Positions 1 to 64,000 of a stretch of 64,000 bases of DNA are shown one piece after another. A model generated the notes under the pieces. That model ran no database searches, had not been told where the DNA came from, and saw nothing but the letters and a program-made list of their open reading frames with translations. Where the stretch lies: the NCBI RefSeq assembly GCF_000714435.1, contig NZ_JJMW01000041.1, forward strand, positions 186,001 to 250,000. The letters run 5' to 3'. Positions within the stretch are counted from its first letter, which is position 1; each line of letters starts with the position of its first letter. Source of the stretch: Exiguobacterium alkaliphilum 12/1 (GTDB lineage: Bacteria > Bacillota > Bacilli > Exiguobacteriales > Exiguobacteriaceae). The position numbers and the translations under genes are program-made.

Positions 1-318
1 CTCTTTCTTCGATAGATAGAAAATCGAGTACAAGACGACGAGCGACCCGATTCCGGTAATCAACAGGACGAACAGCATACTCAGTCCGTCTAAATAAGCG
101 GTGAACTCAATACCGAGTGCTGGAATCCAGGACACACTCGTCTCGACGACTTGTCCGGACGAGATGACCGGTAGCCAGTTCATGAAGTAGATGAACAAGG
201 CCGTCGGCAACAACCAGACGAACCATCCTGTATGAATTTTTGAAACGTACTTAAACAAAAACGGGATGATGAGCGCGAATAAAAAAGGCGATAAAATCAC
301 CCAATGCAGTGCGGACAA
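1..318 (-). CDS. mrpA: Na+/H+ antiporter subunit A, N-terminal part (MrpA/MnhA)
   Basis: This is the first 106 residues of the large subunit of the multi-subunit Mrp cation/proton antiporter; the gene runs off the left edge. The start is a TTG at 316-318 behind a GGAGGG ribosome site six bases away. The peptide begins MSALHWVILSPFLFAL, has three hydrophobic segments, and contains YLDGLSMLFVLLITGIGS, the conserved MrpA/NuoL-type N-terminus just before the proton channel. In this family the complex exports Na+ at alkaline pH. The remaining mrp genes should lie to the left. Confidence 0.85.
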   Translation of the reverse strand, partial: MSALHWVILSPFLFALIIPFLFKYVSKIHTGWFVWLLPTALFIYFMNWLPVISSGQVVETSVSWIPALGIEFTAYLDGLSMLFVLLITGIGSLVVLYSIFYLSKKE

Positions 319-762
319 AGTGTTCCCTCCTTCAAATTTTCTCATTATGCCTTGTAAGGTAATCTTTTACATTAGTGAATGCAGATTCCTTTTCTCTGAT
401 TGCGATTGATGGCATCGAATATCTTACTTTTCATACCCGATTTTCTTGCCCCTCAACCTCGAACATTATTTTGAATGCTCTCTCAATGTGTTGTTGATTC
501 CCAGTATAGCTTACTTTTCCGTCCGTTTCATCCCTCCTGCTCGTTTGAATTCGAATTCACGTGACCTTGTTAATAAGAAGAGACCCGATATTTTTTTCTT
601 TTATCACCAATTTAGATAAACCTTAAATTGGAATTTAATTTACTCTTAAATACATAAATGGTTCGCTAAAATCTTTTATTTTCAAACCTGTTACAGCGTA
701 AGGTTGTCTAAAAACGACAAAACGGGCACTCTCCTCAGCTAGGAAAGTGCCCGTAAGTCGGG
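319..762. other. Intergenic region between mrpA and the alpha-glucosidase gene
   Basis: These 444 bases are much more AT-rich than the flanking genes. They hold the mrpA upstream region on the minus strand, with a possible TATACT -10 near 510, and the alpha-glucosidase terminator at the right end. A 14-bp perfect palindrome, TGAATTCGAATTCA at 546-559, could be an operator. Minus-strand reading frames here are short, lack well-placed starts and resemble no family I know. I see no gene. Confidence 0.6.
715..754 (-). terminator. Rho-independent terminator of the alpha-glucosidase gene
   Basis: ACGGGCACT-type arms (722-735 and 741-754, one mismatch) enclose a five-base loop. On the minus strand the hairpin is followed by a T-rich stretch. 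It lies eight bases beyond the alpha-glucosidase stop codon. Confidence 0.85.
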
Positions 763-2454
763 TCAAAGGCGATACAATCTCGCCTCGAACGGTTTCAATA
801 GAAACGTCTCGGTATCAATCGGTTCCGGGTCAAGCTCATTCGTCAAGACGAGCGTACCCGTCACGACGTCCGGAAGCGTCACCGTCGCCGGATTGGCCGT
901 CAAATTCGTGACGATTAAGAAACGCTTGTCCTCGAACGCCCGCTCATAAACGAACGCTTGGCGATGATCCGGCAACACGTCACGATAGCTGCCGTACGTG
1001 AACGTCTCCTCCGCGCGACGGAGACGAATCATCGTCTTGTAGAACGATAAGATGGAGTGGGCGTCCTTCGCCTGGGCCTCCACGTTTAGCGTCTCGTACT
1101 CTTCATGGACCGGCATCCACGGCGTCACCGTCGAGAACCCCGCGTGTGGCGAGGCGTCCCATTGAATCGGGGTCCGGACGTTGTCGCGCGACGTGCCCCA
1201 CACTTGTTGCATCGAATCGATTTCGCTCATCCCGTTCGCGATGCGCTCGAAATACTCGTTCTTCGTGGCGACGTCATCGTAGTCATGAATCGACGGGAGC
1301 GGCACGTTCTTCATCCCAATCTCTTGCCCTTGGTAAATGAACGGCGTCCCGTGCATGAAGAAGTACATCATCCCGAGCGCGGTCGCGCTCTCGCGCCAAT
1401 AGTGATTCTCGTCCCCGACGAGCGAGACGGCACGGACCATGTCATGGTTCTCGATATAGAGTGCGTTCCACCCTGTCTCAAGTAGCCCTTGTTGCCACTT
1501 GTCGAAAATCCGTTTTAGCTCGACGACATCGAGCGGGGCGAGTCGTGACTGTCGCATGATGTCGACGTGATCGAAATGGAACGCCATGTTCATCGCCCCG
1601 TTATCCGCTCCCATCCATAGGTCCGCCGCTTCCGGCTCAATCCCATTCGTCTCGCCGACGGTCATAATGTCATAGTTCGCGAACGTTTTGCGCTTCATCT
1701 CTTGCAAGTACTCGTGGATGCCATCGATATTGGAATACATCGAGAAGGCCGTCACGTACTTCTTTCCGTCCGGTGACGGCAGCATCGTGTCCGTCGGCTT
1801 CTTTTTGATGTGGCTAATCGCGTCGACACGGAAGCCGTCAATGCCTTTGTCGAGCCACCAGTTGACCATGTCGTAGACGGCCGTCCGCACGTCCCCGTTC
1901 TCCCAGTTGAGGTCGGGTTGCTTCTTTGAAAATACGTGTAAATAATACTGGTTCGTCTCCGGGTCGAGCTCCCACGCCGAACCGCCGAAGATGCTCGCCC
2001 AGTTGTTCGGCGGCTCGCCGCCTTGCCCGTCCCGCCAGATGTACCAGTCCCGCTTCGGACTGTCTATGGACTGTCGTGACTCGACGAACCACGGGTGTTC
2101 GTCTGACGTATGGTTGACGACGAGGTCTAACAGTAGCTTCATCCCCCGTGCGTGAACCGCCTGAAGCAACGCGTCGAAATCCTCCATCGTCCCGAACTCT
2201 TCCATGATGCCTTGATAGTCCGAGATGTCATAGCCGTTGTCATCGTTCGGTGACTTATACATCGGGCAAATCCAAATCACGTCGATGCCCAAATCCTCGA
2301 GATAATCGAGCTTCTCGATGATGCCGCGAAGGTCACCGATCCCGTCCCCGTTCGAATCGTTGAAACTGCGCGGATAGATTTGATACGCGATCGCTTCTTT
2401 CCACCATGTGCGTGTGACCGTCTGTTGCTCCACTCGTCTGAACGCCGTCTCCAT
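763..2454 (-). CDS. GH13 alpha-glucosidase (oligo-1,6-glucosidase/maltase type)
   Basis: A 563-residue cytoplasmic glycoside hydrolase of family 13, the normal length for MalL/oligo-1,6-glucosidase enzymes. It opens with the typical WWKEAIAYQIYPRSF. The catalytic set is intact: nucleophile Asp211 in GFRVDAISH, acid Glu268 in VGETNG and Asp338 in ENHD. The residue after the nucleophile is Ala, not the Val typical of alpha-1,6-cleaving enzymes, which by family knowledge favours alpha-1,4 maltose-type substrates. An AGGGGG site lies ten bases before the ATG. A perfect cre site overlaps the probable -35, so glucose repression by CcpA is likely. The exact substrate is inferred. Confidence 0.9.
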   Translation of the reverse strand: METAFRRVEQQTVTRTWWKEAIAYQIYPRSFNDSNGDGIGDLRGIIEKLDYLEDLGIDVIWICPMYKSPNDDNGYDISDYQGIMEEFGTMEDFDALLQAVHARGMKLLLDLVVNHTSDEHPWFVESRQSIDSPKRDWYIWRDGQGGEPPNNWASIFGGSAWELDPETNQYYLHVFSKKQPDLNWENGDVRTAVYDMVNWWLDKGIDGFRVDAISHIKKKPTDTMLPSPDGKKYVTAFSMYSNIDGIHEYLQEMKRKTFANYDIMTVGETNGIEPEAADLWMGADNGAMNMAFHFDHVDIMRQSRLAPLDVVELKRIFDKWQQGLLETGWNALYIENHDMVRAVSLVGDENHYWRESATALGMMYFFMHGTPFIYQGQEIGMKNVPLPSIHDYDDVATKNEYFERIANGMSEIDSMQQVWGTSRDNVRTPIQWDASPHAGFSTVTPWMPVHEEYETLNVEAQAKDAHSILSFYKTMIRLRRAEETFTYGSYRDVLPDHRQAFVYERAFEDKRFLIVTNLTANPATVTLPDVVTGTLVLTNELDPEPIDTETFLLKPFEARLYRL

Positions 2455-2529
2455 ACGTCAAGTTCCCCCTAGTGACTGTAGTCAATGTATTAGACAGATA
2501 CATACCTGTTTTTCGATAAATCTAATCTT

Positions 2530-2557
2530 ACAATAGCATTGGTGCAAGCGTTTGCAA
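2530..2557 (-). promoter_or_regulatory. cre site (CcpA operator) overlapping the alpha-glucosidase promoter
   Basis: On the minus strand 2557-2543 reads TTGCAAACGCTTGCA, a 15/15 match to the consensus WTGNAANCGNWNNCW. Its TTGCAA could serve as -35, with TATTGT at 2535-2530 as -10 after 16 bases. CcpA bound here would block RNA polymerase. Confidence 0.8.
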
Positions 2558-2570
2558 AGTAGGGCGGCAC

Positions 2571-2595
2571 AAAAAAATGCAGTCCGACGACTACA
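2571..2595 (-). terminator. Terminator of the carboxylesterase gene
   Basis: A seven-base-pair stem (2578-2584 with 2589-2595, one G-U) is followed on the minus strand by seven T residues. The stop codon of the esterase lies inside the stem. Confidence 0.75.
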
Positions 2596-3346
2596 TTTTC
2601 GAAACAGACGAAACTTGTTCACAATACGAGGCGATGAGCCCGGAAAGCCGCTCTCGGTCATTGTCCATCGTCGCCACATGATAGGATTGCTCGAGTACGG
2701 CACGCGCTTTCGGACCTCTCACTTGTTCGTATAACCAGACCGAGTCTTCCGGCGGCACGACATGGTCAACCGCCGAATGGATGACGTATGTCGGGACCAA
2801 GACGCGCGACACGTGCGGGCGGACGTCTTCGATTAAGGCGAGCAGCTGTCGAATCGCCGATGTCGGCACTTTGTCGTAGACGATTTCATGAACTCCTTCC
2901 GCCAAAATGTCAGGCTCGTCCTCGTCGATAAATCGACAAATTCCGTCCGCGGCGTGGCAGGCATAACCCGGTACCGACAACGCGGCGTTAATCGTGACGA
3001 TGGCGTCGACGTGACCTGCGAGCGCGGCCTTCAGCGCGAGCGTTCCACCCATCGATTGTCCGACGATGATCACGTGACGACATCGCTCTCGTAGAAGACG
3101 GACCCCATCGATGACCGTCTCGTACCAATCGTCCCGTGTCGACCGTCTAAAGTCCTCTGGGTCGGTGCCGTGTCCGGCGAGACGCGGTGCGTACACCGTA
3201 AACCCACTCCCCATCAAGTCGAGGGCGACCTCATGAACACTTTGGGGCGTCCCGTTAAATCCATGACATAACAGGATACCGGTCTCGTTTCCTTCATAAT
3301 AAAATGCGCCAGCTCCCGGGATGACCGGGTAAGTCGTTGTCGTCAT
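2591..3346 (-). CDS. Alpha/beta-hydrolase, Est30-like carboxylesterase
   Basis: A 251-residue soluble esterase of the serine-hydrolase fold. It has the oxyanion segment LLCHGFNGTPQS near residue 26, the nucleophile elbow GQSMGG near residue 97, an acid Asp in HSAVDHVVPP and the His in SYHVATMD. Length and motif order match the Geobacillus Est30/monoacylglycerol-lipase group, which cleaves short acyl esters. The ATG follows AAGGAGG by seven bases. It is a single gene with its own promoter and terminator. The physiological substrate is unknown. Confidence 0.85.
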   Translation of the reverse strand: MTTTTYPVIPGAGAFYYEGNETGILLCHGFNGTPQSVHEVALDLMGSGFTVYAPRLAGHGTDPEDFRRSTRDDWYETVIDGVRLLRERCRHVIIVGQSMGGTLALKAALAGHVDAIVTINAALSVPGYACHAADGICRFIDEDEPDILAEGVHEIVYDKVPTSAIRQLLALIEDVRPHVSRVLVPTYVIHSAVDHVVPPEDSVWLYEQVRGPKARAVLEQSYHVATMDNDRERLSGLIASYCEQVSSVSKM

Positions 3347-3401
3347 TCATGTCCTCCTTTTTAATCCTCAGTTCACCGATACATTTAATTTGTATTAGAG
3401 A

Positions 3402-3430
3402 ATTGTAAAAGTTGCGCCTGATTCCGTCAA
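3402..3430 (-). promoter_or_regulatory. Sigma-A promoter of the carboxylesterase gene
   Basis: On the minus strand TTGACG (3430-3425), 17 bases, TACAAT (3407-3402) form a near-consensus promoter about 55 bases before the esterase start. Confidence 0.7.
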
Positions 3431-3621
3431 CACTATTCGACAAACTAAAAACCGATTTACCTTTGTCATCAAAATGTAATATGAACTTCGCGTTAAGAGG
3501 ATTGAGTTCTGACGTCTGCTTGGTTATGTTTAACATGTAGTTTAAAAGTTGGTAAATGATAGCGAATTGCACCATTCCTGATGAGGGGAATCATCTCAGG
3601 CACATATCGTAAAGTAGAATA

Positions 3622-3636
3622 ATGTAAGCGCTATCA
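3622..3636 (+). promoter_or_regulatory. cre site (CcpA operator) upstream of the secreted nuclease
   Basis: ATGTAAGCGCTATCA fits the consensus WTGNAANCGNWNNCW at every position. It follows directly after the -10-like TAGAAT (3615-3620), so CcpA would sit at the transcription start and repress the nuclease gene when glucose is present. Confidence 0.7.
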
Positions 3637-3742
3637 TTTATCTTGTCGTGTGGTGTGAGGGGGGCAACTAAACGGGACAAGTGACGTTATATTCAGCAAC
3701 ACGCGTATCAGCCATCTTACATAAATAAGGGAGACTAGAAAC

Positions 3743-6700
3743 ATGGGGATTCAACCATCACGCTCGTTCAAAAAAATGACAGGACTCGCCTTGTCTGTCG
3801 GACTCATCGCGAGCAGCTTGACGCCGATCGCGGCTAACGTTCAAGCAGAAGGACTGAACGCAACAGATTTATTCATCTCGGAGTATGTGGAAGGGTCAAG
3901 CAACAACAAAGCCATCGAACTGTTCAACGGAACGAGCTCGGTCATCAACCTTGCGGACTATAAGCTCGAACTGTATACGAACGGTAGCGCGACCGTCGGC
4001 ACGACATTGAACTTAACGGGGACGCTTCAACCAGGAGCGACGTACGTCATCGTCAACGGAAGCGCGAGCGATGCGCTTAAAGCGAAGGCGAACGTCACGA
4101 GCGGCGTGACAAACTTCAACGGCGACGATGCGCTCGTCTTGAAGAAAGGCACGACGGTTCTCGACGTGTTCGGACAAGTCGGTTTCCGTCCGTCACCGAA
4201 GTGGGGTACGACGGTTTCATCTGTCGATCAGACGCTCGTCCGTAAAGACACGGTCACGACTGGCGACGCGAATGGCAGCGACGCATTCGAGCCAGCCAAC
4301 GAATGGAACGCACTTCCAATCGATACGTTCACGAACTTAGGAAAACATACGTTCCAAGGCGTTGAATATGGGGATGGCGGCACAATCGAAGAACCACCGG
4401 CACCGGTGACACCAATCTCCATCGCGGATGCACGCACGCAAGCAGACGGGGCGACGGTCACGGTCAAAGGAATCGTCACGGCGAAGCTCGCGAACACGAT
4501 TTCGATTCAGGACGCGACAGGCGGTCTGTCGATTCGACCGACTTCCCTCGCGGTCAACGTCGGCGATGAAGTCGTCGTGACGGGCGCGCTCGGGTCATAC
4601 CGTGAACTCCTTCAATTGAACAACGCCGTCGTCGTCTCGAAACAAGCGACCGAAGTACCAGCCCCGCAAGTGTTGATGGGTGAGCAAATCAATGAAGACG
4701 TCGAATCTGAACTCGTCACCGTGAAGAACGTGACGCTCTCTGGTAGCGGGCAAAACTTGACGGCGACGGACGGAACGAAAGAGTTCGTCGTCCGCGATGA
4801 GCGCGGCATCCTCGACCTCCAGACAGGCGTCAATTACTCGACGATCACGGGCATCGTGCAACAGTTCGATAACACGTACCAAATCATCCCGCGCAGCGTC
4901 GCCGATACTGTCATCGATTCATCGGTTCTCCGCCCAGCCATTGCGGCACCTGGCGCCGGCACGTTCGTCGGGCCACAAGACGTGACGCTCTCGACGACGA
5001 CGGCGGACGCCGAGATTTACTACACGCTCGACGGGTCGGACCCGAAAGTGAACGGTACCCGCTACACGGCACCGATTCGCATCGAATCATCGCAGACGTT
5101 GAAGACGGCCGTCAAAGCAAACGACACGTTCAGCGCCGTGACGACATATGACTATAAGATCACGGATAAGATTCGCATCCACGACATTCAAGGCGCAAGC
5201 CATACGTCACCGATGAACGGACAGACGGTCGAAGGTGTCGAAGGCATCGTCACGTACTCGTTCGTCTCAAACGGTACGACATACTATTACATCCAAACAC
5301 CGGACATGGAAGCCGACCAAGACCCACGAACGTCTGAAGCCATCGTCTTGTACGGCGGACGCTCGATCCCGGGCATCCAAGTCGGTGATCTCGTCAGCGT
5401 GAAAGGTCTCGTCAGCGAATATGCGATCGAAGGCTATAGCGACCGCCAGCAGACGGACATGAAGATGACGCAAATCGACACACGTAACGGCAAAGTCGAC
5501 GTCTTGAAGAGCGGGGTGAAGCTCCCGACACCGGTCAAGATTGACGAGTCGAACTTACCGACCGAGTTTATCGACAGCGACGCGCTCGCCATCTTCAACC
5601 CGGACAAAGACGCCATCGACTTCTGGGAAAGCCTTGAAGGCATGCGCGTCGAGACGGGCAACTTGAAGTCGGTCTCGCCGCAACAGTACGGGGACCTCGT
5701 CACCGTGCTCGAAAGCACACCGACAGAGACGTTCAACGGCGGTATTCTCCTGAAGAAAGATGACGCCAACCCAGAACGGATCCAGTTCCGTCTCGAACCG
5801 AACGTCGAAGCGCGTGAGTTCGACGTCGCGACGGGCGACTTGTTCAACGGACCGATCGTCGGGGTCGTCGGATACTCGTTCGGCAACTATAAGATTCAAG
5901 TCGGGCTCGATGAGATGAAGTCTGCCTTCGTGAAAGGTGACGCGAAACGGGAGACGACGTTCATCCAAGCAGAAGAAGACAAGTTGACGATCGCCTCGTA
6001 CAACCTCGAGAACTTCTCGAACAACATAAAAGAGACGTCGGACGACAAGGCGCTCAAGCTCGCGAAAGCGTTCGTCGAAGAATTGAACAGCCCAGACATC
6101 ATCGGGGTGACCGAGGTCCAGGACAACAACGGCCAAAGCGCGGGAGATGCAGCGGCTGACCAAAGCTACCAGCGCTTGATTGACAACATCGTCGCTGTCG
6201 GCGGCAAGACGTACAAGTACGTCAACATCGACCCGGAAAACAACAAAGACGGTGGCGCACCGAACGCCAACATCCGCGTCGGTTTCCTGTATGACCCAGA
6301 ACGCGTCTCGCTCACAGAAGGTGCGCCAGAAGGTGACGCGACGACGGCTGTCGGCTATGAGAACGGGAAGTTGACGCACAACCCAGGACGCATCGACCCG
6401 CTCAACCCGGCGTTCAATAGTTCGCGTAAGCCGCTCGCGGCCCAGTTCGACTTCCAAGGCGAGAACGTCATCGTCATCGCCAACCACTGGAACTCGAAAG
6501 GCGGCGACACAGGCTTCTTCGGTTCACAGCAACCGGTCGTCCTCGGTAGTGAAGTCCAACGTAAGAAAATCGCACAAATCGTCCATGATTTCGTGGCGGA
6601 TGTGAAAGCCGACAACCCGGATGCGAACGTCGTCGCGCTCGGTGACTTCAACGACTTCGAGTTCTCAGACGCCATGCAAATCTTCAAGGGCGACTTGATG

Positions 6701-7261
6701 ACGAACATGGTCGAGAAAGTGCCGGCTGCGGACCGATATTCGTACGTCTATCAAGGCAACTCGCAAGTGCTTGACCACATCCTCGTATCGAACCGTCTCG
6801 CTGCTTCGACGGAGATTGATATGATTCACGTCAACGCCGACTTCACAGAGATGTCGGGCCGCGCGAGTGACCACGATCCGGTGCTCGTCCAAATCGACTT
6901 GAAACCTGAGCCGGAAACGCCAGAAGTCGAATTGAAACGCTACACGGTCGAGAACCATCCGGCCGCACGCCTCGTGCTTCAAGAGGACTTCATTGGAGTT
7001 ACAATCGGCAAAGGTACGAACTTCAAGAACGGCATCTTCGTCCGTGGCATCCACACGGAACTCACAGGTGACCCACTTAAAAACATCGTCGTTCAAGTGA
7101 AGCCTGAGAAAGCCGGTGCCATCATCGACTTCAAAGGTGCGACCGTCAAAGAAGTGATCGTCGACGGGACGAACCTCGCCGAGATTCGCGGCGCGGAGAA
7201 CGTCAAACGCATCACGTATACGAAAGGTGCTTCCGCTAAAACGGTCGTCATCACCAAATAA
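3743..7261 (+). CDS. Secreted multidomain nuclease (LTD, OB-fold, EEP nuclease domains)
   Basis: A 1172-residue exported protein. Residues 1-35 are a signal peptide ending VQA. A lamin-tail-like domain (about 40-160) starts LFISEYVEGSSNNKAIELFN. OB-fold-like domains follow (226-390), then a chitobiase-type beta domain (400-470, YYTLDGSDP). The endonuclease/exonuclease/phosphatase domain is at about 745-1055, with Asn754, Glu791, His915, GDFND at 967-971 and SDHDP at 1042-1046 all present. The C-terminal 110 residues are an unassigned beta-rich tail. The layout resembles extracellular nucleases of the ExeM/YhcR type that scavenge DNA. No sortase or S-layer anchor is visible, so release is likely. 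Confidence 0.88.
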   Translation: MGIQPSRSFKKMTGLALSVGLIASSLTPIAANVQAEGLNATDLFISEYVEGSSNNKAIELFNGTSSVINLADYKLELYTNGSATVGTTLNLTGTLQPGATYVIVNGSASDALKAKANVTSGVTNFNGDDALVLKKGTTVLDVFGQVGFRPSPKWGTTVSSVDQTLVRKDTVTTGDANGSDAFEPANEWNALPIDTFTNLGKHTFQGVEYGDGGTIEEPPAPVTPISIADARTQADGATVTVKGIVTAKLANTISIQDATGGLSIRPTSLAVNVGDEVVVTGALGSYRELLQLNNAVVVSKQATEVPAPQVLMGEQINEDVESELVTVKNVTLSGSGQNLTATDGTKEFVVRDERGILDLQTGVNYSTITGIVQQFDNTYQIIPRSVADTVIDSSVLRPAIAAPGAGTFVGPQDVTLSTTTADAEIYYTLDGSDPKVNGTRYTAPIRIESSQTLKTAVKANDTFSAVTTYDYKITDKIRIHDIQGASHTSPMNGQTVEGVEGIVTYSFVSNGTTYYYIQTPDMEADQDPRTSEAIVLYGGRSIPGIQVGDLVSVKGLVSEYAIEGYSDRQQTDMKMTQIDTRNGKVDVLKSGVKLPTPVKIDESNLPTEFIDSDALAIFNPDKDAIDFWESLEGMRVETGNLKSVSPQQYGDLVTVLESTPTETFNGGILLKKDDANPERIQFRLEPNVEAREFDVATGDLFNGPIVGVVGYSFGNYKIQVGLDEMKSAFVKGDAKRETTFIQAEEDKLTIASYNLENFSNNIKETSDDKALKLAKAFVEELNSPDIIGVTEVQDNNGQSAGDAAADQSYQRLIDNIVAVGGKTYKYVNIDPENNKDGGAPNANIRVGFLYDPERVSLTEGAPEGDATTAVGYENGKLTHNPGRIDPLNPAFNSSRKPLAAQFDFQGENVIVIANHWNSKGGDTGFFGSQQPVVLGSEVQRKKIAQIVHDFVADVKADNPDANVVALGDFNDFEFSDAMQIFKGDLMTNMVEKVPAADRYSYVYQGNSQVLDHILVSNRLAASTEIDMIHVNADFTEMSGRASDHDPVLVQIDLKPEPETPEVELKRYTVENHPAARLVLQEDFIGVTIGKGTNFKNGIFVRGIHTELTGDPLKNIVVQVKPEKAGAIIDFKGATVKEVIVDGTNLAEIRGAENVKRITYTKGASAKTVVITK

Positions 7262-7267
7262 CGCCTG

Positions 7268-7297
7268 AACCGCAGACAAACTCGTCTGCGGTTTTTT
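7268..7297 (+). terminator. Terminator of the nuclease gene
   Basis: CCGCAGAC and GTCTGCGG arms around a six-base loop, followed by TTTTTT, seven bases after the stop codon. Confidence 0.9.
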
Positions 7298-7361
7298 GTG
7301 TTTTCATTTCGCAGAATCGGGGATGTATAGGGAAGATATGAACGAAGCGGAGGATGAACGG

Positions 7362-8594
7362 ATGGAACTGCATAACGGGAACTTGTATTGGCCGACGACG
7401 GAATCGGAAGACATCGTGTTGGAGCGCCCGATGAAACGAGAGCGCTACGACGTCCTCGTCATCGGGTCGGGCATGTCCGGCGTGTTGACGGCGTATACGC
7501 TTCATCAAGACGGCGTCGATGTCGCCGTTGTCGACAAAGGGAAAGTCGGGGCCGGCAGCACCGCCGCCAACACCGGCCTCATCCAATACTCGAACGACAT
7601 CATGTTGCACGAGCTCGCCGACCAAATCGGGGAAGCGGACGCCGTCCGCTTCTATCGCCTATGCGCCGACGCGGTCGACGCGCTCGATGACGTCGCCGCA
7701 ACCGTCGGGGCGAACGATGTCTATCTGCGCCGGGACAGCCTCTGTTTCGCAAGCTGTGACGAAGATGTCACGAAATTGAAACGAGAATATGAGATGCTTA
7801 CGAGACATGGCTTTGCTGCCGAGTGGCTCGACCGCGACGCGCTGAAGGCGCGTTTCCCGTTCGAGAAGCCGGCCGCGCTCGTGACGAAAGGTGACGCCGA
7901 GGTCAATCCGCTCACCCTTAGCCGTCAAGTCGTGCGTCATCTCTCAAAAGCCGGTGTGCCGTTCTTTGAGGAGACCGAGGTGACGGACGTCGTCCCGGAC
8001 GGAGACGGTTGGCTCGTGATGACGCCACAGCCACACGAGACGTTTTATGCGAAGCACGTCATCTTCGCGACCGGATATGGCGCTTCCCCGCTCCTCGATC
8101 CCCACCGCATCGAGTTGAACCGGTCCTACGCCATCGCGACAAATCCGCTCCCCCACTTCGATGATTGGGACGGCCAAGCGCTGATTTGGGAGACGAAGCG
8201 TCCCTACCTATACGTCCGGACGACCGTTGACGGACGCATCATCGCCGGCGGTCTCGATGAAGAAAAGCCTGAGACGCCGCATAGCGAGGCGCTCATTCGC
8301 AAACGCGCCGAACGCATCAAGCAGGAAGTCGAGACGTTGTTTCCGATGTATGAGTTGACAGTTGAATACGCTTGGGCGGCATTGTTCGGGGAATCCATCG
8401 ATCAATTGCCGTTCATCGGGGAACACCCGGACCGGCCGCACCTGTATTATTTGCTCGGTTACGGTGGGAACGGCACGGTCTACAGCATGCTCGGCTCTCG
8501 ACTATTAAGTGATCTCGTACGCGGCATCGACAATGACGATACCCGCATCGTCCGACTCGATCGGACGCGACAATCCGACACCGTCCGCCCCTGA
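7362..8594 (+). CDS. FAD-dependent amino acid/amine oxidase-like oxidoreductase (DAO family)
   Basis: A 410-residue flavoprotein. The FAD-binding Rossmann motif VIGSGMSG lies near residue 33 and is followed by VVDKGKVGAGSTAANTG, typical of the DAO/glycine-oxidase superfamily; the C-terminal segment PFIGEHPDRPHLYYLLGYGG also fits. By family it oxidises an amine or amino acid C-N bond; the substrate cannot be read from sequence. I place the start at the ATG at 7362, eight bases after GGAGG; in-frame codons further upstream have no good ribosome site and run into the previous terminator. Confidence 0.8.
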   Translation: MELHNGNLYWPTTESEDIVLERPMKRERYDVLVIGSGMSGVLTAYTLHQDGVDVAVVDKGKVGAGSTAANTGLIQYSNDIMLHELADQIGEADAVRFYRLCADAVDALDDVAATVGANDVYLRRDSLCFASCDEDVTKLKREYEMLTRHGFAAEWLDRDALKARFPFEKPAALVTKGDAEVNPLTLSRQVVRHLSKAGVPFFEETEVTDVVPDGDGWLVMTPQPHETFYAKHVIFATGYGASPLLDPHRIELNRSYAIATNPLPHFDDWDGQALIWETKRPYLYVRTTVDGRIIAGGLDEEKPETPHSEALIRKRAERIKQEVETLFPMYELTVEYAWAALFGESIDQLPFIGEHPDRPHLYYLLGYGGNGTVYSMLGSRLLSDLVRGIDNDDTRIVRLDRTRQSDTVRP

Positions 8595-8611
8595 CGTTCA
8601 GGGGCTTTTTT
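8587..8611 (+). terminator. Terminator of the FAD oxidoreductase gene
   Basis: GCCCCTGA (8587-8594) pairs with TCAGGGGC (8598-8605), followed by six T. The stop codon TGA is part of the stem. Confidence 0.9.
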
Positions 8612-8637
8612 GATACATATCGCAAGGAGTGAACGAC

Positions 8638-9306
8638 ATGAGACAGAAAAAGAAAAACAGACGAAAACCAACATGGGTGTACCGTACCCGAAGAGGCTTG
8701 CTAGTCCTCCCAGCGCTCGCTTTCGCCATCTACGTCTGGCCGAACGATGCCGAGAGCGAGCCGGAGTCGACGCAGACCGAATCGGTCCAAACGACGGACC
8801 GACCGTACACGATAAAAGAAAGTCGAGCCGTCGAAGAAGACGAGACGGTACGCTATGAGTACGACGTCGTCGTGCACGGCCAACCGGACGTGGAGACGCT
8901 ACAGGCAATCAGTCACGACGTCATCGACGAAGTTAAACACCGCGACACGTTCCAAGCGGCGTTAATCCAATATTACGACCATGAGGCGTACATCGGTACC
9001 GACTCACCGCTCGGACAAGCCGTCTTCGGTCCCGGTGGTGACTGGGGACTCGCCGGAACGGTCGCTCCCGGCGATTACGAAGAGATGACGTTCGGGTGGC
9101 AGTTGCGCGAGAAAGAGTGGGATTCCCAACTATCCGAGGAAGAAGTTCGCGTATGGCGGGCCTGGAACGATGTGTATGAGACGAAAGCGTCGAACCACCC
9201 CGATATCCGTTCACGTGTGACCCGGACCATTTCGACCAAATACGGGATTGATCCGGAAGACGTGCAACAGATCGTCTTAAAACAAAACGTCTGGGCCGCC
9301 CTCTAA
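8638..9306 (+). CDS. Membrane-anchored extracellular protein of unknown function
   Basis: A 222-residue protein I do not recognise. A very basic N-terminus (RQKKKNRRK) is followed by one hydrophobic helix (about residues 19-35), then an acidic linker rich in Glu, Thr and Ser and a soluble domain of about 150 residues. This predicts a type II membrane protein with its C-terminus outside. The start is the ATG at 8638, eight bases after AAGGAG; a GTG nine bases earlier overlaps the ribosome site. It has its own terminator and stands between two others, so it is probably transcribed alone. Confidence 0.75.
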   Translation: MRQKKKNRRKPTWVYRTRRGLLVLPALAFAIYVWPNDAESEPESTQTESVQTTDRPYTIKESRAVEEDETVRYEYDVVVHGQPDVETLQAISHDVIDEVKHRDTFQAALIQYYDHEAYIGTDSPLGQAVFGPGGDWGLAGTVAPGDYEEMTFGWQLREKEWDSQLSEEEVRVWRAWNDVYETKASNHPDIRSRVTRTISTKYGIDPEDVQQIVLKQNVWAAL

Positions 9307-9329
9307 TCAACGGAACAGGCAGGACTTCC

Positions 9330-9364
9330 CTTCTCCTTCGGCTAATGATAAGGAGAAGGTTTTT
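9330..9364 (+). terminator. Terminator of the anchored-protein gene
   Basis: CTTCTCCTT pairs with AAGGAGAAG around an 11-base loop, followed by GTTTTTG. Confidence 0.8.
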
Positions 9365-9397
9365 GTCGTTTTCGTTGATGTAGAAAGGACGAGATGC

Positions 9398-11482
9398 ATG
9401 AGAAGACACCTATGTGCTGTTGTCATCGCCCTATTGGTCGGTTCGTTGTTCCCGCCGCTCGGCGCGGAAGCGGCCGCATCGGCACCGTATCAGCTGAACG
9501 TCCGAGCCGGTGCCACGCTCTATCAATTTGTCGGCAAGACGCTCACCCCGAAATCGACATTGAGAGGCGCCAAGACGTTTCAGGCCATCACGACTTCAGG
9601 GAGCTATTATCGCGTCACCGATGGCAAGACGACGTGGTACGTCCGAAAGCAAGACGGCACGCTACAGGCGAGTCACCTCTCACGCGCGACATTCTCGTCA
9701 GACGCGTACGCCCGGCTGACGCACGAATATATGCGGACGCTCACCCGCGGGGCGTCCCCATATACATATGATGTCCTGTCGCCTACGAACGCCGTCACCC
9801 GAGCCGATGCCGCCTTGCGAGGAAACTGGTATATCCCGTCCCCTCCCTACACGCTCCGGGTCCCGAACGTTGATACATATCGATTTGACACGTCCATCCC
9901 GAAAGTCGACTCTAATTCGTTCGTCTTTCAAATCCATTATTTCACGACGCTCAACCAACTGACACAAGCCTATACGGTGAACGGACGGGACGAGTACCTC
10001 CGTTACGGGAAACGGATCGTCCAAAGCTGGACGAAACAATATCCGGTCGAGGACTATAAGCGCCATACGTGGCCTTATCATGACCACGGGACCGCCATCC
10101 GGACGTTTCATCTGCTCAATTTTTGGAACGTCTACCGGACGTCACGTGTGAATGACGACCCGGCGTTCTCGCAACTGTTCGCGAAGACGCTGTATGAGCA
10201 CGCGACGCTACTAGCGACACCGAGCTTCTATAAATCGAAAAACAATCACGGCATCTTTCAAGACATGGCGCTCACCGCCATCTCCGAGACGCATCGCTCG
10301 TTCGATCGTTCCGCCGGCTGGCGCACGCTCGCCACGAACCGACTGACTGCCCAGCTGAATCACAGCCTGAGTGCCGACGGTGTCCATCTCGAGCATTCGC
10401 CGTTTTATCAAATCTATGTGTATGACACACTCAGCCGCTTCAACGACTGGGCCGCCGCCAATCGCTTCGGATTATCAAGCCGGATGCTAGACGTAAAGGA
10501 TATGCCGAACGCGCTGACCTATATGCTTAAACCGAACGGAACGTTGCCGATGTTCGGCGACACCCCGTCGCTCGTCCATCATCCGGAGGCCATCCCACAC
10601 GTCGACCGTTCCCCACACCTGCTTTACGCGATGAGCGGCGGGACGCGCGGAACAGCCCCGACGACACGGGTCGGGCGCCTGTCGGATCAATACGCGTTCT
10701 TCCGCCAACATTGGGGCGGCCGCGCCGGGGCGTTCGAGGATGCCGTCCACGTCATGATGACAGCCGGCTATCACAGCAACGTCCACAAACATGCCGATGA
10801 CTTATCGATTGACGTCTCCGGTTACGGACGAGACTTCATCGTCGAGAGCGGTCGCTACGGTTATACGTCCCGACCCGAGCGACAAGCCGTCTTACCCGCG
10901 GCGGCCCACAACACGGTCCATGTGTCCGGCAAGAGCTTCAATTTGACCTCGAGCAATTTGGGGCGAAGCCGCATCACGTCCGTCGGGGCGTCGTCGACGC
11001 AATGGACGGCCGCCGGGACGAGCCAGTTGATCGGGAGCGGCATGGCCCATACGCGTCGACTCGCTTACGACCGGGACGGGACGATGCTCGTCTACGACCG
11101 CATCACGAGTCCCGTGACCGCTTCGTTCGTCCAACGGTTCCACCTCGGGGTCGGGTTGAACCGCACCGAGAGCGGGAGCCGTTACGCCTATTTCAAAGAT
11201 GCCGCAGGACGCTCGCTCCATGTCTTACAGCTTGAAGTCGACGCCACGCCGAAGCTTGCCATCGGTTCGAGCTACGTCTCGTATCGCGATTACGATTGGC
11301 AACGACGCAACCAAGTCGCGACGACGAAGCGTGGAAAAGGCGTGACTTACTTGACGCTCCTCCACCTCGGCGAACGACCGACGAAGATTCGCTCGTATAC
11401 GCTCGAGACGACGGCCCGACACTACATCGTCCGTTACACCTTGTCCGACGGGACGACGAGGACGCTGTCGATGCTACGATGA
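9398..11482 (+). CDS. Secreted heparinase II/III-family polysaccharide lyase-like protein
   Basis: A 694-residue exported protein. Residues 1-26 form a signal peptide ending AEAAA. An SH3-like domain follows (about 30-95), then an alpha-helical toroid (about 105-430, with HDHGTAIRT and NNHGIFQD, the Asn-His pattern of the family) and a beta-sandwich (about 430-690, opening near the YHSNVHKHADDLS segment). These are marks of heparinase II/III-type lyases, which cleave uronic-acid polysaccharides by beta-elimination. The substrate could be alginate, a glycosaminoglycan or self-made exopolysaccharide. No transporter or glycosidase partner is adjacent. The ATG follows AAAGGAC. Confidence 0.78.
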   Translation: MRRHLCAVVIALLVGSLFPPLGAEAAASAPYQLNVRAGATLYQFVGKTLTPKSTLRGAKTFQAITTSGSYYRVTDGKTTWYVRKQDGTLQASHLSRATFSSDAYARLTHEYMRTLTRGASPYTYDVLSPTNAVTRADAALRGNWYIPSPPYTLRVPNVDTYRFDTSIPKVDSNSFVFQIHYFTTLNQLTQAYTVNGRDEYLRYGKRIVQSWTKQYPVEDYKRHTWPYHDHGTAIRTFHLLNFWNVYRTSRVNDDPAFSQLFAKTLYEHATLLATPSFYKSKNNHGIFQDMALTAISETHRSFDRSAGWRTLATNRLTAQLNHSLSADGVHLEHSPFYQIYVYDTLSRFNDWAAANRFGLSSRMLDVKDMPNALTYMLKPNGTLPMFGDTPSLVHHPEAIPHVDRSPHLLYAMSGGTRGTAPTTRVGRLSDQYAFFRQHWGGRAGAFEDAVHVMMTAGYHSNVHKHADDLSIDVSGYGRDFIVESGRYGYTSRPERQAVLPAAAHNTVHVSGKSFNLTSSNLGRSRITSVGASSTQWTAAGTSQLIGSGMAHTRRLAYDRDGTMLVYDRITSPVTASFVQRFHLGVGLNRTESGSRYAYFKDAAGRSLHVLQLEVDATPKLAIGSSYVSYRDYDWQRRNQVATTKRGKGVTYLTLLHLGERPTKIRSYTLETTARHYIVRYTLSDGTTRTLSMLR

Positions 11483-11487
11483 ACCTT

Positions 11488-11515
11488 CCCCTCTTTTGAA
11501 AAAGAGGGGTTTTTT
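11488..11515 (+). terminator. Terminator of the heparinase-like gene
   Basis: CCCCTCTTT and AAAGAGGGG arms with a TGAA loop, followed by six T. Confidence 0.9.
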
Positions 11516-11542
11516 CTCGTCCGGTTAGGGAAAACTCGATAA

Positions 11543-11563
11543 GTAAGCCAAATCGTGGCTTAC
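11543..11563 (+). promoter_or_regulatory. Inverted repeat upstream of the catalase start
   Basis: GTAAGCCA, five bases, TGGCTTAC: perfect 8-bp arms centred 45 bases before the catalase ATG. No T-run follows, so it is more likely an operator or 5'-UTR hairpin than a terminator. It does not match the PerR consensus. Confidence 0.5.
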
Positions 11564-11597
11564 ACGGGTGCGTATATTTAAAGGGGAGGCAACAAAC

Positions 11598-13607
11598 ATG
11601 GGGAACAAGAAGGAAGAGCAGTTGAAACAACATACGATTGACAACGAGCAACAGGCCGGGCTGACGACGAACCAAGGGCTGAAGATGGCCGAGGACGAGT
11701 TCTCGCTCAAGGCGGGTCGGAGGGGACCGACACTCATCGAGGATTTCCACTTCCGCGAGAAGATGACGCATTTCGACCATGAGCGTATCCCGGAACGCAT
11801 CGTCCATGCCCGTGGCGTCGGGGCACACGGGGAGTTCCGGTTGTATGAGCCGCTCGCCGACTACACGAAAGCCGACTTTTTGAACGACACGTCGAAAGTG
11901 ACCCCGGTGTTCGTCCGTTTCTCGACCGTACAAGGATCGCGTGGTTCGGGTGACACCGTCCGTGACGTGCGGGGATTCGCGACGAAGTTCTACACAGATG
12001 AAGGCAACTATGACCTCGTCGGGAACAACATCCCCGTCTTCTTCATCCAAGACGCCATCAAGTTCCCCGACCTCGTCCATGCCGTGAAACCGGAGCCGCA
12101 TACTGAAGTCCCGCAAGGCGGGAGCGCCCACGATACGTTCTGGGATTTCGTCGGCCAAAATCATGAGACGGCCCATATGATCATGTGGGCGATGAGCGAC
12201 CGGGGCATCCCGCGCAGCCTTCGCATGATGGAAGGGTTCGGCGTGCATACGTTCCGCCTCGTCAACAGTGAAGGGAAGGCCCATTTCGTCAAGTTCCATT
12301 GGAAACCGAAACTCGGCGTCCATTCGCAAGTGTGGGACGAGGCGCAGAAAGCGCTCGGCAAAAACGCGGACTTCCACCGCGTCGATTTGTACGAGGCGAT
12401 CGACAAAGGGGATTATCCGGAATGGGAGCTCGGCCTCCAGCTCATCGCCGAGGAAGATGAGTTCAAGTTCGATTTCGATATTCTCGACCCGACGAAACTG
12501 TGGCCGGAAGAAGAAGTGCCGGTGAAACTCGTCGGTAGCATGGTGCTTAATCGAAACGTTGACAACTTCTTCGCCGAGACGGAACAAGTCGCGTTCCACC
12601 CGGGCCACCTCGTCCCAGGTATCGACTTCTCGAACGACCCGCTCCTGCAAGGGCGTCTGTTCTCGTATACGGACACGCAATTGTCACGACTAGGCGGACC
12701 GAACTTCCATCAAATCCCGATCAATAAACCGGTCTGCCCGTTCCATAACAACCAACGCGATGGCATGCACCAGATGGCCGTCCACAAAGGCCAGACGAGC
12801 TATCACAAGAATGCGCTCAACAACAACCAACCCGAGCCCGTCCCTGCCGACCAAGGCGGCTTCGAGCATTACCAAGAGAAAATCGATGGGCATAAGATTC
12901 GCGGACGCAGCGACAGCTTCCTCGACTTCTACTCACAGGCGAAAATGTTTTATAACAGCATGACCGACGTCGAGAAACAACACATCCAAGACGCATGCAG
13001 CTTCGAGCTCGGCAAATGTGACTCGGACATGGTGAAAACGAACGCCGTCGACTTGTTGAATCGGATCGACCGGCACCTCGCCTCTGTCGTCGCTGACAAC
13101 ATCGGAGTCGAGCTACCGGCTGAGAACAACGAAGTCGTCTCGGACAAGAAGTCCCCTGCCCTCAGCATGGCCAACACGATTTCGAAACCGGACACGAAGA
13201 GTGTCGCCGTCTTGTTAGCGGGCGATGTCGATGCCCGGCAAGTGAAGGCGTGGGTGCAGGCGCTCGCTGACAACAAGGTCAACTATAGCCTCGTCGGCAA
13301 GAAAGCATACACGCTCGGCGACTTGAAAGTGAAAGAGACGTATGACACGGTCGACTCGAGCCTGTTCGATGCCGCCTTCCTCGTCAGTGCCGCCAACAAA
13401 GTCGAAGACGACGTCCTCGAGTTCATCGAGAACACGTACAAGCACTTCAAACCGCTCGCCCTCCATCTTCACCACGAGGAAGCGCTCGCGAAGTGCCGTG
13501 TGGAGACGGACCAGCCTGGAGTATTCTCGTTCCCGGAACACAGTCTCGACGGGTTCGATACGTTTATCGACGGGATTGCCAAAGGCCGATTCTGGGACCG
13601 GACTTGA
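11598..13607 (+). CDS. katE: Large-subunit catalase (KatE/clade 2 type)
   Basis: A 669-residue heme catalase that dismutates hydrogen peroxide. The core (about 25-520) has the essential His70 in [11 protein letters not shown], the Asn pair at 143-144 in [11 protein letters not shown], and the heme-ligand Tyr in [14 protein letters not shown]. Residues about 545-669 form the extra flavodoxin/DJ-1-like domain ([15 protein letters not shown]) that marks large-subunit clade 2 enzymes, so it groups with KatE rather than the 480-residue KatA type. The ATG at 11598 lies nine bases after GGGGAGG; a GTG 30 bases earlier has no ribosome site. It stands alone with its own terminator. Confidence 0.93.
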
Positions 13608-13624
13608 TTGAAATCAATTCAGAA

Positions 13625-13656
13625 GACGTGACCCATCCAACGGGTCACGTCTTTTT
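13625..13656 (+). terminator. Terminator of the catalase gene
   Basis: GACGTGACCC and GGGTCACGTC, 10-bp arms, followed by five T. Confidence 0.92.
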
Positions 13657-13698
13657 CGAGGCGATGCGTCCGAACAGACAAACGCGCCCGCTGTTTGC

Positions 13699-13727
13699 TA
13701 TACTCCTTTAGTTATGTTTACTAACTA
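13699..13727 (+). promoter_or_regulatory. Promoter and operator-like inverted repeat of the MFS gene
   Basis: TGCTATACT at 13696-13704 is an extended -10. An inverted repeat, TAGTTA, seven bases, TAACTA (13709-13727), covers the expected start point. The form suggests a MarR- or HxlR-type repressor; no such regulator is adjacent. Confidence 0.5.
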
Positions 13728-13749
13728 TTTATATTAGGAGGCGGGCTCC

Positions 13750-14934
13750 ATGCATTTGGCCACTCAAAAACTTTGGACGAAAGATTTTCTGATCATCTCG
13801 CTCGTCAACTTTTTCTTAACACTCATCTTCTTCCTGCTCATGGTCACAATCGGGGTCCACGCCGTCTCGGCCTATGGGGCTTCAACGAGTGAGGCCGGTC
13901 TCATCACGGGCATCTTTATTATCGGTACGCTCGTCGGGCGGTTGTTCATCGGGCGGCTCATCGATTCGATCGGCCGGAGGAAGACACTCCTCATCGGACT
14001 GACGTTCTTCACCGCCACGATTCTCCTATATTTCGTCGACCTCGGTGTCGGTTTCCTCTTGTTCACCCGCTTCGTGCACGGGCTCGGCATGGGACTGTCG
14101 AGCACGGCGACCGGCACGATTGTCGCGCAAGTCATCCCAGCGGCCCGTAAAGGGGAAGGCATCGGCTATTACAGCATGAGTTCGACACTCGCGACCGCAA
14201 TCGGTCCATTCGTCGGCCTACTCATGAGTCAATATACGAACTTTTCTACGATTTTCTTGCTCTGTCTCGTCATCGGGCTCATCAGCCTCGTCAGCGCCCT
14301 GACCGTCAACGTGCCGGAAGCGGACAACCCAAGCATCGTCCGCGGCTTTTCACCGAGCTCGTTCGTCGAACCAAAAGCGTTACCGATCGCCCTCATCATC
14401 GCCGTCGCCGCGCTCAGCTTCTCGAGCGTGCTGTCTTACATCAACTTTTACGCGAGCGAGCTCGACCTCGTCGAGGCAGCCAGTATTTTCTTCCTCGTCT
14501 ATTCGATTGCCGTGCTCTTATCCCGCCCGATTACCGGTCGGCTCATGGACGCGCGCGGGGCGAACGTGGTCATGTATCCGGCCATCGCCGTGTTCGCCGT
14601 CGGTTTGTTCGTGTTGAGCCAGGCCACGTCGGCGCTCGGTTTGCTCGTCGCCGGCGCCTTGATCGGCCTTGGTTTCGGGAATATCCAATCCGGGACGCAA
14701 GCGATTGCGGTCAAAGCGGCGACGCCCGCACGAATGGGGATGGCCACGTCCACGTTTTTCATCGCCCTCGACGCCGGTCTCGGATTCGGACCATACTTGA
14801 TTGGCCTCATGATTCCAATCACCGGCTTTTCGACGCTTTATCTCGGTCTCGCCGCCGTCGTCGCCTCCTTGCTCCTCCTGTATGATGTCATGAATGGACG
14901 GCGTGAGCGTGCCAAATTGAAGCGTGTAGCCTGA
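13750..14934 (+). CDS. MFS transporter, 12 membrane segments, probable efflux
   Basis: A 394-residue integral membrane protein of the major facilitator superfamily with twelve predicted helices. The motif-A loop GRLIDSIGRRK lies near residue 66 between helices 2 and 3, and a second-half counterpart is RPITGRLMDARGA. Length and motif A fit drug:H+ antiporter-type efflux proteins such as YwoG/YttB. The GTG-GCTCC spacing to the upstream AGGAGG supports the ATG at 13750. It is monocistronic, between two terminators. The operator-like repeat at its promoter suggests an inducible exporter; the substrate is unknown. Confidence 0.85.
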   Translation: MHLATQKLWTKDFLIISLVNFFLTLIFFLLMVTIGVHAVSAYGASTSEAGLITGIFIIGTLVGRLFIGRLIDSIGRRKTLLIGLTFFTATILLYFVDLGVGFLLFTRFVHGLGMGLSSTATGTIVAQVIPAARKGEGIGYYSMSSTLATAIGPFVGLLMSQYTNFSTIFLLCLVIGLISLVSALTVNVPEADNPSIVRGFSPSSFVEPKALPIALIIAVAALSFSSVLSYINFYASELDLVEAASIFFLVYSIAVLLSRPITGRLMDARGANVVMYPAIAVFAVGLFVLSQATSALGLLVAGALIGLGFGNIQSGTQAIAVKAATPARMGMATSTFFIALDAGLGFGPYLIGLMIPITGFSTLYLGLAAVVASLLLLYDVMNGRRERAKLKRVA

Positions 14935-14963
14935 CAGGACCTTCCAACGTCCTGTCTTTTTTT
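14933..14963 (+). terminator. Terminator of the MFS gene
   Basis: GACAGGAC and GTCCTGTC arms, eight-base loop, then seven T. The stem begins inside the stop codon. Confidence 0.92.
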
Positions 14964-15043
14964 GAATGTTCACACATTTTTGTTCAGCATACGGTAATAT
15001 GAGAATGACGTGTTGAAAAGTTTTCATCGAAACGAGGGACATT

Positions 15044-17095
15044 ATGTACGCTGACCAAACGATTCATCATCATTCCGCCGCCCTACTTCGAACGTTTGAT
15101 AAAATCTCTGACTACGTATTTTTCATGGCAGTCGACGGTGCGACCTATCGATACGTGTTCGTCAACGAGCCCGGCAAACGAGCCATCGGGTGGACAGATG
15201 CCGATATCGGGACGAGCATTGAAGAGAAGGTCCCGTCCGAGACGGCCGCGCTCATCTCTCGCTATTACGATCAAGCCATTCGCGAGCGAAAGAGTGTCGT
15301 TTTCGAGGACTACCAACTCGCCGACTCCTTTTATACGGACACACTCGAATCGGAAGACGTCTTGTCGCTCCCGCTCCATTACTTCGAGTCAGAAGTGACA
15401 CCGGTCTTTGACGGGGAGACGTGCACGCACGTCATCTCGGTCGTCCGTGAAGTGACCGAACGCAAGCGGCGTGAACTCGAGCTGACGATTTTACGGGACC
15501 AGCATGAGTCGCTTCGCCGCTACTCGCCCCACGGCATTTTCGTGCTCGATCACGATTACCGCATCAAGTCGCTTAACCCGGCCGTGACGGCGATCACCGG
15601 CTATACGGAGTCCGACTTGCTAGAACAATCGTTCATCGATTGGATTGAGACGCCTGAACGGGCGACCGTCGAAACGGGAATCCGCCACGCCATGTCAGGC
15701 AATCCCCATAAGTACACGATTCAGGGCCGGCGTCGGACCGGAGAGCCGCTCGACTTGGCAATCTTGAACATCCCGATCGAAGTCGGGGGACATATCAACG
15801 GCCTGTTCGCCATCATCATCGACCACACCCCGGAGAAAGATGCGGAACGGGCGATGCGAGAGAGCGAACGGCGTTACCGCCAATTGATCGAGATGATTCC
15901 AGAAGGGATTATCGTGCATCGGGATGGACGCGTGTTATACGCGAACGCCATCGCGCGCTCGACGATTGGCGAGACCGACATGCATCACGAATCAATCTTT
16001 CAGTTCATCGCCCCGGAACATCACGAGCGCATCCTAAAACGACTCGAGGCGCTCCGTCTCGGCGACCCTGTCGATGACACGGAGTTGACGCTCGTCACCC
16101 ATGGCGGCCAGCGATTACATATGGACATCACGAGCCTCGTCATCGATTACGAAGGGACGACTGCCGTCCTGACCGTGCTCCGTGACGTGACGGAAAAGCG
16201 CGAGATGGAAGAAGCGCTTCGTCAAAGCGAGACGCAATACCGTCTCATCACCGAAAATATGAGCGACCTCGTCTGCATGCTCGAGCCGGACGGGACGGTA
16301 CGCTACGCAAGCCCGTCCCATCTTCATGTGCTCGGTTATACGCCGTCGTTTTACGAGGGTAAAAATACGCTCGACTTCATCCATCCTCGCGATGTCGCCT
16401 CGACACGTCAAACGCTTCAAACCATCACCGCCGCTTCACCGCTTACGCTCGAGTTCCGACATGCGCACGATGACGGACGATGGATTTGGCTCGAGACGAA
16501 GATTCAGGCCATCTATAGCGACGCGGGCACGTTGCTCCACTACCTGACGGTCACCCGAGAGATCATGCAACGGAAAGTTGTCGAGAAACAGTTGCGGCAT
16601 CTCGCGTATCACGATACGTTGACGGACTTGCCGAATCGCCGCTATTTCCTGGCCTACCTCGACGAGTCGCTTTCTCGGATTGAAGAAGAGGCGGAGGCAC
16701 TCGCGATTTTATCGCTCGACCTCGACCGATTCAAGCTAATCAACGACACGCTCGGCCATGACATCGGAGACGAGTTGCTCCGTCAGTTGGCCAATCGCCT
16801 CACCCACGTCCTCCGTAAGCAAGACGTCATCGCCCGATTCGGTGGAGATGAATTTATCGTCTTGATTCGATACAACGACCCGATCGCCCCGCACCGTGTC
16901 GCTGAAAAAGTACTCGCTGCCCTTGAACAACCGTGGCAGATCGAGACGCACGAGTTCGTGACGACATCGAGCATCGGCATCGCCTGTTGTGACGGTGCGA
17001 CGACGTCGAAGCAACTCTTGAAGCGAGCCGACCTCGCCTTATACGAAGCAAAATCGAATGGACGAAACGGTTACGCCGTGTATGAAGACCGCTGA
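15044..17095 (+). CDS. Diguanylate cyclase with four PAS-type sensor domains
   Basis: A 683-residue soluble signalling enzyme that should make c-di-GMP from two GTP. Four PAS-like domains (about 15-140, 155-265, 275-390, 395-510) precede a GGDEF domain (520-680). The active motif GGDEF is intact at 600-604, and RKQD at 591-594 is exactly five residues before it, which is the inhibitory I-site, so product feedback is expected. No EAL domain or membrane helix is present. The first PAS domain is related to the N-terminus of the leftward c-di-GMP protein ending at 22799 (YRYV-V-E-GKRA shared). The ATG follows CGAGGGA. Confidence 0.92.
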   Translation: MYADQTIHHHSAALLRTFDKISDYVFFMAVDGATYRYVFVNEPGKRAIGWTDADIGTSIEEKVPSETAALISRYYDQAIRERKSVVFEDYQLADSFYTDTLESEDVLSLPLHYFESEVTPVFDGETCTHVISVVREVTERKRRELELTILRDQHESLRRYSPHGIFVLDHDYRIKSLNPAVTAITGYTESDLLEQSFIDWIETPERATVETGIRHAMSGNPHKYTIQGRRRTGEPLDLAILNIPIEVGGHINGLFAIIIDHTPEKDAERAMRESERRYRQLIEMIPEGIIVHRDGRVLYANAIARSTIGETDMHHESIFQFIAPEHHERILKRLEALRLGDPVDDTELTLVTHGGQRLHMDITSLVIDYEGTTAVLTVLRDVTEKREMEEALRQSETQYRLITENMSDLVCMLEPDGTVRYASPSHLHVLGYTPSFYEGKNTLDFIHPRDVASTRQTLQTITAASPLTLEFRHAHDDGRWIWLETKIQAIYSDAGTLLHYLTVTREIMQRKVVEKQLRHLAYHDTLTDLPNRRYFLAYLDESLSRIEEEAEALAILSLDLDRFKLINDTLGHDIGDELLRQLANRLTHVLRKQDVIARFGGDEFIVLIRYNDPIAPHRVAEKVLAALEQPWQIETHEFVTTSSIGIACCDGATTSKQLLKRADLALYEAKSNGRNGYAVYEDR

Positions 17096-17109
17096 AAAGC
17101 GGTCTTTTT
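17085..17109 (+). terminator. Terminator of the diguanylate cyclase gene
   Basis: GACCGCT, GAAA loop, AGCGGTC, then five T. The stop codon lies in the stem. Confidence 0.9.
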
Positions 17110-17136
17110 CACGTGAAACATACCATTTTTAGATTA

Positions 17137-17149
17137 AAAACCGAACATT
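17137..17149 (+). promoter_or_regulatory. PurBox (PurR site) upstream of guaC
   Basis: AAAACCGAACATT matches the Bacillus PurBox AWWWCCGAACWWT at all 13 positions. It lies about 56 bases before the -35 hexamer. Confidence 0.65.
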
Positions 17150-17204
17150 AAAACGTTGGAATCCTGAAACATTATCTTTTTTATATTTTTAAAGCCATTT
17201 TGCT

Positions 17205-17233
17205 TTGACTTTCATCCAAATATAGGTTACATT
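17205..17233 (+). promoter_or_regulatory. Sigma-A promoter of guaC
   Basis: TTGACT (17205-17210), 17 bases, TACATT (17228-17233). A partial PurBox, ATTACCGAATGGA (17231-17243), overlaps its downstream edge. Confidence 0.6.
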
Positions 17234-17270
17234 ACCGAATGGACGAAGTATTTTCACTTAAATCAATTAA

Positions 17271-17283
17271 AATGTTCGTAAAT
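17271..17283 (-). promoter_or_regulatory. Second PurBox in the guaC leader, inverted
   Basis: The minus strand reads ATTTACGAACATT, 12 of 13 matches to AWWWCCGAACWWT. It faces the upstream box and lies just before the guaC ribosome site. The spacing between boxes is larger than the 16-17 bases usual in Bacillus. Confidence 0.5.
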
Positions 17284-17296
17284 AGGGGTGGACTAC

Positions 17297-18280
17297 ATGG
17301 ATAAAGTGTTCGATTATGAAGATATTCAATTGATTCCGGCTAAATGTATCGTCGATAGCCGGTCCGAGTGTGACGCTAGCGTGACGCTCGGCGGTTTCAC
17401 GTTCCGGCTCCCGGTCGTGCCTGCGAATATGCAGACGATCATCGATGAGAACGTCGCCCTCTCCCTCGCGGAGAACGGCTATTTCTACATCATGCACCGT
17501 TTCAATCCCGAGACGCGCCTCGCCTTCATCGAAGACATGCACGGACGCGGCTTATACGCGTCAATCAGCGTCGGGGTGAAGGAAGACGAATATCGTTTCG
17601 TCGAGATGCTCGCTGAAACGGGGCACACGCCTGAATTCATCACGATTGACATCGCGCACGGGCATTCGAACGCGGTCATCCGCATGATTCAACACATCAA
17701 GCATCATTTACCGGGGACATTCGTCATCGCCGGGAACGTCGGGACGCCCGAAGCGGTCCGCGAACTTGAGCATGCGGGGGCAGATGCGACGAAAGTCGGC
17801 ATCGGCCCGGGGAAAGTGTGCATCACGAAAATCAAGACTGGTTTCGGGACAGGTGGATGGCAACTCGCTGCTCTCCGTTGGTGCGCCAAAGCGGCGACCA
17901 AACCGATCATTGCGGACGGGGGCATCCGCACGCACGGGGACATCGCGAAATCGATTCGTTTCGGGGCTTCGATGGTGATGATCGGATCGTTGTTCGCCGG
18001 ACATGAGGAGTCACCAGGTGCGACGGTCGAGCAGGACGGGAAACTGCTCAAAGAATACTTCGGCTCGGCGTCTGAATTCCAAAAAGGAGAACGGAAAAAC
18101 GTCGAAGGCAAGAAGATGTTCGTCGAGTACAAAGGGGCACTGCAGGACACGTTGACCGAGATGGAGCAAGACCTCCAATCGGCCATCTCTTACTCGGGTG
18201 GGGACAATCTGGACGCATTGCGCACCGTCGATTACGTCATGGTGAAAAATTCGATTTTTAACGGGGATAAAGTATACTGA
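17297..18280 (+). CDS. guaC: GMP reductase
   Basis: A 327-residue TIM-barrel enzyme that converts GMP to IMP with NADPH, releasing ammonia, for purine salvage. The catalytic Cys is in [11 protein letters not shown] near residue 175, and GTGGWQLAA follows, which separates GuaC from IMP dehydrogenase; no CBS domains are present. The start is the ATG at 17297, six bases after AGGGGTGG; a GTG nine bases earlier overlaps that site. Sites resembling PurBoxes surround the promoter, in line with PurR control of the B. subtilis homologue. The gene has its own terminator. Confidence 0.93.
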
Positions 18281-18312
18281 AACAGGCGACTCGCGGGAGT
18301 CGCCTGTTTTTT
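18281..18312 (+). terminator. Terminator of guaC
   Basis: ACAGGCGACTC and GAGTCGCCTGT arms followed by six T. It also ends at the stop codon of the convergent GNAT gene and may stop transcripts from both sides. Confidence 0.88.
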
Positions 18313-18751
18313 ATACGTCGCTGAGACGCTTCGTCATCATATAATAGTCGGCACCCGGTGGATAGTCACGCAACACCCCGGCGACCTCGTAGCCGTAAAG
18401 CTCATAGAACGCTTTCGCCTGAAATGAGAACGTCGTCAGTTTCACCTGAGTGGCCCCGAGCGCCTGTGCTTTCGCCTCTCCCGCCGCGAGCAACCGTGAG
18501 CCAAGTCCTTGCTTGCCATACGCTTCAGCGACCCATAGTCGGTCCAAGTCGAACCAGCCCCAATAGACGCTACCATACAATCCGGCGATGATCTCCCCGT
18601 CTCGCTCCACTTTCAATTGGACGACCGGCACGTCCACACCTCGAATGTTTCGATGATGGGGTGAATGCTTGTCGTTAAACGCCCGAAGTCGCTCCGTCAA
18701 GTGTTGTTGAAACGCTGCATCGTCCTGTACAATCTCTTGAATCTCCATCAT
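18311..18751 (-). CDS. GNAT-family N-acetyltransferase
   Basis: A 146-residue acetyl-CoA-dependent transferase. The acetyl-CoA-binding motif A is LWVAEAYGKQGLGSRLL (Q-x-x-G-x-G type) near residues 71-87, and the C-terminal beta strand region AFYELYGYEVAGVL is typical. The acceptor cannot be told from sequence. Its ATG overlaps the stop codon of the metallo-hydrolase as ATGA, so translation is probably coupled. It is the last gene of a three-gene leftward operon starting with the c-di-GMP protein. A second ATG one codon later is an equally possible start. Confidence 0.85.
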   Translation of the reverse strand: MMEIQEIVQDDAAFQQHLTERLRAFNDKHSPHHRNIRGVDVPVVQLKVERDGEIIAGLYGSVYWGWFDLDRLWVAEAYGKQGLGSRLLAAGEAKAQALGATQVKLTTFSFQAKAFYELYGYEVAGVLRDYPPGADYYMMTKRLSDV

Positions 18752-19605
18752 GTCTCACTCGACCCGTTCACGAAGAACGTAATCAACTCCCGCTCTTCCT
18801 CATTGACCGTCCGACCGACCTTCTGTTCGTACTGAGCCGTCATCACCGCTTCATTTCCCGGGAAATCTAACGCCAAATGCGCCAATTCGCGCAACATGTC
18901 ACGGTCTTTTTCAAACGCTTCACGGGATACGACTTCCCCATGCGACCACACGTACACGTCCGCATCGAACCGGTCGAGCAGGTCGAGCAACCGGAGCGTC
19001 GCTTCTGCCGTCATGCGCCAGGACGGGGCGTACAGGTTCGCATAGAGTGCGTCGCCTAGAAACAAAACTTTCTCCTCCGGGATATAGGCGACGACCGAGT
19101 CGGCCGCATGGTCCCCACCGACGTGTTTCAAGACGACGTGGACGCCACCGAGATCGAGCGTGAGCGTGTCATCGAACGTGACCGTCGGCAAGACGACGCG
19201 CATCGTCCGTTCCGTACCGAACTCGAGACGGATGGCATCGGCACAGAACGGGATCTCGATTCCGCTTTTGACGCGTTCGTCGAGCGAGGCATCGTCCCAT
19301 TCATAGGGCAAGAGACGCGCCATCCGGTTTTTCGTGTCCGTGCTCGCGATCGAGACGAGACCCGTCAAGGCCGAGAGCCCGAAAATATGGTCCCAATGCC
19401 AGTGCGTCAGCGCGACGAGCGTCGGTCGCTTTAGACCTTCGGCATCCATTGCGGCGAATAAGTCGTTCGCATGGGACTCCGAGTTCCCGGCGTCGATTAA
19501 GAGTGTATGTGTTTCCCCCACAACGACGCCTAGGATGGGGCGATCGGTCTCGGCCACGGGCGTCATGTACCAAAATCGAGGTGAGTGAGGAATGAATGTC
19601 TGCAT
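18748..19605 (-). CDS. MBL-fold metallo-hydrolase
   Basis: A 285-residue member of the metallo-beta-lactamase superfamily. The zinc motif HWHWDH lies near residues 68-73, the second-shell GGDHAADSVV near 163, an Asp in FLGDALY and a late His in WSHGEV, so both metal sites look complete. Family members hydrolyse thioesters, lactones or phosphoesters; the substrate is unknown. The ATG follows AAGGAGAGG and lies 14 bases after the stop of the c-di-GMP gene, in an apparent operon. Confidence 0.85.
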   Translation of the reverse strand: MQTFIPHSPRFWYMTPVAETDRPILGVVVGETHTLLIDAGNSESHANDLFAAMDAEGLKRPTLVALTHWHWDHIFGLSALTGLVSIASTDTKNRMARLLPYEWDDASLDERVKSGIEIPFCADAIRLEFGTERTMRVVLPTVTFDDTLTLDLGGVHVVLKHVGGDHAADSVVAYIPEEKVLFLGDALYANLYAPSWRMTAEATLRLLDLLDRFDADVYVWSHGEVVSREAFEKDRDMLRELAHLALDFPGNEAVMTAQYEQKVGRTVNEEERELITFFVNGSSET

Positions 19606-19619
19606 GTGTGATCCTCTCC

Positions 19620-22600
19620 TTATTGGTCGTCTTTAAATGAATCATAAATATAAAACCCGTCGCCCCCACCATTTTTGGCGACATACATCGCCGCGTCCGA
19701 GTGATGGATGAGCTCATCGAGCGAGGTGAGCCCGCTCGACGAATAGGCGATGCCGATGCTCGCGGACAGACGGAGCACCAACTCGTTCCCGACCATCATT
19801 TCCTGGGAAATGAGCGTTGCTAGTTGCTCGAAGTCCGCTTGTGCGAGTTGTTCCGTTTCCAAGACAATCAAAAACTCGTCCCCGGCGAACCGATACGCCT
19901 TGCCGTCATGAAACTGACTGAACGAACGGATCCGTTTCGCCGTCTCGACGAGCACTTCATCCCCGACGAGGTGACCGTGTGTGTCGTTGATCCGTTTGAA
20001 ATCGTCTAAGTCGATGAACAGGAGCGCGACGGCTTGTTTCCGATTCATCTTTTGACGCAAGTCTGCCATGAGCGAATGGCGATTGCCGAGCTTTGTCAGG
20101 CCGTCTTTCGTAATCAGCTCGATGACTTCCTGATGTTTGCGCTCGCGGCGAATCTCGTTCTCCATCCAACGGGTCACGAGTAAAATCGTGTCCGTCATCT
20201 CTTGAATGGCGACCTGGTCGATCACATCCTCAAAGCTGCCCTGTTCCGTGAGGAAGACGAGCCAGCCGAACGTCTTGCCCTCATTGACGAGCGGCAAGCT
20301 GATCATTCCCGAGAATTCGATTGTATCGATGACGAGCTCGGCCCGCTCCAGCTTTTGGTGACCGTGCTTCGCTAACGCTTCGATTCGCTCATACGTGCCC
20401 TCCGTCCAATCGAGCATGGTGTCCCCGTCACTCGACCACGTCTTATAACCACTTTCAGTGGAGAAGGCGATCGCATGCGAATACCCCATCCATTCCCGCA
20501 ACACGGTCTGAATCCGTTTTAGCTTCTCCGGGAAGGAGGCGTGGAGCGCGGTCACTTCATATAGCGACTCGAGCGTCTGTTGCCGTCTCGTGCCGGCACG
20601 CACCTGCTCGCTCAGTTCAATCTCGGCCATCACCCAGCGGGCAAAATCTTCGAGCGTCCGAACCCCTTCCTCGTCGAACGGCCGCGGTGTCTCGTCCGTG
20701 ACGCAGAGCGTCCCGATGGCGTGTCCGCTGCGTGTGACGAGCGGGACACCGGCATAAAACCCTAGCCCTTCAAGAACCGGATTCCCGCTCGTCGGTTCCG
20801 TCGCTTGGACGTCTTCTAACACGAGATTCGTTCGACTCGTGACGACGCGGTCACAGAGCGTCCATTTTCGTTCGACGTACGGTGCGATTTTTTCCCCGTG
20901 ACACGATTTGATCCACTGCTGGTCCGTCGTCAAAATCGAGATGAGCGCGGTCGGCATATCGAGTGTCTGGGCGACGAGACGGCTGATTCGGTCATATCGT
21001 TCTTCCCGTGGCGAATGTAAAATTTCAAGGCGTAAAATCGCCTTCAACCGCTCCGTCTCGTTCTCGTCGAGTGAAGTGATTGCCTGTTGTCGCCCCGATA
21101 ACCCATGGCGCAGCGCCGCATGATGATGCTCGAGCGCATTCAGCGCCGCGTGCAAGTCGGCCGGCGGCAGCGGGCGGCTAAAGAAGTAACCTTGGACTTC
21201 GTCACAGCCGAGGCGCTCGATCGCACGATACTGCGCTTCGGTCTCCACCCCTTCAGCTGTCACTTCTAGGTTGAGTTTCTTGGCGAGCGAGACGATCAAT
21301 TTGACGATCTCGTATTCCTTTAAGCCGTTGTCTTGATCGAGCTGACTGATGAACGACCGGTCAATCTTGATGCCGTTGATATCGAACAGTTTTAAATAAT
21401 TGAGGGACGAATAACTGACACCAAAGTCGTCAATCAAGATACGAAACCCTTTTTCTTTTAAGTAATCAACCGTCTGGATCCCGACGAGCGGCTCCTGCAT
21501 GAGTGTGTGCTCGGTGATTTCAAACTCGAACTGTTCCGGCGAAAGCCCGTGCGATGCCAAGACGGTGAGCACGTTCCGCATATACGGTTGACGGAAGACG
21601 ACCGGTGACACGTTGATGGCGACACGGCGCCCCTCGAACAAGGCCGGGGCCTCGGTCATATCCCGACAGACGCGGTCGACGACGAAGGCGGTGACGTCCT
21701 CAATCAAGAGCGATTTTTCGGCAATCGTGACGAACGATTCGGGCGAGACGTTCCCGAGCAACGCGCTATGCCATCGCACGAGCGCCTCGAAATGAATCGT
21801 CCCATCATGGCAGCTGACTCGCGGTTGATAGACGACACGCAACTCGTTCGCTTTCAATCCTTTGACGAGCTCGGTCTCCATCGTCATCTCGTCAATGTAA
21901 TGTTGGACGTAATCGTCCTTCTCATAGATGCGAATCATTTGCTTTCCGGCCTGCCTCGCTTCGAGCAGTGCCGTCGATGCGTTCATGATGACGCGGTCGG
22001 CATCCTCGTACCCGGTGCTCAGCCCGATACAGCCGGACAACGTGAACTCAGTGCCTCCCACCTCATACGTGTAGTCAGCGATGGCTTCGAGCAATCGTTC
22101 CGCATGCTCGAACGCCGTCTCGATGTGCGTGTCCGGCAAGACGGCGATGAAGTCTTCCCCGTCGACTCGTCCAATCATCGAACCGGTCGGCAATAGCTCC
22201 GCTAGGCGGCGCGTCATCTCTTTAATCAAATGGTGTGACGACTCGACCCCTTGCAGCGACAAGACGATTTTGAACCGGTTGATATGGAGGCGCATGACGC
22301 TCGCCATGTCACGTTCCGTCGTATGTTCAAACAGCTTCTCGAGCTCGAGCTTCACTTTCATCAAGTTCGGCATCCCGGTCAAATAATCGATGTGCTCAAT
22401 GCTCGACAACAGCTTCAGCTCGGCCTCTTCGGACAGGTCGGTCGTCAAGCCGAGGACGTAACAGACGTCACCGGCCACGTTCTCAATCGGCATGAGGACC
22501 GATGAGGCGAAACGTGCCGTGTTGGATTCGATGTTCATCTTCGACATGAAATAGACCGGCTCACTCGTCTCGATGACGGTATCGTAATGATGAATCAACT

Positions 22601-22799
22601 CCTCGGCCACATCAGCTGCGTACATGTCGTGCAAATAGCGTCCGGCCACGTCGTCTGGGAGCATCGAGGCACGCTTCCCTTGCTCACTGACGCGGACGTA
22701 TCGATAGCCTTCCGGGGTCACTTCCATTAAAAACACCATGCGATATAAACGAACGAATACATCAAACAAGTAATGCGGGTCGGCCTTCATCTGCTTCAT
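19620..22799 (-). CDS. Tripartite c-di-GMP protein: PAS-GGDEF(degenerate)-EAL-GAF-GAF-GGDEF
   Basis: A 1059-residue soluble protein. A PAS-like domain (1-125) is followed by a GGDEF domain (130-295) whose motif is degenerate (DGEDF at 213-217), then an EAL phosphodiesterase domain (305-560) with EALVRW at 338, NVS near 396, DDFGVSYSS at 457 and EGVET, all key residues kept. Next come one clear GAF (600-735) and a second GAF-like region (740-890). It ends with a second GGDEF (895-1052) carrying AGDEF at 972-976, a variant known to be active, without an RxxD I-site. It may both make and cleave c-di-GMP. The ATG follows GGAGG. Confidence 0.9.
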   Translation of the reverse strand: MKQMKADPHYLFDVFVRLYRMVFLMEVTPEGYRYVRVSEQGKRASMLPDDVAGRYLHDMYAADVAEELIHHYDTVIETSEPVYFMSKMNIESNTARFASSVLMPIENVAGDVCYVLGLTTDLSEEAELKLLSSIEHIDYLTGMPNLMKVKLELEKLFEHTTERDMASVMRLHINRFKIVLSLQGVESSHHLIKEMTRRLAELLPTGSMIGRVDGEDFIAVLPDTHIETAFEHAERLLEAIADYTYEVGGTEFTLSGCIGLSTGYEDADRVIMNASTALLEARQAGKQMIRIYEKDDYVQHYIDEMTMETELVKGLKANELRVVYQPRVSCHDGTIHFEALVRWHSALLGNVSPESFVTIAEKSLLIEDVTAFVVDRVCRDMTEAPALFEGRRVAINVSPVVFRQPYMRNVLTVLASHGLSPEQFEFEITEHTLMQEPLVGIQTVDYLKEKGFRILIDDFGVSYSSLNYLKLFDINGIKIDRSFISQLDQDNGLKEYEIVKLIVSLAKKLNLEVTAEGVETEAQYRAIERLGCDEVQGYFFSRPLPPADLHAALNALEHHHAALRHGLSGRQQAITSLDENETERLKAILRLEILHSPREERYDRISRLVAQTLDMPTALISILTTDQQWIKSCHGEKIAPYVERKWTLCDRVVTSRTNLVLEDVQATEPTSGNPVLEGLGFYAGVPLVTRSGHAIGTLCVTDETPRPFDEEGVRTLEDFARWVMAEIELSEQVRAGTRRQQTLESLYEVTALHASFPEKLKRIQTVLREWMGYSHAIAFSTESGYKTWSSDGDTMLDWTEGTYERIEALAKHGHQKLERAELVIDTIEFSGMISLPLVNEGKTFGWLVFLTEQGSFEDVIDQVAIQEMTDTILLVTRWMENEIRRERKHQEVIELITKDGLTKLGNRHSLMADLRQKMNRKQAVALLFIDLDDFKRINDTHGHLVGDEVLVETAKRIRSFSQFHDGKAYRFAGDEFLIVLETEQLAQADFEQLATLISQEMMVGNELVLRLSASIGIAYSSSGLTSLDELIHHSDAAMYVAKNGGGDGFYIYDSFKDDQ

Positions 22800-22833
22800 A
22801 CGTTACCTCCATGCGATTTCTGTTGACTCTAGT

Positions 22834-22848
22834 GTAGAACTTTTCTAC
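22834..22848 (-). promoter_or_regulatory. Small inverted repeat upstream of the tripartite c-di-GMP gene
   Basis: GTAGAA, three bases, TTCTAC lies 35 bases before the start codon. It could be an operator; the arms are short. Confidence 0.3.
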
Positions 22849-22904
22849 CCGTTTGTTCACAAATCCGTTCAAAAAAAGGGAAAGTGTTTTTTACTCAGAG
22901 CATA

Positions 22905-22923
22905 CAAAAACGGGTAAAGATAA
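22905..22923 (+). promoter_or_regulatory. Upstream box shared by the two paralogous small membrane genes (copy 1)
   Basis: CAAAAACGGGTAAAGATAA begins 51 bases before the start of the small membrane gene. An almost identical box occurs at 28864-28882 before its paralogue. The GGGTAA core resembles a sigma-B -10, but no -35 at the correct distance is seen. Confidence 0.45.
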
Positions 22924-22955
22924 CTGAATCAAGTCTTGAAACGAGGTGAGCCATC

Positions 22956-23267
22956 ATGATCAGTCGAAACGTCTATCCGCAGACACGGCCCGGCAAATGG
23001 TCGATCGGGTTGTTGCTCGCCGTCTTCCTCTTGTTGATTGTCGCCACCGTCAGCACGCAGTCCGCTCAACCGTTCAACACCGGCACGCTGTTCGACAATA
23101 CGTGGGCAGCCGCCGCCTCGATGACGGCGTTCGCCGCAGCGATCGGTGCGTTCTTTGTCGGGCTGTACACGACTCTTCGCAATCAAGAGCGGGCAGCTTC
23201 CGTGTTCTTCACCGTGCTACTCGGCGGTCTCGTCGTCTTGTTCGTGCTCTTCCAACTGTTCGCCTAA
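22956..23267 (+). CDS. Small three-helix membrane protein, unknown (paralogue 1)
   Basis: A 103-residue protein with three predicted membrane helices (about 16-33, 52-72, 80-102). I know no family for it. It is clearly related to the protein at 28921: both start with P-x-T-x-x-GKWSI and share MT-F, GAF, a basic-acidic loop with Glu, VFF and VLG/LLG in the last two helices. The ATG follows GAGGTGAG. It is transcribed alone, divergent from the c-di-GMP gene. No function can be inferred beyond a membrane location. Confidence 0.75.
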   Translation: MISRNVYPQTRPGKWSIGLLLAVFLLLIVATVSTQSAQPFNTGTLFDNTWAAAASMTAFAAAIGAFFVGLYTTLRNQERAASVFFTVLLGGLVVLFVLFQLFA

Positions 23268-23270
23268 ACG

Positions 23271-23309
23271 AAGACGCCCCTTCCTGATAAGAGAAGGAGC
23301 GTCTTGTTA
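23271..23309. terminator. Bidirectional terminator between small membrane and LLM genes
   Basis: AAGACGC-CCCTTC and GAAGG-GCGTCTT arms with one mismatch (23271-23283 and 23293-23305). Short T-rich stretches follow on both strands. Confidence 0.7.
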
Positions 23310-24299
23310 TAGTAATTCGTTCGCGAGCAAACGATAGACGTTCAAGCGGTCGGACTGCTGGTGTTGGATGCTGCAAATCATCGCCTCGTCAAACCCGTAA
23401 CGGACCGACTCCTCTTGAAGTTGGGTCGCAATCTGTTTCGGCGTCCCGACGAGGTGGATGGCCCGGTTGTTCGCGATGTGAATCTTGTCGACCTCGGTGA
23501 GCGGGTACTCGTGCGCCGCTTCCGGACTCATCAGCTGGCGCAATTGGCCACGCATCAAGAAGAGACGAGACAAGTCGGACGGACGGGCCAAATATTCCGC
23601 CTCCTCTTCTGTCTCGGCCGTCGTGACGAGATACGTCACGTTGATGTCCGGCTTCTCCATGAAAGCAGACGGACGAAAGTTATGGCGATAGGCGTCGAGT
23701 GCGTCCGTGCTCAATTCCCCGTTGAAAAATTGCGCGAACGAATAACCGACGCCCATCCGCCCGGCTTGGACAGCACTGTTCCCACTCGACCCGAGGAGCC
23801 AAGCCTCAGGGCGCGTCACACCGGTCGGCGCGGCCGGCGTGTGTTTATACCAACGCTCTTCCGGCGTCTCGTCATTGATGAGTTGGAGCGTCGTCGCTAA
23901 TTTTTCATACAATCCGTCCATCATCGGCTTTTGACCTTGTGACATCGCATAAATCGCATTCGCATCCCCGCCCGGCGCCCGTCCGACGCCAAAGTCGATG
24001 CGGCCTGGCGCGAGTGCGCTCAGCGTCTTAAACACCTCGGCCATCTTAAGTGGGGAATAGTGCATCATCATGATGCCGCCCGAGCCGAGCCGAATCCGCT
24101 CCGTTTTGGCCGCGATATACGCACTGATAACCTCTGGTGCCGAGCTCGCAAACGACATACCGCCGTGGTGTTCAGCCATCCACATGCGGTGATAGCCGAG
24201 CTCTTCACCTAGTTGCGCGAGTTCGACGGCGCTCGTCAACGCATGTTTTGACGTATGGCCAGACGTGACCGGTGCTTGATCGAGTATGCTTAATCTCAT
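23307..24299 (-). CDS. LLM-class flavin-dependent monooxygenase-like oxidoreductase
   Basis: A 330-residue member of the bacterial luciferase-like family, flavin-binding TIM barrels that act with reduced FMN. Typical segments are MWMAEHHGG near residue 40, RIRLGSGGIMMMHYSPL near 70, RIDFGVGRAPGGD near 102 and WLLGSSGNSA near 166; the last two are diagnostic of the YceB/YtmO-type group. The substrate is unknown. I choose the ATG at 24299, eight bases after GGAGAG, over the ATG six bases upstream that nearly touches the ribosome site. Confidence 0.87.
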   Translation of the reverse strand: MRLSILDQAPVTSGHTSKHALTSAVELAQLGEELGYHRMWMAEHHGGMSFASSAPEVISAYIAAKTERIRLGSGGIMMMHYSPLKMAEVFKTLSALAPGRIDFGVGRAPGGDANAIYAMSQGQKPMMDGLYEKLATTLQLINDETPEERWYKHTPAAPTGVTRPEAWLLGSSGNSAVQAGRMGVGYSFAQFFNGELSTDALDAYRHNFRPSAFMEKPDINVTYLVTTAETEEEAEYLARPSDLSRLFLMRGQLRQLMSPEAAHEYPLTEVDKIHIANNRAIHLVGTPKQIATQLQEESVRYGFDEAMICSIQHQQSDRLNVYRLLANELL

Positions 24300-24439
24300 G
24301 TTCATCTCTCCGCTTCTATTATATATGCTGAATATCTCGAATTTGTAACACTCGCCGTCATCATACTAAAGTGAGGCCGAGAATACGAATCGTACGCTCA
24401 TGAGACCGTTCATTTTTTTCTGAAAATTGCAACGGATTG

Positions 24440-24469
24440 TTGTCCGTCATGCTTTCCCTTCTCTATAAT
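24440..24469 (+). promoter_or_regulatory. Promoter of the YjiH-family gene
   Basis: TTGTCC (24440-24445), 18 bases, TATAAT (24464-24469), about 95 bases before the start codon. Confidence 0.55.
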
Positions 24470-24506
24470 GAATGAGAAGAACACATTCCTTCATCGTCAT
24501 ACCGTC

Positions 24507-24527
24507 TCGCGTGATGGGGACACGCGA
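24507..24527 (+). other. Hairpin in the 5' leader of the YjiH-family gene
   Basis: TCGCGTG, seven-base loop, TCGCGTG-complementary CACGCGA. It is a strong stem in the roughly 90-base leader. No T-run follows, so it is not a terminator; the role is unknown. Confidence 0.4.
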
Positions 24528-24564
24528 AGACATACTACACTCTCGGGGAAAAGGGGTATTCACT

Positions 24565-25942
24565 ATGAATCAACCACCAAACAGGACGAACGAAGACAAT
24601 CCATCGTTTACGTCCAACGATTTTTTGAAATTTATCATCCCGTCTCTAATCGGTCTCATGTTTTTCATCGTCCCGATTCCGACGGACGACGGCTTTACCA
24701 TCCCGGTCGCCTTCTTATCGAACCAACTCATCGACTTGATTGGCGACGTCGTACCGACACTTGCTGTCATCATGATGGGCCTCTCGGTGCTCGGGTCGCT
24801 ATGGACGTATTTGGCCAAACCGGCGTTCGTCTTGGAGCGTCCGCACTTCAATTCGTTGTTGAACGTCACACCGTTTTGGTTCGCCATGCGCGTCGTCGGG
24901 TTCATCGCCGGTGTCATGACACTTCTCGTCCTCGGCCCTGAGATGATCACGTCCGAGTTCACGGGTGGGCTACTCCTTTACGATTTGATTCCAATCTTGT
25001 TCGCGACGTTCCTCTTTGCCGGCATGTTGCTCCCGCTCCTCTTGAACTTCGGGTTGCTCGAGTTCGTCGGGACGATGCTCATCAAAGTCATGCGTCCGCT
25101 CTTCAAGCTCCCGGGCCGGGCCTCGCTCGACTCGCTCGCATCATGGGTCGGGGATGCGACGATTGGGATTCTGTTGACGACGAAACAGTACGAGAACGGC
25201 TACTATACGAAGCGAGAAGCCGCCGTCATCGCGACGACGTTCTCGGTCGTCTCAATCACGTTCACGATCGTCATCTTGTCGTACATGGAACTCGATGCCT
25301 ACTTCCTACAGTATTACGGAGCGATCGTCATCTCAGGTATCGTCGCGGCCCTCATCATGCCGCGGATCTATCCGCTCTCGAAAAAAGCGGACACGCCGTA
25401 TGAAGGGACGGAACTGAAGCCGGAAGAGCCGGTTCCAGCAAACGTGTCGATGCCGAAGTGGGCGCTTCGCCAAGCGCTCCTCAAGTCGCAATCGAGTAAG
25501 AGCTTTGGTGCCACGCTGAAGGACGGCTTCCAAAACGTGCTCGACATGTGGCTCGGCATCTTGCCGATCGTCATGGCCGTCGGGACGATCGCGCTCGTCA
25601 TCGCGGAGTATACGCCGCTCTTCACGATTCTCGGCAAGCCGTTCGAACCGATTTTGATGTTGCTCCAAGTACCGGAAGCCGAAGCCGCCGCCCAGACGAT
25701 GGTCGTCGGGTTCGCCGACATGTTCTTGCCGGCCGTACTCGGCAGCGGCATCGAGAGTGAGATGACGCGCTTCATCATCGCGACCGTATCGGTCACCCAG
25801 CTCATCTTCATGTCCGAAGTCGGGGGGGCTGCTCCTCGGCTCGAAACTGCCAATCTCATTCGTCGACCTCGTCCTCATCTTCTTGCTCCGGACGTTTATC
25901 ACGCTCCCGATTATCGTCGGGATCGCCCATTTGGTCTTTTGA
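24565..25942 (+). CDS. YjiH-family membrane protein, frameshifted near the C-terminus
   Basis: A polytopic membrane protein with nucleoside-recognition (Gate) type domains, like B. subtilis YjiH; the transported compound is unknown. The start is the ATG at 24565 after AAGGGG. A run of seven G at 25822-25828, just after MSEVG, throws the frame: as written the reading runs to 25992 through the terminator. Reading six G restores GGLLLGSKLPISFVDL and a final membrane helix, ending at 25942, six bases before the hairpin, for 458 residues. This is a recent mutation, a phase-variable tract or a sequencing error. Confidence 0.8.
25822..25828 (+). repeat. G7 homopolymer causing the frameshift
   Basis: Seven consecutive G where the family reading frame needs six (or nine). 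Such tracts slip during replication and are also prone to base-calling errors. Confidence 0.9.
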
Positions 25943-25947
25943 CGACA

Positions 25948-25988
25948 AACGCCTCTTCTCGTATTTCCTGGGAAGAGGCGTTGTTTGT
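25948..25988 (+). terminator. Terminator of the YjiH-family gene
   Basis: AACGCCTCTTC and GAAGAGGCGTT arms around a 13-base loop, then GTTTGT. Its position just after 25942 supports the corrected stop codon. Confidence 0.8.
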
Positions 25989-26014
25989 ATAATGAATGAA
26001 AAGGAGGGATCGGT

Positions 26015-26659
26015 GTGGAAGAGCATTTTGCCGGACAACTCGAGACAGCGAAGAAGGGCTATGCGGGCATCGTCAATCCGCAAGCTTATGTAGACGACCG
26101 GTATCACGGCCATTGGAACGTGAAGGAAGAGAAACGCATCGACGGGGTGACCCCACTTCTTCAACGCGCGTTTAACGGCGGGAAGAACAACTGCACGCTC
26201 ACATCCATCACAGCCATTTTTCGCTACTACCGTGATCACGGCTACACGAACATCCCCGACGACCCGTTCGTCATTCAACAAGACGCTCGAGCGATTGCGA
26301 TTGAATATCAGTTCAAAGACGAGAAAGGCACGCCTCCGACACGAATTGCGACGATCGTGACGAAACTTTGGGAGCGGTACGGCTATAAGGGACGCGGCAG
26401 TTCGCGCTACTTATGGAAATGGTCGACGTTCGAGCGCGAGCTCCTCGCTAACCGTCCGTTCATCTTGAATATGGCGAACGGGTTCTATAAAAATCATTCG
26501 GTCACGGGCATCGGCTATGTCATTTATAAAAAGCCCGGCTACGCTGACGTCGTCTTGCTCGAAGTGCTCGACAACCGCTCCGAGGACGTCCGTTACATCG
26601 ACTTCAACGAGTTCAATTTTTGGGGCAGCATCACGCGCGTCTATCCGCCTGCGAAGTAA
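26015..26659 (+). CDS. C39-like papain-fold protein without signal peptide
   Basis: A 214-residue protein with a C39-type cysteine-peptidase look. The Cys is in GGKNNCTLTSITAIFRYY near residue 60 and the His in YKNHSVTGIGYV near residue 160, with the usual conserved block between; a late Asp/Asn in LEVLDNRS could complete the triad. There is no signal peptide, membrane helix or adjacent ABC exporter, so a bacteriocin-processing role is unlikely. The start is GTG at 26015, six bases after AAGGAGGG. A TATAAT at 25988-25993 may be its -10. Function unknown. Confidence 0.65.
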   Translation: MEEHFAGQLETAKKGYAGIVNPQAYVDDRYHGHWNVKEEKRIDGVTPLLQRAFNGGKNNCTLTSITAIFRYYRDHGYTNIPDDPFVIQQDARAIAIEYQFKDEKGTPPTRIATIVTKLWERYGYKGRGSSRYLWKWSTFERELLANRPFILNMANGFYKNHSVTGIGYVIYKKPGYADVVLLEVLDNRSEDVRYIDFNEFNFWGSITRVYPPAK

Positions 26660-26663
26660 TCTT

Positions 26664-27470
26664 TCAGGAGAAGAAAATGTCTGCCTCCTGATGAATGTGC
26701 GCGCCGATTTTCAATAAGTGCTCCCGCTTCGCATATGCGCCGTGGTGCAGACCGTTCAAGTCGACGCCGTTGCCGAGGCCGACGAGCACTTCGGACGGTT
26801 TGAAGTGAAGACCGACCATCGGGATGCCCGCCGGATGAAGGCCGAGCTCGTAGACGGCGCTCGGATAGCCCGTGACCGTCCGTTTTTCGGTAAAGCCCGT
26901 CATGGCCACGCAGTTGTCGCGACCGAGCACGATGAGGTGGTCTGGACGGATGAGACGAATCGTCCGTTCTAAAAGCGCCAGCGAGTCGGGATGTTCCATC
27001 CAACGACGCCCGTCTCGAATCTGCCCCATTTGCCGATAAGTCGCATATTTGAAGAAGTCGACATGGATGGCGGACCCATCGTAAAACGATCGATCCATGC
27101 CTTCGAGTAACGCTTCAAGTTTCGCCCCGTCTGGCTTGCCGAACCAGCTCGTCGTCGCCCGCCCGGCCTCAAAATAGGCCGTTGCGTATTCAATTGTCGC
27201 GTCGAGGGCTGTCTCGTCCTCTAGATACGCTTCAAATGACTGGTCACGCCAATAGAATTTCTGCGCGTCGTCACTTCTGACTTTGCCGTCTCGTTCAAAG
27301 AATTCGCCGCGCGACGGGTTCGTGCCGATGGTCAGCCACTGGCCGTCTGTCGGCCGCCCGTACCAAAGGACGGGAGATGCCCCCTCAATCAGCTCCTTTT
27401 GAAACGGTGACGCCAAGAGCCGTTCTTGAAATCGAAGCGCGTCTTTTAATAAATTTCGTGCGTGCTCCAT
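26664..27470 (-). CDS. Uracil-DNA-glycosylase-fold-like protein, function uncertain
   Basis: A 268-residue soluble protein. [13 protein letters not shown] near residue 46 resembles the G-x-N-P motif of UDG-superfamily proteins, followed by [26 protein letters not shown] and a late VGLHFKPS where the second active-site motif would lie. The fit to a real glycosylase is weak and the catalytic residues are not certain. It converges on the C39-like gene with only four bases between stop codons and no clear terminator. The ATG lies behind AAGGGATG. It may be unrelated to DNA repair. Confidence 0.5.
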
Positions 27471-27566
27471 CGTGTCACATCCCTTCTCTCCGTTCGTTTC
27501 CCGCTTTCGGCGGTATGTAAAATGCGTTATAGTGAGAAGACGAAGCCAAACAAAGGACGTGAATCG

Positions 27567-28277
27567 ATGCGTATCAATAAATTCATCAGTGAATCAGGCA
27601 AGGCGTCCCGCCGCCAAGCCGACCGTCTCGTCGAAGAGGGACGCGTCACCATCAACGGGAAGAAAGCGAAAATCGGCGACCAAGTGAAGCCTGGGGACGA
27701 AGTGCTCGTCAACGGCTCGGTCGCCCGTGTCGCCCGCAACAACGTCTACATCGCCGTCCATAAACCGGTCGGCATCACGAGTACGACGGAGAAGAAAGTG
27801 AAAGGCAACTTGGTCGACCTCGTCAACCATCCGCTCCGTATCTTCAACATCGGGCGCCTCGACAAAGACTCTGAGGGGCTCATCTTGATGACGAACGACG
27901 GCGATATCGTCAACGAGATCCTTCGCGCCGAGAACGAGCACGAGAAAGAGTATATCGTCTCGGTCGATAAGCCAATCACTCCAGAATTCGTCGAGCAGAT
28001 GGAGGCCGGCGTCAAGATTCTCGGGCAGAAGACGTTGCCGTGTAAAGTACACCAACTGTCGAAGTTCGACTTCAACATCACGCTCACGCAAGGACTCAAC
28101 CGTCAAATCCGTCGCATGTGCGAAGAGCTCGGGTACGAGGTGTACCGCTTGCAGCGCGTCCGCATCATGAACATCACGCTCGGCAAGCTCCCGCCAGGCC
28201 AATGGCGCGACCTTTCGAAGAAAGAGCGCGAGCAGTTGTTCCGTGAATTGAATTACGAACCGAAAGAATGGTATTAA
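27567..28277 (+). CDS. rluF: 23S rRNA pseudouridine synthase, RluF type
   Basis: A 236-residue enzyme that isomerises a uridine in 23S rRNA (position 2604 in E. coli RluF). An S4 RNA-binding domain (1-60) begins [20 protein letters not shown], and the catalytic Asp is in [12 protein letters not shown] near residue 104. The closing [18 protein letters not shown] is the standard RsuA/RluF motif. The start is the ATG at 27567 behind AAAGGACG; an in-frame codon 105 bases earlier has no ribosome site and would lack the conserved N-terminus. Confidence 0.93.
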
Positions 28278-28310
28278 AACAAGCCCAGACGCTTATTTGT
28301 CTGGGCTTGT
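28275..28310 (-). terminator. Terminator between rluF and the convergent unknown gene
   Basis: ACAAGCCCAGAC and GTCTGGGCTTGT, 12-bp perfect arms. On the minus strand it is followed by TTTAAT; the plus strand lacks a T-run, so it serves mainly the leftward gene. Confidence 0.85.
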
Positions 28311-28798
28311 CATCGTTCATGGAGCGAGGCGACATGGTCGATCTCACGAAGAATGAACCGTTTGAGTTGGGCGCTGAGGTCATCGAGTTGTCCCATCGTC
28401 GTCTTGAATCTGAAGGCCGCACGGAAGTGGTCGAACGGGTCGTGTTGCCACTCATCATGGATATGGACGTCGACTTGGATCGTCCCGGTCCGATCAATCA
28501 GCGTGAAAGTGAGGCTGATTTTTTGCTCATCCGCATCCGAATCGAACAACTCCCAAATCACAGGTTTCTTCCCCCAAGTGTTATTGAATCCAGCAATCGA
28601 GTCAATCAGTTCTTGCAGCGTCTCGTCCTGCATATACACCTCTTGACTGCTAGAACAGACGGAGGCATGGAGCTGGAGTCTGACTTGGTAAAACAGCTCG
28701 GTCTCATCCATCCAAATGCGTTCCATCTCAAATTGAGTTTTCAGCTTTTGCACCCACTTTCTCGTTTTGGTCTGGCTGTTCAATCCCAATTGATGCAT
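28310..28798 (-). CDS. Unknown soluble protein
   Basis: A 162-residue protein I do not recognise. It is soluble and acidic-basic mixed, with a predicted alpha/beta pattern and no signal peptide or membrane helix. The start is the ATG at 28798, seven bases after AAGGTGG; a TTG just upstream is less likely. It has its own terminator and faces away from the small membrane gene at 28921. Nothing in the context suggests a role. Confidence 0.65.
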   Translation of the reverse strand: MHQLGLNSQTKTRKWVQKLKTQFEMERIWMDETELFYQVRLQLHASVCSSSQEVYMQDETLQELIDSIAGFNNTWGKKPVIWELFDSDADEQKISLTFTLIDRTGTIQVDVHIHDEWQHDPFDHFRAAFRFKTTMGQLDDLSAQLKRFILREIDHVASLHER

Positions 28799-28863
28799 CA
28801 ACCCACCACCTTTTTTTTCTGACTATACGATGACAATTCAGTGGATCGACTCATTGTTTCGGG

Positions 28864-28882
28864 CAAAAACGGGAATAGTTAA
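28864..28882 (+). promoter_or_regulatory. Upstream box shared by the two paralogous small membrane genes (copy 2)
   Basis: CAAAAACGGGAATAGTTAA begins 57 bases before the start codon and matches the box at 22905-22923 at 15 of 19 positions, including CAAAAACGGG in full. Confidence 0.45.
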
Positions 28883-28920
28883 GATACAGATGATCTTGTA
28901 CGGAAAAGAGGTGACTCGTC

Positions 28921-29247
28921 ATGAATGGCGCCTTGTTCCCCCGCACCTCGGTCGGAAAGTGGTCCATCCTTCTCATCGGCTTATTTCTCGCCATGTATGT
29001 ACCGTTTCTCCTGCTCGATAACTTCGATACGACATTCCAATCGACGCTTTGGAGTGAAACGACGGCACACATGCTTCGACTCAGCTACATGACCACGTTC
29101 TCGGCGCTAGGACTTGGGGCGTTCGTGACCGGTTGGTGGGCCATCCTGAAACAAAAGGAGTACGCCGTGCTCGTCTTCTTCGCCGCCGTACTCGGTTCGG
29201 GACTGTTCGTCCTGCTCGTCATGGAACTCGTCGGGATTTTAGAGTAG
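28921..29247 (+). CDS. Small three-helix membrane protein, unknown (paralogue 2)
   Basis: A 108-residue protein with three predicted membrane helices (about 15-33, 56-76, 84-105). It is a paralogue of the protein at 22956: PRTSVGKWSI against PQTRPGKWSI at the N-terminus and matching MT-F, GAF, L-Q-E and VFF-VLG positions after it. The ATG follows AGAGGTGAC. Like its paralogue it is a single gene with its own terminator and a similar upstream box. Function unknown. Confidence 0.75.
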   Translation: MNGALFPRTSVGKWSILLIGLFLAMYVPFLLLDNFDTTFQSTLWSETTAHMLRLSYMTTFSALGLGAFVTGWWAILKQKEYAVLVFFAAVLGSGLFVLLVMELVGILE

Positions 29248-29252
29248 ACAAA

Positions 29253-29275
29253 GAGGAGCCTAGCGCTCCTTTTTG
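29253..29275 (+). terminator. Terminator of small membrane paralogue 2
   Basis: AGGAGC and GCTCCT arms with a five-base loop, then TTTTTG. Confidence 0.75.
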
Positions 29276-29905
29276 TTAGCCGTTCAAATACCCGTCCCAA
29301 TCGTAGTCTTCGACTTCTTGAAACAACCCTTCCTCGTCTCGTTCATATGCACAAAGCGGGGGGTGTTGGAGAATTGATAGGATGGAGTCATCCATATTCA
29401 ACACGACTCCAATCGACACGATGAGAAAATTCTCGGTATCACTTAAATATGCGTCGTCCTCATACCCGCTCAAGAAAGACCATTCTGGATCCCCTTCCTC
29501 GTCAGGCTCGTCCCGCAACATGAAATGAAACTCTTCTCGTTCTAACACGTCCGCACTGATAATCACGAACGTATCCGTATAATAATCCCATTTATCCCCG
29601 TCTGGCTCCTCATACTCGGTCTGACAAATGTGTTCCATCCCGAATGAAAGTTCTGTGCCGACTTCGATCGGTAAATAATATGGCTCATTGTCGAGCACAC
29701 CCTCAAATTGATTACCTTGAACGGCTGTGATTTTCACCCACATGCGTTCACCACTATAGCCATCAGACGAAGCCTCCTCGTTCGTAAAAATCAATTTTAC
29801 GAAATCACCGACTTTCAATTGACGGAGTACTTCTTCACTCGGGATATAAAACGTATACGGTGCAGCCTCATGCATCTCGCGCACGTCGTCTAAATACCAC
29901 TTCAT
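29276..29905 (-). CDS. DUF2314/DUF2185-like protein, possible orphan immunity protein
   Basis: A 209-residue cytoplasmic, very acidic protein. The N-terminal half (about 5-105: VGDFVKLIF, ERMWVKITAV) looks like DUF2314; the C-terminal half (about 130-205: WSFLSGYEDDAYLSD, then ILSILQHPP) looks like DUF2185. Proteins with these domains occur among immunity proteins of polymorphic toxins, but no toxin, secretion gene or repeat array is nearby, so this role is only inferred. The start is the ATG at 29905 after AAGGAGGGG; codons further upstream extend into the intergenic region without support. Confidence 0.7.
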   Translation of the reverse strand: MKWYLDDVREMHEAAPYTFYIPSEEVLRQLKVGDFVKLIFTNEEASSDGYSGERMWVKITAVQGNQFEGVLDNEPYYLPIEVGTELSFGMEHICQTEYEEPDGDKWDYYTDTFVIISADVLEREEFHFMLRDEPDEEGDPEWSFLSGYEDDAYLSDTENFLIVSIGVVLNMDDSILSILQHPPLCAYERDEEGLFQEVEDYDWDGYLNG

Positions 29906-29970
29906 CCAACCCCTCCTTGATCGTGAAACGTATCCTCTAGTCAGTATAAGAGTTCTCACACATGAAAGGC

Positions 29971-30004
29971 AAAAAAGGATTTAGTCCTTGTAAGAACTAA
30001 ATCC
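29971..30004 (-). terminator. Terminator of the SDR gene
   Basis: GGATTTAGT and ACTAAATCC, 9-bp arms with a ten-base loop; six T follow on the minus strand. Confidence 0.88.
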
Positions 30005-30013
30005 CCAATCCTA

Positions 30014-30763
30014 TTATTTCGCCGTGACGCCCCCGTCGACCGGAAGTTCGATGCCGGTGATATGGCTCGCCTCGTCTGACGCGAGGAAGAGAACGGCTGC
30101 CGCCACTTCATCGGCCTGACCGAGATGCGGCAAAACGATTTGATTCAAGAAATGTTGTTTATAATCCGGATGCTCCATGTGCGGTGCGCTCATCGGCGTC
30201 ACGATATAGCCCGGATGGACCGAGTTGACGCGAATGTTATGTTTTCCGTAATCGACGGCCGCCGCTTTCGTGAGCGACCGAACCGCGCCTTTCGAGGCTG
30301 TATAGGCACCGGCACCGGCCATGCCTGTGAGCGCCGAAATCGATGAGATATTGACAATCGAACCGCCACCGTTCGCTTCCATGAGCGGGATGGCATATTG
30401 CGTCCCGAGCATGACACCATCGATGTTGATCCGGTACGTCCGGGCCCAGTCCTCTTCCGTCTGTTCCAAGAACGGTTTCGCGAGGGCGATGCCGGCGTTG
30501 TTGACGAGGATATCGAGCTTTCCGCATGTCGCCTGTACTTCGTCATAGACGTTCTCCCAATCCGTACGTGACGTCACGTCGTGCCGGAGCGCCAACGCCT
30601 CCCCGCCAGCCACCCGAATCGCCTCGACGACAGCTTGCACTGTTTCTAGATTAAGATCGGTCGCGACGACCGTCGCCCCTTCTTTCGCGAACAGTCTGGC
30701 CGTCGCTTCACCCATACCGCTGCCTGCCCCTGTGATGACCGCTACTTTCCCTTTTAAACGCAT
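30014..30763 (-). CDS. Short-chain dehydrogenase/reductase (classical SDR)
   Basis: A 249-residue NAD(P)-dependent oxidoreductase. The cofactor motif TGAGSGMG lies at about 11-18, NNAGIA near 90, catalytic Ser in NISSISALTG, and Tyr-x-x-x-Lys in YTASKGA. The C-terminal ITGIELPVDGG is standard. An acidic residue after beta-2 (ATDLN) suggests NAD preference. The substrate is unknown. The start is the ATG at 30763 behind a weak GGGGAT site. It diverges from a TetR-family gene, with a large palindrome between them, so it is probably that regulator's target. Confidence 0.9.
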   Translation of the reverse strand: MRLKGKVAVITGAGSGMGEATARLFAKEGATVVATDLNLETVQAVVEAIRVAGGEALALRHDVTSRTDWENVYDEVQATCGKLDILVNNAGIALAKPFLEQTEEDWARTYRINIDGVMLGTQYAIPLMEANGGGSIVNISSISALTGMAGAGAYTASKGAVRSLTKAAAVDYGKHNIRVNSVHPGYIVTPMSAPHMEHPDYKQHFLNQIVLPHLGQADEVAAAVLFLASDEASHITGIELPVDGGVTAK

Positions 30764-30784
30764 AATACGAATCCCCAATCTACA

Positions 30785-30807
30785 TAATGATAGTTTAACT
30801 ATCATTA
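30785..30807. promoter_or_regulatory. 23-bp palindromic operator between SDR and TetR genes
   Basis: Two perfect 11-bp arms, TAATGATAGTT and AACTATCATTA, flank a single central base. The right edge overlaps TATAAT on the minus strand (30808-30803), the likely SDR -10. Size and symmetry are typical of TetR-family operators. Confidence 0.8.
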
Positions 30808-30854
30808 TAGTAGTCGATGCACATTCGAATCTCAACGAAACTGCCTCGACACGT

Positions 30855-30860
30855 TATAAT
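30855..30860 (+). promoter_or_regulatory. -10 element of the TetR-family gene
   Basis: A perfect TATAAT 25 bases before the tetR-like start. No good -35 is seen at 16-18 bases. Confidence 0.45.
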
Positions 30861-30885
30861 AGCTACACAACAAAGAGGTGATTTC

Positions 30886-31512
30886 ATGAGTAAACGACAA
30901 CAAAATAAAGAAGAACGCCTGAATCGCATCATCGAACAAGCCGAGATTTTGTTTTTACAAGACGGGTTTGAACGGGTGCAGATGCAGGATATCGCTGATG
31001 CGGCTGAACTCGGTGTCGCGACACTATTCCGTTATTTCCCGAAAAAAGACCAACTGATCGTTGCGGCCGCGGTGCGCAACCTGACCCCGACACTTGATAC
31101 GTTCAAACAGCTAACGACAGCGCCCGGCGACTCCTACACGCGGCTCGAGGCGATTCTTGATTATTTGCTCGAGCAACAACTGAAGCAGACAAGCCATTCC
31201 CGCTTCCGTGAGGCGTTCGAAAGCTATGCCTCGTTCGTCACGAGTCCGCTACCGGACATCGACGACTATATCGATTTACAGTGTGAGATTATGAAGACGC
31301 TCGAACCGCTCATCGAAGACGGGAAGACGGACGGGTCGCTCCGGAGCGACATCGACGTGAAAGCGACCGTCGTCACGATCATCAATGCGTTCGGGACGTT
31401 CGGCAACAACATCATCTTGAAGTCACATATCAGCTATTTAGAGGACGACATCGAACCGGCCATCCAGCAACGGGTACTGCGCGAGATGCTCTTGTCGTAT
31501 GTGCGCCCATAA
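30886..31512 (+). CDS. TetR-family transcriptional regulator
   Basis: A 208-residue repressor. The N-terminal helix-turn-helix (about 10-57) reads IIEQAEILFLQDGFERVQMQ then IADAAELGVATLFRYFPKKD, the usual TetR signature. The C-terminal ligand domain is helical and family-specific. The ATG at 30886 follows AAAGAGGTG. It is divergent from the SDR gene with the palindrome at 30785-30807 between, so it likely represses the SDR and perhaps itself; the inducer may be the SDR substrate. Confidence 0.9.
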   Translation: MSKRQQNKEERLNRIIEQAEILFLQDGFERVQMQDIADAAELGVATLFRYFPKKDQLIVAAAVRNLTPTLDTFKQLTTAPGDSYTRLEAILDYLLEQQLKQTSHSRFREAFESYASFVTSPLPDIDDYIDLQCEIMKTLEPLIEDGKTDGSLRSDIDVKATVVTIINAFGTFGNNIILKSHISYLEDDIEPAIQQRVLREMLLSYVRP

Positions 31513-31515
31513 CGA

Positions 31516-31539
31516 AAGCCCCTTCGCGTGAAGGGGCTT
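31516..31539. terminator. Hairpin between TetR and VOC genes
   Basis: AAGCCCCTTC, GCGT loop, GAAGGGGCTT. Neither strand has a long T-run, so termination may be partial in both directions. Confidence 0.65.
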
Positions 31540-31919
31540 CATTCGTGCAGTTCGAGCGGCAGACCGTCTGGGTCGAAGAAGAACGTCATCTTCTCGCCTG
31601 TGAACGTGTCAACCCGAATCGGTTCCGTCGTGACGCCGTGCGCATTCAGTTCGGCGACGACCGCCTCGATGTCATCGACTTTGAAAGCGAGATGGCGGAG
31701 TCCGCATGCCTCCGGGAAGCTCGGACGCTTCGGGCTGTCCGGTTTGATGAACAGCTCGAGCTCGTACGCGCCGAGCCGCAGGTCGATCTTGTGGTCGCCT
31801 TTGTCCGGACGATGATGCTCGCGGATGACGTCGAACCCGAGGATATCGATATAGAACCGCTTCGCCTCGTCATAGTCCGAGGCGATAATCGCCACGTGAT
31901 GGATGGTATGTAGTTGCAT
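31539..31919 (-). CDS. VOC-family (glyoxalase I-like) protein
   Basis: A 126-residue metal-binding protein of the vicinal oxygen chelate superfamily with two beta-alpha-beta repeats. HHVAIIASDYDEAKRFYIDI opens the first; LRHLAFKVDDIE the second, and the chain closes with FFFDPDGLPLELHE. His7, Glu in YELELF, His in LRHLAF and the C-terminal Glu are placed as metal ligands. It resembles YaeR/GloA2 proteins; the reaction (methylglyoxal, thiol conjugate or other) is unproven. I choose the second of two adjacent ATGs, six bases after GGGGGAT. A candidate attenuated leader RNA lies directly upstream. Confidence 0.85.
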   Translation of the reverse strand: MQLHTIHHVAIIASDYDEAKRFYIDILGFDVIREHHRPDKGDHKIDLRLGAYELELFIKPDSPKRPSFPEACGLRHLAFKVDDIEAVVAELNAHGVTTEPIRVDTFTGEKMTFFFDPDGLPLELHE

Positions 31920-31936
31920 CATAATCCCCCATATAC

Positions 31937-31967
31937 AAAAAATGAGCACCTCTCACTAGAGGTGCTC
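31937..31967 (-). terminator. Intrinsic terminator within the VOC leader
   Basis: GAGCACCTCT and AGAGGTGCTC, 10-bp perfect arms with a four-base loop, followed on the minus strand by six T. Confidence 0.85.
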
Positions 31968-32054
31968 TCGAAAAGTCTACCGCGTCGAACCACGCTCCAC
32001 AACGTGCTCCTAAAAGGAATGTCCGCCGTCTTACATAGACCAGCTCATCGCATG
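31937..32054 (-). ncRNA. Candidate structured leader RNA with terminator upstream of the VOC gene
   Basis: A strong minus-strand promoter starts a transcript near 32054. About 85 bases of potentially folded RNA follow, with GTCTA (32040-32036) able to pair with TAGAC (31979-31975) to close a multi-hairpin domain. It then meets an intrinsic terminator (31967-31937) that ends 15-18 bases before the VOC start. GGAGCAC (32010-32004) can pair with the terminator's 3' arm GTGCTC, an alternative fold that would prevent termination. No known riboswitch class was recognised. It could instead be a free-standing small RNA. Confidence 0.5.
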
Positions 32055-32060
32055 TACTCA

Positions 32061-32089
32061 ACTATAGGCGAATCCGAGCCCCGCGTCAA
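32061..32089 (-). promoter_or_regulatory. Sigma-A promoter of the VOC leader RNA
   Basis: TTGACG (32089-32084), 17 bases, TATAGT (32066-32061) on the minus strand. Confidence 0.7.
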
Positions 32090-32107
32090 TCTTTTGTTTG
32101 ATGCGTC

Positions 32108-32135
32108 TTGACATCTTTCTAAAAATTAGGATAAT
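32108..32135 (+). promoter_or_regulatory. Sigma-A promoter of htpG
   Basis: TTGACA (32108-32113), 16 bases, GATAAT (32130-32135). The start point would fall at the left edge of the CIRCE element. Confidence 0.75.
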
Positions 32136-32143
32136 CAATAGTG

Positions 32144-32170
32144 TTAGCACTCTTATATACAGAGTGCCAA
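32144..32170 (+). promoter_or_regulatory. CIRCE element (HrcA operator) of htpG
   Basis: TTAGCACTC, nine bases, GAGTGCCAA: one mismatch from the consensus TTAGCACTC-N9-GAGTGCTAA. It covers the transcription start, as in hrcA/groE operons. Confidence 0.9.
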
Positions 32171-32197
32171 AATCGAACATACAAAAGGAGAACGATC

Positions 32198-34066
<1,869 letters not shown>

Positions 34067-34070
34067 GTGA

Positions 34071-34096
34071 AAGGCAGAGGGCGACCTCTGTCTTTT
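34071..34096 (+). terminator. Terminator of htpG
   Basis: GGCAGAGG, GCGA loop, CCTCTGTC (one G-U pair), then five T. Confidence 0.85.
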
Positions 34097-34161
34097 TCGT
34101 TTATTTCGTTAAAGACGTGATACACTTTATACAAATGGAACTCTTAGGAACGAGGTGCCGC

Positions 34162-34959
34162 ATGCTGTTCGAAAAGAATAAGTTGTATAAACGCTCGGAA
34201 CTTCACGATCGTTATGGTGGAAGTCGACAACGAGGGATTAGTACCCCTAACAAACATAAACTCATCTTTATATTTGATAGTGGAATGGACGAAGAGTTTG
34301 GATATAACAACGGTTGGAACGAAGACGATGGACTTTATTATTACAGTGGTGAAGGGCAGGAAGGCGATCAACAATTTTCACATGGAAACAAAGCGCTCCT
34401 TAATCATGTAGAAAATGGCGAAGATGTTTATTTGTTCGAATCGCTTAGACGAGGTACTTATCGTTTTGTCGACCAACTCATTTTAATTGGCTTTGATATT
34501 CAATTTGGAATTGATAAATATCATAACCAACGAGAAGTAATCGTGTTTGCGTTTGAACCGTTACACGTGATTCAAGAAGATGCTCACCAATTTTCCTCGA
34601 CGATGCGCTATAACACAGTTGAAGAATTAGAAGAAATTGCATCGCGCGATCCAAAACGAGCAACTGGTTTAAGCATGTCTGCGCGAAAATTACAAGTTCG
34701 CGAACAAATAGCGGCGCTTCATTATTATGTGCTAGCTCGTGCCAATAACTGTTGCGAAGCTTGTGGGCAACCAGCTCCGTTTGAAACGGAAAACGGACCT
34801 TATCTCGAGCTCCACTCTCTATTTAAAGAATCCGACGATGGGCTCTCGCAACCTGATCAAGTTGTCGCGGTTTGTCCGAACTGTCATGCTCGTCTCCATA
34901 AAAGTGTAGATCGAGTGGCGTTTAATCAACAACTAATAGATACGATGCAACAACCTTGA
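34162..34959 (+). CDS. HNH endonuclease with ScoMcrA-type SRA-like domain (type IV restriction-like)
   Basis: A 265-residue protein, clearly more AT-rich than its neighbours. The N-terminal part (about 1-165) has KRSELHDRYGGSRQRGIST, then GEGQEGDQQF and NGEDVYLFE, the pattern of SRA-like domains in McrA-type proteins that bind modified DNA. The C-terminal HNH motif has CEAC (about 205-208), a Leu-Glu-Leu-His, then CPNCHARLH, giving four Cys for zinc. Such nucleases restrict methylated or phosphorothioated DNA. The catalytic HH pair is reduced to LELHS, so activity is not assured. ATG 34162 follows GAGGTG. Base composition suggests horizontal transfer. Confidence 0.75.
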   Translation: MLFEKNKLYKRSELHDRYGGSRQRGISTPNKHKLIFIFDSGMDEEFGYNNGWNEDDGLYYYSGEGQEGDQQFSHGNKALLNHVENGEDVYLFESLRRGTYRFVDQLILIGFDIQFGIDKYHNQREVIVFAFEPLHVIQEDAHQFSSTMRYNTVEELEEIASRDPKRATGLSMSARKLQVREQIAALHYYVLARANNCCEACGQPAPFETENGPYLELHSLFKESDDGLSQPDQVVAVCPNCHARLHKSVDRVAFNQQLIDTMQQP

Positions 34960-34985
34960 TCGATTTTCGATCAAGGTTGTTTTTA
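34949..34985 (+). terminator. Terminator of the HNH gene
   Basis: Perfect 15-bp arms (34949-34963 and 34967-34981) with a TTT loop, then TTTT. The stop codon is in the stem. Confidence 0.92.
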
Positions 34986-35292
34986 GTTTTAATTGATAAT
35001 GTCATGATTTTTTACGAGAATCTTTTGATGATTTCTCGATAACGTGAGTGAATTTTAATCCCATTTTGTTTTTCTCACATAGAGGATTGAAAACAAAAGC
35101 ACATTTATTTTGTAATCGTTTTCTTTCCTTAAATCAAGCGTTTCGTACATAAAACATTGATGTATCAACATTTTCCCAGACATGCAAACGCCTTGACATT
35201 TTTGGTCGGTTATATGAAGTTAGTATTACATTATAATTATTCTAGTAGAGACAAAAGTCCACTAGAGTAAAAAACCAAGGAGGACATATCCC
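34986..35292 (+). other. AT-rich region upstream of ahpC
   Basis: About 300 bases with no gene. TTGACA occurs at 35193-35198 but lies too far from the TATAAT at 35232-35237. The PerR box overlaps that TATAAT. The left two thirds show nothing I can assign. Confidence 0.55.
35231..35245 (+). promoter_or_regulatory. PerR box of the ahpCF operon
   Basis: TTATAATTATTCTAG matches TTATAATNATTATAA at 12 of the 14 defined positions and contains the probable -10. Peroxide-inactivated PerR would release ahpCF. Confidence 0.7.
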
Positions 35293-35856
35293 ATGTCATT
35301 AATCGGCAAAGAAATCTTACCGTTCAAAGCACAAGCATTCCAAACAGGTGAATTCCTCGAAGTATCGGACAACGACTTCAAAGGTCAATGGAGCGTCGTT
35401 TGCTTCTACCCAGCTGACTTCACATTCGTCTGCCCGACTGAACTCGAAGACCTTCAAAACGAATACGCAACACTTAAAAACCTCGGCGTCGAAGTGTACT
35501 CAGTATCGACTGACACACACTTCACGCACAAAGCATGGCACGAAACGTCTGAGAAAATCGGCAAAATCGAGTACATCATGATTGGTGACCCATCACACAC
35601 GATCTCACGTAACTTCGACGTCTTGAACGAAGAAGATGGCCTTGCTGACCGCGGTACGTTCATCATCGACCCAGACGGCGTCATCCAAACAGTCGAAATC
35701 AACGCAGGCGGCATCGGCCGTGACGCGAGCACGCTCGTCAACAAAGTCAAAGCGGCACAATACGTGCGCAACAACCCAGGCGAAGTCTGCCCGGCGAAAT
35801 GGGAAGAAGGTTCTGCAACACTTCGCCCGAGCCTCGACCTCGTCGGCAAGTTGTAA
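35293..35856 (+). CDS. ahpC: Alkyl hydroperoxide reductase subunit C (peroxiredoxin)
   Basis: A 187-residue typical 2-Cys peroxiredoxin that reduces hydrogen peroxide and organic peroxides. The peroxidatic Cys is in [12 protein letters not shown] near residue 47, the resolving Cys in GEVCPAKW near 166. ATG follows AAGGAGG. The reductase AhpF is 12 bases downstream in the same operon, and a PerR box lies upstream, giving a standard peroxide-response unit together with the catalase at 11598. Confidence 0.97.
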
Positions 35857-35868
35857 GGAGCCGATTTC

Positions 35869-37392
35869 ATGTTAGAAGCAGATATTAAACAACAGTTGGA
35901 CCAATATCTCCAGCTCATGGAGGGCGACGTCGTCCTCCGTGTCAGCGCTGGAGACGACGCGGTCTCTAAAGAGATGCTCGATCTCGTGAACGAACTCGCG
36001 AGCATGTCGTCACGCATCTCGGTCGAGAACGTCACGCTCGAACGCACACCGAGCTTCAGCGTGAGCCGTCCGTCTGAAGAGACAGGGATCGTCTTCGCAG
36101 GCATCCCGCTCGGTCACGAGTTCACGTCACTCGTCCTCGCGTTGCTCCAAGTGAGCGGTCGGGCGCCGAAAGTCGACGCGGACGCGATCAAACAGATTCA
36201 AAACATCCAAGGCACGTACCACTTCGAGTCATACATCAGCCTCAGCTGCCACAACTGCCCGGACGTCGTCCAGGCACTGAACGTCATGAGCGTCCTCAAC
36301 CCGAACATCTCACACACGATGATCGACGGTGGCGCGTTCAAGGCAGAAGTTGAAGCGAAAGAGATTATGGCTGTCCCGACCGTCTTCTTGAACGGTGAGG
36401 CGTTCGGCAACGGGCGCATGTCACTTGAAGAGATTTTGGCGAAACTTGGTACTGGCCCAGACGCTTCGGCGTTTGACAACAAAGAACCGTATGACGTCCT
36501 CGTCATCGGTGGCGGCCCGGCCGGTTCGAGCGCAGCGGTTTACGCGGCTCGTAAAGGCATCCGGACCGGCATCGTCGCAGAACGCTTCGGTGGTCAAGTG
36601 ATGGACACGATGGGGATTGAGAACTTCATCGGCACATCTTACACAGAAGGCCCGAAACTCGTCGCGAGCTTGGAAGAGCACGTGAAAGAGTACGGCATCG
36701 ACGTCATGAACCTCCAGCGCGCGAAGCGCATCGAGAAGAAAGACCTCGTCGAAGTCGAACTTGAGAACGGCGCCGTCTTGAAGAGTAAGAGTGTCATCCT
36801 GTCGACTGGTGCTCGCTGGCGCAACGTCAACGTCCCAGGTGAAGCCGAGTTCAAAAACAAAGGTGTCGCCTACTGTCCGCACTGTGATGGCCCGCTCTTC
36901 GAAGGCAAGCGCGTCGCGGTCATCGGTGGCGGTAACTCTGGAATTGAAGCAGCCATCGACCTCGCTGGAATCGTCAAACACGTTACGGTGCTCGAGTTCG
37001 CTACCGAACTCAAAGCCGACCAAGTGCTTCAAGACCGTCTCCACAGCCTCCCGAACGTGACCGTCGTCACGAACGCTCAGACGACAGAAATCACGGGTAC
37101 GGACAAAGTGAACGGCATCTCGTACTTGTCTCGCGAGACGAACGAGACGCATCACGTCGAACTCGAAGGCGTCTTCGTCCAAATCGGCCTCGTCCCGAAC
37201 ACGGACTGGCTCGACTCGATCGAACGCAACAACTTCGGTGAGATTGTCGTCGACCGTCACGGCGCGACGAATGTCCCAGGTGTGTTCGCAGCAGGTGACT
37301 GCACGAACAGCGCCTACAAACAGATCATCATCTCGATGGGATCTGGTGCGACTGCTGCACTCGGTGCTTTCGATTATATGATTCGCAACTAA
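35869..37392 (+). CDS. ahpF: NADH-dependent alkyl hydroperoxide reductase subunit F
   Basis: A 507-residue flavoprotein that passes electrons from NADH to AhpC. An N-terminal tandem thioredoxin-fold domain (1-200) carries the CHNC redox pair near residue 127; the FAD domain starts [12 protein letters not shown] near 213, the NADH domain has VIGGGNSG near 354, and the second redox pair is CPHC near 340. ATG follows AAGGAG with 12 bases after ahpC, so the two are co-transcribed. Confidence 0.97.
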
Positions 37393-37396
37393 GCGA

Positions 37397-37428
37397 AAAC
37401 GCGTCCTCACATTGGAGGACGCGTTTTT
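37397..37428. terminator. Bidirectional terminator between ahpF and the convergent membrane gene
   Basis: AACGCGTCCTC and GAGGACGCGTT arms with a loop of five, and five T (plus) or TTTTCGC (minus). The last codons of the leftward gene lie in the stem. Confidence 0.88.
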
Positions 37429-37820
37429 ATAATGTCTCCCGAATCGGGTAAAAACAAGACTCGGTCCCCTGAATCGATTTCAAATAAATAGACACGGTTT
37501 GGTTGAAACGGATTCCAGCCCTCATTCACCACTCCGACATCGTTTACATACTTCACGTTCTCATACTCTTGTTGCAGGCGCTGTTCCGCTTCGGCGACCG
37601 AATAGTGCGGTAACCCGAAATAGATGGCGCCCGCAATCAATACTGAGATGAAGCCACCTCGTCGAATCCGATGACGTTGATCCAACTCCTTCATTCCAAT
37701 CAACGTCACCACAATCATGCTAATTGCCATGCCAAACGCCGCCGAATTCCCGTACCAAGCCTCATTGACGAACATCATTCCCCCAATCGTCAATATGCCG
37801 AGCATCCACCACCACTTCAT
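37407..37820 (-). CDS. Small membrane protein of unknown function
   Basis: A 137-residue protein with about three hydrophobic segments in its first 70 residues (starting MKWWWMLGILTIGGMMF) and a soluble C-terminal domain of about 65 residues with YENVKYVNDVG and VYLFEIDSGDRVLF. I know no family. The start is the ATG at 37820, six bases after GAGGTG; two in-frame codons just upstream overlap that site. It converges on ahpF through a shared terminator. Confidence 0.7.
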   Translation of the reverse strand: MKWWWMLGILTIGGMMFVNEAWYGNSAAFGMAISMIVVTLIGMKELDQRHRIRRGGFISVLIAGAIYFGLPHYSVAEAEQRLQQEYENVKYVNDVGVVNEGWNPFQPNRVYLFEIDSGDRVLFLPDSGDIIKTRPPM

Positions 37821-37892
37821 CCCCATCACCTCACGTCAATTATCCCAAAAACAGGAAAATAGGCAACGACATTCTGATTCACAGCAACCGAT

Positions 37893-37924
37893 TCAAACGT
37901 TTGATTCCCCGGGAAAGTGGAATA
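37893..37924 (+). promoter_or_regulatory. Palindrome and possible sigma-B promoter of the aldo/keto reductase
   Basis: TCAAACGTTTGA (37893-37904) is a perfect 12-bp palindrome. Its right half gives GTTTGA, and 14 bases later GGAATA follows (37919-37924); this is close to the sigma-B form GTTTAA-N14-GGGTAT. Confidence 0.35.
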
Positions 37925-37962
37925 TCGGACAAGAGAACGGATTTTGAATGAGGAGGCATTTT

Positions 37963-38799
37963 ATGAACATCCCAACCATCAAACTACATGACGGCTACGA
38001 GATTCCGGCCATCGGACTCGGCACTGTCTATTTACGAGGCGAACCGGGTGTTGACGCCATCACATGCGCCATCCGCAACGGCTATCGTCTCATCGATTCG
38101 GCGATTCGCTATGACAATGAAGGGGCAGTCGGCGAAGCCGTCCGCCAATCCGGCATCCCGCGCGAGCAGCTGTTTTTGACGTCGAAGCTGCGGGCTCAAT
38201 ATTTTAATTATGATGATGCATTCGAGATGATTCGTGAGTCACTTTACCGGGCAAATCTCGACTATTGGGACTTGTTCCTATTGCATTGGCCGAACCCGAA
38301 ACAAGACAAATATGTCGAGGCGTGGCGCGCGCTCATCCAAGCGAAAGAAAACGGATGGATTCGCTCCATCGGCGTCTCGAACTTTATGCCCGAGCATCTC
38401 GACCGGTTGATTGAGGAGACAGGTGAGACACCGGTCATCAACCAAATCGAGATGCACCCGTACTTCTCACAAGTCGAGCAACGTCAGGCTGACAAAGAGC
38501 GCGGTATCGTCACCGAGGCATGGAGCCCGTTGAGCCGAGCCCGTACCGTCACTCATGACGAGACGATCGCCGAGCTGGCACGACAAAAAGGCAAAACCGT
38601 GTCTCAAGTTATTCTGCGTTGGCACGTCCAACTCGGTGTCATCCCGCTCCCACGTTCATCGAGCGAGTTGCATCAAAAAGAGAATCTTGATGTCTTCAAC
38701 TTCGAATTGACGGAGGACGAGATGGAGACACTCAACGCGCTGACAAAGCCAGATGGTCGCATCGATAATCAAGATCCTAGAGAATACGAGGAATATTGA
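37963..38799 (+). CDS. Aldo/keto reductase
   Basis: A 278-residue NADPH-dependent TIM-barrel oxidoreductase. The catalytic tetrad is visible as Asp and Tyr in LIDSAIRYDNE (about 46-56), Lys in LTSKLR and His in LLHWPNP. SIGVSNF and the cofactor loop PLPRSSS near residue 226 are standard. It is close to YvgN/YtbE-type enzymes that reduce methylglyoxal and other aldehydes, which are stress-induced in Bacillus; a sigma-B-like promoter fits but is unproven. ATG 37963 follows GAGGAGGC. Confidence 0.92.
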   Translation: MNIPTIKLHDGYEIPAIGLGTVYLRGEPGVDAITCAIRNGYRLIDSAIRYDNEGAVGEAVRQSGIPREQLFLTSKLRAQYFNYDDAFEMIRESLYRANLDYWDLFLLHWPNPKQDKYVEAWRALIQAKENGWIRSIGVSNFMPEHLDRLIEETGETPVINQIEMHPYFSQVEQRQADKERGIVTEAWSPLSRARTVTHDETIAELARQKGKTVSQVILRWHVQLGVIPLPRSSSELHQKENLDVFNFELTEDEMETLNALTKPDGRIDNQDPREYEEY

Positions 38800-38802
38800 T
38801 CA

Positions 38803-38835
38803 AATCGGGTTGAGCATGCGCTCAATCCGATTTTT
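38803..38835 (+). terminator. Terminator of the aldo/keto reductase gene
   Basis: AATCGGGTTGAGC and GCTCAATCCGATT arms (one mismatch), then five T. Confidence 0.88.
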
Positions 38836-38872
38836 GCATATATTCGAACTAAACGACGTTAAGGAGAATCTT

Positions 38873-39286
38873 ATGCTATCTCAACAACGAAAAGATATGA
38901 TTACCATCTTGAAACGAGAAGTCGTGCCTTATTTGCGGTCGCAGCAATTCCAAGGATCATTTCCTCACTTTCGACGCCTTCAATCCGACCAGATTGATTT
39001 AATCACGTTTCAATTCAATCGTCATGGTGGCTCGTTCATCATCGAATTGGCTCAAGCTTCGGCCGCTGGTTTTCAAACATATTGGGGAGAACAAATCACT
39101 CCACAAAAAATGACCGCCCACGATGTCGACGTCGACGCGCGACGAAGACTGGGCAGTCATTCTTCATATGAAGACGGTATTTGGTTCTCTTACGAATCAG
39201 CTCAATCTGAACAAGACTATATACGTGTGGCGCAACAAGTCATTGCTTCATTTGAACAAGATGTTTCGCATGAAGCGAGAAATTGA
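38873..39286 (+). CDS. DUF4304-like protein
   Basis: A 137-residue soluble protein with the DUF4304 look: ILKREVVPYLRSQQFQGSFP at the start, then FRRLQSDQIDLITFQFNRHG and a later GIWFSYES. No function is known for the family; some members sit near toxin-immunity loci. The start is the ATG at 38873, eight bases after AAGGAG. It ends directly against the stop codon of the convergent metQ with no spacer and no terminator. It is less GC-rich than its neighbours. Confidence 0.75.
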   Translation: MLSQQRKDMITILKREVVPYLRSQQFQGSFPHFRRLQSDQIDLITFQFNRHGGSFIIELAQASAAGFQTYWGEQITPQKMTAHDVDVDARRRLGSHSSYEDGIWFSYESAQSEQDYIRVAQQVIASFEQDVSHEARN

Positions 39287-40105
39287 TTAAAACGCCGGAA
39301 TCGCTGTCTCGTCGTAATTCTCTTCCAAGAACGCACGGACTTCGTCACTTGTTAGTGCTTCGCCGAGTTTCTGGATCGCTTCTTCATCTTTGTTGTCTTC
39401 ACGGGCCACGAGCGTGATGGCGAAGTCGTTCTCGACACCTTCCGTCAAGAGGGCATCGCTCTTCGGCGTCAAGCCGAGTGGCGCCGCATAGGCCGGCGTC
39501 ATGAGGACCGCATCGACGTCGTCATACGCACGCGCGAGCATGAGCAAATCGACTTCCTCGAACTTGAGATTCTTCGGGTTTTCGGTGATATCGGCTTGCG
39601 TGTAATACGAACCATTTTTCTCACCGAGCTCAATCACATCATGCTGTGCGAGCAATGAGAGCGAGCGATCGATGTTCGACACGTCGTTCGCGATGGCAAT
39701 CGTCGCGCCTTCCGGGATATCGTCCATGTTGTCATGCTCTTTCGAGTAGACACCGTAGTTGGCGAAGTAAATCGGTTCGATTGGGACGAGGTTGGCATCA
39801 TTGCTGCGGTTGAACTCTTCCATGTACGGAACGTGCTGGAAGAAGTTCGCGTCGACTTCTTTCGCCGCGAGCGCCGTGTTCGGTTGGACGTTGTCACCGA
39901 GGACGACGATTTCGAGCTCGATGTTGTCTTCTGCGAGCTGTTCTTTCGCGATTTCAAGCATATCCGTCATCGGTGGGATGAGCGATGCGACTTTGAGCGT
40001 CTGCGGCTCGTTTGACGGGGCTTCCGTCGTGTTCGTTTCGGTATCGTTCCCACACGCCGCGAGGACGAGTGTGAGTGAGGCGAAAAGTGCCATCAGTTTT
40101 TTCAT
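39287..40105 (-). CDS. metQ: Methionine ABC transporter substrate-binding lipoprotein
   Basis: A 272-residue lipoprotein of the NlpA/MetQ family that captures methionine outside the membrane. The signal peptide ends in the lipobox LVLAAC, with Cys18 as the lipidated residue. The mature part has LKVASLIPPMTDMLEIAKEQ, QPNTALAAKEVDANFFQHVPYM and NDVSNIDRSLSLL, typical of the family. It is the last gene of metN-metI-metQ, 25 bases after metI. The ligand could include D-methionine or other sulfur compounds. Confidence 0.93.
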   Translation of the reverse strand: MKKLMALFASLTLVLAACGNDTETNTTEAPSNEPQTLKVASLIPPMTDMLEIAKEQLAEDNIELEIVVLGDNVQPNTALAAKEVDANFFQHVPYMEEFNRSNDANLVPIEPIYFANYGVYSKEHDNMDDIPEGATIAIANDVSNIDRSLSLLAQHDVIELGEKNGSYYTQADITENPKNLKFEEVDLLMLARAYDDVDAVLMTPAYAAPLGLTPKSDALLTEGVENDFAITLVAREDNKDEEAIQKLGEALTSDEVRAFLEENYDETAIPAF

Positions 40106-40130
40106 GTGGTTTCCTTCTTTCTGTAGATGA

Positions 40131-40793
40131 TTAGCGTTTGTCGATGAGCCGGGCCACCGTCGTGCCGGTGAACTGAATCATCTGGACGAAGACGAGCATG
40201 ATGAGAATCATGTACATCATCAGCTCCGTCTTGAACTGTTGATAACCATAGCGGATGGCGAAGTCACCGATGCCGCCGCCCCCGACCACCCCCATGATGG
40301 TCGAGTACGAAATGAAGCTGATGATGGACGTCGTCAGCCCGAGGACGAGACCGGAACGGGCCTCGACGAATAAGAACTTGAAGATGACGTCTTTGATGGA
40401 TGCGCCCATCGATACCGCCGCCTCGACGACGCCGCGCGGGACGTCTAAGAGCGATTGCTCGACGAGGCGCGAGTAATGGGCGATCGCGATGATGGCGAGC
40501 GGCACGGTCGCCGCTGCCGTCCCGATGGCCGTTCCGATGATGAGCCGTGTGAATGGAATCAAAAACACGACGAGTAGTAGGAACGGGAACGACCGGACGA
40601 TGTTGACGACCAAGTTGAGGACGGAGAAGACGGCCCGATTCTCTAAGAGCTGCCCTTTTCGAGACAAGTAGAGCCATGTGCCGAGCGGTAGACCGACGAG
40701 GACGGCGGCGAGGATCGAGACGCCGACCATGATGAACGTCTCGCCGATTGAACGCCAAATCTCGGTCTGGTATTGGACGAGCACTTCAGGCAT
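40131..40793 (-). CDS. metI: Methionine ABC transporter permease
   Basis: A 220-residue membrane protein with five or six predicted helices. The EAA-like coupling loop is EAAVSMGASIKDVIFKFL near residue 130, which contacts the ATPase. Its ATG (40793) overlaps the metN stop codon by eight bases, so translation is coupled; an in-frame GTG nine bases upstream is a weaker start. With MetN and MetQ it forms the importer. Confidence 0.93.
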   Translation of the reverse strand: MPEVLVQYQTEIWRSIGETFIMVGVSILAAVLVGLPLGTWLYLSRKGQLLENRAVFSVLNLVVNIVRSFPFLLLVVFLIPFTRLIIGTAIGTAAATVPLAIIAIAHYSRLVEQSLLDVPRGVVEAAVSMGASIKDVIFKFLFVEARSGLVLGLTTSIISFISYSTIMGVVGGGGIGDFAIRYGYQQFKTELMMYMILIMLVFVQMIQFTGTTVARLIDKR

Positions 40794-41541
40794 CGGTCTC
40801 ACCCGCCTTCTTCAGCTGGTCGACGAACCAGCTCGGATTGTTGTCGATGACTGGCACACCGCTTGGGACGAGGTCCATCGTCTCATAAACAGACCCGTCC
40901 GCCATGACGGTCACGCGGTCACACACTTGTTTGATGACGTCCATCTCGTGCGTGACGATGACGATGGTGACGCCGAGTCGCTCGTTAATCGACTTCAACA
41001 CGTCGAGCACCTCGGCCGTCGTGTTCGGGTCGAGCGAGGACGTCGGTTCATCGCACAATAAGACGTGCGGCTCGTTTGCGAGCGCCCGCGCGATGGCGAC
41101 GCGTTGCTTCTGTCCCCCGCTCAGTTGGGCCGGATACTTGTCCTTGAACGATTCGAGCCCGACGAAACGGAGACATTCGAGCACCCGTTCCTTGTGCGTC
41201 GCTCTCGGTCGACCGGCTAGCTTGAGTGGTGCGACGACGTTGTCATAGACGGTCTTATTGGCGACGAGGTTGAACTGCTGAAAGATCATCCCGATGACGT
41301 GTCGCTTTTCGCGAAGCTGCCGTGTCGAGAGCGAGGTCAGCACGGACCCGTCAATCTCGACCGTGCCGCTGTCCGGCGTCTCGAGCAAGTTCATGAGCCG
41401 GAGCACCGTCGACTTACCGGCACCGCTCGCCCCGATAATGCCGTAGATTTCCCCACGGTCGACGTGGAGCGAGACGTCCTTTACAGCTATATCGCGTATA
41501 TCGCGTCCAAACTGTTTGCGTACATTTGTTAACGTAATCAT
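40786..41541 (-). CDS. metN: Methionine ABC transporter ATP-binding protein, lacking NIL domain
   Basis: A 251-residue ABC ATPase. Walker A GASGAGKS lies at 37-44, the Q-loop in IFQQFNLV, the signature LSGGQ near 140, Walker B VLLCDEPTSSLD and the H-loop VTHEMD. Typical MetN proteins are about 340 residues because of a C-terminal NIL/ACT domain that binds methionine and inhibits transport. Here the chain ends soon after the ATPase core, so that feedback should be absent. ATG follows AAAGGGA. It is the first gene of the operon. Confidence 0.9.
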   Translation of the reverse strand: MITLTNVRKQFGRDIRDIAVKDVSLHVDRGEIYGIIGASGAGKSTVLRLMNLLETPDSGTVEIDGSVLTSLSTRQLREKRHVIGMIFQQFNLVANKTVYDNVVAPLKLAGRPRATHKERVLECLRFVGLESFKDKYPAQLSGGQKQRVAIARALANEPHVLLCDEPTSSLDPNTTAEVLDVLKSINERLGVTIVIVTHEMDVIKQVCDRVTVMADGSVYETMDLVPSGVPVIDNNPSWFVDQLKKAGETDA

Positions 41542-41585
41542 CGACTGTCCCTTTCCTCATGAAATCTGTGTGATACCCGTACCCC

Positions 41586-41614
41586 ATTTTAGCGAAGTAA
41601 AGGACAAATGTCAG
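41586..41614 (-). promoter_or_regulatory. Sigma-A promoter of the metNIQ operon
   Basis: CTGACA (41614-41609), 17 bases, TAAAAT (41591-41586) on the minus strand. The leader is only about 40 bases, too short for a SAM riboswitch. Confidence 0.65.
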
Positions 41615-41715
41615 TTCTTCCGCTCCATCCAATCGGCTTCAGAACATTTCACTTCCCAATCGCCCACCTCGGCCTCTATAATGAAAACAGATAATACCAT
41701 AGGGGGTATATAAAA

Positions 41716-43500
41716 ATGACAATTGAAATCGGATTGACCTTCGCCGTCCTGGCGCTGGCGATTTTCCTGTTTGTGACCGACAAGCTCCGGACCGACCTCG
41801 TCGCCGTCTTAATCATGGTCATCTTGCCGTGGACCGGCGTCATCACGGCGAACGAGGCGTTTTCTGGATTCGCCTCGAACGCGGTCATCTCGGTGATTGG
41901 GGTCATGTTAATCGGATATGGCGTTGAACGCTCCGGTATCATGTCCGTCGTCGCGGGCTTCATCACGAAACGTGTCGGCGTCAAAGAAAAGAACGTGATG
42001 GCAACGACGTCGACGACCGTCGGCCTCATCTCGGCGTTCATGCAAAACATCGGTGCGGCTGCTCTATTCTTGCCGGCGCTGAAACGCATCAGCAAGAATG
42101 CGAACATCCCGGCCTCGAAACTGATCATGCCGATGGGCTTCGCCGCCATCCTCGGTGGGACGCTGACAATGGTCGCCTCGGGTCCGCTTATCATCTTGAA
42201 CGACTTGTTGACCGAGTCGGGATTTGACGCCTTGAACTTGTTCGCCGTCACGCCAATCGGGCTCGCCTTGCTTGCGACGGGAATTCTATATTTTTATTTC
42301 GCGGGAAATCTCGTCTTACCGAAAGCTTCAGGTGAGAAGCTAGCGACGAGCGCCTCGTTCATGCAAGAGACGCACAACTTGACGACCGACATCCATGAGT
42401 TCGACGTCAACGCCCGGCTTACCGGCTCGACGATTGAACAACTCGATATTTGGTCGACGTACGGTCTCAACATCCTCGCCCTTCGTGAAGATGCGAGTCA
42501 CGTCTATGGCCCATGGCGGAAAACGCATCTCGCCGAAGGGCAGACGCTCGCTGTTCTTGGGACGAAGGACGCGGTGGAGCGGTTCGCAGACGATTATGGT
42601 GTGAACATTAAGCCCGAGCTCGAACACTTCGCCTCGCTTGAGAACGAAGATGAGAGCGGCTTCGCCGAAATTATCATCCCACCGACATCGCCGTTCATCG
42701 GCAAGACGCTTCGCGACATCGGCTTCCGGAAAAACTTCCGGCTCGAACCGCTCGCCGTCGTCGGCAACGACGGAACGAAGACGGCACTTGAGGACGTCCC
42801 GTTTGAAGCCGGGATGCAGCTCGTCGTCTACGGTCGTTGGCAAGATTTAATCAACCTTCGTAACGGTCGCGAAGTCGCGGTGCTCAGTGACGTGAAAGCA
42901 CCCGAACTCGCACCACAACAAAACAAGAAAAAGCCGGCACTGTTCGCAATCGTCGTCTCACTCGGACTCGTCTTCATGGGCTTTCCACTGTCGCTCAGCT
43001 TTTTCACCGGCGCCTTGCTCATGATCTTGCTCGGCGTCATCCCGAAAGAAGAGATTTATCCGGCAATCGATTGGAAGACCGTCTTCTTGCTCGCCGGGCT
43101 CATCCCGCTCGGTACGGCATTCGAGAAGAGCGGAGCGGCCGCCTATACGGCGAACGCCATCGTCAACCTCGTCGGAGGATGGAGCACTCTCGCCATCTTG
43201 TTCATCATCGGGCTCATCACGATGTTCTTTTCGCTCTTTATGTCGAACGTCGCCGCAACGGTCTTGCTCGTCCCACTCGTCCTCATGATGGCCGACACGT
43301 TCAGTATGGACCCAATCGGACTCGCCCTTCTCGTCGCCGTCTCGGCCTCGAACTCGTTCATCTTGCCGACGCACCAAGTGAACGCCTTCATCATGGGACC
43401 CGGTGGTTATCGGAACGCCGACTATATGAAAGCCGGCGGCATCATGAGCCTACTTTTCCTCGTCGTCTCGGTACTGATGGTGTACGTATTGTTCATGTAA
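41716..43500 (+). CDS. SLC13/DASS-family transporter with two TrkA-C domains
   Basis: A 594-residue membrane protein. About five helices (1-200) come first, then two cytosolic TrkA-C (RCK_C) domains (about 225-300 and 315-385), then about six more helices. The paired segments MQNIGAAALFLPAL (near 110) and MSNVAATVLLVPLV (near 510) are the Asn-bearing hairpin motifs of divalent-anion:Na+ symporters such as SLC13/ArsB-type proteins. Substrate may be a dicarboxylate or sulfate; it cannot be fixed. ATG follows AGGGGG by nine bases. A TATAAT at 41677-41682 is the probable -10. Single gene. Confidence 0.87.
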   Translation: MTIEIGLTFAVLALAIFLFVTDKLRTDLVAVLIMVILPWTGVITANEAFSGFASNAVISVIGVMLIGYGVERSGIMSVVAGFITKRVGVKEKNVMATTSTTVGLISAFMQNIGAAALFLPALKRISKNANIPASKLIMPMGFAAILGGTLTMVASGPLIILNDLLTESGFDALNLFAVTPIGLALLATGILYFYFAGNLVLPKASGEKLATSASFMQETHNLTTDIHEFDVNARLTGSTIEQLDIWSTYGLNILALREDASHVYGPWRKTHLAEGQTLAVLGTKDAVERFADDYGVNIKPELEHFASLENEDESGFAEIIIPPTSPFIGKTLRDIGFRKNFRLEPLAVVGNDGTKTALEDVPFEAGMQLVVYGRWQDLINLRNGREVAVLSDVKAPELAPQQNKKKPALFAIVVSLGLVFMGFPLSLSFFTGALLMILLGVIPKEEIYPAIDWKTVFLLAGLIPLGTAFEKSGAAAYTANAIVNLVGGWSTLAILFIIGLITMFFSLFMSNVAATVLLVPLVLMMADTFSMDPIGLALLVAVSASNSFILPTHQVNAFIMGPGGYRNADYMKAGGIMSLLFLVVSVLMVYVLFM

Positions 43501-43502
43501 CA

Positions 43503-43538
43503 CAAAAAAGGAGGAATCCGCAGATTCTTCCTTTTTTG
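43503..43538. terminator. Bidirectional terminator between SLC13 and UDG-like genes
   Basis: AAGGAGGAATC and GATTCTTCCTT arms with a CGCA loop, flanked by A6 on the left and T6 on the right, so it should act on both strands. Confidence 0.88.
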
Positions 43539-43544
43539 ATGCGC

Positions 43545-44288
43545 TTAAATCGGATGACGTTTGAAGTGTTCGGCGATGTGGGCGCGCATCGCCTCCCGAT
43601 TCTCAGCAAAGATGCGATGCCGGTGTCCGTTCCCCCCGGAAGGGTGCGGAAACCCGCTCACGACACGTGCTGGATCGATCACATCGCGGTCGACGAGCGT
43701 CTCGACGGCGCGGCGCACGTTGATACCCATCGGCAAGATCAGCGCGTCTTTCAGTAAAGCCATCTCGTCCGCGAACATCCCGTCGATATAGGAGCGGAAC
43801 AGATCCGTCTTCAACAGGTCCGGGCTCGCCCCATTATAGTTTTTCCCTTTATAGAACACCGGGTACGGCAAGACGGCCGTGTTTTGGACGAGGTGGTTCG
43901 CAGGCCCGAACAAGTCGAGCGTCGTCTCGATGCCGAGGTGACGATGTAAGTCCAAGTCGTCGAGCATCGTCACCAAGTTTTTTCGAATCGGCCCTGAGAA
44001 ACTCCCTCGTTGTTTGACGGACCGGAGCGCCTCCTCCTCCGGGGCATTTGCCAAATCACGAATCGCCTCGAACGACTGACGCATCTGGTACAGGCCCGGC
44101 GTGATGCCGGCGATGACGACTTTCGCATCCGGATTGACGTATTCGAACGGCGCGTAATAAATCTCGAGCGGTTTGACCGGGTCTGCTTCGAACAAGAACG
44201 TCTCACTCTTCAACGTCGCTTCTTCTAAGTCCGCCAAATCGAGAATCTTTTGTTTATAGGCTTGAAAGTGGTCGGTTCTCATCGGCAT
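43545..44288 (-). CDS. Uracil-DNA glycosylase superfamily protein
   Basis: A 247-residue soluble protein. Motif 1 is VVIAGITPGLYQM near residue 55, and the closing motif is SGFPHPSGGNGHR near 215, with a His-Pro-Ser that fits the second motif of UDG-like enzymes. The fold is therefore UDG-like; whether uracil is the real target is unknown, as the catalytic water-activating residue is not clear. ATG 44288 lies eight bases after AGGAGGG; an ATG six bases upstream touches that site. It diverges from a MarR-family gene. Confidence 0.7.
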   Translation of the reverse strand: MPMRTDHFQAYKQKILDLADLEEATLKSETFLFEADPVKPLEIYYAPFEYVNPDAKVVIAGITPGLYQMRQSFEAIRDLANAPEEEALRSVKQRGSFSGPIRKNLVTMLDDLDLHRHLGIETTLDLFGPANHLVQNTAVLPYPVFYKGKNYNGASPDLLKTDLFRSYIDGMFADEMALLKDALILPMGINVRRAVETLVDRDVIDPARVVSGFPHPSGGNGHRHRIFAENREAMRAHIAEHFKRHPI

Positions 44289-44417
44289 GGTCATCCCTCC
44301 TTTATTGTCTGTTCTCAATAGTGACTGTATTGAAACGCCGACCGTCGCCTCAGTTTGACGCTTACGCCTTGCTTTTGTATAGTTAGGAACGACAAAAACG
44401 AATGGAGGAGTGCCATT

Positions 44418-44849
44418 TTGACTCCAAACGAAACGAGCTCGACCCGGCTGCTTGATTTGCTCGCCGCACGCCACGATCAAATCCGACGCATCAGCGAGCA
44501 GGCTTGGAACGACAAGCACGACATCTATATCTCGAACTCGGAATGGTACGTGCTCGCCCGGATTTATCAAAAGAAACCGACCATCGCCGAGGTGACACGA
44601 GGCGTCCACGTCTCCCGCCAGGCCATCCATAAACTCATTAAAAACTTGGACACGAAAGGGCTCGTCCTCGTGACCGACCATCCGACGAGCCGAAAAGATA
44701 AATGCATCGAACTGACCGCGCTCGGCGTGACGTGTTACGAACAGAACGAGGCGCTCAAGGCGAGCCTCGAGCGAGACATCGCCAACGCCCTTGGTGACGA
44801 GGCGTTCCAACAACTGCAGACGTTGCTTCAAGCCGATTGGAAACTGTAG
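44418..44849 (+). CDS. MarR-family transcriptional regulator
   Basis: A 143-residue winged-helix protein. The recognition region IAEVTRGVHVSRQAIHKLIK lies near residues 60-80, followed by the wing LVLVTDHPTSRKDKCIELT, the DxRxxx-type MarR wing. Start codon is TTG at 44418, seven bases after GGAGGAG; no ATG or GTG is placed well. It diverges from the UDG-like gene and may regulate it; the ligand is unknown. Own terminator. Confidence 0.82.
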   Translation: MTPNETSSTRLLDLLAARHDQIRRISEQAWNDKHDIYISNSEWYVLARIYQKKPTIAEVTRGVHVSRQAIHKLIKNLDTKGLVLVTDHPTSRKDKCIELTALGVTCYEQNEALKASLERDIANALGDEAFQQLQTLLQADWKL

Positions 44850-44877
44850 ACCCTTCAACGGAAAGGGTCTTTTTTTC
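44848..44877 (+). terminator. Terminator of the MarR-family gene
   Basis: AGACCCTT and AAGGGTCT arms with a seven-base loop, then seven T. The stop codon TAG lies at its left edge. Confidence 0.88.
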
Positions 44878-44897
44878 ACGGACCACATCTTCCTCTG

Positions 44898-44940
44898 AAT
44901 GTCAACCGAGTTGACATTTTACATCATGAACTACTATACT
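44898..44940 (+). promoter_or_regulatory. CarD-like gene promoter with palindromic operator
   Basis: AATGTCAAC, CGA, GTTGACATT (44898-44918) are perfect 9-bp arms. TTGACA of the right arm (44911-44916) is also the -35, with TATACT (44935-44940) 18 bases on. A repressor bound here would cover the promoter. Confidence 0.7.
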
Positions 44941-44964
44941 TGATGAAAGGGAGAGGTGATCGAT

Positions 44965-45480
44965 TTGTTCAAAAAAGGTGATTTAATGATTTATTCGACC
45001 CACGGCGTCTGTCAAATCGACGACATTTCCGATAAGACAATCGCAGGTGAGACCAAGTCGTACTACACGCTTCATCCAATCAACAACACGCAGAAGCTTC
45101 AAATCAGCATCCCGGTCGACAGCGACAAAGTGATGATGTTGACGCTTCTTGAAGCGACGGAGGCAAAATCGATTCTCGAGTCGTTTCGTTCCCCTGGCGT
45201 CGAGTGGAATCCCCACCCGAACAACCGGAACCGTGAATTTTTGAACGTCGTCCATTCAGGCAATCGCCAAGAGATTGCACAAGTAATCAACACACTGGCA
45301 CGTCGGAAGGCAGAGGCCGATTTGTTGAACAAGAAACTGTACGAGCAAGACCGTAAAATCTTAGAGAACGCTAAAACGATTCTCGTCAAAGAGTTGTCGC
45401 TCGCGCTCAAGCAGTCAGAAACTGAAATCGAACAACAGATTGCCTCGTATTTAAGCGAAGAAGCCATCGCTTCCGTTTGA
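44965..45480 (+). CDS. CarD/CdnL-like transcriptional regulator
   Basis: A 171-residue protein. The N-terminal RNA-polymerase-binding Tudor-like domain (1-60) reads LFKKGDLMIYSTHGVCQIDD, the CarD/TRCF-RID signature, followed by a helical C-terminal region (about 85-165) rich in Leu, Glu and Lys. Such proteins bind the beta subunit and stabilise open promoter complexes. Start is TTG at 44965, six bases after GAGAGGTG; the GTG nine bases earlier overlaps it. A perfect palindrome on its promoter suggests tight control or autoregulation. No vertical partner is apparent. Confidence 0.85.
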   Translation: MFKKGDLMIYSTHGVCQIDDISDKTIAGETKSYYTLHPINNTQKLQISIPVDSDKVMMLTLLEATEAKSILESFRSPGVEWNPHPNNRNREFLNVVHSGNRQEIAQVINTLARRKAEADLLNKKLYEQDRKILENAKTILVKELSLALKQSETEIEQQIASYLSEEAIASV

Positions 45481-45483
45481 TTG

Positions 45484-45512
45484 GACCCTTCCGTGCGAAG
45501 CGGTCTTTTTTT
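45484..45512 (+). terminator. Terminator of the CarD-like gene
   Basis: GACCCTTC pairs with GAAG-C-GGTC (one bulge), followed by seven T. Confidence 0.7.
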
Positions 45513-45528
45513 ATTTGAAAATGTAAAA

Positions 45529-45562
45529 GAAAAAGCGAGAATCTTTTCGTATTCTCGCTTTT
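45529..45562 (-). terminator. Terminator of mqo
   Basis: GCGAGAAT and ATTCTCGC arms (45535-45542, 45551-45558). Minus strand continues TTTTTCTTTT. Confidence 0.85.
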
Positions 45563-45568
45563 GCTCAT

Positions 45569-47068
45569 TTAATTGTGGACGACGCCTTTCTCTTTCAAAC
45601 CGAGCACCATCGCCGTCGATTCGTGAATCGTCTTGAACAGCTCCGGATGCTCCGAGAGCGAGACACCGTAAGACGGCACCATCTCTTTGATTTTCGGCTC
45701 CCATTCCGGCATACGTGTCGGGAAGCACTGTTCGAGCACTTTCAACATGACGTGAACGGCCGTCGACGCACCCGGTGACGCGCCGAGGAGTGCCGCGACC
45801 GATCCGTCTTCGGCGCTGACGACTTCCGTGCCGAACTGTAGCGTCCCTTTGCCTTGTGGTGTGTCTTTAATGACTTGGACACGCTGTCCGGCGACGACGA
45901 TCTCCCAGTCCTCGTTCTTCGCGGTCGGGATGAACTCGCGGAGCTCGTCCATTCGTTTGTTGTGCGACAAGAGCACCTGCTCGATCAAATATTTCGTGAG
46001 CGGCATCTCTTTCGCCCCAGCCGCGAGCATCGTCATGAGATTATACGGCTTGACCGATTGAATCAGGTCGAGGTTCGATCCCTTTTTCAAAAACTTCGGC
46101 GTGAAACCGGCGAACGGTCCAAACAACAGCTCTTTTTGATTGTTGATGTAGCGTGTATCGAGGTGTGGCACCGACATCGGAGGTGCCCCGACCTTCGCTT
46201 TGCCGTACACTTTCGCGTGATGTTGTTCGATGACGTCACGGTTCTTACAGACGAGGAATAAGCCGCTCACCGGGAACCCGCCGATATGCTTCGATTCCGG
46301 AATACCCGTCTTTTGAAGGAGGTGCAAGCTACCGCCACCACCGCCGATGAAGAGGAACGGTGCCGTATGTGTCTCGATCGTGTTCCCTTTCACGTCTTTG
46401 ACTTTCACTTCCCAGAGCCCGTTCGCGAGCCGTTTGACGTCCTCAACGCTATGGCTGTAGTTGACCTCGACGCCTTGGTCCGTCAAATGATCGAACAGCA
46501 TGCGCGTGAGCGCGCCGAAGTTGACGTCTGTCCCCGTATCGATTTTCGTCGCTGCGATCGGCTCGTCGACGGGACGTCCTTCCATGACGATCGGCATCCA
46601 GTCACGAAGCTGTTCCGGATCGTCCGATAAGACCATCCCTTCGAACAACGGATTCTTTGTGAGCGCTTCCAAACGTTTTTTCAAGAAGCGGATATCTTTC
46701 TCGCCTTGCACCATGCTCATATGTGGAATCGAGCGGATGAAGTCTTCCGGTTGTTGAATCAGTCCTTTGTTGACGAGATGCGCCCAAAACTGACGCGAGA
46801 TTTGGAACTGTTCATTGACGCTGATCGCTTTTGCGATGTCGAGCGTGCCGTCCGGCTTCTCGGTCGTATAGTTCAACTCGCAAAGGGCAGCGTGGCCCGT
46901 CCCGGCGTTGTTCCATTCATTCGAACTCTCTTCCCCTGCACTTTCGAGCTTCTCGAACACTTTGATTTCCCACTCCGGTATAAGCTCTTTAAAGAGCGAC
47001 CCGAGCGTCGCGCTCATCACTCCTGCACCAATCAAAATGACGTCTGTTTTCTTTTGGACACTGCTCAT
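45569..47068 (-). CDS. mqo: Malate:quinone oxidoreductase
   Basis: A 499-residue FAD enzyme at the inner face of the membrane that oxidises malate to oxaloacetate and passes electrons to quinone. The FAD motif [14 protein letters not shown] lies at 10-23; [20 protein letters not shown] near 47 is characteristic of Mqo, and [16 protein letters not shown] near 310 fits. Length equals the family norm. ATG is behind GGATGGGG. The upstream region carries a near-perfect PerR-like box. Own terminator. Confidence 0.95.
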
Positions 47069-47150
47069 GAAAACCCCATCCTTCTCCCCTGAATTTGTGC
47101 GGGAGACCGCCGTTTAAATCCCCATTCATCGGCAGTCCCGTTTATAATCG

Positions 47151-47165
47151 TTATACTGATTATAA
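47151..47165. promoter_or_regulatory. PerR/Fur-like box upstream of mqo
   Basis: TTATACTGATTATAA matches TTATAATNATTATAA at 13 of 14 defined positions. It lies in a longer repeat, TTATAATC, eight bases, GATTATAA (47142-47165), and overlaps a minus-strand TATAAT (47164-47159), the probable mqo -10. It also lies 127 bases before mutT. Confidence 0.6.
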
Positions 47166-47291
47166 CGCTTTTGTGATGAATGATAAGAGTTAAGTACGGA
47201 ATTCTTTAATTTGATTCCTGCTTAATTCTACATGACGAATAGGAATGATATGATTGACGTAATTGAAGAATAAATAGAGTGGGGCGATTTG

Positions 47292-47702
47292 ATGAAAAAG
47301 ACGGTAAAAGTTGTGGCAGCGGTGATTGAAAATCAAAATAAAGAAATCCTTTGCGCCCTTCGCTCAACAAATATGTTGATCCCGAACATGTGGGAGTTTC
47401 CTGGTGGAAAAGTTGAAGACGGCGAAAATTTGCAAGAAGCACTTGAACGCGAGATTTTCGAAGAATTAGCATGTGAAATCAAGGCGCACGAAGTGATTAA
47501 TGAACATGTACATGAATATGACACGTTCATCATTCAATTGATTTCATTGCGTGCCGAGTTGCAATCAGGAACGCCTGTTGCGACAGAACACGATGCGTTA
47601 ATTTGGCTGAAACGTGAAAACTTGCATTCACTTGTTTGGGCTCCTGCAGACATCCCAGCGGTCAATGATGTCATCAACCAAAAAACGAAAGCCGAGACGT
47701 GA
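47292..47702 (+). CDS. mutT: MutT-type Nudix (deoxy)nucleoside triphosphate pyrophosphohydrolase
   Basis: A 136-residue Nudix hydrolase. The Nudix box begins GGKVEDGENLQEALEREIFE at about 38 and continues EELACE, a full match to GX5EX7REUXEEXGU except the last Gly. The N-terminus KVVAAVIENQNKEILCALRS is typical of MutT enzymes that clean 8-oxo-dGTP or other altered nucleotides from the pool. ATG 47292 lies behind GGGG. It converges on the PLD-helicase gene through a shared terminator; Nudix genes often neighbour DUF3427 helicases, so the pair may work together. Its AT-richness equals that of the helicase. Confidence 0.85.
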   Translation: MKKTVKVVAAVIENQNKEILCALRSTNMLIPNMWEFPGGKVEDGENLQEALEREIFEELACEIKAHEVINEHVHEYDTFIIQLISLRAELQSGTPVATEHDALIWLKRENLHSLVWAPADIPAVNDVINQKTKAET

Positions 47703-47722
47703 GTTTACACGTACTCGGCTTT
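47688..47722. terminator. Bidirectional terminator between mutT and the helicase gene
   Basis: AAAGCCGAG-CGTG and CACG-CTCGGCTTT arms with one mismatch; both flanks are A/T rich. Confidence 0.88.
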
Positions 47723-47724
47723 CA

Positions 47725-50604
47725 TTAATGTGTCTGTTCGTGTAAGTAGTCGTAGATTTGTTGATCAACACGTTCTTGGAGAAGTAGATTCATCGTAACA
47801 ACAGACAATTCTTGTCTGTCTTGACTCATCATAGTCGTATCTCGTACGGATTCAAGATCCGGTGTAACTTCTCCTAAATAGTAGAAGTCTCCACCTTCAT
47901 CGTCATCTTTTTTCACAAAAAGATGAATATCGATGTTTCTTTCCTTCGATTTTATAATCTTTTGTACTTCCTCCGATTTAGTTGTTCTTCTGCTTCGTGT
48001 GTACCAATGAAATACTTCAGGATTAATAAACGCATCGCCATAATTCACACTGGCCTCCACATCTTCGCCTTTATGGTAAGTTACAAAGATTGGACATGTT
48101 TGATGCTTAATCTTATAGCCATACATCGTTGACTGTTCTTCTTTGTCCCAATTTAGTAAGCGACAAGCGTCTTTCCTCGTGTATTTTTCAAGTCTCGTTA
48201 ATGGTTTTGTCTGATCATATCGTTGACCTCTAGCTAAGGAAGCTGTTAACACATCATTAAACAGTTGAGTGAACCATTCATCTTTTAATAAAAACTGCAT
48301 ATGAGATGAAAATCTATACTCTTCATTTTCCCAAGAAATTAGGGAATGCCCTCCATATTTTAATTGATCCGCGTCTTTAAAAAAGTTTAGTGATAGTACG
48401 TTTTCTAAAGATTGAATGGTAGCTTTATCACTTCTTATTCCCTGCTCACGCAAGCGATAAATAAAGTCCTCTTTGCTTAAACTTTCTTGCTCCAACAGAA
48501 GTTCCATTAACAACACTTCATGTACTCGTTTTCCTGACAATAACTCTTGAGTCACCATCAACAGAACTTTTGAGTGCGCGGAAGAAAGGTCAGGAAGATC
48601 GTGCTCCACTATATTTAAAAAGGCACCGTAATGACCCTTCTTTGTTCCAATAACAATGGGATCCATTGAATAATGTGCCACAAAATCGCTTAACATCGGA
48701 GGTCGTCCTAAACGGTTTTTTAAATTGTGATAGGCTTCTTTTAAAACCTTTAAGTCAGTTAGTTTTGCTTGATTAATCGATTCGTAAATTCGTTCTTTTG
48801 CGATGGCTTCAAAGTTAATGGTCGACGTGCCAGAAATATAGCTACGATCAATTACTTTTCTCCGAATCGAATCTTTGTTTTGAGAGCGGTCTCCGGATAA
48901 AGCGATTGGAATCAAATAGTTATTTTTGTAGTTAGCGATGAAATCGATAACGGTCACGTATTGTTTTGAGCTGTGTTTTCTTAATCCTCGTCCTAGTTGT
49001 TGAATAAAAATAATGCTTGATTCTGTCTGTCGCAACATGACGACTTGATTAATGCTTGGAATATCAATTCCTTCGTTGAATATATCAACTGTTAAAATGT
49101 AATCTAGACGACCCTCTTCCAAATTAGTCACTTCAACTCGTCTCTTTTCTTGCGAATCATCCCCCGTTAAAGCACATGTCCGAAAACCTCGATGATTCAA
49201 TTCCTCAGAAAGTCGTTTCGCTTCTCGTTTTGAACTACAGAACATCAAACCACATAAACGCTCTCCAGAAAAACCATAGTAATCAATCTTCTCGATAATT
49301 CGTTCTACACGTTCCTCTGACACGAGCTGAGTGAATACATCAAATTCAACTTGATTTCCACTCACTTCAAGATCTGTCACTCCAAAATAGTGAAACGGGC
49401 ATAACATATCTTCTTCAAGCGCTTCTTGTAACCGAATCTCATATGCAATGTTGTAATTAAACAACTTAAATAAATCATATCCGTCTGAACGTTCAGGAGT
49501 TGCTGTCATTCCTAATAAAAATTGTGGTTTAAAATGTTCTATAATTCGTTGATATGTAACCGCTCCTGCTCGATGACTCTCATCAATCAATACGTAGTCA
49601 AATGCGCCTCGGTCAAACTGATCTAATGTTTCTTGTTTAGAAATTGTTTGGATCGTTGCAAAGACATATCTAGCCCCCATTGCTCGACTCGAACCTGAAA
49701 GGATACCAAAATCAGCTTCATCCCCACCAATGACTCGATGAAAATCATTCTTTGCTTTTTGCAAAATCTGTTCGCGATGCACTACGAATAGCATTCGCTT
49801 CGGTCGATAACGACGAACGTCAAACGCGGCTAAATATGTTTTTCCGGTGCCCGTCGCTGATACGACAAGCGCTCTTGTATTTCCGTGCGCACGAACGGCC
49901 TCAATTCCACTTAAAGCTGCTAGTTGCATCGAATTAGGTTCTACTTGTAACGCTTCTTTTAATCGATTTACTCCATACGAGTCTGGAAACTCAGCTACAC
50001 GTTCTCCAAAGACTGGACGATACGAACGTTCGTAAGCTGAAATCCATTCAAGTGTCAATGGAACTGAAACACTCCACATTTCTTCAAACTGATCGAGGAA
50101 GTGTCCGACAATTTCTCCATTCTCGTGAGAGGTCAACTTCAGATTCCACTCGTAATTTGTCTTTAACGCTCCAGACGTCAAATTAGAGCTTCCAACAATT
50201 AATGAGTAGTACTCTTCGTGTTGAAAAATGTATCCCTTAGAGTGGAATGCCTCAACTTCTGAAATGCGAATATCTACATTCTTCAGTTTTAATAGTTCTT
50301 TAAAGACTTTAGGTTGATTAAAGTATTGGTACGTTGAGGTCATGATTTTTCCACGGATACCTTTGTCATGTAAGTCGGAAAGCGTAGATTTTAACGTAGC
50401 TAAGCCAGCTTCCGTAATAAACGCAACAGAAAATAAGAAAGATTGGCATCCCTTTAGTTCGTCTAGAAGCGAAGTGAGTACATCTTGTCGTTTATGTTTT
50501 TCATTCATTAATAACTCAGGTTTAAATGGACTCACGTGATGATGATGCTTATCAATAAATCCCTTTTCTAACGAATTTTTGAGTTGTTCTGTAAAATGAG
50601 TCAT
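47725..50604 (-). CDS. PLD nuclease - DEAD/DEAH helicase - DUF3427 protein (defence candidate)
   Basis: A 959-residue protein, AT-rich for this region. A phospholipase-D-like nuclease domain (about 30-180) has HSKGYIF (His121, Lys123) and GSSNLTSGAL. A superfamily 2 helicase follows: Walker A ATGTGKT at 250-256, DESH at 341-344, TATPERSD at 367, and motif VI QQLGRGLRKH near 540. The last 320 residues fit DUF3427. This layout is known from defence islands and is thought to act on foreign nucleic acid. ATG 50604 follows TGGAGGT. Only one PLD HxK motif is present, so it probably acts as a dimer. Confidence 0.88.
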   Translation of the reverse strand: MTHFTEQLKNSLEKGFIDKHHHHVSPFKPELLMNEKHKRQDVLTSLLDELKGCQSFLFSVAFITEAGLATLKSTLSDLHDKGIRGKIMTSTYQYFNQPKVFKELLKLKNVDIRISEVEAFHSKGYIFQHEEYYSLIVGSSNLTSGALKTNYEWNLKLTSHENGEIVGHFLDQFEEMWSVSVPLTLEWISAYERSYRPVFGERVAEFPDSYGVNRLKEALQVEPNSMQLAALSGIEAVRAHGNTRALVVSATGTGKTYLAAFDVRRYRPKRMLFVVHREQILQKAKNDFHRVIGGDEADFGILSGSSRAMGARYVFATIQTISKQETLDQFDRGAFDYVLIDESHRAGAVTYQRIIEHFKPQFLLGMTATPERSDGYDLFKLFNYNIAYEIRLQEALEEDMLCPFHYFGVTDLEVSGNQVEFDVFTQLVSEERVERIIEKIDYYGFSGERLCGLMFCSSKREAKRLSEELNHRGFRTCALTGDDSQEKRRVEVTNLEEGRLDYILTVDIFNEGIDIPSINQVVMLRQTESSIIFIQQLGRGLRKHSSKQYVTVIDFIANYKNNYLIPIALSGDRSQNKDSIRRKVIDRSYISGTSTINFEAIAKERIYESINQAKLTDLKVLKEAYHNLKNRLGRPPMLSDFVAHYSMDPIVIGTKKGHYGAFLNIVEHDLPDLSSAHSKVLLMVTQELLSGKRVHEVLLMELLLEQESLSKEDFIYRLREQGIRSDKATIQSLENVLSLNFFKDADQLKYGGHSLISWENEEYRFSSHMQFLLKDEWFTQLFNDVLTASLARGQRYDQTKPLTRLEKYTRKDACRLLNWDKEEQSTMYGYKIKHQTCPIFVTYHKGEDVEASVNYGDAFINPEVFHWYTRSRRTTKSEEVQKIIKSKERNIDIHLFVKKDDDEGGDFYYLGEVTPDLESVRDTTMMSQDRQELSVVTMNLLLQERVDQQIYDYLHEQTH

Positions 50605-50715
50605 ATGTACCTCCAACATGATTTATACTAAATTCAAATAATTTCAATACCAGTATTTTATTTTACATATATTTCATTATTATCTTCTGCATAAAAATGA
50701 TCAAGGAGGAACTCC

Positions 50716-51267
50716 ATGTCTACGTTCTATCTCATCCGCCATTGCTCGGCCACCGGTCAAGAACCGGACGCCCGACTCACCGAGGCCGGCGCACAACAAG
50801 CCCTCGCTCTCGCTGACTTCTTTCAAGACATCCCTGTCGACCGCATCATCTCGAGCGATTATACGCGAGCTACTGCCTCGATCGCACCACTCGCCACATC
50901 CAAGCAACTGACCATCGAGACGGAGCCGAAGTTGCGCGAACGCATCCTCTCGCTCGAACCGCGCGACGATTGGTTTGACTTGCTCCGTCACTCGTTCGAG
51001 GATGCCTCATTCGCCTTACCCGGTGCCGAGTCAGGTCAAGATGCGACGGAGCGGATTTTGAGTGTCATCGATTCACTCGACGACGTAAACGGCACGACCG
51101 TCCTCGTGACGCATGGCAATCTGCTCGCGCTCCTCCTCCAACATGTGGATAACCGCTTCGACTTCGACACGTGGCACACGCTCAGCAATCCTGACGTCTA
51201 TTTTCTAAAAATTGTGGATAACTCTTGGGCGGTCGAACGCGTCTGGTCCGTCCGTAGCTGTGGATAA
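50716..51267 (+). CDS. Histidine phosphatase-family protein
   Basis: A 183-residue member of the phosphoglycerate-mutase-like superfamily. The phospho-His is in LIRHCSATG near residue 9; the usual RHG motif is RHC here. Further active-site parts are SSDYTRATAS near 47, KLRERILS and the second His in VLVTHGNLLALL near 135. It is likely a small-molecule phosphatase of unknown substrate. ATG follows AAGGAGG. Its 3' end carries three of four clustered DnaA boxes; one covers the stop codon. Confidence 0.87.
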   Translation: MSTFYLIRHCSATGQEPDARLTEAGAQQALALADFFQDIPVDRIISSDYTRATASIAPLATSKQLTIETEPKLRERILSLEPRDDWFDLLRHSFEDASFALPGAESGQDATERILSVIDSLDDVNGTTVLVTHGNLLALLLQHVDNRFDFDTWHTLSNPDVYFLKIVDNSWAVERVWSVRSCG

Positions 51268-51278
51268 CGTTATCCACA
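51144..51278. promoter_or_regulatory. Cluster of four perfect DnaA boxes
   Basis: TGTGGATAA occurs at 51144-51152, 51213-51221 and 51259-51267, and its complement TTATCCACA at 51270-51278. All four equal the consensus DnaA box. The last two form a head-to-head palindrome over the stop codon of the phosphatase gene. No origin-like AT-rich unwinding element or dnaA/dnaN gene is nearby, so a DnaA-titrating or regulatory cluster is more likely than an origin. Confidence 0.75.
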
Positions 51279-51306
51279 GAAAAAGCCGCCTCGACTGAGA
51301 CGGCTT
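51279..51306 (-). terminator. Terminator of the DegV-family gene
   Basis: AAGCCGTCTC and GAGGCGGCTT arms (one mismatch) with four-base loop, then TTTC on the minus strand. Confidence 0.82.
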
Positions 51307-51313
51307 GCGTATC

Positions 51314-52177
51314 TTACTTTTCCACGAAGAACATCGAGATGGCGCCGAGCCCGACGTGCGTCCCGACCGAGACACCCATCTGCATGAGGTAAATCTCCCC
51401 ATCAAAGTCTGTCTCCGCCTCGATTTTCGCTTTTAAATTCTCGGCAATCTTCTGATCTGACGTATAGCCGATGATGATGAAATTCGTGATGTCGCGATCA
51501 CAACGTTTCACGAACTGTTCGGTGTAATGCTTGAGCACTTTGCGCGTGCCGCGTTCTTTGGCGACGACGGCACCTTTGCCGTCCTTCATGCTCATAATCG
51601 GCTTGACCATGAGTAGCTTGCCGATGATGGCGCCCGCGTTCGAGATGCGACCGCTCTTAATCAAGTGATCTAAGTCGTCGACCGACAAGAAGTGCTTCAC
51701 TTTCATCTTATATGCTTCATTGAACGCCACGAGCTCTTCGAACGTGGCCCCTGCTTCGCGCATTTGGGCACTCTTCATCAAGAGCCAACCGCTCCCGTGG
51801 CTCATCGAACGGGAGTCGACGATATGAATCTTCACCGGTGAGTCCGGATGCGCCTCCTCGAAATACTCTTTCCCGAGCACGGCCGATTGATACGATCCGC
51901 TCGTTCCGCTCGACATACAGATGCACAAAATCTCATCGTGTCCCGCCTCGACGGCGTCTTCCATCAATTTCATGAACGTGGCCGGACTCGGCATCGCCGT
52001 CGTCGGGAACTCCGGTAGCGCTTCCAACATTCCGTAAAACTCATCGGGCTGGATGTCGACGCGGTCCTCGTACGATTTGTTCTCAATCGTCACGATGAGC
52101 GGGGCGACCCCAATCTCGTATTTCGCTAAAATCTCATCTGATAAATCGCATGTTGAGTCTGCTAGTAGTTTAATCAT
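51314..52177 (-). CDS. DegV-family fatty-acid-binding protein
   Basis: A 287-residue soluble protein with the DegV fold. MIKLLADSTCDLSDEILAKY opens it, TTAMPSPATFMKL near 59 and SSGTSGSYQSA near 89 are the lipid-headgroup-binding segments, and DSRSMSHGSGWLL lies near 121. DegV/FakB proteins carry fatty acids to the kinase FakA for phospholipid synthesis. Whether this copy is FakB1- or FakB2-like is not clear. ATG follows GGAGG. A minus-strand TGATACAAT extended -10 (near 52260-52268) gives a leader of about 80 bases. Confidence 0.92.
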   Translation of the reverse strand: MIKLLADSTCDLSDEILAKYEIGVAPLIVTIENKSYEDRVDIQPDEFYGMLEALPEFPTTAMPSPATFMKLMEDAVEAGHDEILCICMSSGTSGSYQSAVLGKEYFEEAHPDSPVKIHIVDSRSMSHGSGWLLMKSAQMREAGATFEELVAFNEAYKMKVKHFLSVDDLDHLIKSGRISNAGAIIGKLLMVKPIMSMKDGKGAVVAKERGTRKVLKHYTEQFVKRCDRDITNFIIIGYTSDQKIAENLKAKIEAETDFDGEIYLMQMGVSVGTHVGLGAISMFFVEK

Positions 52178-52294
52178 AGTACCTCCAAAAATCTTTCCTC
52201 AGTGACGGGAATCATCCTAGACCACTTCGTCGATTCAGACGTCACGATAGGATTCCTCTATTGTATCAGAAATAGGAGGCGAGATGTTTTTTTG

Positions 52295-52777
52295 CTAGGC
52301 TCGAACGTGCGATTCCTGCTCGTGACGCAGCAGCCATTCTTTGCGCCATAATCCCCCTGCATAGCCGGTCAACGTCCCGTTCGAACCAATGACGCGGTGA
52401 CACGGAACGACAATCGTTAAGCGGTTGCGACCGTTCGCACTGCCGACGGCACGCATGGCTCGCTCCCGTCCGATGTGTCGGGCTAATTCTCGATACGACA
52501 TCGTCTCGGCATAAGGGATGATCGTCAGCGCCTGCCAGACGTCACGTTGAAACGTTGTACCTGCCATCGTGACGGGGAATGTGAACGTCCGTCTGTCCTT
52601 TTTGAAATAGTCATCGATTTCGCGATAACACCACTTCAACACGTCCGGTGTGTGAGCATTCACTTCGAACAACACCTCGTCCCGCTCGACGAAGAGGATG
52701 GACTCGACCGCGGCTTGTGTCGCCACCAGCTCCATCATCCCGATTGGACTCATGTAGTCCAGTTTATACATTTCCAT
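52295..52777 (-). CDS. ogt: Methylated-DNA--protein-cysteine methyltransferase
   Basis: A 160-residue suicide repair protein that moves methyl groups from O6-methylguanine to its own Cys. The acceptor Cys is in [12 protein letters not shown] near residue 130, with the upstream FQRDVWQAL helix and [13 protein letters not shown] 52777 follows GGAGG by seven bases and overlaps the end of alkA by 14 bases. It equals AdaB of B. subtilis in function; here it is the third gene of adaA-alkA-ogt. Confidence 0.93.
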
Positions 52778-53663
52778 ACAACGACCTCCATAGATAGAAC
52801 GTCGCGTACGCTTCCCAACCTGAAAATCGTACACGCATCTCCTGCATCTGTTCTGCCGTCAGCTTGTCGGTACGTTCGAGATGGAACTTGAGCGCTTGAT
52901 GCAATCCAGCGTCCGTAGCAGGGAAGGCCTGCCTGTCTTGAAGACATTTCATCCGGACGTACTCGGCCGTCCACTCCCCGACCCCACGAATCGACAGCAG
53001 GCGAGCATGAACGACCTCCCGGGATTGTTGCCGCAACGCTTGTTTGGACAGCGTTCCGTTCGCTATTTCCCGGGCAATCCCGATTATATACTCGGCTTTC
53101 CGCGTACTGAACTGCATGGCCCGTAAATCGGCCGGCACGAGTAAAGCGATGTCTTCAGGGCGCGGGAACGCCCAGTACGTCACGCCGCCCGCTTCTCGAG
53201 CATACCCGTATCGTTCGACGAAGCGCCGCTTCAACGTATAGGCGAACGATAACGTGATCTGTTGACCGATGACCGCCCAAGCGAGCGCCTCGAACAAGTC
53301 CGGGAACCCGATTAGCCGGAGCCCCGTGTAACGCTGGACGATCGGACGCAACAAGTCATCGTTTAAGGCGAAGCGTTCGAACGCGGCGACATCTTGATCG
53401 AGATCGAACCATTCGCGCACGTACCGTTCCACGACTAATTGTTCTCCGGTTGTCACTTCTTCGTCGTGAAGCGTGACGATGAGGCCTTGTCCATGTGCTT
53501 TGATTTCACCCAACCATAGCCGGCCATCGATGTCGAACAGTTTCCATAAAGCGTCTTCTGTCGCGACGTGCATCACTTCGTCGTCCGAGCGCCGCAAAAA
53601 CGTTAAACACTGCTCGAAATCGAACGGGCGGGCGACTGGAAGGATGAGACTATTCGGTGGCAT
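52764..53663 (-). CDS. alkA: DNA-3-methyladenine glycosylase II (AlkA)
   Basis: A 299-residue base-excision enzyme of the HhH-GPD superfamily that removes alkylated purines. An N-terminal AlkA-N-like domain (about 1-95) is followed by the glycosylase. The helix-hairpin-helix is [15 protein letters not shown] near 231, and the catalytic Asp is in [10 protein letters not shown] near 252. It overlaps adaA by 14 bases and ogt by 14, an arrangement that couples all three. ATG follows AGGAGCGAG. In B. subtilis alkA is divergent from adaAB; here it is inside the operon. Confidence 0.92.
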
Positions 53664-54207
53664 CGTCTCGCTCCTTTCGATAGGCGTTCGGGGAGGCGCC
53701 TTTCCAGCGTTTGAAGACGCGATAAAAATTGGACGGCGTGCTCAATCCGACAGCAGCCCCGACTTTTTCATTTTTCCAATCGGTCGTTTTCAATAGATAG
53801 GCCGCTTGATCGATTCGGATTCGTTCTAACCGTTGCCGCGGCGTCTCGCCGGTCGTTTCCGTGAAGGTACGTTCGACATAGAATGGGCTCATGTTGACGT
53901 GGGCCGCGATGTCGTCTAATTTCAACGGTCGCATATACGCCTCGAGCAAGAACGTCGTCACGTCATGCACGAGCGCACTTGACGGGCTGCGTGCGATGTC
54001 AGGCTGGCATCGTTTGCACGCTCGGTATCCGGACGTCTCTGCTTCTTGTCTCGTCTTATAAAATTCGACGTTTTCCCGTTTCGGCTTTCGTGACCGACAC
54101 GACGGCCGACAATAGATTTTTGTCGTCTTCACGGCCGTGTAAAACTGACCGTCATATGCCGCGTCACAGGCGAGTACTCTTTCCCACATCATCTCAAACG
54201 TCAGCAT
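53650..54207 (-). CDS. adaA: AdaA, methylphosphotriester-sensing Ada regulator
   Basis: A 185-residue protein. The N-terminal Ada zinc domain (1-75) has FYTAVKTTKIYCRPSC, CRSRKP and ACKRCQP, the four Cys of the methyl-accepting zinc site; the first accepts the methyl from a phosphotriester. The AraC-type HTH domain (85-185) has DDIAAHVNMSPFYVERTF and VGLSTPSNFYRVFKRW. Methylated AdaA activates its operon. ATG follows GGAGG. It heads adaA-alkA-ogt. An AAGCGCA at 54263-54257, 50 bases before the start, may be the Ada box. Confidence 0.93.
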   Translation of the reverse strand: MLTFEMMWERVLACDAAYDGQFYTAVKTTKIYCRPSCRSRKPKRENVEFYKTRQEAETSGYRACKRCQPDIARSPSSALVHDVTTFLLEAYMRPLKLDDIAAHVNMSPFYVERTFTETTGETPRQRLERIRIDQAAYLLKTTDWKNEKVGAAVGLSTPSNFYRVFKRWKGASPNAYRKERDDATE

Positions 54208-54256
54208 CGCTTCGCCTCCTCTCTTCTACTGTACCAAATTCAGTTCTCCTCTTTCT

Positions 54257-54263
54257 TGCGCTT
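54257..54263 (-). promoter_or_regulatory. Possible Ada box upstream of adaA
   Basis: AAGCGCA on the minus strand agrees with seven of eight bases of the E. coli Ada box AAAGCGCA. Whether the Gram-positive site has this form is not certain. Confidence 0.35.
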
Positions 54264-54365
54264 ACGGTCTAACAACTTTTGAAACGGTTCCGATATATAT
54301 CTCGTAATAGGATTACCACGTTTCATCCGGTACAATGCGAGCATGACGAATAAGGAGAACATCAG

Positions 54366-54617
54366 ATGCACAAGCGAATGTCGTGGAAACAACTGAAATG
54401 GTTGATTCCTTTTCTATTGATTGGACTCATTCTTTATCAAAGCGGTCAAGAGTTGAGGCAATTCTCTTTAGCGGCCGCCTTTCGGACACTCGAATCGCTG
54501 ACCGGGCTTGAACAGTTCAGCCCGACGTGGGACGCCCGTTATTTGGCCATCCGTAAACGAAGGAAACTACTCCCGTCCTTGCTTCGGACGGCCCGATTGA
54601 TTAGCCGGAAAAAATGA
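54366..54617 (+). CDS. Small single-helix membrane protein, unknown
   Basis: An 83-residue basic protein with one predicted membrane helix (about 10-28, WLIPFLLIGLILYQSG) and a positively charged C-terminal half (RKRRKLLPSLLRTARLISRKK-like character). I know no family. The ATG follows AAGGAG by eight bases, and TACAAT at 54331-54336 could be the -10. It ends at a bidirectional terminator, so it looks like a real single gene. The topology suggests a small anchor or stress peptide, but nothing more can be said. Confidence 0.6.
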   Translation: MHKRMSWKQLKWLIPFLLIGLILYQSGQELRQFSLAAAFRTLESLTGLEQFSPTWDARYLAIRKRRKLLPSLLRTARLISRKK

Positions 54618-54624
54618 CCACAGC

Positions 54625-54664
54625 AAAAAGGGCGACGCTCATCATCAGCGTCGCCCTCGTTTTA
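54625..54664. terminator. Bidirectional terminator between small membrane and GH16 genes
   Basis: AGGGCGACGCT and AGCGTCGCCCT, 11-bp perfect arms, seven-base loop, A5 on the left and TTTTATTT on the right. Confidence 0.93.
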
Positions 54665-57052
54665 TTTCACTGCGAGTTCTACGTTATCAATCGTCACATC
54701 ATGCGCACCGAGCGGTGAACCGTCCGTGCGACCGAGGAGGAACTTGAGCGCCGTCATGTCTTTTTGTGGCATGACGAGCTCGAACTCGAACGTCTTCGCA
54801 TCCGGTCCGAGCGCGACGACCTCGCTCAAGTAACGCGTGTACGACGCGTTCTCGACCGTCACTTCCATGTTGCGCGCGGTCGTTGACGAAGCGTCGAAAC
54901 GGACGACATACGTCTGGCCTGGATGCAACTCGAGGCCGCCCTGCTCCATGAGCACGCTCCACGGCTCTTGGCCTTCGTTCGCAATCGCAAGGCGGGCCGC
55001 TTCATTCACAGCCTCGACCGAAGCTTGCGCGTCATAGTGGACGTATGACCCCCAATGCGTCAACCCTTCTGTAAACGTGCCGTTCTTGAGCGGCGCCGGG
55101 TCGAACTCGATTGGCGTCACGTCGAGCAACTTGACGTCATCAATCGAAATCTCGCCTTTCGCCGAACCGAGAACGAAGCGCAATTGGCTCAACAAATCTG
55201 TTTCCGCGTTCATCGTGAACGGGATTTCAAACGTCTCAAACTCGCGTGTCAACGCAACGTCTTGGAGCGGTACATAGGCTGCGCCGTCTAGACCTGTGAA
55301 TCCGACTTGGAGTGTGTTGATGCGTTCTGCTTTCGCTTTGAAGCTGAGTACATACTCGTGTCCTTCTTGCAATTGAATCCCGTTTTGAACGAGCGTTGCC
55401 GGCTCACCTTTTTTCGGGTTCGCCTTGAACAAGAAATGGCGGAGTTCCGCATCGACCGTTCCGGTCCCTTTCGTCGCACCGGCGTCGAACTGCCAGAACG
55501 TCATCCGGTCCATCGCACCTTGGTCGAACGTGCCGTTGTAGACGTGGTTGCCGTCACCGAGCGCCGGCTTCGTCGCGTTCGGGTCAAGCGCCTGACGTTC
55601 GGCTTGCTCGACACGGACGTTCCCGATTTGGACACCTGCCGTGCTGAGGCCGACGTTGAACTCGAGGCGTGCCGCGAGGTCCGTGTCTTCCGTCATATCG
55701 AACGTCATCGAATACGTCTGGACGCCCGTCGTCAAATCGAACGAGCCTTCATCCGAATATTTCGCGTAGCCACGGTCTGGCCCGCCGCCGACTTTCACCG
55801 CAATCGAGCGGGCCGAATCGGCGCTCGCGTCGAACGTCACCTTATAATGACCGCCTTTGCCGAGCGAGACGTTTTGAATCAATTGATGTGAGTAAGGCTG
55901 GCTGCCGGCTTGACTGATCGAGATGTCCGCGAAGCGCGCGCCTGCCTTCTCGATGACGTCAACCGTTCCGACACCGCCAAAGTCGGGAAGCGCCACGTAG
56001 TTCCAGTACGTCGGATCCAGTGCTTGCGCCCCGTTCGTCACCGTCGTAATCGGTTTTTCGTAAGCTTGGTCGTAGACGAGGTTGCCGTCTTCAGACGGTT
56101 GTTTCGCTCCGTCCGGAAGTACGATTTCTTCATCTGTGTAGACCGGTTCGACCGCTTGACGATAGTCGCGGTTTTTCAAATCGTAGACGCGAACGTAGTC
56201 GACTTCCATATCGGCCGGGAACGGTGTCGTCTCGTCCGGGTCACCATCGAACCAACCACCGACGGCCAAGTTCATGATCAAGTAGAAGTTCTGGTCGAAC
56301 GGCGCCGGATAGCTGAACTTCGTTGCCTGATTCAACCCTTTTGTATACCAATCGTTCTGTGTTTGATAGAGCTTCCCGTCAACATACCAACGCAACTCGC
56401 CTGGCTCCCATTCGACCGCATATGTATGCCACTTGTCGATGCCGTCGCCTTCAGCGAAGTGATAGTCTTTGCCTGTATATTTGTTGTTCGGCCACGTCTC
56501 ACCGTAGTGGATCGTCCCGGCCACTTGATCCGGACGACTGCCCCAGGCTTCCATGATGTCAATCTCACCAGAAGCGGCCCAGCCGCCGTAACGATCCTGT
56601 TCTGGCATCATCCAAAACGCCGGCCATAATCCTTTGCCGAGCGGAAGTTTCGCGCGCATCTCGTAGCGGCCGTATGTTTTGCTGAACGTCCCTTTCGTCG
56701 TCAACTTCGCCGACGTGTAGTCATACGAGCCGAGCGCATCGGTCGTCTGCTCCTTTTTCGCCCGGATGATAAGCTTGCCATCTTTTACGAAAGCGTTTTC
56801 GTTTTTGTCCGTATAAAACTGCTTCTCATTGTTTCCCCATCCCGGCGCGACCGGATTTCCGTCCTTATCCTTCAGCCAGTTGCCTGTATCGAAGGTCCAT
56901 TTCGTCCGATCGATCTCAGGCTTGTCAAACTCATCGGACCAGACGAGTTTCCATTTCGTATTATCTTTGTTCGCTGGCTTTTCGGCGTGCGTGCCTTGAG
57001 CGAACGAGAGAGCTAGACCGGTACCAAGTGCGAGGGCGACCCATTTCTTCAT
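54662..57052 (-). CDS. Secreted GH16 beta-1,3-glucanase (laminarinase) with three CBM4/9-like modules
   Basis: A 796-residue exported enzyme. Signal peptide 1-23. The GH16 domain (about 33-292) contains GEIDIMEAWG, with nucleophile Glu163 and acid Glu168; the extra Met between IDI and E is the beta-bulge of laminarinases rather than lichenases. After a linker, three related beta-sandwich modules (about 327-485, 500-640, 655-795) resemble CBM family 4/9 and begin with a shared YNGTF/KNGTF pattern. It should cleave beta-1,3-glucan outside the cell. ATG follows GAAGGAGGAAA. An operator and promoter lie upstream. The GH3 beta-glucosidase at 59934 could finish the products. Confidence 0.92.
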   Translation of the reverse strand: MKKWVALALGTGLALSFAQGTHAEKPANKDNTKWKLVWSDEFDKPEIDRTKWTFDTGNWLKDKDGNPVAPGWGNNEKQFYTDKNENAFVKDGKLIIRAKKEQTTDALGSYDYTSAKLTTKGTFSKTYGRYEMRAKLPLGKGLWPAFWMMPEQDRYGGWAASGEIDIMEAWGSRPDQVAGTIHYGETWPNNKYTGKDYHFAEGDGIDKWHTYAVEWEPGELRWYVDGKLYQTQNDWYTKGLNQATKFSYPAPFDQNFYLIMNLAVGGWFDGDPDETTPFPADMEVDYVRVYDLKNRDYRQAVEPVYTDEEIVLPDGAKQPSEDGNLVYDQAYEKPITTVTNGAQALDPTYWNYVALPDFGGVGTVDVIEKAGARFADISISQAGSQPYSHQLIQNVSLGKGGHYKVTFDASADSARSIAVKVGGGPDRGYAKYSDEGSFDLTTGVQTYSMTFDMTEDTDLAARLEFNVGLSTAGVQIGNVRVEQAERQALDPNATKPALGDGNHVYNGTFDQGAMDRMTFWQFDAGATKGTGTVDAELRHFLFKANPKKGEPATLVQNGIQLQEGHEYVLSFKAKAERINTLQVGFTGLDGAAYVPLQDVALTREFETFEIPFTMNAETDLLSQLRFVLGSAKGEISIDDVKLLDVTPIEFDPAPLKNGTFTEGLTHWGSYVHYDAQASVEAVNEAARLAIANEGQEPWSVLMEQGGLELHPGQTYVVRFDASSTTARNMEVTVENASYTRYLSEVVALGPDAKTFEFELVMPQKDMTALKFLLGRTDGSPLGAHDVTIDNVELAVK

Positions 57053-57129
57053 TCCATTTCCTCCTTTGAGATGTCTGAAGGCAAGGTCGATTCGCTCGTC
57101 CGTGCCTTAGCTTCCGTAATGCTCATAAA

Positions 57130-57171
57130 TTGAAACCGCTTACCGAAAGCGCTTTCGTTATCCTTATTATA
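57130..57171 (-). promoter_or_regulatory. Promoter and LacI-type operators of the GH16 gene
   Basis: TATAAT on the minus strand (57171-57166) with TTGAAT (57195-57190) 18 bases upstream. The perfect 14-bp palindrome CGAAAGCGCTTTCG (57144-57157) covers the start point. A cre-like TTGAAACCGCTTACC (57130-57144), 14 of 15 to consensus, adjoins it. The two may serve a local LacI-type repressor and CcpA. Confidence 0.65.
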
Positions 57172-57227
57172 TTTTTTTCTGCCGTTTGAATTCAACTATT
57201 TTCTTGAAGTGACATGTAAATGACATA

Positions 57228-57258
57228 TAAAAAAGCATCACCCATTTTAGGTGATGCT
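57228..57258 (-). terminator. Terminator of the LURP/Nudix/DUF1349 operon
   Basis: AGCATCACC and GGTGATGCT arms with seven-base loop, then six T on the minus strand. The stop codon of the last gene is in the loop. Confidence 0.9.
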
Positions 57259-57813
57259 TGGTTGCCAGTCTGTAAACGTGACCGTGAATCCCGGCGCATC
57301 GGTGTCTGGGCTACAGGCGTACGGCCCGACTCGAAGCGTCGACACGTCATGCAAGTGCGCGATACGCAATTGCTCGCGCCTCCCGTTCCCAAACTCGAAA
57401 AAGACTTCCACGTCGCCGTCCGTATAGACGAGCTCGAACGTGAGCGACCCTTCGATGTCTTCGTTCGAAAAATCGCGCGTCGACCAATCCGAGTAGCCGT
57501 ATGACGTGACGACGGCGCCGAGATGCGACGGTCCGTCCGGGATGTACTCGACGGACGTCTTCAGCCAATGATCGTCGTTGACGTATAAGAAGATACCGGC
57601 CTGATCGTACATCGCGTTCGGTTTCATTTCAAGCGTCGCCCGGCATGTGAACCGCTTCGACGTGACGTCCGTCAATAGGGCGTGGGCTGTCATCCGGTTG
57701 AACCCGTAGTGCGTGTTACGCCAAAAGTCAGTATCGGGCAACGTGTGAAACGTCAGGCGTTCATCCATTTCCACGTCACTCGGTTGATTCATCCATTCAT
57801 AGTGTTTCCACAT
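57247..57813 (-). CDS. DUF1349-family protein (concanavalin-like fold)
   Basis: A 188-residue soluble protein. DTDFWRNTHYGF near 27, FTCRATLEMKPNAMYDQAGIFLYVNDDHW and the later VGPYACSP are standard for DUF1349, a concanavalin-A-like beta-sandwich of unknown activity (yeast Ree1 is a distant member). The start is the ATG at 57813 after GGGGAGG; it overlaps the Nudix gene by 17 bases. Last gene of a three-gene operon. Confidence 0.8.
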   Translation of the reverse strand: MWKHYEWMNQPSDVEMDERLTFHTLPDTDFWRNTHYGFNRMTAHALLTDVTSKRFTCRATLEMKPNAMYDQAGIFLYVNDDHWLKTSVEYIPDGPSHLGAVVTSYGYSDWSTRDFSNEDIEGSLTFELVYTDGDVEVFFEFGNGRREQLRIAHLHDVSTLRVGPYACSPDTDAPGFTVTFTDWQPSIT

Positions 57814-58327
57814 GGTTAATTCCTCCCCATTGTCCTCGCATCGCAAACAGCAGTGGAATCATCGGTTCATAATACGGGATGAACGTCCCATCTTGAATGC
57901 GCTCGAGAATGGTCGCCTCATCCGCCCATTGTACAGCTTGCACCTCTGATTCCTGTAATGTCAACTCGTCAAGGTCGATGTCCGCCTCGACGAGATAGAT
58001 GTCATCGAACCCTTCGTCAAAGTTGACCGTCAAATGCGGTCGTGTGTTGGATAAATCGAGTTTCAGCCCAATCTCTTCTTCGAGTTCACGCATCGCTGCC
58101 TGTTGACTCGTATCCCCGACCGTGGCGCTGCCGCCGACGGTGATGTCCCACATGTTCGACCAACCGTCTTTAAACGGCTGGCGCTGTTGAATCAACATCT
58201 GTCCGTCTTTGTTGAAGATACAGACGTGGATGACGAGGTGATAGTCACCGTTCACGAGACGGTTGCCCCGTTGCCATGTCCGCCCTGTTTTCTCGCGATC
58301 GACCGTGTACACGTCCCATAATTCCAT
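57797..58327 (-). CDS. Nudix hydrolase (YfcD/IDI-like)
   Basis: A 176-residue Nudix protein. The N-terminal ELWDVYTVDREKTGRTWQRG then HVCIFNKDGQMLIQQRQP is the pattern of YfcD-type Nudix enzymes. The Nudix box spans about residues 70-92 (GGSATVGDTSQQAAMRELEE then EIGL). The substrate is a nucleoside-diphosphate-linked compound, otherwise undefined. ATG 58327 follows AAAGGGGG, 13 bases after the LURP gene. Confidence 0.87.
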   Translation of the reverse strand: MELWDVYTVDREKTGRTWQRGNRLVNGDYHLVIHVCIFNKDGQMLIQQRQPFKDGWSNMWDITVGGSATVGDTSQQAAMRELEEEIGLKLDLSNTRPHLTVNFDEGFDDIYLVEADIDLDELTLQESEVQAVQWADEATILERIQDGTFIPYYEPMIPLLFAMRGQWGGINHVETL

Positions 58328-58340
58328 CTTGTGTCCCCCT

Positions 58341-58835
58341 TTACGTCGCAGCGCTCGAAGATGCCGCTTGGTCGGCTTTGACGCAGTCGATGGCGACGAC
58401 GATTGAGATGAGCAAATGTTCCATCGCGTCATCCATCACTCGAATCTCGTACGTATCGCCCCACGTCAGCCATTTCTTTTGGACGCTGCCGATGACATGC
58501 CCGTCCTGCTTCACTTCGAAGTCCATGTCCCACCAGTTGCCGTCGACTTCAATCCCGGCCGCGTCAATCGTATAGCGAGGTTTGAAGAACGTGAACTCTT
58601 TTGAAATCGTCAACGTCTCTTCTCCCTCGACGTCGACGTAAAACGTCGGCAAGAAACTGAACGTCTTCTTTGTGATCGTCGTGATTTCGCGTCCGCTCGT
58701 ATCCGAGATGGTGAACGATTTCGGTAGCTTCATGAAGCTCCCTTCGACAACATACATGTCATGCTCGTCGGCATCCTTGATGGTGAAGCGTCCGCGCAGA
58801 CTAAACACTTTCTGTTTCATGTAGAGCGTGTTCAT
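58341..58835 (-). CDS. LURP-one-related protein (YxjI-like)
   Basis: A 164-residue protein of the LURP-one/tubby-like fold. YMKQKVFSLRGRFTIKDADE then YVVEGSFMKLPKSFTISD and ITKKTFSFLPTFYVDVEGEE are the repeated beta-strand blocks of this family, like B. subtilis YxjI. Function is unknown in bacteria, perhaps membrane-lipid binding. The start is the ATG at 58835, eight bases after GGAGGG; the ATG six bases upstream touches that site. First gene of the operon with the Nudix and DUF1349 genes. Confidence 0.87.
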   Translation of the reverse strand: MNTLYMKQKVFSLRGRFTIKDADEHDMYVVEGSFMKLPKSFTISDTSGREITTITKKTFSFLPTFYVDVEGEETLTISKEFTFFKPRYTIDAAGIEVDGNWWDMDFEVKQDGHVIGSVQKKWLTWGDTYEIRVMDDAMEHLLISIVVAIDCVKADQAASSSAAT

Positions 58836-58924
58836 GTTCATCCCTCCGGTTCGTTGATTATTCTTTTCTCTATACGACTGTTTACCCGAATATGGTTCAA
58901 CCTTTCATGCTGCAAAACAACTGT

Positions 58925-58951
58925 TTATACGAAACGTGAAGAGCGTATAAT
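58925..58951 (+). promoter_or_regulatory. Operator-like inverted repeat and -10 of mntA-hepT
   Basis: TTATACG (58925-58931), 12 bases, CGTATAA (58944-58950), perfect 7-bp arms; the right arm runs into TATAAT (58946-58951), the -10. This would fit toxin-antitoxin autoregulation. Confidence 0.55.
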
Positions 58952-58970
58952 GAGATAAGGGGGTGGGAAC

Positions 58971-59378
58971 ATGGTTTCTGACGTGATTAACCAAGAAGTC
59001 ATCGAAACGATTCGACAGAAGACAGACGCGGATTTCATTTTGTTGTTCGGTTCGTTCGCAAAAGGGACAGCTCGAGATGACAGTGACGTAGACCTCGCAT
59101 ATTTCAGTCAGAAACGCCTCTCACCTTATGAACGATTCACGTTGGGGAACGAAGTGGCCCTCTTATGCGGTCGAGACGTCGATCTGGTCGACATCCGTGA
59201 AGTGGACACCGTCTTCGCCATGCAGATTTTCTCAGAAGGCATCCCTCTGCTCGTGCAGGACGAAAATGAATGGGTCCGGCAACGGATCAAAGCATATCGA
59301 ATGTATGCCGAGTTGAACGAACAGCGCCAAATGATAGTAAACAATATTCAATCTAGGGGAAGTGTGTTTGATGAATGA
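58971..59378 (+). CDS. mntA: MntA antitoxin (minimal nucleotidyltransferase)
   Basis: A 135-residue MNT-domain protein. The nucleotidyltransferase motif is GSFAKGTARDDSDVDL near residues 27-42 (G-S-x10-D-x-D), with a third acidic residue in DVDLVDIRE. In type VII toxin-antitoxin systems MntA modifies a Tyr of the HepT toxin by adding AMP units, which silences it. ATG lies behind GGGGGTGGG. It overlaps hepT by eight bases. The gene is less GC-rich than its neighbours. Confidence 0.88.
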   Translation: MVSDVINQEVIETIRQKTDADFILLFGSFAKGTARDDSDVDLAYFSQKRLSPYERFTLGNEVALLCGRDVDLVDIREVDTVFAMQIFSEGIPLLVQDENEWVRQRIKAYRMYAELNEQRQMIVNNIQSRGSVFDE

Positions 59379-59778
59379 TGTGATTCTAAACAAAGTGACG
59401 ACAATTGAGCGTTGTATCAAACGGGTTCATGAGGTCTATGAGGGAAATCCAGAGCACCTTCACGATTTCACGAAACAAGACAGCATCATCCTCAACATTC
59501 AACGCGCGTGCGAAGCGAGTATCGACATCGCGATGTACCTCGTCAGCCAAAAGAAGCTAGGGGTGCCAAAAGCGAGCCAAGACGGGTTCATCATGCTCGC
59601 GGACGCAGGAATCATTGATCACGACCTAGCCAAGACGCTCATCAACATGGTCGGCTTCCGCAATGTCGCGGTCCATGACTATCAAGCGCTCCAACTAAAT
59701 ATTTTAGAGGCGATTCTTGAGAAACACATTGATGATTTCAAAGCGTTCACAAAAGTTATTCTCCAGTTGGATGTGTGA
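59371..59778 (+). CDS. hepT: HepT toxin (HEPN-domain RNase)
   Basis: A 135-residue all-helical HEPN protein. The catalytic Rx4-6H motif with the target Tyr is RNVAVHDY near residue 107, exactly as in HepT of MntA-HepT systems. QRACEASIDIAMYLVSQKKLG is the family's central helix. It probably cleaves RNA unless adenylylated by MntA. ATG 59371 overlaps the mntA stop codon, ten bases after AGGGGA; a GTG nine bases earlier is nearly on that site. The pair divides the glucanase and beta-glucosidase genes. Confidence 0.9.
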   Translation: MNDVILNKVTTIERCIKRVHEVYEGNPEHLHDFTKQDSIILNIQRACEASIDIAMYLVSQKKLGVPKASQDGFIMLADAGIIDHDLAKTLINMVGFRNVAVHDYQALQLNILEAILEKHIDDFKAFTKVILQLDV

Positions 59779-59893
59779 CAATCATGGGGGAGCAAATTTC
59801 AATTGAACTAACGATTGATTCATTAACTTATGACACCCAAATCGTTGGCAACATCGCCTTCGTCATCAATTCGCAAAATCCATTGAACGCATA

Positions 59894-59927
59894 TAAAAAA
59901 GCGCCGCCTCTTTTCGAGACGGCGCTT
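59894..59927 (-). terminator. Terminator of the GH3 gene
   Basis: AAGCGCCGCCTC and GAGACGGCGCTT arms with one mismatch and a TTTTC loop; six T follow on the minus strand. Confidence 0.88.
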
Positions 59928-59933
59928 CGTTCG

Positions 59934-62708
59934 TTATCCGTTTTTCATGCTGAACGAGTCGGCGAGCGTGAACGTGATGTCTTTCACGTCGAGTCCACCG
60001 AGCGCGAAATAGAGCTGCAAGTAGTTGTGTTGATTCAAGAAGAACACTTGCTTTGTCTGTGTCACCCATTCCCCGTCCGTCCCATTGAACGTGAACGTCG
60101 GTCCTGGGATGTTATTCGCGAACAGCGTCACCGGCATCTGGGCGAGTTCGCCCGCGTCCGACTTGGCCGTAATCGTCACGTCATACGTCCCCGTCTCATC
60201 GACCGAGACGGCGAAGACGTGCATGCTCCCTGTCGATGTGTCGGCATCACTCAGGCTGACGGGCTCGCCGCTTTCAAGATGACGATACGTCACATCGAAG
60301 TCGATGGCCTGGTCGGCTTCCTCGTCGAGTCCGATCACTTCGACCGAGCCGTCGTGGATGCCGAGCGCACGCTCCATCGCCGGCGACGTCAACACGAACC
60401 GACAGATGTTCGCCGCGCTCCGGAGCAGTTCTCCGCGTGTGAGCGAGCCGTCGGCGAGTGCCGCCGCCGTGTTATCGTCGAACGAGTTCGTGTCCGGACG
60501 GTCGACGACCATATACAAGTCGTTTTGTGAGCGCACCATCGCCGCCGTGTTCTGGCGGTTCGCCGGCTCGTCTTCATGATGGTTCACTTTCGCCCACCAG
60601 TCGGTCATGACGATGCCGTCAAAGCCCCACTCGTCGCGAAGGACGCGCGTGTTCTGGTCATACAGACCGGCCGTCCAGATGCCGTTGACGGCGCCATACG
60701 TCGTCATGATTGAGGTCGCCTTGCCTTCCTTCACCGCCATCTCGAACCCTTTCAAATAAATCTCACGAAGCGCCCGCTCCGAGACGACCGAGTCGATGTC
60801 GTGGCGATGGGCTTCTTGGTTGTTGGCGCTGAAGTGTTTGAGCGTCCCCGTCACCCCGACACGGTGCATCCCGTTCAACTGGGCGACCGCCATCTTGCCG
60901 GTCACGTGCGGGTCTTCCGAGAAGTACTCGAAGTTCCGGCCGTTGAGCGGGTTGCGGTGAATGTTCATCCCTGGTCCGAGGAGCGTATCGACCCGGTTCT
61001 TCCGCATCTCAAGCCCTGTCATCTCGAACAAGTCTTCCACTAATCGCGTGTTGAACGTCGAGGCGAGCAGCGTCCCGTTCGGAAGCGCGAACGCTTTCGT
61101 CCCGATGTCCATGCGGATGCCGGACGGGCCGTCCGCACAACAGGCGGCCGGGATGCCGAACGTTTCGAGACGGTCCGACACCCCGCCGAACGCGGCGGCC
61201 GTCCCCGGCGTCACGCGTGGTGAGTTCATGCCTTGACCGCGGACGATGCAGGCGAGGTCCTCATCCGTCAGTTGGTCGAGGAATGTCTCGAGGTCTGCTT
61301 TCCCGTGATAGACGTCTGCGAGCTTCACGCCTGTGTCACCCGTTTCTTCACGCACGACCGGACGTTCTGCTAGATAACGTGCCTCGACGTCGACGCTGCG
61401 GAGCGGTGTCGCCTCGTAGCCGACCGTCAAGCCAGACTCGGTCGCACGCGGTTTGATGCGCTCGAACGATGTGACCGGAGCCATATTCTCGCTGAGCGTC
61501 TCGACGACCTCGAGCGCCTCGACCGCATAGTCGTAGAACGCCTCGGCCGAACGGACGTCGGTGCCGGCGTAGAGGCGATACATGCCGGCCTCTAACACGA
61601 AGCTTGATTCGTGACCGGTCGCACCATTGTCGTCATAGCTCGCGAACTCTGTGACGGGAACGCTCAGCGTGAGCGTCTCCCGCTCACCCGGCGCCAAGAG
61701 ATTTGTTTTGTCGAAGGCGACGAGCGCACGGGCCGGGTTGCCGAGCACGCCTTGCGGCTTCTCGACGTACAGCTGCACGACTTCTTTCCCGGCGACGTCT
61801 CCCGTGTTCACGACGTCAATCGTCACCGTGATGACCCCGTTCGTCTCATCTGAAGACACGACGTCCGTGGCGAACGTCGTATACGACAACCCGAATCCGA
61901 ACGGATAGAGCACATCGTCTTTCGCGAACGTCTCAAAGTAGCGATAGCCGACGTAGATGTCTTCTTGATAAATGCCTTTGTCGGCATGTCCGAAGTTTTT
62001 CGTCGACGGATAGTCGTCAATCGATTTCGCGATCGTGTCGGTCAACTTACCGGACGGGCTGACCGTTCCCGTCAGTACATCGACGAGCCCGGTGCCACCT
62101 TCAAGACCCCCTTGCCAGGCGTAGAGGATCGCGCTCGGTTCGTTCGCCCAACGCATATCGATGATGTTGCCGACGTTCAAGACGACGGCCGTCTTCGAGA
62201 ACGTCCGCGAGACCTTTTCAATCAACTCCAGCTCGATGTCGGTCAACAAGTAGCTGCCCGGGTCGGCCGTGTTGTCACGGTCTTCCCCAGCCGTGCGCCC
62301 GATGAAGACGAGCGCGACGTCTGATGCGGCAGCCGCTCGCTCAACGAGTTCATCTGTCACCGCCATCTCCGGCTGTGACCACGGTTCGCCGGCCCAGCCG
62401 ACACCTTGGTCGAACGGGTTCTCCTCGACCCACGCCTCGTACGTTTCGAGGAGCGACTCGTTGACGTCGATCCCTTCTGTCGCTTGAAGCGCCTCGAGCG
62501 GGCTCGTCACGTGGGAGACGTTGACCATCCCGCCAGAGCCGGTGCCGCTCTTGTAGTAGTTGAATTGACTGCGGCCAAAGACGGAAACGGTCGTCCCCGC
62601 TTTTAGTGGGAGCGTCGCCTGCTCGTTCTTTAAGAGGACCGCCCCTTCTGAAACAGCTGTCCGTGCCAGTTGCTTATATGTATCCCAGTTCAATGTATAT
62701 GTCTTCAT
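59934..62708 (-). CDS. GH3 beta-glucosidase with reversed domain order
   Basis: A 924-residue cytoplasmic enzyme (no signal peptide). The usual C-terminal beta-domain comes first (about 1-280, with VFGRSQFNYYKSGTGSGG and LYPFGFGLSYTTF), then an Fn3-like domain (about 290-400). The GH3 catalytic barrel follows (about 470-760), with nucleophile Asp in FDGIVMTDWWAKVNHHED and KHFSANNQEAHRHDIDS. A CBM6-like beta-domain (about 790-915) ends it. This swapped order is known from rumen bacterial GH3 enzymes. ATG follows AAAGGAGATGA and overlaps the esterase stop (ATGA). It likely cleaves beta-glucosides, including laminarin oligosaccharides. Confidence 0.93.
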   Translation of the reverse strand: MKTYTLNWDTYKQLARTAVSEGAVLLKNEQATLPLKAGTTVSVFGRSQFNYYKSGTGSGGMVNVSHVTSPLEALQATEGIDVNESLLETYEAWVEENPFDQGVGWAGEPWSQPEMAVTDELVERAAAASDVALVFIGRTAGEDRDNTADPGSYLLTDIELELIEKVSRTFSKTAVVLNVGNIIDMRWANEPSAILYAWQGGLEGGTGLVDVLTGTVSPSGKLTDTIAKSIDDYPSTKNFGHADKGIYQEDIYVGYRYFETFAKDDVLYPFGFGLSYTTFATDVVSSDETNGVITVTIDVVNTGDVAGKEVVQLYVEKPQGVLGNPARALVAFDKTNLLAPGERETLTLSVPVTEFASYDDNGATGHESSFVLEAGMYRLYAGTDVRSAEAFYDYAVEALEVVETLSENMAPVTSFERIKPRATESGLTVGYEATPLRSVDVEARYLAERPVVREETGDTGVKLADVYHGKADLETFLDQLTDEDLACIVRGQGMNSPRVTPGTAAAFGGVSDRLETFGIPAACCADGPSGIRMDIGTKAFALPNGTLLASTFNTRLVEDLFEMTGLEMRKNRVDTLLGPGMNIHRNPLNGRNFEYFSEDPHVTGKMAVAQLNGMHRVGVTGTLKHFSANNQEAHRHDIDSVVSERALREIYLKGFEMAVKEGKATSIMTTYGAVNGIWTAGLYDQNTRVLRDEWGFDGIVMTDWWAKVNHHEDEPANRQNTAAMVRSQNDLYMVVDRPDTNSFDDNTAAALADGSLTRGELLRSAANICRFVLTSPAMERALGIHDGSVEVIGLDEEADQAIDFDVTYRHLESGEPVSLSDADTSTGSMHVFAVSVDETGTYDVTITAKSDAGELAQMPVTLFANNIPGPTFTFNGTDGEWVTQTKQVFFLNQHNYLQLYFALGGLDVKDITFTLADSFSMKNG

Positions 62709-63784
62709 CTTGTCATCTCCTTTAATCCATTTGCGATTTCAGCCAGGCAATCTTCTGCTTGGGGATAGTCACCGAGTTTGTCCATGAACGCGTGGTCCAC
62801 CCCCCGGTATTGAATCAACCTCGTCTTCACCCCATCACGCGCCAACTTCCGCGCGTACGCCTCACCTTCGAGCCGAAGGTAATCGTATTCGGCCGTGATG
62901 ATCAAAGCCGGCGGCAAGCCTGTGACGTCTTCTGCGAAGAGCGGGGAGACGAGCGGGTCGGTTAGCTCGGCCTTGCCTTGTAGATAGATTTGGTTCAACA
63001 GATTTTCTGAATCTCCGAGTGCCATCACGACGCCACGGATCAAGTCGTGATGATGCTTGATTTCATAGCGGTCGAGCGTCCATTCGTAATCTTCTGTCGG
63101 AATCGACCCTAAATTGACGACCGGATAAACGAGCGCTTGGAAGGTGATCCAGTTCGTCCCTTGCGCCCGGTCCATGAGACAACACGCCGTCGCCAAGTTC
63201 CCACCGGCACTGTCACCGGCGACCGCGATTTGATGGCGATCGACGTTTAACTTTTCTGCCTGCAGATACACCCATTCGACGGCGGCGAAGCAGTCGTCTA
63301 GCCCCGCTGGGAACGGATGCTCCGGCGCGAGCCGGTAATCGACCGAGACGACGAGAGCGTTCGCCTTCTCGGCGAGCCTTTTACACGGGTTCTCGACCGT
63401 ATCGAGCGTGCCGCCGAAGAAGCCGCCACCGTGGAAAAAGAGGATCGCCGGTAACGTCTCGGTCGTGTCCGGGCGATACATCCGGGCCGGAATATCCCCG
63501 TCTCCACTTGGAATGGTGACTGTCTCCGTCGTGATGACGGTCTTGGTGACGTCCCGGTTCGGCCAGCCCATGCTCGCCCGGGCACTCGCCAAATCGAAAA
63601 TCTCGGGTCCGTCAGACGGCACAAAGACGCGCATCGTGGCGAGCACCCTCGGGTCGAGATCACCCGGGACGTCCGAATCCGGGATCGGTTTTGTGATCGT
63701 CTCGACACCGTCAATCGTCTGAGACGGACGTGCGGTTTTGAGTCGATCGACTAACCGTTCATACACTTCAACATCGTTCGACAT
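62705..63784 (-). CDS. Alpha/beta-hydrolase, HSL-family esterase
   Basis: A 359-residue cytoplasmic esterase of the hormone-sensitive-lipase family. HGGGFFGG near 118 is the oxyanion hole, GDSAGG near 194 the nucleophile, Asp in EYDYLR and His in GVDHAFMD complete the triad. It is co-transcribed with the GH3 gene, whose start overlaps its stop as ATGA. It may deacylate acetylated sugars or feruloyl oligosaccharides released with the beta-glucosidase; this is inferred from context. ATG follows AAAGGGG. Confidence 0.9.
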   Translation of the reverse strand: MSNDVEVYERLVDRLKTARPSQTIDGVETITKPIPDSDVPGDLDPRVLATMRVFVPSDGPEIFDLASARASMGWPNRDVTKTVITTETVTIPSGDGDIPARMYRPDTTETLPAILFFHGGGFFGGTLDTVENPCKRLAEKANALVVSVDYRLAPEHPFPAGLDDCFAAVEWVYLQAEKLNVDRHQIAVAGDSAGGNLATACCLMDRAQGTNWITFQALVYPVVNLGSIPTEDYEWTLDRYEIKHHHDLIRGVVMALGDSENLLNQIYLQGKAELTDPLVSPLFAEDVTGLPPALIITAEYDYLRLEGEAYARKLARDGVKTRLIQYRGVDHAFMDKLGDYPQAEDCLAEIANGLKEMTR

Positions 63785-63902
63785 ATGGATTAGCCCCTTT
63801 CAGTTCAACGGTAGTCACATGGATACAACCGTTTCCGTACCTTTTATCACGCTTCTGCTTGGCCCGTTTTCAGGCATGAACGACGAACTGCCTCGTTTCG
63901 TG

Positions 63903-63908
63903 TATAAT
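63903..63908 (+). promoter_or_regulatory. -10 element before the rightward gene at the edge
   Basis: TATAAT directly preceded by TG (TGTATAAT), about 70 bases before the start codon. No consensus -35 is seen. Confidence 0.4.
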
Positions 63909-63978
63909 GAGGCGTAATCCAAATCGCTAATGAAAATTTCGAATACAGAAGTTTCTTACATGAAAACGAGGTAAACAC

Positions 63979-64000
63979 ATGAATCAACCACAATTTGCAG
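63979..64000 (+). CDS. Start of a rightward gene, truncated by the window edge
   Basis: ATG AAT CAA CCA CAA TTT GCA (MNQPQFA) begins eight bases after CGAGGT, and TATAAT lies upstream. Only seven codons are visible; the product cannot be named. Confidence 0.5.

Follow-up and report, generated by a model that had tools for sequence, protein, structure and literature searches.

A clade-restricted cluster of four perfect DnaA boxes spanning the end of a histidine phosphatase gene near oriC in Exiguobacterium

The end of a histidine phosphatase gene in this Exiguobacterium genome (G000; 3,100,610 bp in 71 contigs) carries four perfect DnaA boxes (TTATCCACA, either strand) within 135 bp (51144-51278), and the group is best read as a lineage-specific relative of the DnaA-box clusters (DBCs) that Bacillus subtilis possesses outside oriC (Okumura et al. 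2012, via PMC5295017, PMC13220808, and PMC4447404). The window, that is, the whole 64-kb stretch of DNA that was analysed, corresponds to G000:C41:186001-250000. A first-pass annotation had described four perfect boxes where fewer than one was expected per window, a back-to-back palindrome over the stop codon, and a phosphatase gene as host, and each of these observations is confirmed (Table 1). The scan of the whole 64 kb found no further perfect TTATCCACA box outside 51144-51278, while the chance expectation for the window is 0.14, and none of 100 shuffles contained four boxes. When one mismatch was allowed, TTATNCACA gave 31 matches in the window against 26.5 expected, i.e., no general excess, so the signal is a cluster of perfect boxes and not a box-rich region.

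Table 1. Features of the four-box cluster, its surroundings, and related sites. Positions refer to the 64-kb window unless prefixed by C41, the contig of G000; "clade" denotes the twelve box-bearing genomes.
Feature	Position	Strand	Remarks
Histidine phosphatase superfamily (branch 1) protein, 183 aa	50716-51267	+	PF00300, E 4e-24
DnaA box 1	51144-51152	-	in phosphatase ORF; codons GTG GAT AA (V-D-N); perfect in 10/12 clade genomes; has one mismatch in G017 and is merged with box 2 in G015
DnaA box 2	51213-51221	-	in phosphatase ORF; likewise V-D-N codons; perfect in 12/12 clade genomes (fused box 1/2 of G015 included)
DnaA box 3	51259-51267	-	contains TAA stop of phosphatase ORF; perfect in 12/12 clade genomes
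DnaA box 4	51270-51278	+	non-coding; back to back with box 3; perfect in 12/12 clade genomes
Perfect palindrome, 22 bp	51258-51279	strandless	formed by boxes 3 and 4; core TGTGGATAANNTTATCCACA
Intrinsic-terminator-like stem-loop	51283-51306	-	3' end of convergent degV; directly adjoins box 4
DegV-family protein	51314-52177	-	convergent neighbour; TIGR00762 above cut-off
dnaA	C41:283943-285319		gene for the host DnaA
Second cluster	C41:257058-257291 (L053:7058-7291)		between rlmH and htrA-type gene; 2 perfect and 5 one-mismatch boxes
Third cluster	C41:96326-96405 (L052:9926-10005)		about 187 kb from oriC; 2 perfect and 2 one-mismatch boxes

The phosphatase ORF closes with a TAA stop that makes up the final three bases of box 3, and every NCBIfam match of the encoded protein lies below its cut-off. 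Box 4 is located within the 46-bp gap separating the phosphatase from the convergent degV, and the cluster is located between two convergent 3' ends. The palindrome was also considered as a terminator hairpin, and this was rejected: the terminator-like stem is a distinct structure next to it, and a T-tailed stem was not among the scan's results for the palindrome. The degV stem itself is visible in aligned box-bearing and box-less species alike. Neither a promoter-like site nor a parS was found at the cluster in the scans of the window. As a separate observation, the only parS-like palindrome in the window (17105-17120), about 81 kb from dnaA, has one mismatch to what we take to be the ParB-site consensus.

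Genome-wide, 26 perfect boxes were counted in the 3,100,610 bp, against three for a reversed-pattern control. Half of them (13/26) are located at oriC on both sides of dnaA, where the box groups (C41:283429-285528) are arranged as in a bipartite oriC. The perfect boxes outside oriC comprise the four of the cluster, two beside rlmH, two at a third cluster, and five singles. The four-box cluster thus holds the most perfect boxes of any group outside oriC in G000, although the rlmH cluster has more sites (seven) once one mismatch is allowed. In G000, none of the eight perfect boxes that form clusters outside oriC is more than 190 kb from dnaA, and the four-box cluster is 46.7 kb away from it. Among the twelve box-bearing genomes, ten have cluster and dnaA on one contig, at a distance of 46.7-65.0 kb (the contigs of G002 and G007 being taken as circular); G006 and G015 carry them on different contigs. 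An origin-proximal location, as known for B. subtilis-type DBCs, was therefore found in 10/12 genomes. However, the box-less phosphatase locus of five sister genomes sits similarly far from dnaA (54-64 kb), so that synteny alone explains the position, and distance from oriC is unusable as evidence of selection. As to the assembly, contig C41 holds the cluster and oriC together, as in relatives. The contamination score of G000 is 7.58 percent; the five singles, which are on other contigs, may stem from other DNA.

Box scans across 19 genomes of the genus, together with a protein search across 61 genomes, found the cluster at the same place in 12 of the 19 and absent from seven. Ten of the twelve keep all four boxes at spacings of 69, 46, and 11 bp, while G017 has three perfect boxes at 46 and 11 bp beside its mismatched box 1, and G015 has three boxes with the 46- and 11-bp spacing kept. 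Orthologous loci beside degV with names numbered 7/13, all from Exiguobacterium, and six of these seven carry boxes. E. aurantiacum PN47 and E. chiriqhucha RW-2 are members of the box clade, and strain s124 is a relative lacking the boxes. In five box-less genomes, a phosphatase of 59-63 percent identity is also the neighbour of degV; the 3.5 kb examined there contain no perfect box, and the 450 bp surrounding the gene end contain none with one mismatch either. A close phosphatase homologue is missing in G001 (none at E <= 0.001) and G003 (one weak match), and the genome box listings of both contain no such group of perfect boxes.

In a tree of dnaA and rlmH with four outgroup genomes, the twelve box-bearing genomes are monophyletic, with ultrafast bootstrap values of 99 (nucleotide) and 92 (amino acid); the seven box-less genomes form the sister clade in the nucleotide tree (97) but not a clade in the amino-acid tree. 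Judged from these sequences, the cluster was most likely gained once, at the base of the twelve-genome clade. Alternatively, it may have been gained in the genus ancestor and then lost one or more times, since the outgroup phosphatase homologues showed no degV next to them and the locus may differ there. The literature pairing Exiguobacterium with DnaA yielded, at the level of titles and abstracts, no account of the cluster, and the papers returned concern other bacteria.

The boxes inside the gene allow selection on DNA to be separated from selection on protein. The codon test covered ten clade genes, G013 (stop) and G015 (gap) being left out, and 100 columns with a conserved, degenerate amino acid. 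The third base is invariant in 6/6 such columns within boxes and in 12/94 elsewhere (Fisher p 1.6e-5, with independence of the columns assumed). Outside the boxes, invariant conserved columns amount to 0/6 for Asp, 0/4 for Gly, 2/4 for Val, and 2/3 for Asn, and third-base pairwise identity averages 67 percent, while both box Asp codons are GAT in 10/10 genes. The longest invariant stretch across the ten aligned genes, 11 bp, contains box 2. The tripeptide V-D-N is present at both in-gene boxes throughout the clade, except for V-D-Y at box 1 in G017, and occurs at either position in 0/23 box-less homologues of the alignment (counted without one duplicate and one truncated row); the Asp of box 1 is common to 21 of these 23.

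Two genomes with a defective phosphatase gene bear on the same question. In G013, the ORF is interrupted by an in-frame stop at nt 357, ahead of box 1 (nt 419), and all four boxes are perfect; this early stop could be recent or a sequencing error. In G015, 69 bp are missing in frame between boxes 1 and 2, which leaves one fused box plus boxes 3 and 4, and this gene defect could likewise be recent. The ends of that gap (L021) are the two direct-repeat boxes, an apparent recombination between DnaA boxes, and a gap of 69 bp is as expected because the two 10-bp direct repeats can pair.

The invariant third bases, the clade-only V-D-N, and the perfect boxes in an early-stop gene indicate that the boxes are maintained as DNA. 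Rather than being lost while the protein is kept, the boxes are kept more strictly than the surrounding codons (10/12 genomes in the codon test). At the sequence level, the interpretation as a DnaA-box cluster is thus strongly supported, and most likely the phosphatase codons changed to hold the boxes, which would then have been held by selection on DNA.

The stricter box conservation, the persistence in G013 and G015, and the origin-near place make the comparison with B. subtilis DBCs fit. The first-pass suggestion of a B. subtilis-like cluster is thus supported in part, namely for conservation, origin-near position, and retention in a broken gene. The cluster is not a feature of the whole genus, 7/19 genomes lacking it. 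As in B. subtilis, a member of the same bacterial class, several DnaA boxes lie close together outside oriC, here above chance, and according to published accounts the B. subtilis gcp/ydiF cluster is likewise located between two convergent 3' ends. Table 1 of PMC4447404 gives 4-11 sites, by that paper's own matrix, at six strong non-oriC regions, compared with four perfect boxes here. Unlike the B. subtilis DBCs, two boxes of the present cluster lie inside a coding frame, a third holds the stop codon, and the cluster occurs in one clade only. Its neighbours (His phosphatase, degV) match, by gene name only, none of sda, ywlC, ywcI, yydA, trmE, and gcp/ydiF as named in the B. subtilis accounts. 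E. coli was likewise described to concentrate boxes near the origin (PMC12371093), though as box density over a region, in contrast to the discrete conserved four-box element found here.

Binding of DnaA is expected because the host DnaA is a TIGR00362 equivalog and the same perfect box occurs 13 times at oriC. On balance, the cluster probably serves as an origin-proximal site that binds DnaA and acts as its sink. DnaA would fill the four high-affinity boxes cooperatively; the locus would be copied soon after oriC fires, so that the competing sites double; and the doubled sites would draw free DnaA off oriC, delaying re-initiation and favouring one initiation per cycle. This mechanism is modelled on B. 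subtilis, in which deletion of six clusters was reported to cause early initiation and one reintroduced cluster to relieve it partly (PMC5295017, PMC13220808), and on the general titration model for DnaA as set out in PMC12371093 and PMC5835720. Several points count against a sink: about 10-fold overproduction of DnaA in B. subtilis was reported to give no over-initiation (PMC13220808), four sites are a small sink, and 7/19 genus genomes live without the four-box cluster, yet 19/19 have the rlmH-side one. Compensation, i.e., a distal box total that stays constant between clades, was tried and rejected, as perfect boxes numbered 7-12 in the box clade and 5-10 in box-less genomes, which is not tight enough; boxes outside oriC were counted by eye up to 250 kb from dnaA or as far as the contig reached, in the ten box-clade genomes whose cluster shares a contig with dnaA and in seven box-less genomes (G003 across two contigs).

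DnaA titration by chromosomal box clusters is a debated topic. The cluster is discrete, was apparently gained once and kept, has relatives without it, and sits in a gene with synonymous sites as a built-in control for selection, which together make it a clean place to test whether origin-proximal clusters bear on initiation outside B. subtilis and E. coli. Its unusual features are that it is embedded in a gene and recodes it, that it is restricted to a clade, and that it bears the oriC palindrome of the family.

The palindrome core TGTGGATAANNTTATCCACA also occurs at oriC (C41:283820-283839), and these two copies are the only ones in G000. A search of 200 genomes of the class for TGTGGATAANNTTATCCACA returned 18 positive ones (11 Exiguobacterium, five of the sister genus, and two others), i.e., 16/16 sampled family genomes versus 2/184 other genomes of the class. 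Fifteen of the 16 family genomes have a copy immediately upstream of dnaA, the dnaA of G023 being unmapped, and in the eight genus genomes with two copies, the second one is the four-box cluster. Moreover, the box listings contain this back-to-back box pair at oriC in 19/19 genus genomes. By eye, no homology of the cluster to oriC was seen beyond the palindrome. The shared palindrome suggests that the cluster carries the pairing geometry of the family's origin. It is conceivable, though we hold this only tentatively, that an oriC-type DnaA platform, consisting of the family oriC palindrome and two co-directional boxes, arose a single time within a coding gene, that the protein was recoded and the platform outlasted it, and that the result is a clade-specific oriC decoy with a defined geometry and not a mere count of sites. 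If true, sister clades would offer a natural with/without comparison of initiation control.

The cluster could also be a nucleotide switch for DnaA instead of a passive sink, promoting ATP hydrolysis as E. coli datA does or ADP release as DARS does through its core of DnaA boxes I-III, although we consider this unlikely. Spacing and orientation are fixed over most of the clade, which suggests a defined nucleoprotein architecture beyond mere site number, and the loss of the 1-2 spacing in G015, with 46 and 11 bp staying, may be listed on the same side. Like the cluster, datA is an origin-proximal group of DnaA boxes, copied early and thought to lower active DnaA (PMC5742627). However, datA is non-coding and is described there as needing an IHF site and co-directional essential boxes, while here boxes 1-3 are on the minus strand and box 4 is inverted; boxes 1-3 alone would follow the single-direction rule. 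In addition, B. subtilis is stated to lack IHF, datA, and DARS (PMC13220808).

An improbable alternative is that DnaA acts here as a local transcription factor or roadblock, which prevents transcription from reading through between the phosphatase and degV or adjusts the phosphatase to the state of replication. The boxes do border on the degV terminator and extend across the stop codon of the phosphatase, and in B. subtilis DnaA was reported to act as a repressor or activator of several genes where it binds (PMC4447404). Placement between convergent 3' ends, however, argues against promoter control, and, as noted above, the cluster holds no promoter-like site. The boxes begin 428 bp into the phosphatase ORF, end 11 bp beyond it, and lie about 900 bp from the degV start. 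They are also kept despite a broken phosphatase in G013 and a shortened one in G015, and box-less species have the terminator stem, too.

A second replication origin or unwinding site is very improbable: the cluster bears the oriC-type palindromic box pair, but it lacks the AT-rich unwinding element beside dnaA/dnaN that characterises oriC together with its boxes (GC 0.53 at the cluster versus 0.35-0.36 at oriC; lowest nearby 50-bp GC 0.38), and box groups flank dnaA in bipartite-oriC style 46 kb away. Equally hard to credit is selection on the protein, by which the V-D-N motifs and the C-terminus would be kept for the phosphatase and the boxes be a by-product. Boxes 1 and 2 are indeed in frame and encode the same tripeptide, but protein-driven conservation was rejected in view of the frozen box codons, the clade-only V-D-N, the equally invariant non-coding box 4, and the persistence of the boxes in the early-stop gene. 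Chance, or a repeat or mobile element that happens to contain boxes, is next to negligible: a short copy from oriC is possible, given the palindrome's two occurrences in the genome, but these are the only two, without visible flanking homology, the cluster is fixed over a clade, and besides the shuffles a rough Poisson calculation puts such a group at 4e-10 if the background density is taken from all 13 non-oriC boxes and at 1e-12 if it is taken from the reversed-pattern control, so that chance was rejected.

The second cluster is located beside rlmH, which we take to be yydA, and thereby matches the position of the B. subtilis yydA cluster. According to PMC4447404, a strong DnaA region lies upstream of yydA in B. 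subtilis. On its other side, the htrA-type gene has HtrA family matches below the cut-offs. Two perfect boxes 12 bp apart are present at this site in 19/19 genus genomes, and 4-5 perfect boxes were found in all four sister-genus genomes examined; among seven other Bacilli examined, three have 2-3 perfect boxes, one has a single box, and three have none. The rlmH and four-box clusters together suggest an older conserved cluster plus younger lineage-specific ones.

The genes beside the third cluster, read in G000 only, are a MarR/HxlR-like regulator (the HxlR naming being our assumption) and a muramoyltetrapeptide carboxypeptidase-like gene, both names resting below NCBIfam cut-offs. The cluster's pair of boxes spaced by 35 bp is listed in 18/19 genus genomes, and G001 has a single box at a possibly matching place.

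Finally, we also identified a low-GC (0.37-0.42) gene pair at 47289-50619, between mqo and the phosphatase. The first protein is NUDIX-like, a motif assignment that we presume, and is named PDC-S07 by PADLOC; the second has a PLD-helicase-DUF3427 arrangement and is called a type IV methyl-directed restriction enzyme by PADLOC. The pair is present in three of seven named relatives (L040, L042, and L044) and absent in four, and is likely a patchy defence island.
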